A stretch of DNA of 64,000 nucleotides, taken from Planctomycetota bacterium. GTDB lineage: Bacteria > Planctomycetota > Phycisphaerae > Sedimentisphaerales > Anaerobacaceae. Both the position numbers and the translations under genes were made by a program. Where the stretch lies: contig JACNGQ010000188.1 of assembly GCA_014384025.1 (NCBI GenBank), positions 1 to 64,000 of the forward strand, written 5' to 3'. The notes beneath the pieces are model-generated. The model did not search any database. It worked only from the letters and a program-made list of their open reading frames with translations, and was not told where the DNA came from. How positions within the stretch are numbered: the first letter of the stretch is position 1; every line of letters begins with the position of its first letter. This document shows positions 1 to 64,000 of the stretch, one piece after another.

Positions 1-1082
1 TCACCCCGGCCGCAGCAATGCAGACTGAATTTAAGACCGGCGAAATTCTGCTCGGCAAAATTCTCGACGGTGACCAAACCATCGACCGCGTTACGCTCGG
101 CTGTGAAGGGCAAAATAATTTCGCGATACACTGCCACGGTAATCCGCTGATTGTTGCCGATATAATGCAAATACTCCAGCGCTGCGGTGTAAAGCTGCTG
201 ACCGCAGAGCAGCTTCTAACTAAAATCCTCTCTTCGCAACAAGCCGTCAATACAATCGCCATTGAAGCTGGCTTGGCCCGCTTGGAAGCCAAAACCATCG
301 AGGGTACAAAAATAATCGCAAATCAAATCGACGCCGGCCTAAGTACAACAGCCGAAAGATGGCTTGAGAATACAAACGAAACTCCCCTCAGTCAAATTTC
401 AACGGAGGCTGGGCGGATACTTGAAAGCAGTCGAACGGCAAAACTGATTATCGATGGTTGTACTGCTGCCTTGGTAGGCCCGCCCAACAGCGGCAAAAGC
501 ACGCTGCTCAATTGCCTTGCTGGCCGGCAAAAAGCAATAGTCACAGATATCAAAGGCACGACCAGAGACTGGGTCGAAACCGTCTGCCGAATCGAATCTC
601 TTTCTTTAAGGTTAATCGATACGGCGGGACTGGATGAAGAACTCAACACGGCCGAGGATGTTATTGAGCAAGTCGCTCAGAAGAAAAGCATCGAGATTTT
701 AGAACAGGCCGACCTTGTCCTGCTCGTTCTGGATAACAGCCAATCGAATGACCGGCTTGACAAAGGGCTTCTTAAAAAAATCGGTGGAAAACGTGTTCTC
801 ATAGTATTAAACAAATGTGACTTGCCCGCCGGATTCGATACAAACAAACTGCCGGAAGCTCTGTCAAGCCCAGTGAAGATAAACGCCAAAGAAGCAACTG
901 GTATCGAGAATTTGCTCGAAAATGTCCGGCATATTTGCGGCATCGCGGGCTTCGATTTGAAAACTGCTGTTTGTTTTACCCAAAGACAAAATAACCTGCT
1001 GCAGCAATTGATACATACCAAATCAACACAACAGGCAGCCTCAATCATAACAGAGTTGTTAAACGCCGCGCTTCGTGTATAA
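1..1082 (+). CDS. mnmE: MnmE-like tRNA modification GTPase, 5' end outside window; lacks the canonical C-terminal FCIGK tail
   Basis: G1 GPPNSGKST, DTAG, NKCD motifs with MnmE-like helical flanks; reading frame is open to the left window edge (..TPAAAMQTEFKTGEILLGKIL). Confidence 0.8.
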   Translation, partial: TPAAAMQTEFKTGEILLGKILDGDQTIDRVTLGCEGQNNFAIHCHGNPLIVADIMQILQRCGVKLLTAEQLLTKILSSQQAVNTIAIEAGLARLEAKTIEGTKIIANQIDAGLSTTAERWLENTNETPLSQISTEAGRILESSRTAKLIIDGCTAALVGPPNSGKSTLLNCLAGRQKAIVTDIKGTTRDWVETVCRIESLSLRLIDTAGLDEELNTAEDVIEQVAQKKSIEILEQADLVLLVLDNSQSNDRLDKGLLKKIGGKRVLIVLNKCDLPAGFDTNKLPEALSSPVKINAKEATGIENLLENVRHICGIAGFDLKTAVCFTQRQNNLLQQLIHTKSTQQAASIITELLNAALRV

Positions 1083-1091
1083 TCTGCTTCT

Positions 1092-3719
1092 ATGACGGTA
1101 AATCCTGAAAATTTAACACCTGCTATGAAGCAGTTTCATAAGTTCAAACAACAGCACCCGGACTCCATACTGTTTTTTCGCATGGGCGATTTCTACGAGA
1201 CGTTCTACGAAGATGCCAAAACATGCTCGAAGGTCCTGGGCCTGACGTTGACCAGCCGGAGCAAAGGAACCAATCCCATCCCGTTGGCCGGCGTGCCGTA
1301 TCACGCTGTTGATGGCTATCTGAAAAAGATGTTGCAGGCCGGCTTCAAGGTCGCCGTTTGTGAGCAGGTCGAGGACCCCAAAACCGCAAAGGGCGTCGTA
1401 AAACGCGACGTCGTGCGCATCGTAACACCCGGTACACTCACCGACGATATGTTGTTGACTGCCAAAGAAGACAATTTTCTCTGTGCCGTCAGTATGGGAA
1501 CAAAGCACAAGGCCGCCATAAGCTGGGTCGATATTTCGACCGGCCATTTTTTCGCCCAGGAGCTGCCCGAAGATAGACTGCTCGATGAGCTGCTGCGATT
1601 ATCGCCCGCCGAGTGTCTGCTGGCCGACAGACGCGGCGAGCTGTTCGAAGCCGAGACGAAAAAGCTCGTGAGTGACATTACGCAGCTAACCAATGCCGTT
1701 GTCACCGAACGACAGGCTTGGTATTTCGACCCATATCAGGCAAGGCAGCGTCTGCTGAAACATTTCGGAACAGCTACGCTCGAAGGCTTCGGTATCAGTG
1801 ATGGCGAAGATGGTCTTATCTGCCCGGCCGGTGCTGTTATCGAATATCTCAACGAGACACAAAAAACCACGCTTGGCCACATCCGGAATCTAAAGAAAAT
1901 CAGCCGTCAAAACTTTCTGCAAATCGACACGACCAGCCTGCGAAGCCTGGAAATCCTGCGCACAATTCGCACAGAAACCACAAAAGGCTCGCTGCTGGAT
2001 AGCCTGGACGAAACGATAACCGGTATGGGCGGAAGAATGTTCAGGAACTGGCTGTGTATGCCGCTCTGCGACCTTACCGCTATCGCCCGGAGGCAGGATG
2101 CCGTCGAAGAAATCAAAGACGCTGATGACAAACTATCTGAGGTTCGCAGGCTGCTCTCGAACATATCCGACACCGAGCGAATCGCAGCACGAATCAGCAC
2201 CTTCCGGGCGTCTCCGAGAGACCTGGTGGCGCTTACATCTACTCTGCGCCAGATACCGCAGTTGCGAAAAATCCTTGAGCAATTCGGCGCCGAGCTGCTC
2301 GTGCAATTGGCCGGCCAATGCGACAGTATGGACGAACTGGCTGACCTGCTCGAATCGGCAATCAAGCCCGAACCTCCTTCTCATCTTCGTGATGGCGGCG
2401 TTATAAAGACCGGCTTTTCAGAAGAGCTTGACCGCCTGCGCTCAATCTCCACCGATGGACGAAGCTGGCTCCAGGATTACCAGAAGCAGCAGTCCGAGCG
2501 GACCGGCATCGCGAACCTTAAAATCGGATACAACAAAGTCTTCGGCTACTACATCGAGATAAGCCACTCCGCAGCCGACAAGGTTCCCGTCGATTACGTC
2601 CGCAAACAGACAATCAAAAACGCCGAGCGTTATATCACCGAGAAGCTCAAGGAGTTCGAGACACAGGCCCTCAGTGCCGATGATAAGGCGCTCGAATTAG
2701 AGCAGCAGCTTTTTGAACAGCTTCGTCGTCAATCCGCCCAGTACGTAAGCCGCCTCCAGAAGCTTGCCGATACTATCGCCCAGTGCGATTGTCTTACCGG
2801 TCTTGCATATTTAGCTCGCCGGCGAAGCTATATCCGCCCGAAACTAACTGCCGGCCGTGAGTTTATTATTAACGAAGGAAAACATCCCGTGCTGAGTGAA
2901 ATGCTCGGGGCACAGTTTGTTCCGAACGATATAGCCCTTACCGGCGGCGCAGGCGATATCCTCATCATCACGGGGCCTAATATGAGCGGCAAAAGCACAT
3001 ACATCCGGCAGGTGGCGCTGCTGGTCCTGATGGCACAGACCGGCTCGTTCATCCCGGCCAAAGACGCCGAAATTGGTCTGGTCGATAGAATCTTTACCCG
3101 CGTGGGCGCTTCGGATGAATTGGTTCGTGGCCAGTCAACCTTTATGGTCGAGATGACCGAAACGGCAAATATCATCAACAACGCCACCGATAAGTCCCTC
3201 GTAATTCTCGACGAGGTCGGACGAGGCACAAGCACTTACGATGGCCTTTCGCTCGCTTGGGCGATTACCGAACATATCGCCAGCAAAATAAAATGCCGGA
3301 CACTTTTCGCCACACACTATCACGAGCTGACCGAATTAGCCGAGCTTTTCGGAAACGTCAAAAACTGCAACGTGGCCGTCCGCGAATGGATGGACGAAGT
3401 GGTATTTTTGCATAAGATTCTGCCCGGCGGAACCGACAAGAGCTACGGCATACACGTTGCAAAGTTGGCCGGCCTGCCCAAAACCATCCTCGAAAGGTCT
3501 AAGGAAATCCTTGAAGAACTCGAAAGTACATTCCAGAAAGAAGCTACCGGCGAGCATCTCTCAAAACACAAAACAAAAGAACCGGACAAAGACTCCCTGT
3601 TTGTCCAGAAACATAAGAGCGTTTTAGAAAAACTGGGCTCAACCGACGTAAACAACCTCACACCCATTGAAGCGATAAATTTACTTAACCAAATAAAGAA
3701 CGAAATCAACGAAAAATAA
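1092..3719 (+). CDS. mutS: DNA mismatch repair protein MutS
   Basis: MKQFHKFKQQHPDSILFFRMGDFYE N-terminus, Walker A GPNMSGKSTYIRQ, LDEVGRGTSTYDG. Confidence 0.97.
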   Translation: MTVNPENLTPAMKQFHKFKQQHPDSILFFRMGDFYETFYEDAKTCSKVLGLTLTSRSKGTNPIPLAGVPYHAVDGYLKKMLQAGFKVAVCEQVEDPKTAKGVVKRDVVRIVTPGTLTDDMLLTAKEDNFLCAVSMGTKHKAAISWVDISTGHFFAQELPEDRLLDELLRLSPAECLLADRRGELFEAETKKLVSDITQLTNAVVTERQAWYFDPYQARQRLLKHFGTATLEGFGISDGEDGLICPAGAVIEYLNETQKTTLGHIRNLKKISRQNFLQIDTTSLRSLEILRTIRTETTKGSLLDSLDETITGMGGRMFRNWLCMPLCDLTAIARRQDAVEEIKDADDKLSEVRRLLSNISDTERIAARISTFRASPRDLVALTSTLRQIPQLRKILEQFGAELLVQLAGQCDSMDELADLLESAIKPEPPSHLRDGGVIKTGFSEELDRLRSISTDGRSWLQDYQKQQSERTGIANLKIGYNKVFGYYIEISHSAADKVPVDYVRKQTIKNAERYITEKLKEFETQALSADDKALELEQQLFEQLRRQSAQYVSRLQKLADTIAQCDCLTGLAYLARRRSYIRPKLTAGREFIINEGKHPVLSEMLGAQFVPNDIALTGGAGDILIITGPNMSGKSTYIRQVALLVLMAQTGSFIPAKDAEIGLVDRIFTRVGASDELVRGQSTFMVEMTETANIINNATDKSLVILDEVGRGTSTYDGLSLAWAITEHIASKIKCRTLFATHYHELTELAELFGNVKNCNVAVREWMDEVVFLHKILPGGTDKSYGIHVAKLAGLPKTILERSKEILEELESTFQKEATGEHLSKHKTKEPDKDSLFVQKHKSVLEKLGSTDVNNLTPIEAINLLNQIKNEINEK

Positions 3720-3842
3720 TAAAACACATGAAAAAAATCCTTGTAAAAGGGTGCTTCAGCCTGCTTAATATATACAGATGAAAACGCGGTAGAATATTTA
3801 CTTTACTTGAAACGGCTTCTAATCACGAAAGGGGCAAGTACT

Positions 3843-4652
3843 ATGAAACATACACTAAAATCAAAAATGGTTGTTCTGTGCGGTCTTGTGTTATTGCTGT
3901 CCGGCTGTACCGAGGTCGCTATCACCGGTAGAAAACAGTTCAATCTCGTTCCCGATTCGACGATGAATTCGATGGGTTTTCAGGCCTACAGCGAATTCCT
4001 TACACAGAACACACTCAGCAAAGATTCCAGCAGTACCCAGATGGTCAAACGCGTCGGAAGCAAAATTCAAAAGGCGGTGGAACAGTATTGCGCCCAAAAC
4101 AACCTTTCGGACAGTTTGCAGGGATACCAGTGGGAAGTTAATTTAATCGAAGATGACCAGTTAAACGCCTGGGCTATGCCGGGTGGAAAGATGGTCGTTT
4201 ATACCGGCCTGCTCAAAGTAACCCAATCGGAGGCCGGGCTGGCAACGGTTGTGGCCCATGAAATCGCGCACGTCTTCGCCAAGCACGGAGCAGAAAGAAT
4301 GACTCAGGGCCTTGTCGTGGAAATGGGAGGTATGGCCCTGTCGAAGGCACTGGCAAACAGCCCTGCAGAAACAAAGAACCTGTTTATGCAGTCCTACGGC
4401 GTAGGCACACAGGTCGGCGTATTGCTTCCGTACAGCAGAGTGCATGAAACCGAGGCCGACCATCTGGGCCTGATATTTATGGCGATGGCCGGCTATAATC
4501 CTAACGAGGCCGTCAATTTCTGGCAGAGAATGTCCGTCGCAAAACAAGGCTCACAGACGCTTGAAATATTGTCCACACATCCCGCCGACTCGACCAGAAT
4601 AAGAAACATACAAAGCCTGATTCCAAAAGCAATGCAGTATTACCGTCAATAG
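3843..4652 (+). CDS. M48 family metalloprotease, lipoprotein
   Basis: Lipobox LLSGC, HEIAH zinc motif, downstream ETEAD; start chosen at MKHTLKSK rather than ORF start 3807. Confidence 0.88.
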   Translation: MKHTLKSKMVVLCGLVLLLSGCTEVAITGRKQFNLVPDSTMNSMGFQAYSEFLTQNTLSKDSSSTQMVKRVGSKIQKAVEQYCAQNNLSDSLQGYQWEVNLIEDDQLNAWAMPGGKMVVYTGLLKVTQSEAGLATVVAHEIAHVFAKHGAERMTQGLVVEMGGMALSKALANSPAETKNLFMQSYGVGTQVGVLLPYSRVHETEADHLGLIFMAMAGYNPNEAVNFWQRMSVAKQGSQTLEILSTHPADSTRIRNIQSLIPKAMQYYRQ

Positions 4653-4751
4653 CGAAATCGGATAATCACGAAAACCTTATCCCTGTGCTTAACCTGTTCG
4701 ATTGCGATATTGAGTATTTGGGATGATGGGTATTATTATTTTTTTCGAGCT

Positions 4752-6005
4752 TTACGAAGTGTCTTTTTGAGCAGCGGCCAAAGCCGCCAGGACGCCGGTC
4801 GAAAAACATGTTTGCAGATTATATCCGCCGCACGGCCCGTCAACATCGAGCACTTCACCAGCGAAGAACAAGCCAGGGCAAATCTTCGATTCCATAGTTT
4901 TAGCCTCAATTTCTTTAAGGCTCACGCCCCCTCGGGTTACCGTCGCCTCGGCAATATCTCTGGTGCGCACGATTGAAACAGGCAAAGCTTTTAAGGCTGC
5001 GATAAGTTTTTTTCGAGCATCTTTGTTAAGCTGGCTTGCCGCAAGTTCGTCATCACAGCCCACTCGCTTGCACAGAAAGATTCCAATGCGCTTCGGCAGA
5101 TTTTCAGTAAGTATATTAACGATTTTCTTTTTGGGATTTGCACTTAGCAGCTCGGTCATTTCTTTATCGAAAGCGGATTGTTCTACATTCGGCGCAAAGT
5201 CCAGAGTAATTTCGATAGGACTTTTTTCGGCGTCAAGATAATCGGTAAGTTGCCGGCTCATATCGAGCACAGCCGGGCCGCCGATACCGTCGTCGGTGAA
5301 AATAATCGCCCCTGCGGTGGCAACCTTTTTGTTGTTTATGCGGGCCGAAATCTTAACATTTTCAACGGACGTACCTGCAAGCTGTCCCGGCCAGTCTTCA
5401 AGGCTTACCAGCGGGACTAAAGAAGCTCTGGTTTGGGTTATATTATGACCAAAGCTTCGGGCAAAGCGGTAGCCGTCTCCTGTACAGCCTGTTTTGGGCC
5501 ATGAAAGCCCGCCTGTTGCGATAATAACTTTTTCGGCGCGTACAGGTTCTTTTGGGGTGTGAATTATAAACGTATCTGCCTGTTTGGTTATCTTGGCTGC
5601 TCTCTTGTCATAGAGAAAATTAACGCCGAGTTTTTTGGCTCGGTTTACCAGCGCATCTCTTACGTCATCGGCACGGTCTGAGGCCGGAAAAACGCACCCG
5701 TCTTGTTCGATCCTGGTTTGAAGCCCTAAAGAGGCGAAGAATTGCATCACATCCTGCGGCGAAAACTTGTATAAGCAGTAGCTCAAAAATCTGCCCTGTA
5801 CAGAACCGAATATTCGGACAAGCTCTGCAGGGCTGGCGTTATGTGTAAGGTTGCAGCGTCCGGCCCCTGTGAGTATCAGTTTCCGGCCGGGCGCTGTATT
5901 GCCCTCGATTATCGTTGTATGAGCATCGGCCTGGGCCGCGAAAATCGCCGCCGTCAAACCCGCAGGCCCTGCTCCGATTATACATATTTCTGTTTCCATA
6001 GGCAT
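4752..6005 (-). CDS. BaiN/HI0933-like NAD(P)/FAD-dependent oxidoreductase
   Basis: N-terminal GAGPAGLTAAIFAA, GAGRCNLTH, C-terminal FFAGEVLDVDGPCGGYNLQTCFSTG. Confidence 0.92.
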   Translation of the reverse strand: MPMETEICIIGAGPAGLTAAIFAAQADAHTTIIEGNTAPGRKLILTGAGRCNLTHNASPAELVRIFGSVQGRFLSYCLYKFSPQDVMQFFASLGLQTRIEQDGCVFPASDRADDVRDALVNRAKKLGVNFLYDKRAAKITKQADTFIIHTPKEPVRAEKVIIATGGLSWPKTGCTGDGYRFARSFGHNITQTRASLVPLVSLEDWPGQLAGTSVENVKISARINNKKVATAGAIIFTDDGIGGPAVLDMSRQLTDYLDAEKSPIEITLDFAPNVEQSAFDKEMTELLSANPKKKIVNILTENLPKRIGIFLCKRVGCDDELAASQLNKDARKKLIAALKALPVSIVRTRDIAEATVTRGGVSLKEIEAKTMESKICPGLFFAGEVLDVDGPCGGYNLQTCFSTGVLAALAAAQKDTS

Positions 6006-6173
6006 ATATTACAAAGACAGTTTTGGCCCTTCAATCTAATCGGTTAAAACGACCGTGTCAAACGTATCTCGCTGTGAAATCCCTAATTCGGTATTCACAT
6101 TGCCGCTTTCAACTCTTGTAATTAACGCTTTTGTTTTTATAATAGGACCAATTAATAATTTTGGAGACTAAAT

Positions 6174-7652
6174 ATGGCAAAGATTACCAAACTTGATGAA
6201 ATTGTATCGCTGTGTAAGCGAAGAGGTTTTATATTCCAGTCCAGTGAAATCTACGGCGGCCTTGCGAGCTGCTACGACTACGGCCCCCTCGGCGTCGAAT
6301 TGAAGAACAACGTAAAAAAGGCCTGGTGGAAAAGCGTCGTACAGATGCGCGACGACGTGGTCGGGCTCGACTGCAGTATCCTTATGCACCCGATGATCTG
6401 GAAATCGTCCGGCCACGCCGACAAATTCGCCGACCTGATAGCCGAGTGCAAAAAGTGCAACACCAGAACCCGCGTTGACCACCTCAAGGAAAAAACTGCC
6501 GAACACGCCGATGAGCATACCGAGCATATCGCAATCGATGAGGCTATGGCAAAGGCCCGGGATTTGAGTAATAAGCTTTGTCCGAACTGTGGTGTGGTGG
6601 GCCAGTTTACCGAGCCGATGCCGTTTAAGCTGATGTTCGAGACCCGGATGGGCGCCAACGTTGACGATTCGATGACGATGCACCTTCGCCCCGAAACAGC
6701 TCAGGGAATCTTCGCTAATTTCAGAAACGTGCTCGATACCACCAGAGTAAAAATACCATTCGGTATCGCCCAGATTGGCAAGAGCTTCCGCAATGAGGTA
6801 ACGACCAAGGCATTTATCTTCCGAACGCGCGAATTCGAGCAGGCCGAGCTTGAGTTTTTCTGCGAGCCGGGCACCGATGAGCAGTGGTTCGACCACTGGA
6901 AGCAGGCGCGGTTCGACTGGTATCTTGAGCTGGGTATAAAAAAAGAGAATCTGCACTTCCGCGTGCACGATGCCGACGAGCTTGCCCATTACGCCAAGGG
7001 CTGTGTCGATGTCGAATACAAATTCCCGTTCGGCTCCGGCGACTGGCAGGAGCTTGAAGGCATCGCCAACCGCACCGACTACGACCTCCGGCAGCATCAG
7101 CGCGGCATGAGGACCCTCAATAAATGGTATGAGAACGACCGGGACCTTACGAACATACAGCTTGTCGATGAGGCCGAAGATTACCATAAAGGCCCGCTGT
7201 CTTATTTCGATGAACAGGCTAAAAAGCGGTACATCCCTTACGTTATCGAGCCCAGCGCCGGCATCGACCGTAGCGCCCTTGCCTTTCTGGTCGATGCCTA
7301 TGACGAAGAGGAAGTTCGCGGCGAAACAAGGAACCTTTTAAGATTTCACCCGGCCCTTGCGCCCGTCAAGGCCGCTGTTTTCCCGCTGGTAAAAAAAGAT
7401 GGTATGCCTGAAATAGCGACGAATATCTACAACGGCCTTAAAAAATATTTCAACTGCTTCTATGACCAAAAGGGCGCGGTCGGCCGGCGCTATCGAAGAC
7501 AGGATGAAGCCGGTACCCCGTTCTGCCTCACCGTTGACGGCCAGACAAAAGAAGACAATACCGTCACCGTCAGAGAACGTGACTCAATGGAGCAGAAAAG
7601 AATCTCAGCCGACCAGCTTCTCAGCTACCTGCGCGAAAAACTGGATTTGTAA
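6174..7652 (+). CDS. glyS: Glycyl-tRNA synthetase (homodimeric type)
   Basis: CKRRGFIFQSSEIYGG, RPETAQGIF, EPSAGIDRSALAFL class II motifs. Confidence 0.96.
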   Translation: MAKITKLDEIVSLCKRRGFIFQSSEIYGGLASCYDYGPLGVELKNNVKKAWWKSVVQMRDDVVGLDCSILMHPMIWKSSGHADKFADLIAECKKCNTRTRVDHLKEKTAEHADEHTEHIAIDEAMAKARDLSNKLCPNCGVVGQFTEPMPFKLMFETRMGANVDDSMTMHLRPETAQGIFANFRNVLDTTRVKIPFGIAQIGKSFRNEVTTKAFIFRTREFEQAELEFFCEPGTDEQWFDHWKQARFDWYLELGIKKENLHFRVHDADELAHYAKGCVDVEYKFPFGSGDWQELEGIANRTDYDLRQHQRGMRTLNKWYENDRDLTNIQLVDEAEDYHKGPLSYFDEQAKKRYIPYVIEPSAGIDRSALAFLVDAYDEEEVRGETRNLLRFHPALAPVKAAVFPLVKKDGMPEIATNIYNGLKKYFNCFYDQKGAVGRRYRRQDEAGTPFCLTVDGQTKEDNTVTVRERDSMEQKRISADQLLSYLREKLDL

Positions 7653-7670
7653 AAATGAAAGGAGCCGCAT

Positions 7671-7865
7671 ATGAAACATATATATCTTTCCAAAAAACAA
7701 AAGAAAATTTTTGGTATATGTGGCGGCATCGGTGAGGCTTTCGATATTGATCCTACGTTAGTCCGGCTTGTGGTCGTCTTCTTATGCTTTGCAACGGGGA
7801 TATTACCGTTAGTTCTGACCTATATAGTAGCACGGGAGATCGTCCCGAAAGAACCAGTTGCATAG
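7671..7865 (+). CDS. PspC domain protein
   Basis: LSKKQKKIFGICGGIGEAFDIDPTLVRL followed by hydrophobic segment. Confidence 0.85.
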   Translation: MKHIYLSKKQKKIFGICGGIGEAFDIDPTLVRLVVVFLCFATGILPLVLTYIVAREIVPKEPVA

Positions 7866-7921
7866 ATGAGTATCGGCTAAACCACTTATGCGAGAAGCTG
7901 GATATCTAATTTCTTGTCCTA

Positions 7922-9313
7922 TTAATTTCCTAATCCACGAAGTTGCTTGTTTACATTCGTTGCGTAGTTATCGGTCATACCCATTATATAATCAAGGAAT
8001 AACATGATAATCTCATATAGATCTTTCCCTTTAAATCTCTCGCCAGAATCTTGCTTAATGAAGTTTTTGATTATTTTTGTTTTGTATGAAGTTTTTTTAC
8101 CATTAACAATTTCACGAGCTGCTTCTATTGAGTTTTCAAGTAAAATGCTTATTACACTATAGGCACCGAGTTCTAAAAGAACATTTCTTTGGTTCTGATA
8201 TATTTTCTTTTTCAAATTTCCTTTTTCATATAAAGCGTCAATCTTAGAACAAAGACTATCATTATTTGTCTTTGACATAAGACTGCTATCTAAGCTGCCT
8301 TCCATAATTCTTTCGTAATTATTTTCAAAAGCTTCAACAATCTCTTTTATCATGAGATTTATCATCTTTCCGCGTAGCATTCCATTTTTAATACGCCAAG
8401 ATATTTTAGAATTAAGTAGTCTTTTTTGTTCTTCCCTTAATTCGTCCTTTTTTTTCAGGAATTTATCAAATTCCTGCTCTATTAAATAATTTTCACGTAA
8501 TAAATTTAATTCTATTGCATCTTCAATATCTAAAACTCTATAGCATATGTCGTCCGCCGCTTCGACAAGAAATGCTAAGGGGTGTCTTGTATATTCTGCT
8601 TCAAATTTAGAGCTATTATGTTTTTTCTCTATCAAACGCAGTTCTTTAGCAATTTCATCGAAATAATTATACTCTGTTTTAAAACAACTGAATTTATGGT
8701 CTTTTTTCTTAGGGTCTTCTTTAGCGAAATTTGAAGTCCAGGGATATTTAAGCAATGCACCAAGAGTCGAATATGTCAGGCGCATACCACCATCGTTTTC
8801 ATAATATTCTTTATATGTAACAACTCGAAAAGCCATAGCGTTTCCATCAAAGTTTTTTAGGTCTTGTTGCTCTCTAACATTAAGCTCTTTTTCATCCTCT
8901 TTTATTTTTTCTTGAAACCATTTCCGAGTAGCCTCCTCTGCGGCATGTCCAAAAGGAGGATTACCAATATCATGAGCAAGACAAGCTGCTTCAACAATTT
9001 CTCCAACATTCGATGGTTCTAATTTGTTTGGAAGTTCTTCGTTATCTTTCAGCCATTGTCCAACCATTACTCCCAAACTTCGTCCAACACTTGCAACTTC
9101 TAAGCTGTGTGATAATCGTGTGTGAATATGGTCATTCTCGCTCAAGAGATGAACCTGTGTTTTGCGTCCCAATCTTCTGAAAGCGCTTGAAAAAGTTATT
9201 TTGTCTATATCTTTCTCGAATTGGCTTCTCCCATTTTTTTCTTCCCCATTGTTATTTGGGTCATGAAACCTCTTTTCAACTAACAATCTGTTCCATTTCA
9301 TTTTTTCGCTCAT
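7922..9313 (-). CDS. dgt: dGTP triphosphohydrolase-like HD protein
   Basis: RLGRKTQVH, HTRLSHSLEVASVGRSLG, ACLAHDIGNPPFGHAAE HD motif; AT-rich relative to neighbours. Confidence 0.9.
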   Translation of the reverse strand: MSEKMKWNRLLVEKRFHDPNNNGEEKNGRSQFEKDIDKITFSSAFRRLGRKTQVHLLSENDHIHTRLSHSLEVASVGRSLGVMVGQWLKDNEELPNKLEPSNVGEIVEAACLAHDIGNPPFGHAAEEATRKWFQEKIKEDEKELNVREQQDLKNFDGNAMAFRVVTYKEYYENDGGMRLTYSTLGALLKYPWTSNFAKEDPKKKDHKFSCFKTEYNYFDEIAKELRLIEKKHNSSKFEAEYTRHPLAFLVEAADDICYRVLDIEDAIELNLLRENYLIEQEFDKFLKKKDELREEQKRLLNSKISWRIKNGMLRGKMINLMIKEIVEAFENNYERIMEGSLDSSLMSKTNNDSLCSKIDALYEKGNLKKKIYQNQRNVLLELGAYSVISILLENSIEAAREIVNGKKTSYKTKIIKNFIKQDSGERFKGKDLYEIIMLFLDYIMGMTDNYATNVNKQLRGLGN

Positions 9314-9795
9314 ATTTTTTTACCTTCATAATTTGTTTTTTTTAATTTTTGCATAAACATACGCAGACATGAAAGTTTTCCTCGTTTAGTTCTTCTATCA
9401 TTTTAATTCTACCTCAATATATGACTTCTTGGTAAAGGCTGAGCAAAAATGCTTTTTTCTAAATTAAAGACGTGTTATCTCGCGTTTGCTATGATCTAAT
9501 TATGTTTATCGGATGGAGATAAGAGGAAAATAATCAAAAAAAGGAAAATAACAAAAGGGAAAATCATAAGGTGAGTTTATTAGATTGATTATCGGGCCAA
9601 AGATGTACAATGTCTTCGCAGCCCGGCGTCGTTCAAATCCCAAAGGAAGAATCTCGGAGTATGCACTTTCAGGAAATCATCTTAAGGTGTATAATCTGGA
9701 ACAACAATAAGATATACGACCGAAACATCTGGCCGAAATAGATAAAGTGTTCCGAGACTTAACGCCACAGGTAATCTATGAGGAATCTTTGAATT

Positions 9796-11304
9796 ATGAG
9801 CAATGACTACACAACAATTAACTGTTTATCGAAACACGATGGCAAAGAAGTTAGATTAGCCGGCTGGCTCTACAAGGGCCGTTCGAGCGGCAAGGTTCAA
9901 TTTTTAGTCATTCGGGACGGCACCGGCTTATGCCAGTGTATCGTTGAAAAAAGCAAAGTTCCCGAAGAGCTTTTCACTCAATTAAAACACCTCGGCCAGG
10001 AATCGTCACTGACAGTAACAGGAACAGTCCGCGCAGACGAAAGAAGCCTCGGAGGTTACGAATTAGCGGTAACCAGCGCCAAAATTATCTCGCCCGCCGA
10101 TGGCTATCCTATCACGCCGAAATCGCATGGCATCGATTTTCTGCTCAGGCACCGCCACCTGCATTTTCGCTCGCAGCGGCAGTGGTGCATCGGGAAAATT
10201 CGCCACACGGTCATCGACGCCATCCGAAGATTTTTCAACGACAATGGTTTTATTCTAATAGATACCCCCATCCTCACCGCAACAGCAGGAGAGGAACAGC
10301 AAACACTTTTTGAAGTAGATTATTTCGGCTCGCCGCTGTATCTGAGCCAGACCGGCCAGTTGCATCTCGAATCGGCCGCAATGAGTTTCGGCAAGGTCTA
10401 TTGCTTTGGCCCGACCTTCAGAGCGGAAAAGAGCAAGACACGAAGACATCTTACCGAGTTCTGGATGGTAGAGCCCGAGGTCGCATTCATCGATCTTGAC
10501 GGCATGTTGGAATTGGCGGAAAATTTCGTTTCCTTCATCGTCGCCTGCGTCCTGCAAAACAACAAAAGTGAGCTTGAAGCCCTGGCCGCCGACATTGCTT
10601 CACTTGAAAAAATCAAACCGCCTTTTTACAGATTAACTTACACCGAGTCTGTTGACATCCTGACAAGTCAAAAAACCGTAGATTTTCTCGCCGCGCAGTT
10701 AAAAGAATTCCAAAACCAAAAGCAGCAATACGAAACAAAAATCACCGAGCTTGAAACACAGCAGGCCGGCCAGATAAAGCAGTGGCAGAAAGATAAAATC
10801 GCCGCTGAGCTTATTGAATTGCGCACCGTCCTTGCCGAGACGAATACGAAAATCGAAAACAATCCCAAACACGCCGCCCTGGCCGCGGAATTTAAATGGG
10901 GCAAAGACCTCGGCGGCTCCGATGAAACCATCATTTCTCAGATGCACGATAAACCCGTCTTCGTGACCCACTATCCTAAAGAGGCCAAGGCCTTTTATAT
11001 GAAAGCCGACAGGGAAAATGAAAAGGTGGTCTTGAATTTCGATTTACTCGCCCCCGCCGGCTTCGGCGAAATCATCGGCGGCTCGATGAGAGAAGATGAC
11101 TACGACCTGCTTGTCGCGAGAATCAACAATCAGGGCCTGAAAGTTGAAGATTACGACTGGTACCTGGATTTGCGAAGATACGGCTCGGTCCCGCACGGCG
11201 GCTTCGGACTCGGTGTCGAAAGAACAATCGCATGGCTCACCGACCAAAAACACATCCGCCAGTGCATCCCCTTCCCAAGGATGATGGACAAAGTTTACAT
11301 CTGA
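9796..11304 (+). CDS. asnS: Asparaginyl-tRNA synthetase with coiled-coil-like insertion
   Basis: OB-fold N-terminus, FRAEKSKTRRHLTEFWMVEPE, GFGLGVERTIAWL motif 3. Confidence 0.93.
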   Translation: MSNDYTTINCLSKHDGKEVRLAGWLYKGRSSGKVQFLVIRDGTGLCQCIVEKSKVPEELFTQLKHLGQESSLTVTGTVRADERSLGGYELAVTSAKIISPADGYPITPKSHGIDFLLRHRHLHFRSQRQWCIGKIRHTVIDAIRRFFNDNGFILIDTPILTATAGEEQQTLFEVDYFGSPLYLSQTGQLHLESAAMSFGKVYCFGPTFRAEKSKTRRHLTEFWMVEPEVAFIDLDGMLELAENFVSFIVACVLQNNKSELEALAADIASLEKIKPPFYRLTYTESVDILTSQKTVDFLAAQLKEFQNQKQQYETKITELETQQAGQIKQWQKDKIAAELIELRTVLAETNTKIENNPKHAALAAEFKWGKDLGGSDETIISQMHDKPVFVTHYPKEAKAFYMKADRENEKVVLNFDLLAPAGFGEIIGGSMREDDYDLLVARINNQGLKVEDYDWYLDLRRYGSVPHGGFGLGVERTIAWLTDQKHIRQCIPFPRMMDKVYI

Positions 11305-11351
11305 CGGCGATGTTTCATAAAGAAAGAGTAATCCCAACAATATACAAAAAA

Positions 11352-11383
11352 CGGGGCGTCTGATACGCATATCAAACGCCCCG
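11352..11383. terminator. Hairpin between convergent genes
   Basis: CGGGGCGT...ACGCCCCG perfect 8-bp stem with inner TGAT/ATCA, between asnS(+) and dockerin gene(-). Confidence 0.7.
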
Positions 11384-11415
11384 CTAAGCTCAAATATAAT
11401 CTATAGTGATTTTAA

Positions 11416-12915
11416 TCAATCGACCGTTGACCACTCGTCAGTCAGCGTATTATCCTGAAGCCAGTTTTCCTCCAGCAATGCCATATCGGTTTCATCAACC
11501 TTACAGTCACCATTGAGGTCCCCCACCAGCGGCTCATAGTCCGGCAGTGACTGGGCCGCCTGGCAACTGTCGCTATATACGTTTATCGTCACCGTGTCCG
11601 AGCCGCTGTATTCGCCGTCGGAAGCATCCAGTTGCAGGACATACTCACCCAAAGCCGACAGGGTGATACCCGTATCCTCAGCGGTCGCCGTTTCTATAAC
11701 AGCGTCCCCTTCATTCGGCTCGCTAATCACCGTCCACTGCACAGTGTAAGGACTTATCGCACCGTCGTCGATAACGGTCGCATCCAGATTCCCGATCCTT
11801 ACGCCATCCGCCAGCCATGTCACTACATCTGCCCCGGCGTTTACTTGTGGAGGCATATTATCTGCGACAAAGCTGAAGATAGGACCATAAACCGGATCAT
11901 TATCACTGCCGGTATAAGAATCGATCGCCCAATAGTAACGCGTCTTTGGTTTCGTCTGAACGGCAATAGAAGTCACGCTCTGGTTGCTGACGACCCTCAT
12001 AGCATCCGGGTTGGTAAATTGTTCCAGCATTTGCAGGTCGTCCGTAAAGTAAACGTCAACAGATACCGGCTGACCCGGCACACTCGGTTCAGGCAAAGTC
12101 CAGCTCAACTCCAGAGCTCCTCCTGATGCACTGCCGTTATCTGTCGGCAATGGTTTAAGTGGATGAACACCACGTACCTCTATCATACCGGATGTTTCGG
12201 CCGGACCAACAACAATCTCGCCCGCTCCGCCGTAGGCCTTGATAACTCCGTTGTCAATAGCCCAGTTGATTTGGTTATTATTTCCCGTCGTATCAGGAAC
12301 TATCATGGCGCCGCCCAGGAAATCTATGCTGTGCTCGGCTGTCGCCAGATCTAGATGCAGACCAGTGCTCCCGAGGAGGTTCAGTGTTCCACCTTCCAGC
12401 TCGACAACTCCATTACCACCAGGCTCCTGACCGACCCCGAAGGTTTGAGTGTGTATGTTGACAGTCCCGCCTTCATATATAGTCAGAAATCCTTCGCCCC
12501 TGAAGCCCACATACATACGCACACTGGAATTCAGCACCCCGCCGTCATACACCTCTATGCGACCGGCATTATCATCTATATCGCCTGCTTGATAACCTAA
12601 TATGAACCAATCGGTGACCGTCAGGTTTCCCCCATCGACTATTTTCAATGGGCCTCCGCCTAAGTCTATCTGCCACGCCCCGGCATCCGGAATATCAACT
12701 ATACATTCACTCGGACCGTTGAAAAAAGCCTTAATAGTGGCCGAGGGTAATGTCGAACCCGACCAATTAGAAGCTTCGCTCCATAAGCCGCTTTTCGGCG
12801 CCGCCCAATTTGTTGACGATTGGGCCAAAGTCACCCCGGCCAAACAAAAAACAATAACCGCACACAATACAATTCGAGTTCTCATTACATGTTCTCCTTC
12901 TAAATAAGGTTTCAA
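11416..12915 (-). CDS. Secreted beta-repeat protein with C-terminal dockerin type I-like module
   Basis: Signal peptide; NWSGSTLP / GYQAG.. repeats; PKD-like region; GDLNGDCKVDETDMALLEENWL. Confidence 0.75.
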   Translation of the reverse strand: MKPYLEGEHVMRTRIVLCAVIVFCLAGVTLAQSSTNWAAPKSGLWSEASNWSGSTLPSATIKAFFNGPSECIVDIPDAGAWQIDLGGGPLKIVDGGNLTVTDWFILGYQAGDIDDNAGRIEVYDGGVLNSSVRMYVGFRGEGFLTIYEGGTVNIHTQTFGVGQEPGGNGVVELEGGTLNLLGSTGLHLDLATAEHSIDFLGGAMIVPDTTGNNNQINWAIDNGVIKAYGGAGEIVVGPAETSGMIEVRGVHPLKPLPTDNGSASGGALELSWTLPEPSVPGQPVSVDVYFTDDLQMLEQFTNPDAMRVVSNQSVTSIAVQTKPKTRYYWAIDSYTGSDNDPVYGPIFSFVADNMPPQVNAGADVVTWLADGVRIGNLDATVIDDGAISPYTVQWTVISEPNEGDAVIETATAEDTGITLSALGEYVLQLDASDGEYSGSDTVTINVYSDSCQAAQSLPDYEPLVGDLNGDCKVDETDMALLEENWLQDNTLTDEWSTVD

Positions 12916-13318
12916 TAATAACGAATTAACTTTGTCTGCATATCAAAAGACCTTTGGCCTCAAATACCGCACCAAAGCACTGATAAACACTGCCTCCTCA
13001 GGCTGGATTACTCCTCAACTAACGTGAAAGTCCAAAATTTCATCAACCCGGAAAAACAGGATATTGTAACTTTCCTTCTTTATTTATACCAAATCAGCTA
13101 TATCATCGTCAAGGCATTTTATTCGAAATCAACCGGGAGCTTATATAAAAAACATTGGCACAATCGCCGACTTTCTTATACAGTATTAGCCATGAGCTTA
13201 TCCGGATAACCGGATGCAATAGAGCCGGTTGTTTGGTTAGGCTCTAAATCTGCGTGATTGTTTAATGTTCTCCCCCGAAGCGGGAGCAGTTTGAATAATG
13301 TTTATCAGGAGGTGAATT

Positions 13319-14290
13319 ATGAGAAAGTCAATTTTTGGTTCGATAACTCCAACGCTGACAGTACTGGTAATGATGACAGTTGCCTTTGCTGCTCTGGCTG
13401 CCGCATCAGGCTCAGGCTCTCCGCTGGGCAGTGAGCGTGCCAGGGCTGCCAAATCCGACAACGATGGCAAGCTACGCATCATCGCCTTCGGTGCCCACCC
13501 GGACGACTGCGAGATTAGGGCCGGAGGCGTAGCCGCCATGTGGGCCGCTCAGGGCCATCACGTAAAATTCGTCTCCACCACCAACGGCGACATCGGCCAC
13601 TGGAAAGAGGCCGGCGGCCCCTTGGCTCAGCGCCGCACTCGCGAAGTACAGGAAGCCGCCAAGATATTAAACATCGAAACAGAAGTACTCGACAACCATG
13701 ATGGCGAGCTTATGCCCACACTCGAAAACCGAAAGGAATTTGTAAAGCTAATCCGGGAATGGAAAGCCGATATCGTCCTTGGCCCTCGAACCAACGACTA
13801 CCATCCCGACCACCGTTACACGGGAGTCCTTGTTCAGGATGCCGCCTATATGGTAATCTGTCCGTTCATCTGCCCCGATGTCCCGCACCTGAAAACCAAT
13901 CCGGTTTTCCTGTACTTCTCCGACCGCTTCCAGAAACCCAATCCCTTCGAGCCGAGCCTGGTCGTTTCTATAGACGACGTAATTGAAAAGAAGCTCGATG
14001 CAATGGTTGCTCTCGAATCGCAGTTTGTCGAAGGCGGCGTATCCGGCAACGAGTCAATGGTACCAAAAAACGATAGAGAACGGGCCGCCGCTCACAAAAG
14101 GGTTCGCGAGAGTTTTCGCCGCCGCTTTGAATCTACCGCCAACCAGTACCGCGAAAAGCTGATAGAGTTCTACGGCGAAGAGAAAGGCAAAAAAGTACGC
14201 TGTGCCGAGGCCTTCGAGGTCTGTGAGTACGGCCGCCGACCATCAGAAAGCGACCTTAATAAAAAGCTCTTCCCATTCTTCGAACGATAA
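13319..14290 (+). CDS. PIG-L family deacetylase, secreted
   Basis: FGAHPDDCEIRAGG, GPRTNDYHPDHRYTG. Confidence 0.92.
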   Translation: MRKSIFGSITPTLTVLVMMTVAFAALAAASGSGSPLGSERARAAKSDNDGKLRIIAFGAHPDDCEIRAGGVAAMWAAQGHHVKFVSTTNGDIGHWKEAGGPLAQRRTREVQEAAKILNIETEVLDNHDGELMPTLENRKEFVKLIREWKADIVLGPRTNDYHPDHRYTGVLVQDAAYMVICPFICPDVPHLKTNPVFLYFSDRFQKPNPFEPSLVVSIDDVIEKKLDAMVALESQFVEGGVSGNESMVPKNDRERAAAHKRVRESFRRRFESTANQYREKLIEFYGEEKGKKVRCAEAFEVCEYGRRPSESDLNKKLFPFFER

Positions 14291-14408
14291 GAAGATAGAC
14301 AGTCACCTGTATTAAATGTGTTGAGATGAGATAATGGCAGGATAAAATCAGCCGTGTAGAGTGTGCAATAATACTTCTCTGCCTAAAGGCAGTTTGCACA
14401 TGCAGAAG

Positions 14409-14861
14409 TCATCTTTTTCGTCCTGAAGCTTCACGAAGAGCCTTTAGAAATCCTTCACGAACTTCCTGGCCTAGAGACTCTGCCTTATGGACATCTTCCC
14501 ACGCTTTGTCATGTTCTTTTTTGACGAAGTAGATCAGCGCTCGCTCGGCGTAGGCAACAGAAAATCGTTTTGGGTCTATCTCAATGGCCCTGGTGTAGTC
14601 TGCGATGACCTTGTCATATTCTTTTTTACGATGATACCCCATCGCCCGATAGTAGTAGGCCATCCCAAACCTTGGATTCTTCTTAATGGCCTTGGTGAAG
14701 TCTGAGATTGCACGGTCGTTTTCGCCTTTTTCGAAACGGGCCATCCCCCGATTATAATAGTCTTTGGCCTCCTTACAACCACACACACCGGCGGTAATCA
14801 TTGTTCCAATCAAGGCAACTAAAACAACTTTTATTACACCTCTGTTCATTCTGGTAAACAT
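14409..14861 (-). CDS. TPR-repeat lipoprotein-like protein (copy 1)
   Basis: KDYYNRGMARFEKGENDRAISDFTKAIKKNPRFGMAYYYRAMGYHRKKEYDKVI.. TPRs; VCGCKEAK lipobox-like. Confidence 0.8.
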   Translation of the reverse strand: MFTRMNRGVIKVVLVALIGTMITAGVCGCKEAKDYYNRGMARFEKGENDRAISDFTKAIKKNPRFGMAYYYRAMGYHRKKEYDKVIADYTRAIEIDPKRFSVAYAERALIYFVKKEHDKAWEDVHKAESLGQEVREGFLKALREASGRKR

Positions 14862-14942
14862 ACCATCTTCAGCCGAATTGTATATGTATTTTTGTTATCG
14901 TTGTTCTCTCCCATGTAAGACTCCGCCGCTGGCAGGGTATAT

Positions 14943-15572
14943 CTATTTGCCGTCTTCCCCGCCGTATTGCTCCAAAACGGTGATCTCGCCGGTGTTGTCA
15001 TCGACCTCCACCCGCGCCTTGGAACCGTCGCCTACATACCAGCTCTGGCCTTCTTCGGTGATATACATATTGTAGCCGTCGCCCATGGGTATTGGCTGGG
15101 GTGCTCCGGACTTGCCGCCGCCGACATCGACAACGGTCATCTCGCCCGTGGTCTCATTGATCTGCACCTGCATCTTGGTGGTCTTGCCGTCGGGTCCTTC
15201 ACTGACATACCAAAGCTTGCCCTCTCCGGTGATATAGAGATTCTCGTTGTCGCCCATGGATATTTTTTGGAGGCCTTTCGAGCCTTTGGCCTTGGCGTAG
15301 TCGCCCTTAGACGGTTTGGCCTCGGAGTAATCTTCTAAAGGCACTTCCTCGGTCGAATCCAATGCGTCGGCGTACTGTGCATCAGGTTCGGTAACGATCG
15401 CGTCTAATTCGGCCAGGAGACGGTCATGTTCGGTCTCTACGATAACGGGACTTTCGATGGTCCCGGCCCGGTTGTCGCTGAAGTGGATAATATGACGGAT
15501 ACCGAGAGACACAACGGTTACTAAGGCCAGAATTAACGCCCCGATTACCAGTTGTTTGGTTATTGGCTTCAT
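14943..15572 (-). CDS. Membrane-anchored hypothetical protein with two internal repeats
   Basis: N-terminal TM; repeats MGDNENLYITGEGKLWYVSEG and MGDGYNMYITEEGQSWYVGDG. Confidence 0.6.
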   Translation of the reverse strand: MKPITKQLVIGALILALVTVVSLGIRHIIHFSDNRAGTIESPVIVETEHDRLLAELDAIVTEPDAQYADALDSTEEVPLEDYSEAKPSKGDYAKAKGSKGLQKISMGDNENLYITGEGKLWYVSEGPDGKTTKMQVQINETTGEMTVVDVGGGKSGAPQPIPMGDGYNMYITEEGQSWYVGDGSKARVEVDDNTGEITVLEQYGGEDGK

Positions 15573-15674
15573 GTTTTACTCCATCGAATATTTCCAACAT
15601 AATATTATATAATTTTTACAGCTAAACTGCCAGCCTCTTTTTCATGTGACGGGTTGAGATTGACTTACCCTAAC

Positions 15675-16001
15675 TCACTTTTTTCTTCCTGAATCTTTTC
15701 GAAGAATCTCAAGAAACCGAACTTCCTGACCCAGAGACTGGGCCTTATGGACATCCTCCCACGCCTGGTCATATTCTTTTTTACGATGGTAAGTCATCGC
15801 CCGATAGTAGTAAGCCATACCATACCCCGGCCTCTTCTTAATGGCCTTGGTGAAGTCTGAGATTGCACCGTCAGTTTCGCCTTTCTCGAAACGGGCCACC
15901 CCCCGATTGTAATAGTCTTTGGCCTCCTTACAACCACACACACCTATGACAATTATTGTTCCAATCAAAGCAACTATTGTTACCGGGTGTTTAGTTTTCA
16001 T
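15675..16001 (-). CDS. TPR-repeat protein (copy 2, one TPR shorter)
   Basis: Near-identical to 14409..14861 but lacking one TPR. Confidence 0.75.
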   Translation of the reverse strand: MKTKHPVTIVALIGTIIVIGVCGCKEAKDYYNRGVARFEKGETDGAISDFTKAIKKRPGYGMAYYYRAMTYHRKKEYDQAWEDVHKAQSLGQEVRFLEILRKDSGRKK

Positions 16002-16111
16002 TACTATCTCCTTTTCTAAAGGCAGAAGTCCATCCTTAGCTACTTTGATCTTCTTGCCAACGGCATCTTAAAAAATAACGTCAGCACGACTCTTTCATAA
16101 AAAATGTTTAA

Positions 16112-16143
16112 GGACCCAGTCACGGGTGCAACAGGGTCCTTAG
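16112..16143. terminator. Hairpin AAGGACCC...GGGTCCTT
   Basis: Perfect 8-bp inverted repeat in intergenic region. Confidence 0.55.
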
Positions 16144-16164
16144 TTTGTATCTAACTGTTTACCA

Positions 16165-17593
16165 TCATCGGCCGATGCGTTTCTTATAGTCCTCGAGTTT
16201 CTCTCCGGCTTCCTCGCGAGTCATCTTGCCTTCTCTGACTGCCGCTTTGATACGACGTTCAAAGCCTTCATACGCTCTTTGTTTGTCGTCATCACTCTGT
16301 GGCTCTCCGCGGCCAACGTCCATTCTTTCCTTGATCGCTTTCACGGCGCCTTCGTACCTCTTGGTCGCGTCTTCTTTACTGAATCTTACCGGCCTCGACA
16401 AGTTCACCGAGTTCCTTCTTTACCTTCATCAGATAGGCCTCCGCTCTGTCCGCGCCCTGGTCCTTCCTGGCACCGCCTGCTTTCTTGAGGGCTTCCAGCA
16501 TTAGTCCGGCCTGTTCCAGCGAGAGTTCTCCATTGCTGACAGCTTTACCGAGCCGCTTTTCAACTGCTTTGTAGTCCTGGGCGGATGCTATGCCAAGTGG
16601 TAGTACGACCATGGCGCATAGCAGGACACATATCTGCAGCCAGCGTGAGTTCGATTGATTTGATTTATTTGATACGATCATCTTGAATCTCCTTTCAAGA
16701 AATCCGCCGCTGTTGATTTCGCTTGCCATCGACGGAGGGCGGAGAACCGGGCGAGCAAGAAACTCTACTGCTGGTAACAGAGAGTCAGCATAAAATTTAG
16801 GTTTAGCATTCAGGCAGGATATCACCAGGTCATCACAACAGATCTCCTCCATAGCGCGCAGGTTACGCTGTGCCCACCACACCACAGGATTCCTCCAGAA
16901 CATGACGCAGGCCAGCCACTCAAGCCATCGCACCATGTAGTCTCATCGACGTACGTGCGCCATCTCGTGTGCCAGAACCCATTGCCACTCGTGAGCATCC
17001 ATTTGATCGAGCAATGCAGTTGGAATAACTATTTGCACTTTTCCGCCAGCCCACCATACCATCGGCGAAATACGAGCGCACGTCGTGCAAATTATCGGGA
17101 TGGCCTTTAGCCCTAATCGACGGGCAATCTTTTCTGCTTCAGTTTGCTACTGCTGTGGTGCAACATCAGATTCCGCCGTCAACATGCGGCTAAAGCGACA
17201 AACCCTGACCATCGAAAAGCTAAATACAACCACGCTTCCCAACAGCCAGATTGGCGGTAACCAGACTCTTGCGTGATACCATATAGTAATATCGAATTTT
17301 GATGACACCGAAGTATATGGTCGTTCATCAATATTGAGCTGGTGGCTGTTAGAAAGCAGCGCTCCTGCTCTTAAATTTTTATTGGACGCAACAGCCGTTT
17401 CACCCTGTGATGGAATCGTGACAATAGGAATCTTGACAATTGGCGGCGTCACCAACTTTATGAAGACAAGCAGCCATAGTATATAGGCAAGGTGAGGACG
17501 CCTGGCTTTTGCTCCCACTAGCATCGCCACGATACTTAAGGCAAGTGATAAAAACGCATTGCTTAGCCCCATCTGAAAAAGGAAATCAGTCAT
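16165..17593 (-). pseudogene. BlaR1/MecR1-like M56 peptidase with two in-frame stops and one frameshift
   Basis: One minus-strand frame through TAG at 17147-17149 and TGA at 16943-16945 contains LAHEMAHVRR*DYMVRWLEWLACVMFWRNPVVWWAQRNLRAMEEICCD; then GKIQ* vs (V)RFSKEDATKRY frameshift near 16376-16395. Confidence 0.85.
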
Positions 17594-17979
17594 GCTTTAT
17601 CTCCCTCATCAACCTGCCCGTCAAGAATCGCCCGGATACGGTTAATCTCTTTACGAGAGATCTTTTTCTCCTCGACAAGATGCGTAATCAGCGGCGCGAA
17701 CGAACCTGCTGTCAGCTTGTCCGCGAGCGATTCTAACTGCTGCCCCGCGTAAGTCTGGCGTGAGATTGCAGCCGAGAACAAATGGACGAACAAACTGCGG
17801 TCACGCTCGACATACCCTTTATCTTCCAGACGTTGCAGTAGTCTCTGGACTGTTCCGTGCTGCGCTTTGGTTGTGTCAGGATAGAGTTGCTCGCGTATTT
17901 CGCGGGCAGTCAGACGCTCGTTCTGCCAAAGCAGATCAATGACCGCCAATTCCGCATTAGCCAGTGGTGATTGTTTCAT
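17590..17979 (-). CDS. BlaI/MecI/CopY family transcriptional repressor
   Basis: LANAELAVIDLLWQNERLTAREIREQLYPDTTKAQHGTVQRLLQRLEDKGYV. Confidence 0.9.
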   Translation of the reverse strand: MKQSPLANAELAVIDLLWQNERLTAREIREQLYPDTTKAQHGTVQRLLQRLEDKGYVERDRSLFVHLFSAAISRQTYAGQQLESLADKLTAGSFAPLITHLVEEKKISRKEINRIRAILDGQVDEGDKA

Positions 17980-18189
17980 TTTGTAGCCCTCAATGTTTCA
18001 ATTAAATCACGATATCTTGTCGTAACTCTACGACAAGTTGTCGCAGTTGTCAACAATAAATCTGAAATTTCTATTATTTAACTTATAATGGGACTGTACT
18101 GATTTGTAGTGACAAAATGGAGTTAGGGAGTCACACGAAAATTAGGGTGTTTTTCAGCTCCTGAAAGAGGTGACTTTGCGTCTTTTATG

Positions 18190-18372
18190 TCACTTGTCCA
18201 CGGCTTCTGTTTTTGGCAGTTTTGCTCGCCACTCTTCAGCTTTTTCCGACTTTTCCGAGACTTCATAGAATTCGATTGGATTACGCCATGACTCCAATAT
18301 GTGTGGATGAGTGCCGCCAAGTTTAAGGCGACGGCCTTTGACAGCTTCAACTAATAACGGTTCTGCTTTGAA
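18190..18372 (-). pseudogene. C-terminal TPR remnant resembling planctomycete Ser/Thr kinase-TPR proteins
   Basis: Minus frame reads FKAEPLLVEAVKGRRLKLGGTHPHILESWRNPIEFYEVSEKSEKAEEWRAKLPKTEAVDK*, with TGA immediately upstream and no start. Confidence 0.6.
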
Positions 18373-18393
18373 TCATCTGTTTGTTGTGCAGCT

Positions 18394-19185
18394 TTACTTC
18401 TTAATCGCAGCGGTCAGAATACCTTTCATGGCGGCAGCCTTGACGTGCGAGGGTTGGTCATCGTCCTTTAGCTCTTTGTACATAGCTGCTGCTTCGGATT
18501 TCTTACCGTCGGCCAGCAACTGCTCGGCACAGACCAGGCGGGCGTCGGCTACGGATATCTTCATATTGGCAGATGCCTTTTTCGCGAACTTGCTGAGTTC
18601 CTTGGCCGCAGCCGATGTGCCGATCAGACCCAGCGATTGGGCCGCGGCATTGGCGACTTCAATGTCGGAGTCGCCGAGAAGCTTCGAGATGACCGGGATG
18701 CTCTTCTTGTCGCGACGTACACCCAGCGAACCGATAATGCCCGGCTTGAGCTTGCTGTTGACCTTCGGCAGCGCCTCCCGCATAGCCTTGGTCGCCTTCT
18801 CGCCCGGAATGCGTTCTAGGGCGTAGCGTGCAATGTGCGAGGTCTCCTCGTCGGCTAAAAGAGCGGCGAGGGCCTTGACGGACTGGGCGGCCGTGCCCAC
18901 AACTCTCAGTTTGCGGCACACATAATCCTGTGCGGAGCGTGAGATGCCTCCGGCAAGTACCTCCACCAGGCTCTTTTCCAGTGCCTTACGTGCTGCGGCA
19001 TCGTCATGCGTAGCGATGATAGCTTGGTCGATGGGCTTCAGGGCCTCGCGGTCTGCGCCCCAGTCATAGGTCTTAAGCGTTTCCAATGCTTTCTCTAATG
19101 TGGCCGAATCCGTTTGTGCAACGGCTACGGTAGCTGCACCTGCCGCCAGTGTCATTCCAATAGTCTCTTTAATCGTCATAATCAA
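18394..19185 (-). CDS. HEAT-repeat protein
   Basis: VKALAALLADEETSHIARYALERI, VISKLLGDSDIEVANAAAQSLGLIG. Confidence 0.8.
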   Translation of the reverse strand: MIMTIKETIGMTLAAGAATVAVAQTDSATLEKALETLKTYDWGADREALKPIDQAIIATHDDAAARKALEKSLVEVLAGGISRSAQDYVCRKLRVVGTAAQSVKALAALLADEETSHIARYALERIPGEKATKAMREALPKVNSKLKPGIIGSLGVRRDKKSIPVISKLLGDSDIEVANAAAQSLGLIGTSAAAKELSKFAKKASANMKISVADARLVCAEQLLADGKKSEAAAMYKELKDDDQPSHVKAAAMKGILTAAIKK

Positions 19186-19211
19186 GTCTCCTTGTCGTAA
19201 TCATAGCTTGC

Positions 19212-20456
19212 TCAAATCACCCAGGGCTCTCTTCTTGCAACGTCGACAAGGCGGTTGGCTTCGTCGTCGTCAATGAACTGCTGTTTCTCTGTGTCCCATT
19301 TCAGTGACCGTTCCAGTTCGTAGGCAATAAGGAACAGGTGGCACACTGTTGCGGTGTGGACCGCGTATTTGATGTCGCGGAACGGCCTCCTGCGAGTCTT
19401 CACGCAGTCGATAAAGTCGCCGTAGATACCCCCGCTTCCGGCATAACTGGGAACCGGCTTTGAGGGGCCTTTCTCATTCGTACCTTCTACTTCCAGGTTG
19501 CCTCGATCCGGGTAATTATGGTGAAGAAGCTTGCCGTTCGGATAGCGGCAGGTTGCGAACTTTCTACCGTTCTCGTTGTGGAAGATGACTTCTTCAGGCT
19601 CCAGTTCCCTGACATCAATGGCGAAGGTCGCACCACCGAAATGATGGGCGCCCCAGTCCGTCATGCCGCCGCCCGAATAATCCCTGAACGACCGCCAGCT
19701 TGTGCCGTCGATGCTGTAGCTGCCGCTGCATCGGTGCCGATGGTACGGTGCCCAGGGGGCCGGGCCAAGCCACCTGTCCCAGTCAAAGCCGTTGGGGATC
19801 TCTTCCCCTTTCTTATTGCAGTCCATCGGTAACGGGCCAACGTTAACGTTGACCGACTTGATGATGCCTTTGTCTCCATTCCAGCAGGGATCGACCGTCT
19901 TCCTGTAGTCTTCGAGCACTCGCTGACTGCCGCCGGATACGACCCGACTATAACGCCGGGCAGCGTCGATCATCAGCTTGCCTTCACGAAGCGTCTTGGT
20001 CTCGGGCTTCTGACAATAGATGTCCTTTCCGTGGCGGCATGACTCGATCACTATGATCGCGTGCCAATGATCCGGTGTTGCACAATGCACAGCGTCGATA
20101 TCATCGCGTACCATAATTTCGCGGAAGTCGTTATAAGCTTTGCAGTCATTAGTGCTGTACTTCTCGTTCACACGGTTCATGGCGCCATCTCGGACATCCT
20201 TTCTTACGTCGCACACGGCAACGTACTGGACATCGTCCCGACCCAGGAACGAACCCAGGTCGCCCCGGCCCATGTTGCCGATGCCGATGCCGGCCATCAC
20301 GATACGGTTACTTGGCGCCGTGTTGCTCCCTCTTCCCATTGCCGCCGCTGGGATCAGGTAAGGCAGTGTCACCGTCGCCGCCGCTGCTTTCAGAAATGTT
20401 CTTCGACCATGAGATCCGCCCCGGTCCTTCGTTGGTTTGCTTTTCTGATTTGTCAC
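19212..20456 (-). CDS. Gfo/Idh/MocA family oxidoreductase, Tat signal
   Basis: GRRTFLKAAAATVTLPYLIP; GIGIGNMGRGDL; DAVHCATPDHWHAIIVIESCRHGKDIYCQKP. Confidence 0.93.
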   Translation of the reverse strand: MTNQKSKPTKDRGGSHGRRTFLKAAAATVTLPYLIPAAAMGRGSNTAPSNRIVMAGIGIGNMGRGDLGSFLGRDDVQYVAVCDVRKDVRDGAMNRVNEKYSTNDCKAYNDFREIMVRDDIDAVHCATPDHWHAIIVIESCRHGKDIYCQKPETKTLREGKLMIDAARRYSRVVSGGSQRVLEDYRKTVDPCWNGDKGIIKSVNVNVGPLPMDCNKKGEEIPNGFDWDRWLGPAPWAPYHRHRCSGSYSIDGTSWRSFRDYSGGGMTDWGAHHFGGATFAIDVRELEPEEVIFHNENGRKFATCRYPNGKLLHHNYPDRGNLEVEGTNEKGPSKPVPSYAGSGGIYGDFIDCVKTRRRPFRDIKYAVHTATVCHLFLIAYELERSLKWDTEKQQFIDDDEANRLVDVARREPWVI

Positions 20457-20933
20457 GTTTTTATCCTTTCCTGGGCTCAGTGTGCATAATTGCTTTAAGC
20501 TGTGTCGAGTCTGAATCTAACTTGATTAATCAATATCGCATGAGTTATGAGGGCATTTCCCTGGATAGCCTCTCTCCTCACGACCGTCACAAGGTTTCTG
20601 CTGATACTGATAGCAATTTTAATTCTACGACTATTTCTAATGATTATACTCCGCAAGCACGACATATCAAGGGCTGTTTTCTCAAACTTAAGGATTTTTC
20701 CGGGCTTCCAGCAATTCCTATAAAATTTATCCTCCCTCGTCCATCTTCCATCTTCCATCATCTATCCGCTCTACGCTCTACGCTTCAGAGCCTGTCCTGA
20801 GCGCAGCCGAAGGATTTTCTATGAAGCTGCCCGAAGGGCCTCCTCAATTTTGCACTTTACATTTTGATTTTTTTTCTTTGCTTTTTCCCTCTTTGCCCTC
20901 TGAGGCTAATATTTTTAATCCGCATAATCAGCG

Positions 20934-21389
20934 TTAATCCGCATCTGATTTCTCCTCTCGCTCAGCTTCTAAAAGCTCTTTATTAAAAACATAAACTTTA
21001 ATCTCTTGCTCAGAGGTTTCTTCACCTTCGAAAACAACAGTAACCGAATGTACGCCAATATCTTCTAGGTTAGGTCTCCATTTAATATAATCCTGGCGAT
21101 CTCTTTTTATTAATTTCATACCGGCCGGATACGGTTTTTTTATGAAAATGTGGCAATTCATCGGAGGGTTAATCTCTATCATAAATATGTCGTCATATCG
21201 TTTTCTATCAGAAGGATTTTGAATTTCCAGAAGGACCTTTCCCTCTTCATTAACTTCTTTTTGCATAGCGAATAATTCATATGCACTTTCTTTTGCTCTC
21301 ATAAGGCAAGGCAGAAGAATGCTCATTAATAAGACGATAATGGACATTACTATCAACAGTTCAAGAAGAGTAAAACCTTTTCGTCGCAC
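20934..21389 (-). CDS. Type IV pilin-like/pseudopilin N-methylation protein
   Basis: MRRKGFTLLELLIVMSIIVLLMSILLP. Confidence 0.8.
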   Translation of the reverse strand: MRRKGFTLLELLIVMSIIVLLMSILLPCLMRAKESAYELFAMQKEVNEEGKVLLEIQNPSDRKRYDDIFMIEINPPMNCHIFIKKPYPAGMKLIKRDRQDYIKWRPNLEDIGVHSVTVVFEGEETSEQEIKVYVFNKELLEAEREEKSDAD

Positions 21390-21860
21390 TTTTTGTCCCT
21401 TCTGATTTTGATTTTAAATGGTCATCCCGACCGAAGTGGAGGGATCTGGTACACGAAATTATATGTGCATACGTTTAAAGAGACAAGCAATCCAATCTTA
21501 AATTTTAAAAAAACTGAAATTCAAAATGTTTCATTCTGAACGTAGTGAAGAATCTCAATCCCAACTCAAAACTAAAAACTCAACATTCAAAACTAAATTG
21601 CGGCAATCTTAAATCAAATCATCAACAGTAAATATTCAATTGAATTGCTTGCTCCACCGGCCATTGCGAGTAAAGCGCGGCGATTGGATAAGTAGCTGAA
21701 AGTTGTTGCGTGATTCGGGTCGGATGCCTACAATGAACAATATGGAGATATTGGATTCTATTGCTCTACCACCGAAGGTAGGACGATCAAAGTCAGATGG
21801 TGAAGACCGTGTTACCAACGACAAGAAACAAATGGCAAGTTTCTCGCAGGAAGACTATTT

Positions 21861-23060
21861 ATGATGTCTTTTGAAGTGGCAGGACTAAAATTTCGCAATC
21901 CATTCGTGGTCGCTTCTGGCCCTGCAACGAAGCATATCACACAACTCATCGAGGCCGAACAGTGCGGCTGGGGCGGCGCCAGCCTAAAGCTCGCCATCGA
22001 ACCTGCGCCGTACATCAATCTGGATCCCAGATACGGATGGTGGAAGCAGGAGCACTACTTGGCCTTCTCCGCAGAGAAGCGACTGACCCTTGATGAAGCC
22101 CTCAGACTTACGGAAAAAGGCAGGAGGCAGACCAAAGAACTCATTATCCTGGCCAATATAGCTTATACGGGCGAAAAGGGAATGGACGGCTGGTTGGATA
22201 TGGCGAGGAGATTTGTCGCAGCGGGCGCGCACGGCCTCGAACTGAACATGTGCTGCCCAAACATGTCTTTCAATTTAAAGGTTTCTGGCGAGCAGGAGCA
22301 CACTGCTCAATCCGGTGCCAGTCTCGGACAGAACGCAGAGATTGTAGGCATGGCAACCAAAATCATTTCAGATGCCGTTGACGTGCCGGTCTTCGTGAAG
22401 CTTACACCTGAGGGTGGCAGAATCGCCGAGGTCGCACAAGCCTGTTTCGAGAACGGGGCCAGTGTGGTTGGCACTACGGGCAATCGCCTGGCGATTCCCG
22501 AGTTCGATATCCACGATCCCAAACGTGGCCCATTCCGGTTTCAGGTCGAGCCCTCGGTGGCATGTTTCTCGGGCCCGTGGGTGAAGCCGCTGGCGCTTCG
22601 CGACGTCTTCGAAATCCGCAAGAAGGTTGGCCCGGTACCCTGCATCCTCGGCACTGGCGGTGTGCGCAACTATGTCGATGCCGTTCAGATGATAATGTGC
22701 GGCGCCGACATGATCGGCATCTGCACCGAAGTGATGCTTCACGGATTTGATTTTCTCTCCGGCCTGCTCGAAAACATCGATAAGTTCATGGACCGGCACG
22801 GCTATAATTCGTACAGAAATTTTCGGGATCTGGCTGTCGAAGCCATCGCCCCGGCAGACAAACTCACCCTCGAGCAGGTGTATGCCCGGGTTGAGCCTCA
22901 GTTGTGCGACGGCTGCGGCTGTTGCGAACGGATCGGCCATTGTTATGCCATAACTATAGAAGACCAAAAGGCCATTGTGGATCCGCGCCAGTGTACCGGC
23001 TGCTCCACATGTCAAAATGTATGCCATGCCGGCGCAATCTCATTCGTCGAGAGAGGATAA
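21861..23060 (+). CDS. preA: PreA-like dihydropyrimidine/dihydroorotate dehydrogenase with two 4Fe-4S motifs
   Basis: GLKFRNPFVVASGPAT, LELNMCCPN, C-terminal CDGCGCCERIGHCYA / CTGCSTCQNVCHAGAI. Confidence 0.85.
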   Translation: MMSFEVAGLKFRNPFVVASGPATKHITQLIEAEQCGWGGASLKLAIEPAPYINLDPRYGWWKQEHYLAFSAEKRLTLDEALRLTEKGRRQTKELIILANIAYTGEKGMDGWLDMARRFVAAGAHGLELNMCCPNMSFNLKVSGEQEHTAQSGASLGQNAEIVGMATKIISDAVDVPVFVKLTPEGGRIAEVAQACFENGASVVGTTGNRLAIPEFDIHDPKRGPFRFQVEPSVACFSGPWVKPLALRDVFEIRKKVGPVPCILGTGGVRNYVDAVQMIMCGADMIGICTEVMLHGFDFLSGLLENIDKFMDRHGYNSYRNFRDLAVEAIAPADKLTLEQVYARVEPQLCDGCGCCERIGHCYAITIEDQKAIVDPRQCTGCSTCQNVCHAGAISFVERG

Positions 23061-23434
23061 GGTCTCGTGCGAACTGCTCTACTTGCCGAGTGGGGAAACT
23101 CAATTTATCCCATAGGGAAACTAAATTGCGGCAATCTCACGAATCGACTAAACCGTGTAGGGGCGGTTCGAGAACCGCCCTCACGAATAATCAATTGAAT
23201 ATGTTTTTGCCTTAAAGAAACCCCCCGGCCTTAAGCCGTTTCTTTTATCGAGAGTTCCCTCAGCATTTCTGAAGTTTACAGCTATGTCAAAACCCTCTGT
23301 ATCCGGTCAGCTCTCATAGACTTCGAAATACAGGTGAAGCATTCCCTGCGTGTTACAGGAGCAAAGCAACATGCAAGCCGCGTGACAATAACCAAATCTG
23401 ATCCGATACAGTGTTATGCCGTCCTTCTTATATT

Positions 23435-24298
23435 TCAAAGGTAACGATCTGTAAGATACACTACATATTTATGATGTTTCTTTCGGTGTTGCGCAAGTTT
23501 AATAATGACTTCCTGATAAGTAGCCTCATGAAAAACAACACCATCAGAGCGAACGACTGATTTAAACTCCTCAACTTCTTGTCGATGATTGAAACCGTGT
23601 TCACCAAGAGCATCATACCAGAGATAAAGTAGACGGTAGTTCATATGTCCGAATTTGTGATTTAATCCTAAAATGTGTTTGATCAGCTGTGCGACATGGA
23701 GATATTTAAAATGACTATCATATGGTGATATTGCTTGTGCAACGCCTTTGGTTGCCGGTAGATTCTGCCAAATGTCTTGGTTTTCGAAATATTTTGGATC
23801 AAAACCGCCATGCTTACGAGCAGAGTAGGCTTCAGTGAATTTACATTCGATTGCAAAGGCAGCATATTTGCCATATCTCCTTGGGAAAATAACAACATCA
23901 AGATTCGGGGAATACTGAAATCGGTCATCAATTGAAAATTTTTGCTCAAATCGTATTTCACCGTTCAATTCTTTACCTGCACGAGAAAGCCCACATGCCG
24001 AACATATGACAGACAAATCTGATGATGCACGCCAGTAATCGAATATATTTACTCCGAGGGCTGAAGAAGAATGAATGGCCTGCATTTTAGAAGGATGTCC
24101 TGCCATGCCCTTCAGCTCACCACCATCGCCATCGTTTATTTCATTCTTAGTATTTACATTCAGGGGGAGATATAGATTATCCCCCAATGTGCGTGTGTAA
24201 GCTTTTCTACCTCGCGTTCCTCGACTGCCAATGAGCCCAATCCCTCGATTCTTGGCCCATTCAGTCTGCTTAGAAATAATTTGATTAATCGCATTCAT
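23435..24298 (-). CDS. Putative PD-(D/E)XK-like restriction endonuclease
   Basis: SPNLDVVIFPRRYGKYAAFAIECKFTEAY (D..ECK core) in AT-rich island. Confidence 0.5.
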   Translation of the reverse strand: MNAINQIISKQTEWAKNRGIGLIGSRGTRGRKAYTRTLGDNLYLPLNVNTKNEINDGDGGELKGMAGHPSKMQAIHSSSALGVNIFDYWRASSDLSVICSACGLSRAGKELNGEIRFEQKFSIDDRFQYSPNLDVVIFPRRYGKYAAFAIECKFTEAYSARKHGGFDPKYFENQDIWQNLPATKGVAQAISPYDSHFKYLHVAQLIKHILGLNHKFGHMNYRLLYLWYDALGEHGFNHRQEVEEFKSVVRSDGVVFHEATYQEVIIKLAQHRKKHHKYVVYLTDRYL

Positions 24299-24776
24299 TT
24301 TGTTTCTTTTTCTCCATTTCCGCTACGGCTAAACAATTGACTACATTTTTTCTTTACATATTTCTATATAAATCTCAAACAGAACGACTCGCTCCTATAT
24401 CATACCATTGGCCGACCAATAATTGCAACAATCAAAGCCCAATAGGGGGTACTACAATTCCTGTAAGATAAGAGCTGACATATCGTTATCGTAGCATCAT
24501 TGTTAAGTTATCAAAAATAGAATGCTCCCAACAAAATTTTTTTTTCTTCATAGATTCAGTAACTACAAGGACTAAGAACAAGACAAAAAATTTTATCAGG
24601 AAAATTCAAAATTTGGGCTTTACACTTTATCAAAATATCCGTAATTTGCCGATACTGTTTCTTACGGGTATTAATGCTATATATAGCATAATTCCCGGTC
24701 ATTTTACTATATATTGTGGTCTTTTTTTCGCAGGGAGGCGTATAAAATGTACGATAAGAACAGATTTATAAAAAAC

Positions 24777-24804
24777 GGCTGAGTCAGTTGGTCCTGACTC
24801 AGCC
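24777..24804 (+). terminator. Perfect 11-bp stem hairpin GGCTGAGTCAG-TTGGTC-CTGACTCAGCC
   Basis: Direct reading; followed by AAATTTT. Confidence 0.7.
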
Positions 24805-25055
24805 AAATTTTGGGGGTATCATGATGTCAACCCCAGTTCAATTCATGTCATGGTACCCCCCTCGTTTTGAATTTCAATAAAATTTTGAAATTAAGTGAAA
24901 AATTTTTCAATTAGTCCTATTTCTATGAAATGGGTAGTTGTAAGAGAAAAATAAACAATAACCAAAGCTTGATTGAATTCCACAAGTGTCCTGTTACAAA
25001 TCTGTTTAGGCGGGACGTGTTAGGATTTGATTGGGATATTAAAGGAGTACCAAAA

Positions 25056-25352
25056 ATGAGTTTTACAGAACAAATTATTCAAAATGTTTGGAAAAAAGGT
25101 AATATTATACCGGGTAATGACCAAGATGTCTGGCGAAAGGACCAGTGTGGTGCTTGGATTTATAGAGATTACTATGGTAATCGAAACTCGCAGTATGGGT
25201 GGGAAATTGACCATATAACGCCAGAATCACATGGCGGTAGCGATGAACTTACAAATCTTCGTCCTCTCCAATGGGAGAATAATGTAACCAGACAAGATGG
25301 TCGTCTTTCGCGTACTGTTACAGCTTCTGGTACAAACAATGTGCATGGCTAA
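25056..25352 (+). CDS. HNH endonuclease-like protein
   Basis: AAAGGAG SD then ATG 25056; GWEIDHITPESHGGSDELTNLRPLQWENN. Confidence 0.8.
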   Translation: MSFTEQIIQNVWKKGNIIPGNDQDVWRKDQCGAWIYRDYYGNRNSQYGWEIDHITPESHGGSDELTNLRPLQWENNVTRQDGRLSRTVTASGTNNVHG

Positions 25353-25385
25353 ATAGCTAGGTCAGACATAGTAGCAGTGGGATTT

Positions 25386-25429
25386 AAGAACAAGGGTACT
25401 GGGAACATATTCTCCACGCCCTTGTTCTT
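25386..25429 (+). terminator. AAGAACAAGGG...CCCTTGTTCTT hairpin downstream of HNH gene
   Basis: 11-bp inverted repeat followed by T-rich sequence. Confidence 0.65.
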
Positions 25430-25662
25430 TCTATTAAGGGAGAATTCTGGGGACACTATACATATTTGTCTGCTAGTCTTACTACGGGTAGCAGCCAGCC
25501 ACCGAGCAAACACATATAATGAAGTGAATAGTGATTTTTGAACATTAAGCATCGAGTATCCGATATCGATAAACTAAATAATTTCCGTTAAAACGCACAA
25601 AAACCAAGAAAACAAATATATCCTCGATGATTGCTTCCTTGCTTTTCTATCGGGGACCAAAA

Positions 25663-26280
25663 ATCAACAAAATCAACCACAATTTACCCCGTTTTTACCT
25701 TTTAACTTTAGTCACTTTAGTCACTTTAGATCACTTTGAACTTTTTCAGTCAAAAACGCTCACTCTTAAAAACAAAAATATAAATTTTCAAAATTTTTTA
25801 TCTCCCTTATAGATAACGACTTACGGCTTCCGAGCCCAGAAAAATGCCCGATTTTTCGACTCAAAAGTGTCCATTGCTCTAATTATAGAGGGATGACTTT
25901 TTTCCCTCGTAAGGGGGTGTTTTGAATTTGAGTCATTTAGATTTTGATATTCCCAATATGGAGTTTACCCTCGATGTTAGCTCACATGCTTTTCTGTCGG
26001 GGGATATTCGGATTTCGAGTTTGAGCTATATAAATTCTACGAATTCTTACGTACGAATTTATAAGCTTTTTATGCAAAACAAACCCAATTTTGGAAATGA
26101 CAAAATGAGCATAAACTTAGACGTGACATACAATTACAAGAATTTACCCCGCTGGCGGAGCCAAAAAACAAAGCCAATTCAAACCCAATTCAAAGCCAAT
26201 AAAGCCAAAAATAAACCCAATTTAACCCAATTCAAAGCCAAAACAAACCCAAACAAACCCAATATCGAAACAGCCCCAAA
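25663..26280 (+). repeat. Dispersed repeat copy A (inverted partner at 28384-29025)
   Basis: Shared blocks: CAACCACAATTTACCCCGTTTTTACCTTTTAACTTTAGTCACTTTAG; TACCCTCGATGTTAGCTCAC..TTTTCTGTCGGGGG; TCTTACGTACGAATTTATAAGCTTTTTATGCAAAACAAACCCAATTTT. Confidence 0.85.
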
Positions 26281-26326
26281 GCTCTTTTTGGCTTTCACTT
26301 TCCCTTGCCCCGGCTATAATCTTCCC

Positions 26327-27208
26327 ATGCAGATTTGGACAATACAAAAACTCTTAAACTGGACTACTGAATATCTCACGGGCAAGGGTATTGAATCCCC
26401 TCGCTTAAGCGCCGAGCTGCTGCTCTCTCACACGGTGGGATTAACACGAATTGAATTATATACCAAATTCGATAGGCCCGTCCCGCCGGAGCAGTTGGAC
26501 CGGTTGCGGGATTTAGTAAAACGGGCCGCACAAAACGAGCCAATAGCTTACCTGGTCGGTCGGACCGAATTTTACTCGCTCCAGATAAATGTAACGCCGG
26601 ATTGTATGGTCCCTCGCCCTGAGACGGAATTGCTTGTAGAACGCGCCATAGAATTTTTACGAGAACGCCGCACACGCACTCAGTATGTCTGCGATTTGTG
26701 TACAGGTTCCGGCTGCATTGCCGTGGCAATCGCTGAAAACTTTTCCGATGCCCGCATAATCGCAACGGATATCTGCGACGCAGCTCTGGCAGTCGCCGCC
26801 GGAAATATAAAAAAGCATCAGCTAAGCGACCGAATCAATCTGCTCTGCGGCGATTTATTCGACCCGGTCATATCAGGCCTGGATGTTAACGAATTTGATT
26901 TGATTGTCAGCAACCCACCTTATGTAAGTACCGCCGAGTATGAAAAGCTTGATATGAATGTAAAAGATTATGAGCCGAAAAAGGCCTTATTTGCCGGTGT
27001 AAATGGTCTTGATGTTTATAGCAGGATTATTGAAAAGGCAGGGCAATTCCTCAAACCTTATGGGGCCTTAATGCTGGAAATCGGTTACGCTCAGGGGCCG
27101 GCGGTTAAAGAATTGCTCGAACAAACCGGAGATTTTCGTGAAATTAAAATCGAAAAAGATTTCCACAACAACGACCGCATCGTTACGGCAAAAAAATTAT
27201 CAACCTGA
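26327..27208 (+). CDS. prmC: Peptide chain release factor N5-glutamine methyltransferase
   Basis: LLSHTVGLTRIELYTKFDRP, VPRPETELLVERA, DLIVSNPPYV; ORF-track start at 25922 runs through repeat DNA. Confidence 0.93.
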   Translation: MQIWTIQKLLNWTTEYLTGKGIESPRLSAELLLSHTVGLTRIELYTKFDRPVPPEQLDRLRDLVKRAAQNEPIAYLVGRTEFYSLQINVTPDCMVPRPETELLVERAIEFLRERRTRTQYVCDLCTGSGCIAVAIAENFSDARIIATDICDAALAVAAGNIKKHQLSDRINLLCGDLFDPVISGLDVNEFDLIVSNPPYVSTAEYEKLDMNVKDYEPKKALFAGVNGLDVYSRIIEKAGQFLKPYGALMLEIGYAQGPAVKELLEQTGDFREIKIEKDFHNNDRIVTAKKLST

Positions 27209-27451
27209 TTTATCTGAGGAATCGGTGTCTTTATCATCTTTCAAATTCTGCCGTAATAGATGGACTTCTTCAGCAAGCTTTCCGAGTTCCATACGAATCA
27301 GTTTCTGCTCCTTGCCAGCGCTCATAAAGTATCTTGAGACCCGGAGCAGGCAGATAATAATCAGAGCAAATATGAAACCGTAAGCTATCAAAATAATGGG
27401 TGCCAATAAATATGCTGTTCCTTTTGTTACTGCCAAAATTCCCTCAATCAT
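27200..27451 (-). CDS. Small membrane protein, hypothetical
   Basis: Single TM plus charged C-terminus. Confidence 0.45.
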   Translation of the reverse strand: MIEGILAVTKGTAYLLAPIILIAYGFIFALIIICLLRVSRYFMSAGKEQKLIRMELGKLAEEVHLLRQNLKDDKDTDSSDKSG

Positions 27452-27484
27452 TTCTTCTTCCTTTCCTTATATCTTGAATTTATT

Positions 27485-28198
27485 TTACATGGAATCCGTG
27501 GAACGGCAGACAATCAGCTTGGCCGTTTCTTCACGTGCTTTTTCCAGAGTGACGCCAAGATCGGCCAGTATCTTAAATCCATTACCTTCGCCGGAAAGAA
27601 GTATCCCGGCGAGCAGATGCTCTGCTCCTATGTAGGCATGGCCCCATTGAGTGACCTGCTCATAGGCACATTGAATGACTTTATTGACATCATCGGAAAG
27701 TTTGGCCTTGCCTTTGACCTTTTCGTCCGACGGTTTCAACAATTTCTCGTAGCTCTGATAACACGTGGATTGCTCTATACCAAGATTTTCAAGAACTTTT
27801 GCTCCAATACAATCTTCCACAGAGACAATACCAAAAAGGATGTGCTCGGTACCAACAAGATCGAAGCCATCTTTACGGGCCTGCTTTTGTGCCCGTTTAA
27901 GTACGGCCTGGGCGCGTGGTGTCCAGGGCAGTGGGCTTTTAACAATTATGTTTCTGACTGTGACTTTGGCCCGATCAACAAAAGAAATTTCACTCATTTT
28001 TTTACCTCCTTTTTCAGGATTGACCTTTTTAGATTCCAGCCAGGCATCGACATCGGCCCGGTCGAATTTGATATTTTTGCTGCTTATCCGCATATATGGT
28101 GGGCAGTCGCCGCTGGCGATGTACTTGTAAATAGTGCGTTTCGAATCACCCAGATAAGCCGCTAAATCATCTATTGACATTAATTGCATATTAAACAC
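27485..28198 (-). CDS. Excisionase/MerR-type HTH domain fused to Clp N-terminal repeat domain
   Basis: MSIDDLAAYLGDSKRTIYKYIASGDCPPYMRISSKNIKFDRADVDAWLES; then RAQAVLKRAQKQARKDGFDLVGTEHILFGIV and VIQCAYEQVTQWGHAYIGAEHLLAGIL. Confidence 0.8.
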   Translation of the reverse strand: MFNMQLMSIDDLAAYLGDSKRTIYKYIASGDCPPYMRISSKNIKFDRADVDAWLESKKVNPEKGGKKMSEISFVDRAKVTVRNIIVKSPLPWTPRAQAVLKRAQKQARKDGFDLVGTEHILFGIVSVEDCIGAKVLENLGIEQSTCYQSYEKLLKPSDEKVKGKAKLSDDVNKVIQCAYEQVTQWGHAYIGAEHLLAGILLSGEGNGFKILADLGVTLEKAREETAKLIVCRSTDSM

Positions 28199-28383
28199 CT
28201 TTCATTGATATGTAGTAATATGATATAATATGCAGTATAATGCAACAAAATTCTGAAATAATTTGAAAAATTTCATAAATTCCTGCCTCGCAGGGAATTG
28301 CAGCACCCTTCAGGGTGGTAAGATCCGCGAGTAAATCACAATATATCATCCGAAGTTCCTTATCCACGCAAAAGGATTCATTT

Positions 28384-29025
28384 TTAGCCCCTGAAATTGG
28401 GTTTGTTTTGGCTTTGATTGGGTTTGAATTGGGTTAAATTGGGTTTGTTTTTGGCTTTATTGGGTTTGAATTGGGTTTGAATTGGCTTTGTTTTTTGGCC
28501 TGAGCCAGCGGATAATATCTCGTAATACATTGTCATGTCTAAAGTTATGTTCATTTTGTCATTTCTAAAATTGGGTTTGTTTTGCATAAAAAGCTTATAA
28601 ATTCGTACGTAAGAATTCGTAGAGATTTGATATTCGTTGGTGAATAGTCGTTGATATTTAGCCATTAGCATTTTGTATATAATCATAAGATTACCTTAAC
28701 GGAATCCTGATTACGACAAACTGGGGCGAGTTTGATCCCATTAAAGTAAACGGCACTCTAACGGGACAAGGCTTGGCTATCGGGCCCCCCCGACAGAAAA
28801 GCAAGTGAGCTAACATCGAGGGTAAATTCCTTTCGCCTGCTGGCGGTTTGCGTTAGCCTGCTGGCTAATATGTGTGTATTATACCATATTTTAAGCGGAA
28901 AATCAAGGTAAAAGGAAATAAATGTCCGTGAGTTGCTACGCTCAAGATCAAAGTGAACTAAAGTGCCTAAAGTGAACTAAAGTGACTAAAGTTAAAAGGT
29001 AAAAACGGGGTAAATTGTGGTTGAT
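28384..29025 (-). repeat. Dispersed repeat copy B, inverted relative to 25663-26280
   Basis: Same blocks in reverse-complement order; see copy A. Confidence 0.85.
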
Positions 29026-29130
29026 CATTCGACACTTCGACAAAGCTCAGTGCAGGCTCATGCTCAGGACACGTTATTGTTGGTTTTTTTGTGATAGTTT
29101 TTGGACTGATGCCAACTGAAAAAAATAGGT

Positions 29131-29538
29131 GACTGTCCCGAATGGCGGTGCCTTAAGCAATATGTTGGTCTTTTTCGTAATTATTCAAGATTCCGAGCAC
29201 AGATTGACGAAATGCCTATAAACACAGTCCTTTCTTTGTTTTGCGATAAGGGTTTGTGCTTTCTGTTTCATACGCTCTCCCTTATCGATGCGGGGGTGTT
29301 GTTGCCGCAAATCCCTTAAGGCACCGCCATTCGTGACTGTCCCGAATGGCGGTGCCTTAAGCAATATGTTGGTCTTTTTCGTAATTATTCAAGATTCCGA
29401 GCACAGATTGACGAAATGCCTATAAACACAGTCCTTTCTTTGTTTTGCGATAAGGGTTTGTGCTTTCTGTTTCATACGCTCTCCCTTATCGATGCGGGGG
29501 TGTTGTTGCCGCAAATCCCTTAAGGCACCGCCATTCGT
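29131..29538. mobile_element. Two tandem 204-bp units, each bounded by 17-bp inverted repeats (MITE/REP-like)
   Basis: GACTGTCCCGAATGGCGGTGCCTTAAG...CTTAAGGCACCGCCATTCGT repeated at 29131 and 29335; boundary GACTGTCCC recurs at 29539. Confidence 0.85.
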
Positions 29539-30126
29539 GACTGTCCCTCCGGGTTCCCGGTCCATTTTATTGAGGGGGGATTCGAGATCTTTCGTACTGA
29601 AGACGCTCTCCGACTCCTCGTAGTGAAATGCCCAGACCACACCGGGTTGGTTGTCAATAGCAGTATCTTTTACAGCAAACCAGAGCGCCACCAAAGGATT
29701 CTTGGACCAATCAAGTAAGCGGGTTGGCAACCTGTTATGTTGGGCAAGCGCTAACCATTGCCAATCATTGTCTGGAACAATATCAATATACGGAATCGAC
29801 TCTCGCTCGAACTCCTCAAGAATTTCTTTCTCTCTCAGTAGAACTTGAGATCTTTCCATGTCGCGTCCAACAGAAGGCACCAAAGGCCAGTCCTTTTCTG
29901 TCGTCTGACCTCTAAATATCACGCGCTCATCAGGGTATAGCCAAATTGCGACCTCGACGAATTCGCTGACCGAGGATACGGCAAAGACCTTCGGTTTACC
30001 AGCTACCTGTGGTTTCAAGTATTTCTGCACTCGCTTATCCATTAGTTGGGATCTCCTAATATCCTCACTCAGACTACAAGGGTTTCTTATTGTGATTTCG
30101 GCGGATTTTATAGGCGCTGAAGTCAA
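29389..30126 (-). CDS. FRG domain protein with C-terminus replaced by repeat-derived sequence
   Basis: VIFRGQTTEKDWPLVPSVGR, WLALAQHNRLPTRLLDWSKNPLVALWFAV; C-terminal ~50 aa encoded by the 204-bp unit. Confidence 0.8.
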   Translation of the reverse strand: MTSAPIKSAEITIRNPCSLSEDIRRSQLMDKRVQKYLKPQVAGKPKVFAVSSVSEFVEVAIWLYPDERVIFRGQTTEKDWPLVPSVGRDMERSQVLLREKEILEEFERESIPYIDIVPDNDWQWLALAQHNRLPTRLLDWSKNPLVALWFAVKDTAIDNQPGVVWAFHYEESESVFSTKDLESPLNKMDREPGGTVTNGGALRDLRQQHPRIDKGERMKQKAQTLIAKQRKDCVYRHFVNLCSES

Positions 30127-30154
30127 GCAAGCCCCTCTTCAAATTCCTTAGATT

Positions 30155-30574
30155 TCATGGACTGAAATCATTGCTCATGTTGACGAGCGCTACCGCGATC
30201 TCGGCTACGTGCAAGTAGCCCACCTGTTGTCCGGAGATAACTTCATCCACTGCGTTGACCAACATTTGCGCCTTCAACTTGAGCCTGTCGAAATCATCGG
30301 GCGATGTGAGATGTCCCTTCCATTTAGTCGCAGAAAGCCAATCGGCGGAAGTCGCTAGCTTGTTCTGGTAAGATGCGTTTTTCCATTCTGCAACAGTGGC
30401 TTTATGAAGATTTCCACCTTGAAACCACTGAGTTGAAGATGAGCCACGCGGTCTAGTGGGTCTAGTAGAACCCCCAGATTCGCTAGAATTATCCACGCTG
30501 CCAACAGCTATGAATACAAAAAGAAGCAACCCAAGTAATGACACGACATGGCGTATCATTTTTTGTATGTTCAT
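30155..30574 (-). CDS. Hypothetical secreted protein
   Basis: N-terminal hydrophobic segment, no recognised domain. Confidence 0.45.
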   Translation of the reverse strand: MNIQKMIRHVVSLLGLLLFVFIAVGSVDNSSESGGSTRPTRPRGSSSTQWFQGGNLHKATVAEWKNASYQNKLATSADWLSATKWKGHLTSPDDFDRLKLKAQMLVNAVDEVISGQQVGYLHVAEIAVALVNMSNDFSP

Positions 30575-30590
30575 GATAATGCCTCTCTAT

Positions 30591-31043
30591 TCAAATATAT
30601 TTACTGGTTTTCGGAAAAAAGATTACATGCGGAAGGAATGATCCAATCAGGCAAAGTATGATATCTGTCGGATCGAAGGTTCCTATAACTACTCCAAATG
30701 CTTGCCCAATTTCACCGCCCAATGCAAGTAATGGGCCAATAGATACCCAGAAGAAACTGCTTCTTGATAACTTCCTTTCCCAAACGAGTAACATGAAAGC
30801 TGTCAATGAATAGACCCATAGTCCGTCAGGTAGCGAGTAAAAAAACCAATGAGAATTATCTATTGAAAATGTTGCGCAGTAGGCACGAATATAATCCAGA
30901 TACGGCTCTAAGCCAATCGCACATGCCCAGCGGAACATTAGCAAAGATTTGGCTCTAAATAGCAAATAGATAAGGCCTCCGAATGCAATTGGCATGATAA
31001 CATGCATGAAAAATGACAATGAGTTTGAGAGCGGACGTTTCAT
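30591..31043 (-). CDS. Hypothetical multi-TM protein
   Basis: Several hydrophobic segments. Confidence 0.5.
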   Translation of the reverse strand: MKRPLSNSLSFFMHVIMPIAFGGLIYLLFRAKSLLMFRWACAIGLEPYLDYIRAYCATFSIDNSHWFFYSLPDGLWVYSLTAFMLLVWERKLSRSSFFWVSIGPLLALGGEIGQAFGVVIGTFDPTDIILCLIGSFLPHVIFFPKTSKYI

Positions 31044-31604
31044 AGGCTATTTCTCATACACTGCAGCACCGCCATGACGGTATTGCTAGGTTGCCTTTCG
31101 ACGGCTTTGTTGATGGCGATGATGGTAAAAATACCCGCTATAATTATCTGTTTCATTTTCTATTCTCCAAAACTGCTTATACAGTCTGTATAAAATGGGA
31201 AACACCGACTTCTTTCTTCTGCTTTATAAGAAAACCCCGATGCTTATTCCGTTAATGGGCAGGATATGCAAACTGTAGGCCGAAGTCAAGCGCGAGTTTT
31301 TGGATTTGAGCAAAAATTACCTCACCGGTGAAGTACGGCATCTGGATTCCCGCCTTCGCGGGAATGACAATTGGTGGGGGAAGCTATTAAAAAGCAGGGA
31401 AGTATAGATCCCCGGCCCCCGGCAGGAAAGCAAGTTAGCTAACACCGGTGGTACACTAAGAAAGGCTCCGCCGGGAATTTTTGATTGATTAATAGTTAGG
31501 GCGGTTGCCTATGGCACAAGTTGCGAACCGCCCCTACACGGTTTAGAGAATTGGTGGGGCAAGCCGCCACCCTACTTTTTCGGACGGGGTGACATAAACA
31601 AAGC

Positions 31605-32135
31605 TTAATCGTATGCAATGATTGATTTGGCGTTGTAGCCGGTTAGCTTTTCTCTTCCGCCCAGAGCAGAAAGCTCTATAAGAAACGCAATGCCTGCAAC
31701 CTGGCCGCCTATGCTCTCGATTAGTTTACAGGCCGCGGCCATTGTTCCGCCTGTCGCCAGCAGGTCATCGACCATTAAAACTTTGGCCTGACTTTTTACG
31801 GCATCAATGTGCACTTCCAGTGTATCGGTTCCATATTCCAAATCATAAGTGATGCTTTCGGTTTTGGAAGGCAGCTTGCCTTTCTTCCTTATGGGTACAA
31901 AACCGGCTCCGAGCTTTTCGGCTACCGCCGTTCCAAATATAAAACCTCTGGCCTCCACGGCAGCGACATATTCGATGCCCGCCCCTCTGAAATCGGCGCA
32001 GAGTGCCTCGGTTGCTGTTTTGAGTGCCACGGGGTCGGCCAGCAATGGCGTGATATCACGAAATAAAATCCCTTCCTTGGGCCAGTCGGGTATGCTGCGA
32101 ATATATTGTTTCAGGTCAATTCCCTGGTTTGTCAT
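31605..32135 (-). CDS. apt: Adenine phosphoribosyltransferase
   Basis: IRSIPDWPKEGILFRDITPLL, VEARGFIFG, LMVDDLLATGGTM; start set at MTNQGIDLKQY. Confidence 0.93.
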   Translation of the reverse strand: MTNQGIDLKQYIRSIPDWPKEGILFRDITPLLADPVALKTATEALCADFRGAGIEYVAAVEARGFIFGTAVAEKLGAGFVPIRKKGKLPSKTESITYDLEYGTDTLEVHIDAVKSQAKVLMVDDLLATGGTMAAACKLIESIGGQVAGIAFLIELSALGGREKLTGYNAKSIIAYD

Positions 32136-32220
32136 TTGTTTTCCTTCCCGGATAATATTTGACGTTATATTTACGGCTCTTCCGGGAAATGCGTTGGTAC
32201 AATCGGCATTTCGGACGACC

Positions 32221-32303
32221 GAGAAAAATCGTTCGGGGCCCCAGAGGCACAAATTTCCCCCCAGCAGCCCAAATTTGAGCCTCTGCCCAAACGATTTTTC
32301 TCT
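32221..32303. repeat. Long imperfect inverted repeat (hairpin) upstream of apt
   Basis: GAGAAAAATCGTT..CAGAGGC..CAAATTT / AAATTTG.GCCTCTG..AACGATTTTTCTC. Confidence 0.8.
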
Positions 32304-32452
32304 CCAAGCCACTCCAAGGACCTGATCTACCAAGTTCACCTACGCATTAACCGGATGAACCATATTTACTTAAACAAAAGATGCGCTCATTTATTGCGGT
32401 CTATTTTTAATGGATATCAGGAGAATTGCAAGTATTATTGAGATCGCGAAAG

Positions 32453-33271
32453 TTATTCATTCATATATTCATAAAGCTTGGTAAGCGCATCACGCCGAAT
32501 CTGGCGGATCCTCTCCCGTGTCAGGCCTAATTGCTTACCGATTTCCTTAAGTGACATCGGCTTGTTTCCATCAAGGCCGTAATGCATGCGAAGGACATCT
32601 GCTTCTCTCGGGTCGATTTTATTCAGCAAACTCAAAGCCTTTGCTTTCTCTTCGACGGCAGCTAATACATCTTCCGGGTTGCAGGCATTCGGGTCTTCCA
32701 GAATCGCTTCGAGCATTTGGTCATCTTCCGATACGTCACTGTTGGAAGATTCGCTTACGGAACTGAGCACCTCAACGATACGATGTACGACCTTAGCCTT
32801 GCGCGGCGACAATTTCATGATGCCAGCCATCTCCTCCACAGACAGCTTTCTGCCGAGTTTGCTCTCAAGCTCCGCCGAGATATGCCGCCACTGATTTATC
32901 AATGCAACCATATAGGTTGGAATATGCACGGGCTGAATATTCTCAAGCAGCGCACGTTTGATACTTTGTTTAATCCACCACGCACCATAAGTGCTGAATC
33001 GCACACCGCGTTTGTAGTCAAAATAATCAACGGCTTTTATAAGGCCGAGATTACCTTCCTCGATTAAATCGCCAAGACTCATCCCCCGGCGGCCGAACTT
33101 CTTCGCGATATTAACGACCAGCCTGAGGTTACTGCGCACAAGCTGTTCCCTGGCCTGCTGGTCATTTTCTTCGGCAACGAGTTTACCTAATGAGCGTTCC
33201 TGTTCCGCATTCAAAAGCGGAGATTCGTCGATTTCTTTTAGATATTCTTTTATTGTGGCGTCAAATACTAT
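32453..33271 (-). CDS. Sigma-70 family RNA polymerase sigma factor; 5' start uncertain
   Basis: DLIEEGNLGLIKAVDYFDYKRGVRFSTYGAWWIKQSIKRAL; region 4 LKEIGKQLGLTRERIRQIRRDAL; upstream in-frame IVFDATIKEYLKEIDESPLL extends past called TTG start (33214). Confidence 0.88.
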   Translation of the reverse strand: MVFDATIKEYLKEIDESPLLNAEQERSLGKLVAEENDQQAREQLVRSNLRLVVNIAKKFGRRGMSLGDLIEEGNLGLIKAVDYFDYKRGVRFSTYGAWWIKQSIKRALLENIQPVHIPTYMVALINQWRHISAELESKLGRKLSVEEMAGIMKLSPRKAKVVHRIVEVLSSVSESSNSDVSEDDQMLEAILEDPNACNPEDVLAAVEEKAKALSLLNKIDPREADVLRMHYGLDGNKPMSLKEIGKQLGLTRERIRQIRRDALTKLYEYMNE

Positions 33272-33510
33272 GGCTCACTCTCCCGCCCGGCCAAAAAGCC
33301 TTTCGACTCCGGCCATAAGGGCAAATTGGACCTCGACCTTACCTCCTTTTTATGGGACCCTCGCATCCCTGCCTCGAATTAAACTCTTTGAAATATCGGT
33401 CGAATATGCCTGTGGGTTTACTACGTTAAAATATTCCTTTTCCCCCTTGCCGAGTGAGCTAATGACTTGAAATGACACGGCCTTCAGAGTGCAAAAAAAC
33501 CGATAAAAAA

Positions 33511-33540
33511 GGGGCCTATACCATAATAGGTATAGGCCCC
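33511..33540 (-). terminator. Intrinsic terminator of the 33595-36732 gene
   Basis: GGGGCCTATACC-ATAATA-GGTATAGGCCCC perfect 12-bp stem, T-run on the minus-strand 3' side. Confidence 0.85.
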
Positions 33541-33594
33541 GAATTAACGCTACGGTAAACAAATACGCAGTTTATTTACCAGTCAAATCTCGGT

Positions 33595-36500
33595 TTATGG
33601 TGCCGGAGTGTTAAGTCTGATATCATCGAAATATATCAAACCTGAGCCGCCAGCCGCCGGATTGTTACTGTTATCAAGACCAAGAGTGATCGTATTGACA
33701 TTAGTAAGGTTCACGCCGAATGCCTGTAAGTCGATATTCCATTCGGTCCAGTCGGTTGTCACAGCCGCATTAGGATTATCATTATAGACCTTTTTGCCGC
33801 CATTGAGAGCGACGTACATAGCATCAGGAGCGTTAGCGGCCATAGTTACGCCGATTGCCTCATGGGTCCATGCCAATGGACTCACTGAGCCGGTTGTTTG
33901 GACATTGTCGAATGTGGCGGAACGCACTTCGCCGGGTGCGTGCGATGTTCGGCACAAGCCGATATACACATTCGGAACCATTGAGATTGTTATCTCGCCC
34001 TCTTTTTCCCAGGTAATACCATCGGGCGAATGGAAGCCCTCGAACAGGTTGCCGGTGCGCTTTACCCTGACCCAATAAGGCGGTGAAACGACGGGTTCAG
34101 TGCTGTCTGTCCAGGCCGAGCTGCCACCTGTGGTTGGACGCCACTGGAAGCCTATCCCGGCACCACTGCCCGGCGTAACAATCTCCATAGCGTGTGTGGA
34201 GCCCGGGTCGAGCGTCTCACGAATCATAACGCCGGCTTTCGCCCAGTTATTCGAGCCGGTTCCGACATCGGTTACGCGTGCGGTTATCTCGCCGTCTCCT
34301 GACAACTGCTTATAAGCAAAGCGGAATTCATCTGAGTTATCCCAGATATCCGTGCCGGCTGCGCTCATAGTGATTGTGCCGTCCGGGTTTTCTACGAAAC
34401 CTCCAGGATTACCCCTGTACCAGATTGTTAAGGTATCGACGCCTTTCTCTGTCCAGTCACGCACGTCCGTCAAAGTCAAAGTCGCCTCGGATTTACCAAC
34501 ACTGTTGTTGTATTCGAACGGCATTGATTGGCTTCCGCCGTGAACGATAGTTTTCTCGACAAATGGAGGACTGGCATAACCAACGACAGAACCATTTACA
34601 GCCGGATTGTCGTATCCGTCTGCCCAGGCAAGATATATCCTGTTACTCCCTGGTTCACCTTCATTAAGGTCATTGTAAGCCTCCATATCGTCCACAATCA
34701 GGAAGTTAGCTGTCGTGAAACTCCAGACTTTGCCCACCCAGGGACTGTCGGGATTGGTGTTATTGACTTCATCGACACGCCAGTAGTATGTGGTATCCCA
34801 TTCAAGTTTTCCGGGAACATAGCTTTCATCACCAAGATTCCTGGAGCCTTTATACTCTGGTGAGCTTGTAGTGGCGTTTTTCACGGCATCTTCATCATTG
34901 CCGAAATAAATCTCGTGCGAAGCTGCCTTAATGCCGGCCTTGAAGTTAAGAGCAGTTGTCTGCTTAATATCTGAGTCGCCATTACCCGGATTCGGACCGA
35001 AGGCCTGAACAGGTTCGTATTTTGACAGGTTGGTTCCCGGGATAATTGTGATTGCCGGAATGCCGGGTCCTCGCCAGGCAACCTGGCATTGGTCACCGCC
35101 GCCGCCTTCCTTCCAGAGCGCCTCGATGTAATATCTGTTGCCTGCCTGCAGGGGGATTGGGTCGGATTGCTGTGTACCGGTTCCCCATGTGTTTGCGGGC
35201 GCCCAACTGGTTTCATTTGCAATCAGTATTATGTTCTCCGGGTCGTCATCGGTGCTGAGCCAAAGCTCACCCTGGTCGTCGGTGCAGAGCCAGAAAGTAT
35301 AGTCGCCGGTGGCCGGAGCGTAGAGCCAGCCATTAATTCTGCCTCCATAGTTATCAGAGAAGTCGATTGCTGTGCCGAAACTATCTAACTCTGTTGTTTC
35401 ATCAGGAGAGTTCGGGAACTTAAAATCGTCTTTCAGTGTGTTCAAATCAGTGCCGTCTAAGTTGTTCCAGAGGTTCTGCACTATTGTACCCAGCCCGGGG
35501 ATAGTAGTAGCAAAGCTCCAGACATCGCCCTTGTGCGTGGCAGGAGGATTGAACTCATCGACACGCCAGTAATAAGTCGTCTCTAACTCAAGTGAGCCCG
35601 GGTCAAATGTCGTATTTCCCTGTGGGGCTCCACCCGTGGCATTGTTCACATCGTCAAAATTGTCACCGAAGTAAACATAGTGAAGTTTAGCGCTAAAGCC
35701 TGGTTCAAAGCTCAGGTCTGTTTCCGGATCAATGAATGCACCGCCGTCAGCCGGGATTGGATTATAAGCCTTCCTGGATGGAACCGTGAAGCTCCAGACA
35801 GAACCCTGGTGTTTTGTAGTTCCATCTGCTTCAACCTCATCGACTCGCCAGTAGTATGTTGTGCCGGTAACAAGGCCGTCCGGATAAGGGAATCCCGGAA
35901 AGCCGACAACAAAATATGCCGCGGGCTGGTTGCCTCGAAAAGCGCCTTCTGCACTGGCCTCTACGTCAGCGAGATTGTCGCTGAAATATACATCATGAGA
36001 GGCCGCTGTGTATCCTGCCGTCCAGTTCATGCTCACCCATGTGTCTCCAAGGAGTGTACCATCAGCGGGAGTTGGGTTATAAGCCTTTACAGGGCCGCTG
36101 ATATTGCCGACATAGCTCACGTTGTCGAGCGTGGCGGAACGCACTTCGCCGGCTGCGTGTGATGTTCGGCACAGGCCGATATAAACATTCGGAACCATTG
36201 AGATTGTTATATCGGCCTCTTTTGTCCAGACGACACCATCGGGCGAATGGAAGCCCTCAAACAGGTTGCCGGTTCGCTTGACTCTGACCCAATAAGGCGG
36301 CGTCACAACAGGTGTGGTGCTGCCCGTCCAGGCCGAGCCAGCATTTGTGGTCGGACGCCACTGGAAGCCTATCCCGGCACCTTCGCCCGGTGTGATAATT
36401 TGAATAGCGTGCGTGGAGCCCGGGTCGAGCGTCTCTCGAATCATAACGCCGGCTTTGGCCCAGTTATTCGAGCCCGTACCCACATCAGTTACGCGAGCGG

Positions 36501-36732
36501 TCATCTCGCCGTCACCTTCCAGAAACTGGTAAACGAAGTGGAAATGGTCTGCATTGTCCCAGATATCGGCACCGTCGCCATTAATGGTCCATACGCCGCT
36601 GCTCTCATCTGCGCTGCCGCCGGTAGTACCGATGTCCTGGTTTAGCCATCCTGCCGGAAGCGACGCTGAAGCGCTGCCAACCAGGCTCAGCACCAGAACA
36701 AAAGAAAATACATAAATCAATTTTCTAAACAT
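33595..36732 (-). CDS. Large secreted multidomain protein: two near-identical DUF1349-like modules, Ig/Fn-like repeats, PA14 domain
   Basis: Signal peptide; ITARVTDVGTGSNNWAKAGVMIRETLDPGSTHA repeated; YGGRINGWLYAPATGDYTFWLCTDDQGELWLSTD (PA14). Confidence 0.85.
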   Translation of the reverse strand: MFRKLIYVFSFVLVLSLVGSASASLPAGWLNQDIGTTGGSADESSGVWTINGDGADIWDNADHFHFVYQFLEGDGEMTARVTDVGTGSNNWAKAGVMIRETLDPGSTHAIQIITPGEGAGIGFQWRPTTNAGSAWTGSTTPVVTPPYWVRVKRTGNLFEGFHSPDGVVWTKEADITISMVPNVYIGLCRTSHAAGEVRSATLDNVSYVGNISGPVKAYNPTPADGTLLGDTWVSMNWTAGYTAASHDVYFSDNLADVEASAEGAFRGNQPAAYFVVGFPGFPYPDGLVTGTTYYWRVDEVEADGTTKHQGSVWSFTVPSRKAYNPIPADGGAFIDPETDLSFEPGFSAKLHYVYFGDNFDDVNNATGGAPQGNTTFDPGSLELETTYYWRVDEFNPPATHKGDVWSFATTIPGLGTIVQNLWNNLDGTDLNTLKDDFKFPNSPDETTELDSFGTAIDFSDNYGGRINGWLYAPATGDYTFWLCTDDQGELWLSTDDDPENIILIANETSWAPANTWGTGTQQSDPIPLQAGNRYYIEALWKEGGGGDQCQVAWRGPGIPAITIIPGTNLSKYEPVQAFGPNPGNGDSDIKQTTALNFKAGIKAASHEIYFGNDEDAVKNATTSSPEYKGSRNLGDESYVPGKLEWDTTYYWRVDEVNNTNPDSPWVGKVWSFTTANFLIVDDMEAYNDLNEGEPGSNRIYLAWADGYDNPAVNGSVVGYASPPFVEKTIVHGGSQSMPFEYNNSVGKSEATLTLTDVRDWTEKGVDTLTIWYRGNPGGFVENPDGTITMSAAGTDIWDNSDEFRFAYKQLSGDGEITARVTDVGTGSNNWAKAGVMIRETLDPGSTHAMEIVTPGSGAGIGFQWRPTTGGSSAWTDSTEPVVSPPYWVRVKRTGNLFEGFHSPDGITWEKEGEITISMVPNVYIGLCRTSHAPGEVRSATFDNVQTTGSVSPLAWTHEAIGVTMAANAPDAMYVALNGGKKVYNDNPNAAVTTDWTEWNIDLQAFGVNLTNVNTITLGLDNSNNPAAGGSGLIYFDDIRLNTPAP

Positions 36733-37327
36733 AACACTTCTCCTTAAAATAATTTGTTTTTACAGTATATCAAAATCCCAAACTTTCGGGATTATGTTTA
36801 ACAAGCATCGATGGCTTTCATTTGGTTTAGTTTTTGTCTGTTTGCTTGTCTCAAACACTTATAAATAAAACGACCGATAATAATTACTGTACGCATTATC
36901 TGTCCAAAACAATATCACGTTTTTGTACTACCACCTTCCCCTACGAAAACGATAAGCTGCAAATTGAAATGTAAAGACCTCATCGTAAATCACGAGGCCC
37001 TTGCTTCGAATGTGATACAACACCACACCTCACCTTAAAAAAAGACTATCAACACTTCCTTCATCTACAAGCCAGATTCCACAACTTGCTCCTACTCTAA
37101 TATACCAAAATTACTATCTTAAGTTCAAGTAAAACCTGGTGATTTCTCGAAAAAACGGCGTAATTACTCGTATTTCGCTTAAAAATTGGCATCCGGGTTG
37201 AAACGGTGAGTGGTTATGAATTGAGTGGATAATCGAAGAAATCTTACCTGAATCTGCGTCAATCTCTTGTATTTGAAAAATACTATACTGCCTAGCAGGA
37301 AGGGGGGCTCTTCCGGGTGAAGGTGCT

Positions 37328-37771
37328 TTACACGGTCTTTAATCTGTCGCCCGCCATCAAATCGAGAAGACTATAGACGGCGAATCCCAACATGGCTGCA
37401 AGGATCGTAAAGAGTTGCCACTGATCCCGCACCGTGTTGATACTCTGCGGGATTCTACTAACTAATGTACTGCTTTGCGCTGTGAAACTTCCGACAATAC
37501 TATGAAAAACCGCCGTAATAGTGTCTGGAAAGACTACCATTGCAATAATTGCGGCTGCACCTAATGCAAAACATCCTGCCAGAGCGAGTCTTTCCTGCAG
37601 AACCACACGAGCCAAAATCTTCTGCTCTTCTGCCTGCCTTATCTGGCTGAGCATTTTCCGGGTAAAATCGGACGGCACCGCCTGTGAAGACGAACGCAAA
37701 GTTCGCCCTAACATTTCATCAAATTTATCATCTTTATTTAATCTATCCGCCAACATCAACATCTTCTCCAA
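37328..37771 (-). CDS. Single-TM protein, possible anti-sigma partner
   Basis: Overlaps 3' end of the ECF sigma gene; TM segment. Confidence 0.5.
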   Translation of the reverse strand: MEKMLMLADRLNKDDKFDEMLGRTLRSSSQAVPSDFTRKMLSQIRQAEEQKILARVVLQERLALAGCFALGAAAIIAMVVFPDTITAVFHSIVGSFTAQSSTLVSRIPQSINTVRDQWQLFTILAAMLGFAVYSLLDLMAGDRLKTV

Positions 37772-38336
37772 GGGCAGGAGCCAGGGCCTTTTTCAATTTC
37801 TGGCGTGCCCTGAACAAATACGTCTTAATAGTATTTTCCTTTGTCTGCATTATCTTTGCGATTTCAATGATACTCTTTTCTTCCCGATAATACAAAATAA
37901 TTGCCATAGCCCAGAGTTTCGGCAGCCGTTCGACCGCATTCCAAACGATTTTGTCTGTCTCTTCGCCCTGTATTGCCGCTGCCGGTCCTTGCTCCTGGCT
38001 ACTACCGGCCTGTAGGAACTCATCCGGCTCGGCTTCAAGCTGCAACTGCTTTCGATTCTTTCGCAGATAACTCACTGCCCGGCGATATGCTATAGACCAC
38101 AACCACGTGCTCAATTCGGCCTGACCCCGATAGCGCTGCAAACCCTTATATGCCGCCATGAATGTCTCGCTCGCCACATCCTCGGCTTCATCTTCACTAA
38201 GCCCTAACCTTCGGCAGCACAGAAAAACCGTTTCTTTGTACTTATCAATGAACCGGGCAAACGCCCCGTGGTCACCGCTGCGAAGCAGCCGTAACCAATT
38301 GTCCTTCTTTTGCTGGTCCAATACCTTAGAGACCAA
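37743..38336 (-). CDS. ECF RNA polymerase sigma factor
   Basis: LGLSEDEAEDVASETFMAAYKGLQRYRGQAELSTWLWSIAYRRAVSYLRKNRK; KENTIKTYLFRARQKLKKAL. Confidence 0.9.
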   Translation of the reverse strand: MVSKVLDQQKKDNWLRLLRSGDHGAFARFIDKYKETVFLCCRRLGLSEDEAEDVASETFMAAYKGLQRYRGQAELSTWLWSIAYRRAVSYLRKNRKQLQLEAEPDEFLQAGSSQEQGPAAAIQGEETDKIVWNAVERLPKLWAMAIILYYREEKSIIEIAKIMQTKENTIKTYLFRARQKLKKALAPALGEDVDVGG

Positions 38337-38536
38337 ATATTTCCCTTTCTATATTAGTCGCGGCCGGGGTTTCTTAAGTTTCAGATTTTTAAAACCTCTT
38401 GCAGAAAAACAGCGACTAATCCATAAAAAATGATAATAATCCCAAAAACAAGGGAAAAACAGGTATTTATGAAACCTTTTATATAAAAAATGTAACCTAT
38501 TTGCAAAAAATACTAAGTGAATAGAAGAGGTGTATT

Positions 38537-41032
38537 ATGAAAAATAAAGTAATTTTAGTTTCAGTACTGTTAATAAGCATTTTTTGTGGTGTTTTTGGTA
38601 CACAGGATAATGTAAATGCAGCAACCGGAAGCAGGAAGTTGGATGCTTTAATCAAATCGTTGAGCCATCAGGATCCGGCTGTTCGAATTAATGCGGCCGA
38701 AGACCTGGGGAAAATGCGTTCTGCGGCGAAAGATGCTGCTCCTTATCTGGCTAAGGCGACAGGCGATAAAGAACCGAAGGTTCGCAGCGCCGCGGTTTTG
38801 GCTTTGTTCAGGATTGGTCCTGAAGCGATGAAAACCGTCTCCTGGATGAGCAAAACCGGCATGGAACCAATAACGCCGGAAATTGCTACTCAAGCCTTTG
38901 ATGAGTTGTGGGAAACAGTAAACCGAGAATACCCGATGTTTGCCATTCGTCCTGAGGTTGACTGGGATAAGCTTCGCCGACAATATCGGCCTGAAGCAAT
39001 TAACGCAAAATCGGATACAGAGCTGGCCATCATTATGGCGGGTATGTTGAACCACCTGCGAGACCTTCACATTGGTTTGAAAGTTCGCGGAAGGAATGTA
39101 CCTGTTTATAGGCGAGACTACACTGACAATTGGAACAAGAAGGTGGACATTTATCAGTCGCTTGTCGGCCCAATTCAAAAGGCAGGTAACCGCGTAATGT
39201 GGGCGAAGACGAAGGATGGAATTGGCTGGATAATAATTACCGCCTGGTATGGCGCGGAAACACCCGACGGGTTTGATGATGTACTGGAAGAGATGCGGGA
39301 CACGCGGGGATTGATAGTTGATGTACGTATGAACAGCGGTGGTGACTCACTTCTGGCGGCGATGATTTCCGGGCGCTTTGTGGATAAAACGCGCACTTAC
39401 CTTTATTATCGCCATCGCAACGGTCCGGCTCGCACAGACCTGACTGAAAAAATCCCACAACATATAAGTCCTCGGGGGCCATGGCGATACGACCGCCCTG
39501 TAATTATGCTGATGGGTCAGAAATGTCTCAGCGCAAATGAATCTTTCTGCGCACAGATGTCTGTTTGTCCACAGGTTAGAACTATGGGAGATCATACTCG
39601 CGGCTCGACGGGGTTTCCAATAGAGTTTAACCTGCCGGCGGAGATAACAGCAAGAATCCCGCAATGGATTGCGTATCTACCAGATGGTCAGTTATTTGAT
39701 GAAAGAGGTGTTCAGCCGGATGTACTTTTTGAAGGGAACGGAAATTCGTTTACGGGCAATAGAGATGAGTTGATGTCTATGGCACTGGAACGGCTTCGTA
39801 AAGAGCCTTTGTCTGCAACACCCATTGCCGGTCCGACAATTCAGTCCTTCAGAGAAAACGAGAAGATTAAAAGTGTTTATCAGCCCAGGATCGTATCATT
39901 GGAGCCGAGCAATGGAGCTGTAAATGTTAATTCGACCAAAGAATTGCGAATACGATTCGACAGTCCGATGCGAACCTCAATCCTGCAGATGGAATGGGAA
40001 GAAGGAGGGATTAGTGAATGTCGGGCCGTTCAGTATAACGAGGAAACAAATGAATTCGTAATCCCGGTAAAGTTGCAGCCCGGCTGCAAGCAAAGTATAG
40101 TGATTAATCCACCTGACAAAAATGGTAAACAGTACGGTTTTCAATCAGCGAAAGGCGTCTCGGCATCATCTTATCAGTGGACCTTTACGACAAAAGCCGA
40201 GACAAATTCCAGCCGGAAAAGCGAGCTTCAAGCTCGAAACAGTGGAACACAGGAATCCGCTAAACTGCGAAATGTGATTGAAAAGTTCAACAAAACTCGC
40301 TGCGGCATCAAATCTTTGCAGGAAACGGTTAAAACCTTCGAATTGTACAATCCGGAACAAGACTGGTTTAAAGGTTTGCGAGCCTATCAGACTACGTTCA
40401 GACTGATGGATAAAGAGCAATACATCGCCGATGTCAGTGACCAGTTAGGGGTACCGTTTTTCGTATTCGCCGAAGGAGTGATGAATCATATATGCGGCTT
40501 TTATCAGAAAACCCAAAGTGATGAACAACTGATCTTTTCTCGTTCTGAGGAAATAACCGCTCAGAAGGTTGCAATTGCCGATCCGTTCGATTCGGAACAA
40601 AAAGATATACGTCCGGTGATGCAAGACCTCAAGCTCGTATATGGTGGCACAGAAGAAGTTGAAGGCCGAAAATGCTATGTTATTAATTCCTTTGCAGATG
40701 CATCAACTACTAAGAAGGCCTCCTTACCATTGAGGCAATGGTGGATTGACGGCCAAAGCAATCTTATTGCACAAATGGTCATCAACGATGTCTCAGGAAC
40801 TCGAAAAATAAGCCGGTTTTATTTTGATGGTATCAACGAGAGAGCTTCATTTATGGAATCTACTCCTCAAGTACCTTATCAATTGGTGGTAAAAATAAAG
40901 GAAGCGGCGAAGCCTTTAGCTAATGGGTATACGGGAAGATTTATAGACATACGAGATGGTTCCGGCGGCTTTGTCAGTGCTCAGTGGGGTCAGTATGGTT
41001 CCGCTGGAAGGTCCAGTATTGGGCTGAAATAA
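38537..41032 (+). CDS. Secreted S41 family peptidase with HEAT-like N-terminus and Ig-like domain
   Basis: GLIVDVRMNSGGDSLLAAMISGRF, LMGQKCLSANESFCAQM; RIVSLEPSNGAVNVNSTKELRIRFDSPM. Confidence 0.82.
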   Translation: MKNKVILVSVLLISIFCGVFGTQDNVNAATGSRKLDALIKSLSHQDPAVRINAAEDLGKMRSAAKDAAPYLAKATGDKEPKVRSAAVLALFRIGPEAMKTVSWMSKTGMEPITPEIATQAFDELWETVNREYPMFAIRPEVDWDKLRRQYRPEAINAKSDTELAIIMAGMLNHLRDLHIGLKVRGRNVPVYRRDYTDNWNKKVDIYQSLVGPIQKAGNRVMWAKTKDGIGWIIITAWYGAETPDGFDDVLEEMRDTRGLIVDVRMNSGGDSLLAAMISGRFVDKTRTYLYYRHRNGPARTDLTEKIPQHISPRGPWRYDRPVIMLMGQKCLSANESFCAQMSVCPQVRTMGDHTRGSTGFPIEFNLPAEITARIPQWIAYLPDGQLFDERGVQPDVLFEGNGNSFTGNRDELMSMALERLRKEPLSATPIAGPTIQSFRENEKIKSVYQPRIVSLEPSNGAVNVNSTKELRIRFDSPMRTSILQMEWEEGGISECRAVQYNEETNEFVIPVKLQPGCKQSIVINPPDKNGKQYGFQSAKGVSASSYQWTFTTKAETNSSRKSELQARNSGTQESAKLRNVIEKFNKTRCGIKSLQETVKTFELYNPEQDWFKGLRAYQTTFRLMDKEQYIADVSDQLGVPFFVFAEGVMNHICGFYQKTQSDEQLIFSRSEEITAQKVAIADPFDSEQKDIRPVMQDLKLVYGGTEEVEGRKCYVINSFADASTTKKASLPLRQWWIDGQSNLIAQMVINDVSGTRKISRFYFDGINERASFMESTPQVPYQLVVKIKEAAKPLANGYTGRFIDIRDGSGGFVSAQWGQYGSAGRSSIGLK

Positions 41033-41142
41033 CTATTTTGTATAAGCTTTCGGTTTTTCTGAAACCTGGTGGATAAAATCAGCGACTAATTTACGAAAGA
41101 GAAAAAACAAGGGAAGAATATAAAAATTAAGGATAACATATA

Positions 41143-41979
41143 ATGAATAATGATTTCCTGAAACAAATATTGTTAGTTTCGCTATTGTGCCTGCTGGTAG
41201 TCGGAGTTGGCTCCTGCATCAATATTGGCCGGGCAAAGTATGAACGTACAGTCCAGCTATCATCGCCTTTTTCGCCCGGATCGAACTTCTCAGCACAGAC
41301 CCACAACGGCTCAATTACAATTGCCGGTGCTAATATTGCCGATTGCAATCTTACTGCGACTATTGTCGGCCGGGCGATGACCGAAGAAGGTGCAAAAAAA
41401 ATTGCTGAGCAAACAACGATAAAACTCATACCTTCATCGAATAAGCTAACTGTCAGGATTGACAAGCCCACCTTCAGGTTCAGCCAGTCTGTTTCTGTAA
41501 GTCTCGATGTAACAATCCCTGATAATGTCGACCTGGGGCTTACAACTCATAATGGAGCTTTAGTAATTAAAAATATCACCGGCCGCCTGAATGGCACCAC
41601 ACACAATGGAAAGATTACTGCCGAGCAGGTTTCCGGTACCGCCGAGCTTCATACACATAACGGCTCAGTAATTTGCAGAGAAATTTCAGGTGATGCAAAA
41701 CTGAAAACGCATAACGGCAGCATAAAGGTTTATTACTCTCAAGCCGCCCCATCAGTCTGTGATATTTCACTAATCACACACAACGGAGGAGTGGAACTCT
41801 CGACGCCAAAGGATTTTTCCGGTGAAGTTGAGGCTTCAACCCACAATGGTTCCATAAATACAGAACTGCCTATAACGGTCAAAGGCAAGGTAAGCAGGAA
41901 GAAGCTCACAGGGACAATCGGCACAGGCCAGGGCAAACTGTATCTTGAAACACACAACGGCTCAATAAAAATAAAATAG
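41143..41979 (+). CDS. DUF4097-like beta-repeat lipoprotein, THNG-type repeats
   Basis: Lipobox VGSC; 8 THNG turns by reading. Confidence 0.75.
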   Translation: MNNDFLKQILLVSLLCLLVVGVGSCINIGRAKYERTVQLSSPFSPGSNFSAQTHNGSITIAGANIADCNLTATIVGRAMTEEGAKKIAEQTTIKLIPSSNKLTVRIDKPTFRFSQSVSVSLDVTIPDNVDLGLTTHNGALVIKNITGRLNGTTHNGKITAEQVSGTAELHTHNGSVICREISGDAKLKTHNGSIKVYYSQAAPSVCDISLITHNGGVELSTPKDFSGEVEASTHNGSINTELPITVKGKVSRKKLTGTIGTGQGKLYLETHNGSIKIK

Positions 41980-42011
41980 ACAACTAAAAACATAAATCGG
42001 GAGAACAAGAA

Positions 42012-43220
42012 ATGAAGAAAAAATATTACTTAATTCCGGTCCTTGGTTTTTGCCTTTTATTGGTAGTTACCGGCTGTGATATTCAATTAGGTAATTGGGG
42101 CAGAGCAAAGTATGAAAGAACGGTACAGAAACAGTTCCCCCTTGATACGGGCTCAACTGTTATTGCACAAACAAGCTCCGGCTCGATTACGGTAACCGGC
42201 GCCGACGTTACTGATTGTAATGTAGTTGCTGAAATCCGTGTTCGCGCGCTAACCGAAGAGGAGGCTAAAGAGACAGCCGAGCAGGTGGAAATCATACTTG
42301 AACAGGTTGGAAATACGTTAACGGTCAAAGCTAAAAAACCTCTTATTAAAAAACTAAAGCGTTCGATTACTATTAGCTATGACATAACAGTTCCCAGGAA
42401 AACCAATGTCGAATGTGCCAGCTCATACGGCCCGGTTAAACTGAGCAATATTTTAGGAAGTGCAAAAGGCAAAAGCAGCAGCGGTTCGATTTCTGCAGAG
42501 GATATTCAGGGCTCGGTACATCTGGATACTTCTTATGGTTCCGTTACCTGCGTGAACGTCTCAGGTGACAATATCAAAGCGAAATCCAGCAGCGGTTCGA
42601 TTAAAGCTCAGAATATTAAAGGCTCCGTCGATCTGGATACGTCCTACGGCTCTATTACCTGCGAGGATATTTCAGGAGGCGATCTCAAACTTCGAACCAG
42701 CAGCGGTAAAATTAAGCTCTCGAAAGCTTCCTGCGGCGATTTCAATTTGCACACATCATATGGTTCCATCAGGGCCGAGGAGCTTACGGGCAAGGTCCTA
42801 AAACTACATTCGGGCAGCGGCGGTATTGATGTCACGCAAGCATCTGCGGACTCAGCCGATATATCCACATCCTATGGACGCATCACCTGCCGGAAGCTCA
42901 CAACCGCCGACCTTACAGCCAAGTCCGGCAGTGGTAATATCAATATCGCCTGTTCGGATTCTACCTCTCCCGAAATCAGAGCAAACGTGGTTACCTCATA
43001 CGGAAGTGTCGATTTTGAAGCACCGCCTGATTTCGCCGGCAGTGTGGATATGGCAACCAGTTACGGCTCGATAAGTACGGACCTGCCAATAACTATCAGC
43101 GGAGAAATAAGTAAGAAGAAGCTTGCAGGGACAATTGGCCAGGGTAATGGAAAGCTGTACTTGAAAACAAGCAGCGGCTCAATAAAAATCAGATGGCCGG
43201 ATAAGCAGGAGGTTAATTGA
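42012..43220 (+). CDS. DUF4097-like beta-repeat lipoprotein, SSG/SYG-type repeats
   Basis: Lipobox VTGC; about 14 S(S/Y)G turns. Confidence 0.75.
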   Translation: MKKKYYLIPVLGFCLLLVVTGCDIQLGNWGRAKYERTVQKQFPLDTGSTVIAQTSSGSITVTGADVTDCNVVAEIRVRALTEEEAKETAEQVEIILEQVGNTLTVKAKKPLIKKLKRSITISYDITVPRKTNVECASSYGPVKLSNILGSAKGKSSSGSISAEDIQGSVHLDTSYGSVTCVNVSGDNIKAKSSSGSIKAQNIKGSVDLDTSYGSITCEDISGGDLKLRTSSGKIKLSKASCGDFNLHTSYGSIRAEELTGKVLKLHSGSGGIDVTQASADSADISTSYGRITCRKLTTADLTAKSGSGNINIACSDSTSPEIRANVVTSYGSVDFEAPPDFAGSVDMATSYGSISTDLPITISGEISKKKLAGTIGQGNGKLYLKTSSGSIKIRWPDKQEVN

Positions 43221-44026
43221 AAGGACAAAAAATGAAATACGGTTATTTCACAAAAAAATCATTACTAATTTGCCTTCTTTGCATGCTGACGATTTCTACC
43301 TGTTGCTGTATTAACATAGACAGTTGGTGGCCTCAAGTTGAGTATAAGAAAACAAACGAGCTTGATGCCCCTCTTGCACCCGGATCAGTCTTGGCTCTCG
43401 AAAACGATGTTGGCTCAATCACTATTGATGGTCAGGATGTTGTAAATTGTAACGTTACTGCGACAATTACTACAAAGGCCTCTACCGAAGAGGAAGCAAA
43501 AGAGCTGGCCGAACAGATAAAAATAGAGCTTGAGCAGAATAGAAATACACTAACGGTCAAAATCAAAAAACCTCAGAACAAAAAACGCCGCTCGATTAGT
43601 ATCAGCTTCAACATAACTGTGCCGAAGCAGACCGCTTTGCAGATTGGAAGTGACGTCGGAGAAATCCGGGTCTCGAATATTACAGAGAAGATAGAAGCCA
43701 GAACAGACGTTGGTACGATTTCCTGCGAGGAAATCTCAGGTGATATCGACCTTCAAGCTGATGTGGGCAAGGTAAACGTGGTTTATTCGAAAAACGCCCT
43801 GGCCGCATGCAATGTGACTATCAAAACCGACGTGGGCAGTATCGACATAACGACACCGCCCGATTGTTCGGCCGCTGTGCAGGCTAATACGGATGTTGGC
43901 TCGATAACAACCGACATGCCGCTGACCATCAAAGGCAGAGTCGGTAAAAATCTGCAAGGCAAAATAGGAGCCGGAGAAGGAAAATTGTATTTAAGGACCG
44001 ATGTAGGTTCAATAAGAATCAGATAA
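43217..44026 (+). CDS. DUF4097-like beta-repeat protein, DVG-type repeats
   Basis: 7 DVG turns; overlaps stop of previous gene. Confidence 0.75.
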   Translation: MKGQKMKYGYFTKKSLLICLLCMLTISTCCCINIDSWWPQVEYKKTNELDAPLAPGSVLALENDVGSITIDGQDVVNCNVTATITTKASTEEEAKELAEQIKIELEQNRNTLTVKIKKPQNKKRRSISISFNITVPKQTALQIGSDVGEIRVSNITEKIEARTDVGTISCEEISGDIDLQADVGKVNVVYSKNALAACNVTIKTDVGSIDITTPPDCSAAVQANTDVGSITTDMPLTIKGRVGKNLQGKIGAGEGKLYLRTDVGSIRIR

Positions 44027-44071
44027 TAAAGAAAGTTAAATTGTTAAAGAAAAAATCGAAAGGAGCAAAAA

Positions 44072-44524
44072 ATGGATCCAGCAATCATAGTGTTTATCGT
44101 ATTTTCGAGCATGGCAACTGTTGCAATAGTTATCGGCTTACTTGTCTTTTTTGGCAAAAGGCTCGAACACAAGCAGATAATGGCGGCTATTGAAAAAGGT
44201 ACTCCGCTCTCGGAGCTTAAACCCCTTAAGTCCGAACCGGTCGGCCCGGTCTGGATAAAGTATCTCACAAGTGGAATTGCAGTCTTGTTCATCGGATTGG
44301 CATTTATGACAACAGGTCACGGAATATTGGGCATTGGAAATGCGGGGCCGGGGGCGTTTGTGGCTTTTATCCTTTGCGGTGTAGGCCTTGCCTGGCTGAT
44401 TCGCGGCCTGTTATACCGAAAATACGAAACACAAAGTCGGCTTTTCGCCAACGGCAACACCGCCGAATATAAAAATCCCGTCAGGGCCTCTTCTCCTGAA
44501 ATCTCAAAGCAGCCCGGTGAATAA
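44072..44524 (+). CDS. DUF6249-like membrane protein
   Basis: TM + HKQIMAAIEKGTPLSEL + further TMs. Confidence 0.55.
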   Translation: MDPAIIVFIVFSSMATVAIVIGLLVFFGKRLEHKQIMAAIEKGTPLSELKPLKSEPVGPVWIKYLTSGIAVLFIGLAFMTTGHGILGIGNAGPGAFVAFILCGVGLAWLIRGLLYRKYETQSRLFANGNTAEYKNPVRASSPEISKQPGE

Positions 44525-44562
44525 TCTGGACTGACGGTCTGAGAGGCTGTAAAATAAAAAGC

Positions 44563-44602
44563 AAAGATGTGGCTTGTATAATAATGTACAAGCCATATCT
44601 TT
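44563..44602 (+). terminator. Hairpin AAAGATGTGGCTTGTA...TACAAGCCATATCTTT + T-run
   Basis: 15/16 paired stem followed by TTTT, downstream of the DUF4097-like cluster. Confidence 0.7.
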
Positions 44603-44618
44603 TTTGGAGGCCTTAACA

Positions 44619-45602
44619 ATGAAACGTGTAACGATATTGCTGATTTCCATTTTTGCCTTTTGTATAACTGTTTATGGAAACGAAGAATCCGGCCCTGTCT
44701 TAGTGCCGCATATTTCCGGCCAATGGTGGCAGGTGGCCGGCAGCCCGATGGACCACAAATACGCCACAGAAAAGCAGCAGCCCGTCGATTTTGCTGTATG
44801 GCAGGCGGGTGACGGCACCTGGCAGCTATGGTCCTGCATTCGCAATACTACCGCGGGCGGCAGGGGAGGTAACACGCGATTTTTCTACCGCTGGGAAGGA
44901 AAGAACCTGACCGATACAAACTGGAAGCCTTTGGGCATTGCTATGGAAGGCGACCTTTCTTTCGGTGAAGCGCCCGGCGGGCTTCAGGCTCCGCACGTAG
45001 TCAAAATCGGCAAGACCTATCATATGTTCTACGGCGACTGGATGAATATCTGCCAGGCCACCAGCAAAGACGGCAAACAATTTAAGCGGCTGATTCGTGA
45101 CAATGGAAGGACAGGAATGTTCCACGAAGGCGATGGGGAACATGCACGCGACCCGATGATACTGAAAGTCGGCGACCGCTACCACTGTTATTACACGGCA
45201 CACTCGATGCGCTCTCCAACCACAAATCATCGCGGCGTGAACTACTGCCGTGTATCTTCTAATTTGCGAAACTGGAGCCCTTCAAAGATTGTCGCCGAAG
45301 GAAGCGCCTACGCCAAAGGCCCGTACTGTGCGGAGTGCCCCCATGTCGTCTATCTTCCCGAATCGAAACATTACTACCTTTTCAATACGCAAAGGTACGG
45401 CCGTAACCAACATACCACCATTTTTCTCTCTGCCGATCCGCTCCGTTTTGGCATAAACGACAATAGTTTCGAAGTCGCGGCCCTGCCCGTGGCGGCTCCG
45501 GAAATAATCCTGCACAATGGACAGTACTACATCGCTTCACTGATGCCGAGTTTGAAAGGCATTCAGATTGCACGATTGAAATGGGTCCCCAAATCCAACT
45601 GA
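44619..45602 (+). CDS. GH43/GH32-like five-bladed beta-propeller glycoside hydrolase, secreted
   Basis: Signal peptide; LQAPHVVKIGKTYHMFYGDW; HARDPMILKVGDRYHCYYTA; CPHVVYLPESKHYYLF. Confidence 0.72.
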   Translation: MKRVTILLISIFAFCITVYGNEESGPVLVPHISGQWWQVAGSPMDHKYATEKQQPVDFAVWQAGDGTWQLWSCIRNTTAGGRGGNTRFFYRWEGKNLTDTNWKPLGIAMEGDLSFGEAPGGLQAPHVVKIGKTYHMFYGDWMNICQATSKDGKQFKRLIRDNGRTGMFHEGDGEHARDPMILKVGDRYHCYYTAHSMRSPTTNHRGVNYCRVSSNLRNWSPSKIVAEGSAYAKGPYCAECPHVVYLPESKHYYLFNTQRYGRNQHTTIFLSADPLRFGINDNSFEVAALPVAAPEIILHNGQYYIASLMPSLKGIQIARLKWVPKSN

Positions 45603-45639
45603 GCAACTATTGCTCGTTTCGAATTATTCGGTATTGTGC

Positions 45640-47517
45640 TTATCGAATATCTCTCAATGTAAGCTTCAAAGCCCAGTCGGTTTCTGACCTTGTCGATTTG
45701 TCCGGGAAAGTCAGTAGATTAATTCTGCCCGCCGAATCCGCAGTCAGAACTCCTGCATCAATCCAGTTGCCGCTGCGCGGATTGAACCACAGGGCTTTGT
45801 ATTTGCTTTGCGGCAGAGCTCCGTCTAAGCTTGCTTTTGGGCAGTCTTTCTCAAAGTACAAAAGAAATAAATCCTTCTCAGATGTCCCCGCACAATAGGC
45901 CCACCCGATACACGATTTTTCCTCCCCCGTTCTGTTTGGCTTGAGCATGTCCACACCGGGAACAAGCTGCTGGTATCTGCTTGCCTCGGAAAGAACAAAG
46001 GTTCTTAAGTGACGCATCTGCTCCGCCGACCGCCACTTAATGACCTCCCAGATAGGAGTTGGCGATGCATCTTCAACCTCACCGCTCCACAAACCTCCCT
46101 GCCAGCCGCCCCCTCCGTATATATGTCCGCCGAGGCCTCCCGACAGCACGCTGCCGTACATCGCCGAGCGGCAATACAGTGCCGACTTGTCCGTCCCGCC
46201 TTCGGCATCCAGCATTCCTGCGTAATAAGGCTCACCATTGATCCCCGGAACAGCCGGTGAGGCATTGAAAATCTCCGTCAGATAGGGATACAAATCATGC
46301 GTCCGCCTGTTGCCTACTTGATGAAAAGTCAGCCACTTTGCTTTGTCCATATGACCGAAATTGCGCAGCGTCGAAGGATTTGAATTCGTACCCGCCAGCG
46401 TCCCGAACGGCGGATGCCCGTACTTCTCAATGACCTTGTTGGCCGCTTCGTTCCATTCCTCCGGTGGTATGGTGGCCCCCGTCCAATCAAGATGAATCGG
46501 ACTGAACAGACAGATGTTTGCCTGGTAGCGGCTCCATATATACTTAATATAAAGCATGTACGAATCGGGCCAGTCGTAATACTTCTTCCACGCCTGCCCG
46601 ATGTCACGCCGAGAGACCTCGATAAACGGAACAAATCCCTGCGAATTCAAATAGTCAATCTTCTTATCGAAATTTCGATAATACGCCGGATTAATCCGCT
46701 CCACGTCCGGGAAATATTTCTCATACCCGGGCACCTTACCGGGAAACAAAAATGCCCTGTTCCCATCCTCATCGTGCATGTCCTTGGCACTTTCTGTCCC
46801 TGCCTGCTTCCATGCTGAACGAAGCACCGTCCCGTCGGCCATTTTCAGACTTGCCGGCTTGTCGTCATTGGCCCAGTTCCCAAGCCCGGCAATCATTGCA
46901 ATGCAGTTGAATCCCTGCTTTTGGCGATACCTCAGGTAATCTTTAATACCCGCATCCGGACCGATGGGCCGTTCCTTATCATCGTCGTACCAGCGATACC
47001 GAAAAGTCCCGACCGGCCACCACGTATCACCTGTCAAAAAGAAAGGTGTCCCGTCCGCCCATTCGAACGCATGGCCGTTCGCAGATGCCTTGACCATCCC
47101 CCTTCGACACGAATTATTCTCCTTCTGGACCTCGGACCACTCGACCGCCTCGAAGCTCCCCGTCTTGCCGTTAAGCCCCTTATCTGACTGGTTCGAACCG
47201 CTCCGCCACCTCCACGTCCCTGCTGCACTCGCCAGAACGCGCACCCTGAACACATTGTCGCCATCCCAGAATCCGTAGCATCTCTTCTCGAATCCCGGCC
47301 CTTTCAGGTCAACCCAGACCTCTACCTCTTTATAAGGATTTTCGTACGACTTATCGGTATGCAGGGTAATCTCCACCTTCTCCCACAAATGAACCTCACC
47401 TGCAAAGCAAGTATTAAAAGTCACCAATAAAAAGACCGCGGCCGCAAATAAAGTCTGCCCCCATGATTTCCTGATTGTACTGCCTGAAATGCCGTTGTTA
47501 TATTTATAATAATCCAT
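45640..47517 (-). CDS. DUF5060/DUF4038-type putative glycoside hydrolase
   Basis: LWEKVEITL...NPYKEVEVWVDLKGPG; ADGTPFFLTGDTWWPVG; KQGFNCIAMI. Confidence 0.8.
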   Translation of the reverse strand: MDYYKYNNGISGSTIRKSWGQTLFAAAVFLLVTFNTCFAGEVHLWEKVEITLHTDKSYENPYKEVEVWVDLKGPGFEKRCYGFWDGDNVFRVRVLASAAGTWRWRSGSNQSDKGLNGKTGSFEAVEWSEVQKENNSCRRGMVKASANGHAFEWADGTPFFLTGDTWWPVGTFRYRWYDDDKERPIGPDAGIKDYLRYRQKQGFNCIAMIAGLGNWANDDKPASLKMADGTVLRSAWKQAGTESAKDMHDEDGNRAFLFPGKVPGYEKYFPDVERINPAYYRNFDKKIDYLNSQGFVPFIEVSRRDIGQAWKKYYDWPDSYMLYIKYIWSRYQANICLFSPIHLDWTGATIPPEEWNEAANKVIEKYGHPPFGTLAGTNSNPSTLRNFGHMDKAKWLTFHQVGNRRTHDLYPYLTEIFNASPAVPGINGEPYYAGMLDAEGGTDKSALYCRSAMYGSVLSGGLGGHIYGGGGWQGGLWSGEVEDASPTPIWEVIKWRSAEQMRHLRTFVLSEASRYQQLVPGVDMLKPNRTGEEKSCIGWAYCAGTSEKDLFLLYFEKDCPKASLDGALPQSKYKALWFNPRSGNWIDAGVLTADSAGRINLLTFPDKSTRSETDWALKLTLRDIR

Positions 47518-47670
47518 TGCTCTTTACCTCCATATCTTTTTCTAAGCTGGATACCCCCTTCCGGCTTTCGCGCCTGTCATAATCATAACATACTTGAATC
47601 AATAATCAATTTTATAGCGGGGGCGGTATTTAAATTTGCCCGAATTTGCAAAACAAGCTACAATCTCGAT

Positions 47671-48744
47671 GTGATTAAAAGAAGAAAAACAAAGACCGTC
47701 AAAGTAGGGACCGTTAACATCGGCTCCTCTGCCCCAGTTGTCATCCAGTCGATGACCAAGGTGCCGACCACTGATATTGCCCGCTGTGTAAAGCAGATCA
47801 ATCAGCTTGTTCAGGCCGGCTGCCGATTAGTAAGAATCGCCGTGCCCAGAAGGGCCGACACCGCCGCTTTTGCAAAAATCGTTCAAAAAGTCGATGTTCC
47901 TCTAATCGCCGACGTACACTTCAGTCCGGACAGGGCCATCGAAGCGATAGAAGCCGGGGCCGCCAAAATAAGGCTGAACCCCGGCAATATAAAAAATCGA
48001 AAAGATATCCTGCGAATTATAGATGCCGCCAAAATGAACAAAGTCGCCATACGCGCAGGTGTTAACGAAGCAAGCATCGATTCCCGAAATTCAATTCAGG
48101 AGACTCGCCGAGAATCGGGTGTCGAGCATCGAGTATCGAAGATGTTAAGGGATATGAAAAAGTACATTCGGCTCTTTGAAAGCCGCAACTTTTCTCAACT
48201 GGTGCTGAGCGCAAAAAGCAGCGACACCTTGAGAACGATAGATATTAACCGCAAACTTGCCGAAACCTTCCCTTACCCAATCCATCTCGGCCTCACTCAC
48301 GCCGGTCTGCCTGAAGATGCCCGCGTACCGTCAGCCGTAACTTTGGGCGCTCTCCTTGCCGAAGGTATCGGCGATACTCTCAGAGTTAGTATTGCCGGCG
48401 ACCCGGTCGAAGAAACAAAAATTGCAAAACAGATTCTAATCTCACTTGGCCTTTATCCCCGCTTGGGCCCGGAGTTGATAGTCTGTCCGACTTGCGGCCG
48501 GGTGGAAATTAATGTAATCAAGCTGGCCCGAAGAGTTGAAAAAGCCATAAGCGATATTCATAAACCGCTGCGTATTGCTGTAATGGGCTGTATCGTTAAC
48601 GGCCCGGGCGAAGCCGCCGACGCTGATATCGCTGTCTGTGCTGCAAAGAACAAAGCATACATCTACAGCAGGGGCCGAAGGATCGCAGTGGTCCCAGAAT
48701 CCAAAGCTATCCCGGCATTATTGAAAGAGCTGCAAAAAATATAA
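47671..48744 (+). CDS. ispG: (E)-4-hydroxy-3-methylbut-2-enyl-diphosphate synthase (flavodoxin)
   Basis: GSSAPVVIQSMTKVPTTD, LIADVHF, IRLNPGNI, CPTCGR, GCIVNGPGEAADADIAV; GTG start. Confidence 0.95.
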   Translation: MIKRRKTKTVKVGTVNIGSSAPVVIQSMTKVPTTDIARCVKQINQLVQAGCRLVRIAVPRRADTAAFAKIVQKVDVPLIADVHFSPDRAIEAIEAGAAKIRLNPGNIKNRKDILRIIDAAKMNKVAIRAGVNEASIDSRNSIQETRRESGVEHRVSKMLRDMKKYIRLFESRNFSQLVLSAKSSDTLRTIDINRKLAETFPYPIHLGLTHAGLPEDARVPSAVTLGALLAEGIGDTLRVSIAGDPVEETKIAKQILISLGLYPRLGPELIVCPTCGRVEINVIKLARRVEKAISDIHKPLRIAVMGCIVNGPGEAADADIAVCAAKNKAYIYSRGRRIAVVPESKAIPALLKELQKI

Positions 48745-48748
48745 CACT

Positions 48749-49459
48749 ATGTGCATACCCGACGAACAACAAGTTTGCCGATTTGTCGCAAAGCCTTTGA
48801 AAACAACATTAAAAGTATTTTGTATCGCTGTCATTTTCAGCATAGCTTTTGCTTATATAGAAGCCGCAGTGGTTGTTTATCTGCGTGAAATCTTTCATCC
48901 CGACGGCTTTACTTTTCCGCTGACAACATTCGGCCTCGACCCACGCTGGAAACCACTTCTCCTGACCGAAATCGGCAGGGAAGCCGCTACGATAGCCTTG
49001 ATCTTCACAAGCTCCTGGCTTTTCGGTAAAAACCGCCATCAGCGTTTCGCTTATTTTATGATCATATTCGCAGTCTGGGACATCTTCTATTACGTCTGGC
49101 TCAAAGTTCTCCTCGACTGGCCTTCTTCAATTATGGACTGGGACATACTCTTTTTAATACCGACCACCTGGGCTTCAGCCGTCCTTTACCCCGTCCTTAT
49201 TTCAATCACGTTGCTCATATTTGCTGCAGTTATACTATATAGAGATGCTCACGGCAGAACCATCAGAGTAACACGAACCGATTGGCTGGTCTTTATAATT
49301 GCAGGGATTATTGTGGTGGTCTCTTTCTGCATCCCCGGCCCACATGTCACAGAGCCCGATTTCAAATCATACTTCTATTGGCCGCTGTTCGCCGCCGGGC
49401 TTTTATTGGCCGTTGGGATGTTTTTAAAATGTCTTTTGAAATCTAAACCGGGACAGTAA
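48749..49459 (+). CDS. Hypothetical multi-TM protein
   Basis: At least 5 hydrophobic segments. Confidence 0.6.
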   Translation: MCIPDEQQVCRFVAKPLKTTLKVFCIAVIFSIAFAYIEAAVVVYLREIFHPDGFTFPLTTFGLDPRWKPLLLTEIGREAATIALIFTSSWLFGKNRHQRFAYFMIIFAVWDIFYYVWLKVLLDWPSSIMDWDILFLIPTTWASAVLYPVLISITLLIFAAVILYRDAHGRTIRVTRTDWLVFIIAGIIVVVSFCIPGPHVTEPDFKSYFYWPLFAAGLLLAVGMFLKCLLKSKPGQ

Positions 49460-49506
49460 AAAAAGATTTCAACCTTATAGGTTCAACGATTCTGCTATTT
49501 ATAAAC

Positions 49507-50625
49507 TTATTGGTTTCTGTTGTCACCGTTTGTATGTATTGCGGCCGGTTTTCTCTGTGGTTTTCGTTGATTGTTTCTGCCGGTTTCCTGCACAAAGCCC
49601 TCGAACTTACCGAAAATCATCTTACCCGCCGAAGTCTGAAGCGAGCTGGTTATGCTGATAAGTAAATCCCTGCCAATCTTGTTGCGGGCACCTTCGACGA
49701 CGACCATTGTCCCGTCGTCAAGATAACCGATTCCCTGCTCGACCTCTTCCCCTGGCTTTATTATCTTGACCTCCATCGTCTCGCCGGGCAAGGCAATAAC
49801 TTTCAGTGAATTCGCCAGATCGTTGATATTCACCACGTCAACGTCACGAACTTGCGCAACCTTGCTGAGGTTATAGTCTGTTGTTGACAATCGCCCGTTA
49901 CATGCCTTTGTAAACATCACCAGCTTCTGATCGACGCCCTTGACCTCCTCGACCTCCTCGTACATAGTATCATCAATCTTCACTTCAATAGCTGAATTTG
50001 ACTGCATCTGGTTGAGTATATCAAGTCCGCGTCTGCCACGGTTGCGCTTGAGCTTGTCGGCCGAATCCGCTACAAGCTGCAGCTCATTGAGAACAAAACG
50101 TGGAACAACCACTGGAGCATCGAACAGCTTACTCTGACACAAATCAGCAATCCGACCGTCAATAATTGCCGATGTATCCAAAATCAAAGGCCTTGCCCCT
50201 TTCATCTGCTTGGTAAATTCTACGTAAGGTATCACAAAACGCACGTCATCCTTGGTCCGCATCACGGTACTGACCGTTAGAAAGCATATGCATATACCTA
50301 ACATAAATTTGATGGCTAAAAGCGCTTCGGGAATCAGGTTGATATTATACGAACCGGCAATCATATCTATCGGGTAGGCTAATACCCCGCTGATAATGAT
50401 CCCGACTATCAAGCCAAAGAAAACGCCGGCCAGGGCGCTGAGTTTTTTCTTCGGAGTAAGATAGTCAAGGAGAAATACGAACACCGCCATCCCTGCACCG
50501 CTGATGACTACTACCCACCAACTGAGCGAATTACCGGAATCTGCAATGTCCTTATCACTTGCGCTTACGAACAAAATAGCCATAATGACGATAACGAAAA
50601 TACTTCTGAAAACCCAGAGTAACAT
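49507..50625 (-). CDS. PIN/TRAM domain membrane protein (YacL-like)
   Basis: N-terminal TMs; PLILDTSAIIDGRIADLCQ; TTDYNLSKVAQV; C-terminal TRAM-like GIGYLDDGTMVVVEGA. Confidence 0.9.
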   Translation of the reverse strand: MLLWVFRSIFVIVIMAILFVSASDKDIADSGNSLSWWVVVISGAGMAVFVFLLDYLTPKKKLSALAGVFFGLIVGIIISGVLAYPIDMIAGSYNINLIPEALLAIKFMLGICICFLTVSTVMRTKDDVRFVIPYVEFTKQMKGARPLILDTSAIIDGRIADLCQSKLFDAPVVVPRFVLNELQLVADSADKLKRNRGRRGLDILNQMQSNSAIEVKIDDTMYEEVEEVKGVDQKLVMFTKACNGRLSTTDYNLSKVAQVRDVDVVNINDLANSLKVIALPGETMEVKIIKPGEEVEQGIGYLDDGTMVVVEGARNKIGRDLLISITSSLQTSAGKMIFGKFEGFVQETGRNNQRKPQRKPAAIHTNGDNRNQ

Positions 50626-51024
50626 AGTTATGAACCTCCCAATTATGATATAATAATATTATTGTTATAAATCTTCCTTATTATAACATTTTCGCAAACC
50701 TTTATCAATAATTACATTACGTTCAAATATAATTTATTTAGAAGCAGTTTTTACCGCTTATAGACTTTCTGGATGAATCTCTAAAAGCCCCGTCCTATCC
50801 TGGAAACTATAGTCGCCTGTATTACATCCACCTATCGACTATACATCTGTGCTGCTTTCCCCCTATTGCCGAAAAAAACGAATTACCCCCGAAATGATGA
50901 ATTGTCAATGCAGTCGAAATCGCAGGACTCGCCCCTGCCTGTGCCCGCTAAGGCGGTTAACGGGATCCGCTTTCTGTTGGCGGAATTGATTGTTTTGCAC
51001 TTTCTCTTACTGCAGCAAACCTCT

Positions 51025-51972
51025 TTAATTCTTTATTCTTCCGAATCGCGACCAGTCTTGTGCCGGCCAGTAGAGATAATCAGCTCTGCCTTTCACCGTT
51101 GCCAGTGGAACAGGCCCGAAGTTTCTGCTGTCATGGGAAAGATTGCGATTGTCGCCAAGAACGAAACAGTGATGTTCAGGGACTGTTATCTTCGCAAAAT
51201 CCGTTGATGACTGGTTATGAGGCGGCCCGGCCAGGAAGATATTGTATTGAGCATTACCGTTGGTCTCTTCAAATACTTCTCCCTCTAATGGTTCACCGCT
51301 GACTTCGACCCTTATATTGCCCAGCGCTGATTGAGAAAGCTTCTGCTGCTGAAGTTGTTCATCATTCACATAGAGTTGGTTGTCTTTGATTTCTACCGTA
51401 TCCCCTGCTATCGCTATTACTCTCTTAATGTAATTTTGTCTCCTGTCGTCAGGATTAAGAAAGACTATAAGGTCGCCTCTTTTGGGATCCTTGTTTTTGT
51501 AAGCAAGTTTGTTAGCAAGAAGTCTGTCGTTCGGCACTATTGTCGGATAAAGGGATGCCGTAGGGGCCCTGAATGCCTCAAGAAGAGATGTCCTGATATT
51601 AAACGCGATTTGTGTCGAACCGCCCGTGCCCATCAAAACCAGAAGAACATACACATACCAGTGGTTATAATCTTTGAGCGCATAACTGGCTGACGTGTGC
51701 TTTGCTGTGTGCCATGAGTCTATAATCGCGGCCAGCCATATCACCATGGAGATTAGTAAAGATAAGATTATCACTATGACCCGGACCGAAGATGGGCCGA
51801 CCGACAATGCCCCGAAAAACACCGGAATGAATATACACACAAGAAATGTAAATATAAGACCTTTAACAAATCTTCCACAGTATATATGCCCAAGCCCGGC
51901 CATAATCCACGAAAGCACTACTGCCAGCCAAGGCAGCCTCCTGTATTTGATGTTTATTGTTTCTTCTGTCAT
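51025..51972 (-). CDS. lepB: Signal peptidase I with extra N-terminal multi-TM region
   Basis: PTASLYPTIVPNDRLLANKL, GDLIVFLNPDD..YIKRVIAIAGDTVEI, FVLGDNRNLSHDSRNFGPV. Confidence 0.9.
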   Translation of the reverse strand: MTEETINIKYRRLPWLAVVLSWIMAGLGHIYCGRFVKGLIFTFLVCIFIPVFFGALSVGPSSVRVIVIILSLLISMVIWLAAIIDSWHTAKHTSASYALKDYNHWYVYVLLVLMGTGGSTQIAFNIRTSLLEAFRAPTASLYPTIVPNDRLLANKLAYKNKDPKRGDLIVFLNPDDRRQNYIKRVIAIAGDTVEIKDNQLYVNDEQLQQQKLSQSALGNIRVEVSGEPLEGEVFEETNGNAQYNIFLAGPPHNQSSTDFAKITVPEHHCFVLGDNRNLSHDSRNFGPVPLATVKGRADYLYWPAQDWSRFGRIKN

Positions 51973-51988
51973 TTTATATCTCCTTTAT

Positions 51989-52243
51989 TCAGCACGCCAA
52001 AAAGTTGTAAACCACAAACATAATCCTGGCAAGACCGGCCACGACACCTGCCGTAACCACCCCTGCTTTTACAAACCGATGTGCCGATATCAGCTCAATC
52101 AGTCGCTGAACGTCGAACAGCGGTCTTCCCTTGTCACGTTCATATTGGTATATCTGATTCATGACCTCATCTGCAAAGTCTTCCCGTAGGTCTATTTGAC
52201 TTTTACGTTTTTTCCATGCATCGTATATTTCTTCACTTTTCAT
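51989..52243 (-). CDS. Small protein with C-terminal TM, possible anti-sigma-like partner
   Basis: Overlaps 3' end of the ECF sigma gene. Confidence 0.45.
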   Translation of the reverse strand: MKSEEIYDAWKKRKSQIDLREDFADEVMNQIYQYERDKGRPLFDVQRLIELISAHRFVKAGVVTAGVVAGLARIMFVVYNFLAC

Positions 52244-52772
52244 GCCGTATCTCTTTCATGGCCTTTGCGAGTTTCTTTTTTGCTCTGTTGATTCTTGACT
52301 TTATTGTCCCAATCCTTACTCCCTCAATCTGTGCGATCTCTTCGTATGACAGGTTCTCGAATTCCACCAGAACAAAAGCTCTTTTCTGTGCAGAAGGCAA
52401 AGCCTCCAGCCCGGCGTCTAACTTGTCGAAGAATTCCCTTTCGGCAAGCTCATCCGATGGATTATGCGCATCGCTGTTGTGGGGCAATTCACTCATCGAA
52501 ACCGGTCTTTTTTTTCTCATCGCGTTTATGCTTTTATTTCTGGCGATGGTAAACAGCCACGTCGAAAAATTACTTCTTGCCGGGTCAAAAGATGCCAGCT
52601 TCCTGTAGGCCGTAAAGAATACGTCCTGGGTGATGTCCTCACAGGATTCTCTGTTATTGATTATATTTCTTATCATCCGGGCAATCGGCCTTTCGTACCT
52701 TTCTACTATATGCCTGAAAGATTCAGTATCACCTTCCAGTATTTGATGTATAACCTTTGTTTCCTGTGTCAT
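52233..52772 (-). CDS. ECF RNA polymerase sigma factor
   Basis: RESCEDITQDVFFTAYRKLASFDPARSNFSTWLFTIARNKSINAMRKKR; YEEIAQIEGVRIGTIKSRINRAKKKL. Confidence 0.92.
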   Translation of the reverse strand: MTQETKVIHQILEGDTESFRHIVERYERPIARMIRNIINNRESCEDITQDVFFTAYRKLASFDPARSNFSTWLFTIARNKSINAMRKKRPVSMSELPHNSDAHNPSDELAEREFFDKLDAGLEALPSAQKRAFVLVEFENLSYEEIAQIEGVRIGTIKSRINRAKKKLAKAMKEIRHEK

Positions 52773-53137
52773 TACGCGTAATCCGGTTGAATACGAAGAT
52801 CTTCTACCTTTTTTATACAGCTAACGTTTACTAAAGTTCCACAGAATTTCAACATAGATTTTACCCTTATGATTCTCGGAAATGAGCTATTTTTCATTAA
52901 ATCTTCACCCGATTCGGAAAAATCTTGACAGAAGGCGGGGTGGTGATTAATATTCCTGATGAGAAAAGTGATGAAAAGTCACCGTTTTTATTGACGCAGG
53001 ACTTCAGATTTTTATTTGGGTATTATCGCATCGAGCGGCCGGTCTTTGCGGCAGGCATGACTCTATTGTGCAATCTTAATTGGGTAACTTACAGTTTCTT
53101 AAAAAGAAATAGTAATTCTAAAATGGGAGAAAATAAT

Positions 53138-53737
53138 ATGTCCGATGAAACTCAAACAGAAAATGAAATGAACGACCAGACCATTGTTCCGGATATCGAC
53201 CCTTCGGATTCAACGTCTGTAGGATCCGTTGGCATTTTACTAACGGCTGTGTACTTGATACTATTTTCAATTATCCTTTTGGTGGCCATAGTTCAATGCT
53301 GGCCGTCTGCCGTAACGCCAAGAGGCCAGGTTAACTCAATATCGCAGACTAAATTCCTGCTCTGGACTTTTTCGATTTCGAATGAGGCATGCTTGATCCT
53401 TATCGTGGTTCTTGCCGGTGCGTTAGGTGGACAGGTGCGTTCTCTCCGCTCGCTTGCCTGGTACACCGGTAATAAGGAATTAAAGAAGAGCTGGCTATTG
53501 CAATATATTCTCTCGCCATTCGTAGGGGCAACCCTCGCGATTGTCACCTACTTCGTTATCCGTGGCGGATTTGTTTCTGCGGGCTCAACCTTACAACAGT
53601 CGAGCGTATATGTGTATGCAGGCATAGCCAGTATTGTGGGAATTGCTTCCGAGCCGGTAGCTCTAAAGCTCAAACAAGTGGCTGAGAGCTTGTTTACTAA
53701 GCCCGGAGAAGGAAAGGATTCCAACCCTCAGAAATAA
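53138..53737 (+). CDS. Hypothetical membrane protein
   Basis: GGGAG-spaced ATG at 53138; 4 TM segments. Confidence 0.6.
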   Translation: MSDETQTENEMNDQTIVPDIDPSDSTSVGSVGILLTAVYLILFSIILLVAIVQCWPSAVTPRGQVNSISQTKFLLWTFSISNEACLILIVVLAGALGGQVRSLRSLAWYTGNKELKKSWLLQYILSPFVGATLAIVTYFVIRGGFVSAGSTLQQSSVYVYAGIASIVGIASEPVALKLKQVAESLFTKPGEGKDSNPQK

Positions 53738-54055
53738 CCTGGACCGGCCCGACGGGTATTGTTCTGGAATGAGGATTGGGCCAGAATCGCAGGATTATAT
53801 CCTGCAGTCCTGCATTGCCCTGTTGAAGATGAATTAATTTCATTTTGATTTTTGGTGAATACTTATCCCTTGGGTAATCCCCTCAGAGCAGGCCGATCAG
53901 CGCATTTGTCTGGAAAGCCCGCCCTGAAAAAAACTTTGACGTTACGAACTTATTGGTGATAGAATCGTATAAATTCTACTTAAATTATTTACTGTATTTG
54001 TCGAATTAAGAGCATTTAGTGCTGTTTTGAATAACTTATGAATTGGAGATCAAAA

Positions 54056-55567
54056 ATGAACATTAGCAGCTTAGAACAAAACAAAGCTCACTCGCGTTAT
54101 ATTGTGATTTCAATCCTTTTGATAATGCTGTTTATCAGTCCATTATCGGTCTTTGCCCAGGACCCTGATCCGGAAAGCATCGCCACGTTGCGACAGATGG
54201 GTAACGCCTTTTCTTCTATTGCAGAAAAGACTTCGCCGGCGGTAGTTTCACTAAGGGCTGAAAGAATCGTTACCCAGGAGAGCCAGTCTATGAGGGAATC
54301 GCCTTTCGGTGAGCCGTTTTCAGACCCGTTCGAATTTTTCTTCCGCCGCTCTCCCCGCCAGCGTGATCCGCGTGAACAGCCTGAACAGCGCGCACCGCGT
54401 GCACCAAGAAGGGAGTCGCGAACTGCCCAGGGCTCCGGTTTTCTCATCTCATCCGATGGTTATATCCTCACAAACAATCACATGGTCGAAGAATCCGAAA
54501 AAATTGAGGTGGAACTCACAGACGGCAGAAAGTTTACCGCTAAAATCATCGGTACAGACCCGGATTCGGACGTCGCTGTCGTAAAAGTAGATGCCGAAAA
54601 CCTTCCATATCTCAAACTGGCTGATTCAGACGCCCTCGAAGTTGGGGAATGGGTCCTGGCCATTGGCAATCCGCTTGGTCTGAGCCATACTGTTACAGCC
54701 GGTATCGTAAGCGCAAAAGGCAGAAGTGGTTTCGGTCTGGCTAATTTTGAAAATTTCATTCAGACCGATGCCGCGATAAACTTCGGTAATTCGGGCGGAC
54801 CTCTGATTAATCTTGATGCAGAAGTGGTCGGAATTAATACCGCTATTGTAGGAGCCGGCGGCAATATAGGTATCGGCTTTGCGATACCGATAAATATGGC
54901 AAAGAACATTTATGACCAGCTTGTTAACAATGGAACTGTTTCAAGAGGTTACATAGGAATCAAATTCGAGGAATTAACGCCCGAATTAGCTTCTGGTTTT
55001 GGTTTGAAAGAAGATACTAAGGGGATATCTGTAGTCGAAGTTATGGAGGATTCCCCGGCGGAAAAAGCTGGATTAAAACGCTATGATGTTATTGTCGAGT
55101 TTGAAGGCAAGCCTGTTGGAAAAAGCAATGAATTCCGTAACCAGGTGGCAATGCTGAATCCTGGTACTAAAGTGGAAATTGTTATCCTGCGGAACAAAAA
55201 ACGAAAAAATATTACTCTTAACCTCACCACGCGTCCTTCGACGGCGGAGCTTACAGGTGCACTGCCGCAGGAGACACAAAAAGAGTTGGGATTTTCCGTA
55301 GAAGACCTGACTGACGAATTAGCCGGGCACTATGGTTATAAAGACCTGAGCGGGGTCATCGTTACGAGTGTTGTTGATGACTCACAGGCTGCTGAGAAAG
55401 GAATAGCGCCGGGGGCGCTGATTATGGAAGTCAATCAGCAAAAAGTGAGAAATACAACGGAATTTAACGAGGCGATAAAAGATGCAAAGAAAGAAGGTGC
55501 CGCTCTGCTGTTTGTAAAGCGGGGGCGATATACTTTTTTTGTCCCTCTAAAACTTCCCAAGGAATAG
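54056..55567 (+). CDS. DegP/HtrA family serine protease with two PDZ domains
   Basis: GSGFLISSDGYILTNNHMVEES, SDVAVVKV, NFGNSGGPLIN, two PDZ regions. Confidence 0.95.
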   Translation: MNISSLEQNKAHSRYIVISILLIMLFISPLSVFAQDPDPESIATLRQMGNAFSSIAEKTSPAVVSLRAERIVTQESQSMRESPFGEPFSDPFEFFFRRSPRQRDPREQPEQRAPRAPRRESRTAQGSGFLISSDGYILTNNHMVEESEKIEVELTDGRKFTAKIIGTDPDSDVAVVKVDAENLPYLKLADSDALEVGEWVLAIGNPLGLSHTVTAGIVSAKGRSGFGLANFENFIQTDAAINFGNSGGPLINLDAEVVGINTAIVGAGGNIGIGFAIPINMAKNIYDQLVNNGTVSRGYIGIKFEELTPELASGFGLKEDTKGISVVEVMEDSPAEKAGLKRYDVIVEFEGKPVGKSNEFRNQVAMLNPGTKVEIVILRNKKRKNITLNLTTRPSTAELTGALPQETQKELGFSVEDLTDELAGHYGYKDLSGVIVTSVVDDSQAAEKGIAPGALIMEVNQQKVRNTTEFNEAIKDAKKEGAALLFVKRGRYTFFVPLKLPKE

Positions 55568-55602
55568 AAATGCTGCAAGAGTCCTTTTGTCTTAACCTTC
55601 TT

Positions 55603-55628
55603 AGCCCCGCATAAACCGGGGCTTTTTT
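55603..55628 (+). terminator. Intrinsic terminator AGCCCCG-CATAAAC-CGGGGCTTTTTT
   Basis: 7-bp GC stem plus T-run downstream of htrA. Confidence 0.9.
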
Positions 55629-55773
55629 CATTGTTGATAAACACTGATAATTTAAGCAGGGGATACTGGCATTATAATAAGTAAATCTGAAAAGAGAAAA
55701 AACACTTCCTCCGCATAGGCTCTATCGAGCCTAAAGAAAACAAAAAGAGACCTTTAGCATCTAAGGGTAGTAA

Positions 55774-55890
55774 CTACTCTTCGGGCTCACAGGTGCAATC
55801 AGACGGCGACTCACCGCAGCCGGCACAAACCCCGTCTTCGATAAGGCCGCCGCATGTTTCACACGGCGTACATCCACATGAATCACACAT
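55774..55890 (-). CDS. 38-aa cysteine-rich (9 Cys) zinc-ribbon-like microprotein
   Basis: Reads MCDSCGCTPCETCGGLIEDGVCAGCGESPSDCTCEPEE*; not in ORF track because it is below the size cutoff. Confidence 0.65.
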   Translation of the reverse strand: MCDSCGCTPCETCGGLIEDGVCAGCGESPSDCTCEPEE

Positions 55891-56257
55891 TTTTCTCACG
55901 CCTTAAATAAGATATTACTTATTTCTAATTAATCGACGATTCAAAATAATATGGAACTTGGTTCCAACGAATGAATAATAGTAAATACCCGCAGAAAAAA
56001 ATCAATCATATTATAAGATTTATTTTGAGGCCGTTTGTCCGGAGGAATAAGATATTTATTTTGATTATGCCATTAGCTGATCTGAGATATTGATGATTGA
56101 TTATTTGACAATCAAGTCATTTCCGGCGAAACTACATAGCAAATTATAAAGATATAACACAGAAAAGGCTTTTCTGGCGGAATATGTAAGAGAATTAAAA
56201 GATGCTTTTTTCATAGCCCCTGAGAGTCTTTTAATATTTTGATGACTGGAGAGATGA

Positions 56258-57223
56258 ATGTCAGATGGATTGAGTTTTCATAATATTCCGATAGTTATCG
56301 ATAAGTGGCGGAAAGATGAAACCTATGATATTTATACGGTAGGTTCCCGTGATAAAGACGCGTACTTTTCGCCCAAGGAACCTAAAGATCAAAGTATTAA
56401 GCCAGATTGGCGATATTTGTTTAAGTTATCTCGAAGCTGGTGTCCATGGCAATTTTGGTGTGAGATAATAGCTTATAGGTTTGGCTGTATTATTGGCGTG
56501 GAGGTTCCTCCGGCACATATAGGTTTAAGTAAAATCTACGAAAAAAATGTTGATACTTATGCGGCATTAATAGAATGGTTCTATGACGAAAGCAAAGATA
56601 TTTATATTACTGGTGAGCAAATTATGGTTGGTCTTATCAAAGATTTCGATACGGAGAAGGGTAGAAAGCATAATCTTAAGACAATCAGAGATTTTTTCAA
56701 AGATCGCAAAGAAACATTAAATGATTGGGCCAGTGTATTAACTTTTGATATACTTATTGGAAATACAGACCGCCATCAGGAAAATTGGGGACTGGTCCTG
56801 AAAAACGCCAAATTGAATCCTAAAGGGGGTGGTAAGGTTTATCCTTCTCCGGCGTTTGATAATGGAACGGCTCTGGGGCATGAAATACTCGAAAAAAATA
56901 TTGATAAATATGTTGATACCAACAGATTAGAACGTTATCTGGTCGACAAACGTGCCCGACATCATATGAAATGGTCTTTAGATGAAGAAGGACAGCTTAA
57001 TTTTTATGAATTTATGAAAAAATATACTGTGGAATTTCCCGAAACCAAGCGTATAATAACTCGTCATTTAAGTTTTGATTATCAACAAGTCGAAGAAGTG
57101 TTAGCACCTTTAGTCGGAGCAGTTTCTGATCCAAAATATAAATTAACACGAAAGAGACTGGATTTCGTTTTGAAACTGATCTTTGGGCGCAAAAGAATCT
57201 TGGAAGAAACATTAGAATTATGA
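56258..57223 (+). CDS. HipA-like/CtkA-like Ser/Thr kinase
   Basis: FDILIGNTDRHQENWGLVL catalytic loop; SPAFDNGTALGHE metal-binding motif. Confidence 0.8.
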   Translation: MSDGLSFHNIPIVIDKWRKDETYDIYTVGSRDKDAYFSPKEPKDQSIKPDWRYLFKLSRSWCPWQFWCEIIAYRFGCIIGVEVPPAHIGLSKIYEKNVDTYAALIEWFYDESKDIYITGEQIMVGLIKDFDTEKGRKHNLKTIRDFFKDRKETLNDWASVLTFDILIGNTDRHQENWGLVLKNAKLNPKGGGKVYPSPAFDNGTALGHEILEKNIDKYVDTNRLERYLVDKRARHHMKWSLDEEGQLNFYEFMKKYTVEFPETKRIITRHLSFDYQQVEEVLAPLVGAVSDPKYKLTRKRLDFVLKLIFGRKRILEETLEL

Positions 57224-57936
57224 GGCATATTGAACATATAGTTGAACCAGACAGGCTTCTGCTTTCCTGGCAGGCTAAAAGCGAGCGTCTGAGAATGATC
57301 GTTGCTGAACTGATACGTAACGGCGATGATGTTAATTTGGTATATCTCAGGGAAAGTGAGGATTTTTCAAAGGCTCAAATCCTGGGTTTTGAAAAGTATC
57401 CGGGCTTTGATACTGAAAAAGAAGTTCACGAGAATGTTTTGGGCTCTTTTATGAAGCGTCTTCCACCTCGCAGCCGCAGAGATTTTGGTCGTTTTCTCGA
57501 TGCCTTAAGGATTAAACCTGAAGCTAAAGATGAGATTTCCGATTTTGCATTGCTTGGTTACTCAGGAGCGAAACTGCCGGATGATGATTTTACAGTTATA
57601 CATCCATTTGAAAATGCTTTATTTCCGTTTGAATTTATGTTATCTGTTGAGGGATATCAGCATTATCAGAATGAATTATCCCTTAATGTGTTATCGACAG
57701 ATATGCAGGCGGATTTTGAAGCTGAACCGGATAATCCAAAAGACCCCGAAGCAATAAAGGTTATAATAGACGGTATTAGGGTAGGTTATGTATGTCGTGG
57801 CCTAACCACTTCTTTCCATAAATGGATGAAGTCGGGTTTGACAATAGCAGCTTATGTTGAACGCATAAACGGAACAGGACAAGATCCTAAAATATATCTG
57901 TATGTTTCGGTAAAAAAGGCTTTGTGTGTTGTTTAG
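57220..57936 (+). CDS. HIRAN domain protein
   Basis: DFEAEPDNPKDPEAIKVIIDGIRVGYVCRGLT; ATGA overlap with upstream kinase. Confidence 0.75.
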   Translation: MRHIEHIVEPDRLLLSWQAKSERLRMIVAELIRNGDDVNLVYLRESEDFSKAQILGFEKYPGFDTEKEVHENVLGSFMKRLPPRSRRDFGRFLDALRIKPEAKDEISDFALLGYSGAKLPDDDFTVIHPFENALFPFEFMLSVEGYQHYQNELSLNVLSTDMQADFEAEPDNPKDPEAIKVIIDGIRVGYVCRGLTTSFHKWMKSGLTIAAYVERINGTGQDPKIYLYVSVKKALCVV

Positions 57937-58059
57937 CCAAAACTGAGTTTTTTCTAATTCCTACTATAGAATCTCATAGGAAAGTTTTTGCAGTCAATTT
58001 ACATCCGTATTTTGCCAGACTCTTACCGATATACTGATGAGTAGCTTATCGTTTTTTAA

Positions 58060-58695
58060 ATGCGCTACCGGAGATATGGTTGTATGTGCGACGGAAAGAT
58101 AGTTTTAGCTTTGCCCGATTGGGTCGGGCCTTTTCTTGAAAAACAGGATTCGGTCTTTAAAGATATTGAAGGTAGAATGCGCCTTGTGATTGAGCTGTCA
58201 CGCCTGAACGTCGAATACGAAACAGGCGGGCCGTTCGGGGCCGGTATCTTTGAGCGGGTGGGTGGGAAACTTCTTGCAGTTGGCGTTAATGTTGTAATTG
58301 ATATGAGCTGTTCGCTGGCCCACGCGGAAATGATGTGCATTGGCCTTGCCCAGCAAAAGCTCAAAACATTCGACCTTGGCGCTGAAGGCCTGCCTGCCTG
58401 CGAGCTTGTAAGCAGTACCGAACCATGCGCGATGTGTCTCGGAGCGATACCATGGTCGGGAGTCCGAAGATTAATATGCGGCGCTCGCGGCCGGGACGCA
58501 TGCGAAATAGGATTCGATGAGGGAGTCAAAGTGCCGGATTGGGCCGATACACTTAAGAACCGCGGCATAACTGTTTTGCCGGACGTCCTTCGAAAAGAAG
58601 CCCGCGAGGTACTGATAAAATATAAAGAGTCGGGCGGGCTGATCTACAACGGCAGACAGGCGACCTTTCCAATAAAAGAATCCAATCAGAGCTAA
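58060..58695 (+). CDS. Cytidine/guanine deaminase-like nucleoside deaminase
   Basis: HAEMMCIGLAQ and SSTEPCAMCLGAIPWSGVRRLICG zinc motifs. Confidence 0.88.
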   Translation: MRYRRYGCMCDGKIVLALPDWVGPFLEKQDSVFKDIEGRMRLVIELSRLNVEYETGGPFGAGIFERVGGKLLAVGVNVVIDMSCSLAHAEMMCIGLAQQKLKTFDLGAEGLPACELVSSTEPCAMCLGAIPWSGVRRLICGARGRDACEIGFDEGVKVPDWADTLKNRGITVLPDVLRKEAREVLIKYKESGGLIYNGRQATFPIKESNQS

Positions 58696-58769
58696 CTAAA
58701 ATATTTTAAGCGTTCTTCCTTCAAGAAAAAACCTGCCTTTTCGAATTATTATTGTTAATATAACCCACC

Positions 58770-60017
58770 ATGTACGCATTTATATCCATCATAATATCGT
58801 TGGCTGTGCTGGTAACGCTGCTGCGTCTGAAGGTCAAAATCGGCCTGGCCATGCTGCTGTCGGCCTGTCTTTTGGCATTACTTCTGGGTGTTTGGCCGCC
58901 GGACCTCGGGCGGACGTTGACTAAAGAATGGCAAAACAAGCCGCTAACACAAACGACGGGCTATCTTTTCATCTCGCTAACGGCCCTGCTTCTGCTGGTC
59001 AATGTCATCGGCGCTGCGATGGAGGAAACCGGCCTTTCTAAGCGGCTGGTTCCGGCCATGCAGGACCTGTTCAAAAGCCGAAGGTTTGCCCTGGCGCTGA
59101 TACCGCTGATGATGGGAATGCTGCCCACGCCCGGCGGCATCATGCTCTCGGCTCCCATGGTGCGCGATGCCGGCGATAAAATCGGCGTCGAGCGCAGCCG
59201 GCTGGCTGCTATAAACTTCTTTTTCCGCCATCAATGGGAACCCGTCTGGCCTCTTTTCCCGTCCATACCCCTTGTCCAAACCCTCCTTGGTATCTCGGCA
59301 TTAAAGCTCTATTCTTACCACATCGTTCTGACAGGTGCCGGTATCCTTGGCGGTATCATTGTTCTGCTGATGTTTGGCATACCGCCGAAGCAGCCCAACC
59401 ACATTCAGGTCAAACGCCACATCGGCCATAATTTACTCGACTTCCTGCACGCCTTCTGGCCTATCGCATTTACCGCCGGTTTATATGTTGCCTTTGACCT
59501 GCCCCCTGCGGTCGGTATCTTTTTGGCCATTATTGGTCTGCTTTTGATACACAAAGTCCCGTTTAAGAGATGGTTGTCTGTCTTTAAAGCCGCTCGCGAG
59601 CCGGACATGGTCCTGCTTATTTTCGGCGCGCTGTTTTTTAAGCTAAACCTCCAGGCTGGCAGTGCCATCGACAGCGTTGTTGAATTTCTCACAAATGCCC
59701 ATGCCCCCCCGGGTTTGCTTCTGTTCACTCTGCCAATGTTGGTTGGCTTCTCGACAGGAGTAACGGTGGCTACCGTCGCAATTACCTATCCGTTCCTTAT
59801 CGCCTTTATCGGTACCGGGTCCGAGGCTAAAATGGGGCTCGAAACTCTGGCCTTTTCAGGCTTGCTTTTCGGCCTTTGGCTCACGCCGGTTCACCTGTGC
59901 ATTGCCCTCTCGGCCAGTTTCTTTCAAACTTCGCTGCTCAAAATCATCTCAAAACTGCTGCTCCCCAGCGCGGCTGTCGCAATCGCCGGCATACTTATGG
60001 CTCTCTTTTGCAGCTAA
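58770..60017 (+). CDS. DUF401 family membrane protein
   Basis: Multi-TM; MMGMLPTPGGIMLSAPMV; FFFRHQWEPVWPLFPSIPL. Confidence 0.85.
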   Translation: MYAFISIIISLAVLVTLLRLKVKIGLAMLLSACLLALLLGVWPPDLGRTLTKEWQNKPLTQTTGYLFISLTALLLLVNVIGAAMEETGLSKRLVPAMQDLFKSRRFALALIPLMMGMLPTPGGIMLSAPMVRDAGDKIGVERSRLAAINFFFRHQWEPVWPLFPSIPLVQTLLGISALKLYSYHIVLTGAGILGGIIVLLMFGIPPKQPNHIQVKRHIGHNLLDFLHAFWPIAFTAGLYVAFDLPPAVGIFLAIIGLLLIHKVPFKRWLSVFKAAREPDMVLLIFGALFFKLNLQAGSAIDSVVEFLTNAHAPPGLLLFTLPMLVGFSTGVTVATVAITYPFLIAFIGTGSEAKMGLETLAFSGLLFGLWLTPVHLCIALSASFFQTSLLKIISKLLLPSAAVAIAGILMALFCS

Positions 60018-60114
60018 ACATATTCATTTGGTTGACCAAAACTCAACGGATGATAAAATTAAACAGGAATATGAAAATCTAATCAGGTCCAAATCTTCGT
60101 CAAAGGAGAAAACA

Positions 60115-60705
60115 TTGCGGGTAATCGATAGTATCTTTGAAGCTGTTTTTCTTATGGGTTTTATTATAGGCTTCGTGATTCGAAAGATATACACAGTAAG
60201 ATGCAGAAACAGCAAAGCCATAAGAAAGTACAAAAGCGTAGTAGATATCATCCTTCTTAGCGCTGCCGGTATCGGCATGATTTTACCTTTTTTCTTTATG
60301 TTTACAACATTGCTGGACTTTGCCGATTATCACCTTCCTGGATGGCTGGGATGGATAGGCACGGCTATTTTTGCAATGGCACTTCTGCTCTTGTGGAGAT
60401 CTCACGCGGACCTCGGCCGTAACTGGTCGGCAATACTGCAAATAAGGCACGAACACTCGCTCATAACCAACGGCATATACCGCCATATACGCCATCCGAT
60501 GTATGCGGCACATCTGCTTTGGGCGATTGCACAAGGATTGTTATTGGAAAACTGGCTTGCGGGCTGGGCCTTTCTTGTGGTTTTTGTGCCACTGTATCTG
60601 ATTCGGGCCCCCAAAGAGGAACAGATGATGCTTGAGCAATTCGACGAGCAGTACCGTCAGTACATCACCCGCACCGGCGGGATTATTCCGCGGTTTTGGA
60701 AATAA
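60115..60705 (+). CDS. Isoprenylcysteine carboxyl methyltransferase-like membrane protein, TTG start
   Basis: AAAGGAG SD before TTG at 60115; GIYRHIRHPMYAAHLLWAIAQGLLL; APKEEQMMLEQFDEQYRQY. Confidence 0.85.
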   Translation: MRVIDSIFEAVFLMGFIIGFVIRKIYTVRCRNSKAIRKYKSVVDIILLSAAGIGMILPFFFMFTTLLDFADYHLPGWLGWIGTAIFAMALLLLWRSHADLGRNWSAILQIRHEHSLITNGIYRHIRHPMYAAHLLWAIAQGLLLENWLAGWAFLVVFVPLYLIRAPKEEQMMLEQFDEQYRQYITRTGGIIPRFWK

Positions 60706-60844
60706 AAACAAATGCCCCAGTTAATGTCCTGTAACAGGGATTAAGACTTTCGACCGTGTATGGTTTGAAAGCAGACTCTCTATAAGAGAGATAAGACAGT
60801 TGTATCCACTCTCTCTAAAATAATAAACTCAACAAACCCAGAAG

Positions 60845-61666
60845 CTATGGATGAGTTGGTGTATAACCTAATTTTCCCCAGCAGCCCTTCTGCATCATGT
60901 AAAGGTCCCTGTAGCCCGCCTCTGTTTCGGGTGTCCAGTTGCCCTGGTGGCTGCGCTCCACAAGCTTGGCACGCTTTATCGTATCGATGCCTTTCCATTT
61001 CCAATGGTCGCTGTGCCCGTCCGCAAAAGATATAGTCGTACCGTCTCCGTGTCGCACCGGAGGGTCGTCCCACCACTGCTCTTGGTCATAATGTACGGCA
61101 AAGGCGTCCGGTGTCATCCAGCCCTCGTCAATAAAAACAAGCCTGTAGGCAGGTGCAGGATTGGTAATTTCGGTCCTTTTCTTGATATGTGCGCCGCGCA
61201 CCCCCTGAGTCGGAGGATGGTTAACAGCATTCATGGAAAACATTATTGCGTATGTCATCGCCTCTTCTTTACGGCCCGTCGGACACTTGTACATCTTGGT
61301 GTCCTTTACATAAGGCCACAATGCCCCGTCTTTTATTGCCTGTTCCTGTGCTTCCTGTTGGTCCCACCCGGTATTAAGCCCATCCACCCAGGCAATTTCA
61401 CCTGCATGCTTGCCCCAGCCGGTGGTGGCATTGCTGTAGCCTATCGCGCCGTTGACCAAAACATCGTCATTGTCATCAGCATACATAATCCACGCCATCG
61501 TCAACTGTTTTAAGTTGCTCAGGCAAACCGCACGCTTGCCCTGTTCCTTGACGCGGTTCAGTGCCGGCATCAATATGGCCATCAGCACTGCGATAATGGC
61601 GATTACAACCAAAAGTTCTATTAATGTAAACCCTCTTCGCTTACCCATAACGTTACTCCTCAACAT
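60845..61666 (-). CDS. DUF1559-type prepilin-like protein (copy 1)
   Basis: [54 protein letters not shown]. Confidence 0.88.
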   Translation of the reverse strand: MLRSNVMGKRRGFTLIELLVVIAIIAVLMAILMPALNRVKEQGKRAVCLSNLKQLTMAWIMYADDNDDVLVNGAIGYSNATTGWGKHAGEIAWVDGLNTGWDQQEAQEQAIKDGALWPYVKDTKMYKCPTGRKEEAMTYAIMFSMNAVNHPPTQGVRGAHIKKRTEITNPAPAYRLVFIDEGWMTPDAFAVHYDQEQWWDDPPVRHGDGTTISFADGHSDHWKWKGIDTIKRAKLVERSHQGNWTPETEAGYRDLYMMQKGCWGKLGYTPTHP

Positions 61667-61780
61667 ACTATAGATACCTCGTTGTCTGGCCGTGTATAGT
61701 TTGAAAGTAAACTTACAACAAAATAGAATATATAGCTTATTGATTTTTACTCAAAAAATCAACTAAAAAATGAGCCAAAG

Positions 61781-62689
61781 CTATTGTTGAGTTGGCGTAT
61801 AACCTAACTTCCCCCAGCATCCCCTCTGCATCCTGTACAGATCCTGATAACCTGAGGATGTCGATGGCGCCCAGCTGGTATTGGGCCCCGTATTTTCCTC
61901 GTCTCTTGCATGCTTTATCGTATCGGTACCCTTCCACTTCCAGTGGTCGGCGTGCCCATCTGCGAATGAAAGGGTCGTCCCGTCCCCGTGCCGGACCGGA
62001 GGGCTGTCAAACCATGTCTCTTGTAGATACCAGACGGCGTAGGCATCCGAAGTCATATAGCCTTCATCGATAAAAACGAGTCTGAGGGCAGGCGACGGGT
62101 TGGTAATTTCGCTCATATTCTTTACGTGCGCGCCGCGTACTCCCTGAGTCCAGGTATGGTTTACGGCGTTCATGGAGAACATGATAGCGTATGTCAGCGC
62201 CTGTGGTAGGCCATTGTCGAGGCGCCTCCCAGTAGGGCACTTGTAAATATCGACATTCTTTATATAAGGCCACAAGGCGCCGTCTTTGATTCCTTGAATC
62301 TGAACGTCCGGGTCTGTGGTACTAAACGCGTCGATCCAGGCAAGTTCTTTTCTATGGTCGCCCCACGCCAGGTTCTGATTGCTGAAGCCTATGGCGCCAT
62401 TGACGAGTTTCCCGTCGTTTTCATCGGCATACATAATCCATGCAAGTCCCATCTGCTTGAGATTGCCAAGGCAGACCATGCGCTTGCCCTGTTCCCTGGC
62501 GCGGTTCAGTGCCGGCATTAATATGGCCATCAGCACTGCGATAATGGCGATTACAACCAAAAGTTCTATTAATGTAAATCCTGCTCTGCGAAGTACATCA
62601 TTACGAAGCATGAGTCCTCTTCGCTTACCCATAATTATACTCCTTAACTTACTCTCGGCAACCCGTTGCATGGTCCTGATATGTTGCAC
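61781..62689 (-). CDS. DUF1559-type prepilin-like protein (copy 2)
   Basis: [53 protein letters not shown]; tandem paralog of copy 1. Confidence 0.88.
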
Positions 62690-62917
62690 CCGATCCTGTT
62701 CTTTATCACCTCTATTTTATCTAACGCAGTATTATACCGCAAATACGGTTGTTTTGCAAATTATTTTAATCCGATTCTCAATCCTTAATATTCGGTCCCA
62801 ATAGTACAGGGGTAATAATAAATTGAAATCTCCTCTGCTCATCAACGCACGATATTATAGGATTCGACTCCAATGTCAAAATAGGAAGCATGTTTAGGTG
62901 GAAAAATCAGTCAAAAA

Positions 62918-63085
62918 CGCTCACAGTAAAAAACAAAAATAAAAAATTTCAAAAATATTTTTATTCTCTTCTACATAAGCACTTAGCTCAATTCTGTCCC
63001 CACAAAATTCCCGAATTTTCGGTTCATTTGTGCACACTCATCCAATTATAGAGGGACTGCTTTTTCACCCTTCATAAAGGAGTAA
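62918..63085 (+). repeat. Diverged copy of the repeat at 25748-25920
   Basis: GTCAAAAACGCTCAC..AAAAACAAAAAT..; CCAATTATAGAGGGACTGCTTTTT vs CTAATTATAGAGGGATGACTTTTT. Confidence 0.7.
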
Positions 63086-63347
63086 CTTCAAAATTAGAAG
63101 CACGAAACACGAAATCCTAAGCAAGTTCGAAATTCTAATATTCAAAATCTCAAAGCTTACTGTTTCAAGCATTTGGATTTTGGTCATTTAATTTTGTTTC
63201 GTATTTCGATATTCGCATTTCGGATTTCAAATAAGCGGAGGCCGGAAAATCCGAGTTACTTTTGACATACCGATATGGCTGGAGAAACCTTGTGTTTGCC
63301 TGCTCCTTCTCTGTCGCCGACTCCGCTACGGCTATCCTTTCCGCCGC

Positions 63348-63827
63348 ATACCCCTGACAAAGGGCAAGTTTACAATCGTTGACCCCGAAGATTACGATAG
63401 GCTCAGCAAGTACAATTGGCACGTCACTAAGAACGGCAGCACATTTTATGCCAAGCGCAACGCCCCCACAAGAAAAGACACGAGCCCCATTTACATGCAC
63501 CGTTGTATAATAAAAGTCCCCCTCGGCTGCGTCGTTGACCACATCAACCATAACGGCCTCGACAATCGCCGGGCAAACCTCCGCCCCGCCACCCGCGCCC
63601 AGAACAACCGCTACTCGAAAAAAAGAAAAAACACCCGCTCGAAATACAAAGGTGTAAGCTACTACTCCCGCGAAAAACAGTTCGTCGCTAAAATAACAAC
63701 CGACGGCAAAACCGTCAAGCTTGGATACTTCGAAGACGAAGTCGAAGCCGCAAAGGCATATGATAAAGCTGCCAGGAAGTACCATAAGGAGTTTGCTTAT
63801 CTGAATTTTCCGCGAACAAAAGCCTAA
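63348..63827 (+). CDS. HNH/AP2-domain endonuclease (homing-type); 5' start unclear
   Basis: In-frame IPLTKGKFTIVDPEDYDRLSKYNWHVTKNGSTFYAKR upstream of called ATG 63495; VVDHINHNGLDNRRANLRPAT; KYKGVSYYSREKQFVAKI..LGYFEDEVEAAKAYDKAA. Confidence 0.82.
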   Translation: MPLTKGKFTIVDPEDYDRLSKYNWHVTKNGSTFYAKRNAPTRKDTSPIYMHRCIIKVPLGCVVDHINHNGLDNRRANLRPATRAQNNRYSKKRKNTRSKYKGVSYYSREKQFVAKITTDGKTVKLGYFEDEVEAAKAYDKAARKYHKEFAYLNFPRTKA

Positions 63828-64000
63828 AGCGCAATCGCAGCCTTATTTCTGTTTCAAAAAAATAAAAAACCTTTGACCTGATTCATATAAAAAGCAAAGG
63901 TCGATTGTTTCTGAAATAATAGATGAGTGTATTATTTTTATTCGTAGTCTTATTTCAGGTGACTCAGGAATTGCTTCAATTCCTCAAGAGCAGGAGATTC

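Follow-up and report, generated by a model that had tools for sequence, protein, structure and literature searches.

The window, the whole 64,000-nucleotide stretch of DNA analysed here, carries on its forward strand a gene for a HipA-superfamily kinase followed by a gene for a partner protein that ends in a HIRAN domain. The features of the locus are:

54038-55567: htrA, upstream of the pair.
55966..57997, no strand assigned: inserted segment, approximate, about 2.03 kb, delimited by comparison with sister species.
56258..57223, plus strand: HipA-superfamily Ser/Thr kinase gene (HipI / PDC-M03A), 321 aa.
57220..57936, plus strand: partner gene (HipN / PDC-M03B), 238 aa.
57220..57624, plus strand: predicted HipS-like domain at the partner N-terminus, residues about 1-135, from PF13657 and hhalign.
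57646..57876, plus strand: HIRAN domain at the partner C-terminus, residues about 143-219, from Pfam, profile and Foldseek searches.
58060-58695: cytidine-deaminase-family gene, downstream of the pair.

The kinase gene comes first, is preceded by GGAGAG, and overlaps the partner gene by ATGA. Both open reading frames, their overlap and the motifs quoted for the kinase are present as the original prediction had claimed. The span it had given, 56150-57936, has the right end, whereas 56150 precedes the start codon of the kinase gene by about 100 bp. Its description of an AT-rich island between htrA and the deaminase gene also fits the measured GC content, which is 0.35-0.41 over the pair and about 0.45-0.55 in the surrounding DNA.

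The partner position had been assigned to the HIRAN protein, with no HTH gene alongside, and this was borne out when the open reading frames of at least 25 aa in 55570-56257 were inspected by eye: no HTH gene adjoining the pair was seen. All open reading frames in this gap upstream of the kinase gene are of 69 aa or less, and a hidden upstream HTH antitoxin was rejected because none of those inspected resembles an HTH protein. An RNA element or RNA antitoxin was also rejected, as 55500-58100 gave no Rfam match at E values up to 1, and a scan for promoters and terminators returned no more sites than shuffled sequences did. The single conserved-looking reading frame in the gap is a Cys-rich 41-aa ORF (MRKMCDSCGCTPCETCGG...) on the opposite strand, at window positions 55774-55899 (minus), just beyond the insertion edge. 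Its cysteine pattern is kept in the sister species G005, as judged by eye, and it is therefore likely to be a real small gene.

The kinase contains the motif GNTDRHQENWG at residues 168-178, with the catalytic stretch G168-N-T-D171-R-H-Q-E-N176, and the motif AFDNG around D201, with the Mg-binding residues F200-D201-N-G. Residues G168, N169, D171, N176, D201, N202 and G203 are kept in 80/80 kinase homologues and are all intact in the window. The Pfam HipA_C match, which begins at residue 69, is weak: its E value is 2e-6, and its score of 28.1 bits falls slightly short of the 30.5-bit cut-off. No HipA N-subdomain-1 was detected on the kinase with PF13657 at E values up to 1. In PADLOC-DB the kinase matches PDC-M03A with an E value of 2.4e-38. 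With a profile of its relatives, the closest solved kinase structure is CtkA from Helicobacter pylori (PDB 3akj/3akk; 1.1e-11), followed by HipT (0.0035). CtkA, which differs in being described as a pro-inflammatory kinase, is also the closest by fold for a fused relative, L079. The model of that protein (mean pLDDT 93.8) matches CtkA with a TM score of 0.76 of the target, as well as HipA and HipT, and separately the HIRAN domain of HLTF. A single protein of 547 positions, phrog_26212, likewise matches the kinase with its first part (2.6e-52) and the partner with its second part (5e-39).

The partner matches PDC-M03B in PADLOC-DB (E 1.2e-28), and its AlphaFold2 model has a mean pLDDT of 96.8. 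The Pfam HIRAN domain is found on residues 143-219 with an E value of 8.9e-6, above the cut-off, and PF08797 is matched by 57/58 partner homologues. The profile of the relatives matches human HLTF HIRAN at 6.6e-7, and the C-terminal half of the window model matches the DNA-bound HLTF HIRAN structure 4s0n in Foldseek with probability 1.00. The profile matches to CtkA and to HLTF make the kinase and HIRAN assignments firm, and both assignments of the original prediction were thus upheld by the HMM and structure searches (PADLOC, Pfam, profiles, Foldseek). The DNA-contact residues of HLTF HIRAN, which we take to be R71, N91, Y93, D94 and K113, were compared with the window protein. N172, D175 and the basic R193 are kept there as HLTF-type contact positions. 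The equivalent of R71, an arginine in 53/58 partner relatives, is Q147 in the window, and the equivalent of Y93 is K174. Because of Q147 and K174, binding of DNA ends by the window HIRAN is uncertain and should not be assumed.

The N-terminal part of the partner had been thought to match no recognisable domain, a view that does not survive at the level of the family. PF13657 (Couple_hipA, the HipA N-terminal domain) is matched by 14/58 partner homologues with a best E value of 2.2e-4, and the window sequence alone gave no PF13657 match. An hhalign comparison was made between the aligned partner N-terminal halves and PF13657 sequences collected from other planctomycetes. The N-terminal half matched Couple_hipA with an E value of 5e-5 and a probability of 67%, over window residues 26-119, compared with E values of 0.18 for a reversed alignment and 0.013 for the HIRAN half as controls. 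These two results suggest that the segment is HipS-like, that is, of the HipA N-subdomain-1 fold, at family level and at the stated profile probability. Foldseek on the window model reported HIRAN matches only and no HipS, and for this reason the HipS assignment rests on sequence profiles. The N-terminus of HipN was described as HipS-like by Gerdes et al. (PMC8262856).

Judged from these comparisons, the assignment of the pair as a planctomycete member of hipIN / PDC-M03 is well supported. This organisation is already known, from Gerdes et al. 2021 (PMC8262856) and from PADLOC, and the arrangement is not the unrecognised one for which it had been taken. The name hipIN was given by Gerdes, Baerentsen and Brodersen to the kinase HipI with its putative antitoxin HipN, for which they proposed neutralisation of kinase toxicity, and the HipI family belongs to main clade XI in their 1,239-sequence set (PMC8262856). 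As in hipIN, a short HipA-like kinase with the HipA core motifs and without N-subdomain-1 is encoded first, followed by a gene with a HipS-like N-terminus (at family level) and a HIRAN C-terminus, so that gene order and domain order are identical. The window copy differs in coming from a Planctomycetota MAG and in a HIRAN domain that deviates at two DNA-contact positions. Both components of PDC-M03, a phage defence candidate of PADLOC-DB, were matched in the same arrangement, and no difference was found. The monocistronic HipL, for example that of Escherichia phage 899, shares all three domains and their order, each half being about 36% identical to the window proteins. HipL is one fused 547-aa protein, encoded downstream of a DEDD exonuclease gene in a P2-like phage locus, whereas the window pair consists of two reading frames with no exonuclease gene alongside.

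Other HipA-like systems are less similar. HipBST also has a HipS-like inhibitor domain on a protein separate from the kinase, but its HTH protein HipB and its gene order B-S-T are absent from the window, where the HipS-like domain shares its protein with HIRAN, a domain that HipBST does not have. HipBA is set apart by its partner, which in the window is a HIRAN protein and not an HTH HipB. HipAD / DS-6 is a two-gene system of a HipA-like kinase and a non-HipB partner that defends against phage and requires its kinase, but its partner carries DUF3037/DUF1829 domains instead of HIRAN (PMC13092281). A search of the literature, with bioRxiv preprints and most subscription journals outside its scope, found no functional test of hipIN, hipL, HipN or PDC-M03, be it of toxicity, neutralisation, DNA binding or phage.

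The genomes of 84,980 species were searched with a profile of the kinase only, which gave 182 confirmed relatives, of which the best 80 were kept. The HIRAN partner is present in 80/80 of these loci, which are the closest relatives of the window kinase and not a random sample: in 79 its gene comes immediately after that of the kinase in the same orientation, and in one, L079, it is fused. When pairwise divergences were compared between kinase and partner, the correlation was r = 0.86, the highest of 2000 permutations reaching 0.13, across 80 split pairs made up of the window, a few viral contigs and, for the remainder, genome loci. Kinase and HIRAN partner are thus an obligate pair among the closest relatives, the best 80 of 182, and the neighbourhood survey for which the original prediction had called does show the adjacency to recur. 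Among 294 evenly sampled Planctomycetota genomes, nine kinase matches were found, adjoined by the HIRAN partner in six genomes (G000, G135, G192, G239, G292 and G313); a near-full-length partner was found in 7/294. In G092 (C14:4082-4985) a distant kinase match has a PF13657 domain just downstream instead, an arrangement that resembles hipJS, here in a planctomycete. On a Mycolicibacterium vanbaalenii plasmid (L018, 3776-6951) an IS110-family transposase gene lies between distant kinase and HIRAN genes, apparently a broken pair. In a Phycisphaerales relative (L021, 8650-9582) the convergent gene after the pair matches PADLOC PDC-S11 at 1.8e-118.

In the sister species G005, htrA and the deaminase gene stand side by side and the pair is absent. 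Homology between the window and G005 stops at 55965 and restarts at 58045, with about 75 bp between these points in G005; in comparison with a second species, G003, it restarts at 57998. The pair therefore lies within an insertion of roughly 2.0 kb, of which about 290 bp are AT-rich sequence preceding the kinase gene, and which is most simply read as a gain in the window genome rather than a loss in the sister. No integrase gene is present at the insertion edges. A target-site duplication was rejected, as the single direct repeat with the spacing of the boundaries is 12 nt long with one mismatch, which is at chance level. The partner occurs in only 4/41 close-relative genomes, the window's own included, and one of these copies is very distant (22% identity).

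No defence island is visible around the window copy, which is flanked by htrA and the deaminase gene. Elsewhere, about 21 of the 80 loci have type I/IIG restriction-modification, DISARM/Dpd-like or related methylase genes within three genes, a count made by clustering the neighbours and naming the clusters from representatives, without a matched background, and hence an association and not a tested enrichment. Mads-like genes and integrases are also found as neighbours, the remaining loci have ordinary chromosomal surroundings, and the module is found on phages and plasmids as well.

In Escherichia phage 899 the gene for the fused kinase-HIRAN protein is flanked by those for the replication endonuclease and the portal, and viral contigs carry the module at the same position, either fused or split; these contigs were matched by an alignment query, the single query P0002 giving no match. 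Directly upstream of the kinase-HIRAN gene, a DEDD 3'-5' exonuclease gene was found at 27 loci on about 23 distinct contigs (for example L015, 4492-5043), in P2-like phages with a fused or split downstream gene. Two genome-derived members of this exonuclease match PF16473. Together with the fused gene, the exonuclease is present at an identity of at least 99% in 61/5426 complete E. coli genomes. In Gram-positive bacteria, according to a 2025 paper (PMC11706625), HipA-HIRAN genes have diDNase genes as neighbours, which likewise encode DEDD nucleases, and the exonuclease neighbour in P2-like phages parallels these.

The guess that the pair could be a toxin-antitoxin or phage-sensing unit is compatible with this evidence. 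We consider it probable, with considerable room for doubt, that the locus holds a hipIN (PDC-M03) module gained by horizontal transfer, which works as a kinase toxin-antitoxin-like anti-phage unit. The observed basis consists of the domains, the intact active site, the partnership and the mobility of the module. Inhibition, DNA sensing, target and phage defence are inferred, and for the mechanism we follow the model of Gerdes et al. (PMC8262856). In their proposal, the HIRAN domain of HipL and HipN may detect the ends of phage DNA, or replication intermediates, and so switch on the kinase, with abortive infection as the outcome. HipS binds the HipT active site and blocks ATP binding (PMC10627512, PMC9325769), which suggests, given the HipS-like domain of the partner, that the window kinase is restrained in the same way. 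This domain would dock near the kinase active site and hold the kinase off, as HipS does with HipT. Binding of HIRAN to DNA ends or single-stranded DNA made during phage infection would relieve the inhibition. The freed kinase could then phosphorylate an essential target, which by analogy with HipA/HipT might be an aminoacyl-tRNA synthetase, and growth would halt before the phage spreads.

The toxin-first bicistron with its ATGA overlap, the patchy distribution (4/41 close relatives, 7/294 Planctomycetota genomes), the occurrence on phages and plasmids and the insertion as one unit would equally suit a plain addiction or stabilisation toxin-antitoxin, in which HipN neutralises the kinase and HIRAN binds DNA for repression or localisation only, without phage sensing. 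On the other hand, we know of no characterised HIRAN domain that is a sequence-specific repressor domain. Moreover, the fused phage reading frames have no separate labile antitoxin, which post-segregational killing needs, and the recurrent placement among restriction-modification genes points to defence. We regard this explanation as rather unlikely.

In another reading, the HIRAN domain would detect forks that have stalled or breaks in host DNA, and the kinase would modify repair or cell-cycle proteins. This is suggested by HLTF, whose HIRAN domain has a role at stalled forks and binds the ends of DNA (cited in PMC8262856), and by the DEDD 3'-5' exonuclease genes that adjoin the phage copies. 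For a core repair pathway, however, one would not expect a distribution that is accessory, patchy and mobile, nor a sister species in which the site is empty, and a host DNA-damage or replication-stress kinase seems unlikely. The window copy could also be degenerate or inactive and retained by chance after transfer, as Q147 and K174 at the HIRAN DNA-contact positions and the missing defence island might indicate. Yet both reading frames are full length, the gene overlap is preserved and the kinase catalytic residues conserved in 80/80 homologues are all intact, which makes such a remnant very improbable.

A more speculative extension, which we put forward as doubtful, is that DNA 3' ends directly control the kinases of hipIN and hipL, which would make these modules a DNA-end-sensing toxin-antitoxin class. 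The DEDD exonuclease next to them in P2-like phages, or the diDNase in Gram-positive bacteria, would act as a third component: by trimming or removing the end signal it would determine the threshold for triggering. On this view, the window copy would be a minimal two-gene form, which may sense another DNA structure because its HIRAN contacts are changed.

The family has been described twice, as hipIN/hipL in 2021 and as PDC-M03 in PADLOC, and an explicit hypothesis of DNA-end sensing and abortive infection exists. The locus adds a clean hipIN insertion in Planctomycetota, and the survey adds the obligate pairing, a natural fusion in P2-like phages and the recurrent 3'-5' exonuclease gene alongside in such phages. 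The interest that remains lies in the mechanism and in this exonuclease neighbour. Given the obligate pairing, the fused gene borne by E. coli and the exonuclease next to it, the hypothesis is easily tested in E. coli.

Two further genes of the window were recorded. A dGTPase-like gene at 7925-9313 (minus) has a GC content of 0.34 within a neighbourhood of 0.5; it probably accounts for the PADLOC dGTPase match in the window (8e-67) and could be a further acquired defence gene. At 29392-30126 (minus) lies a gene for an FRG-domain protein, probably the window's PDC-S15 match, which is related to one encoded directly downstream of the kinase-HIRAN pair of L019.
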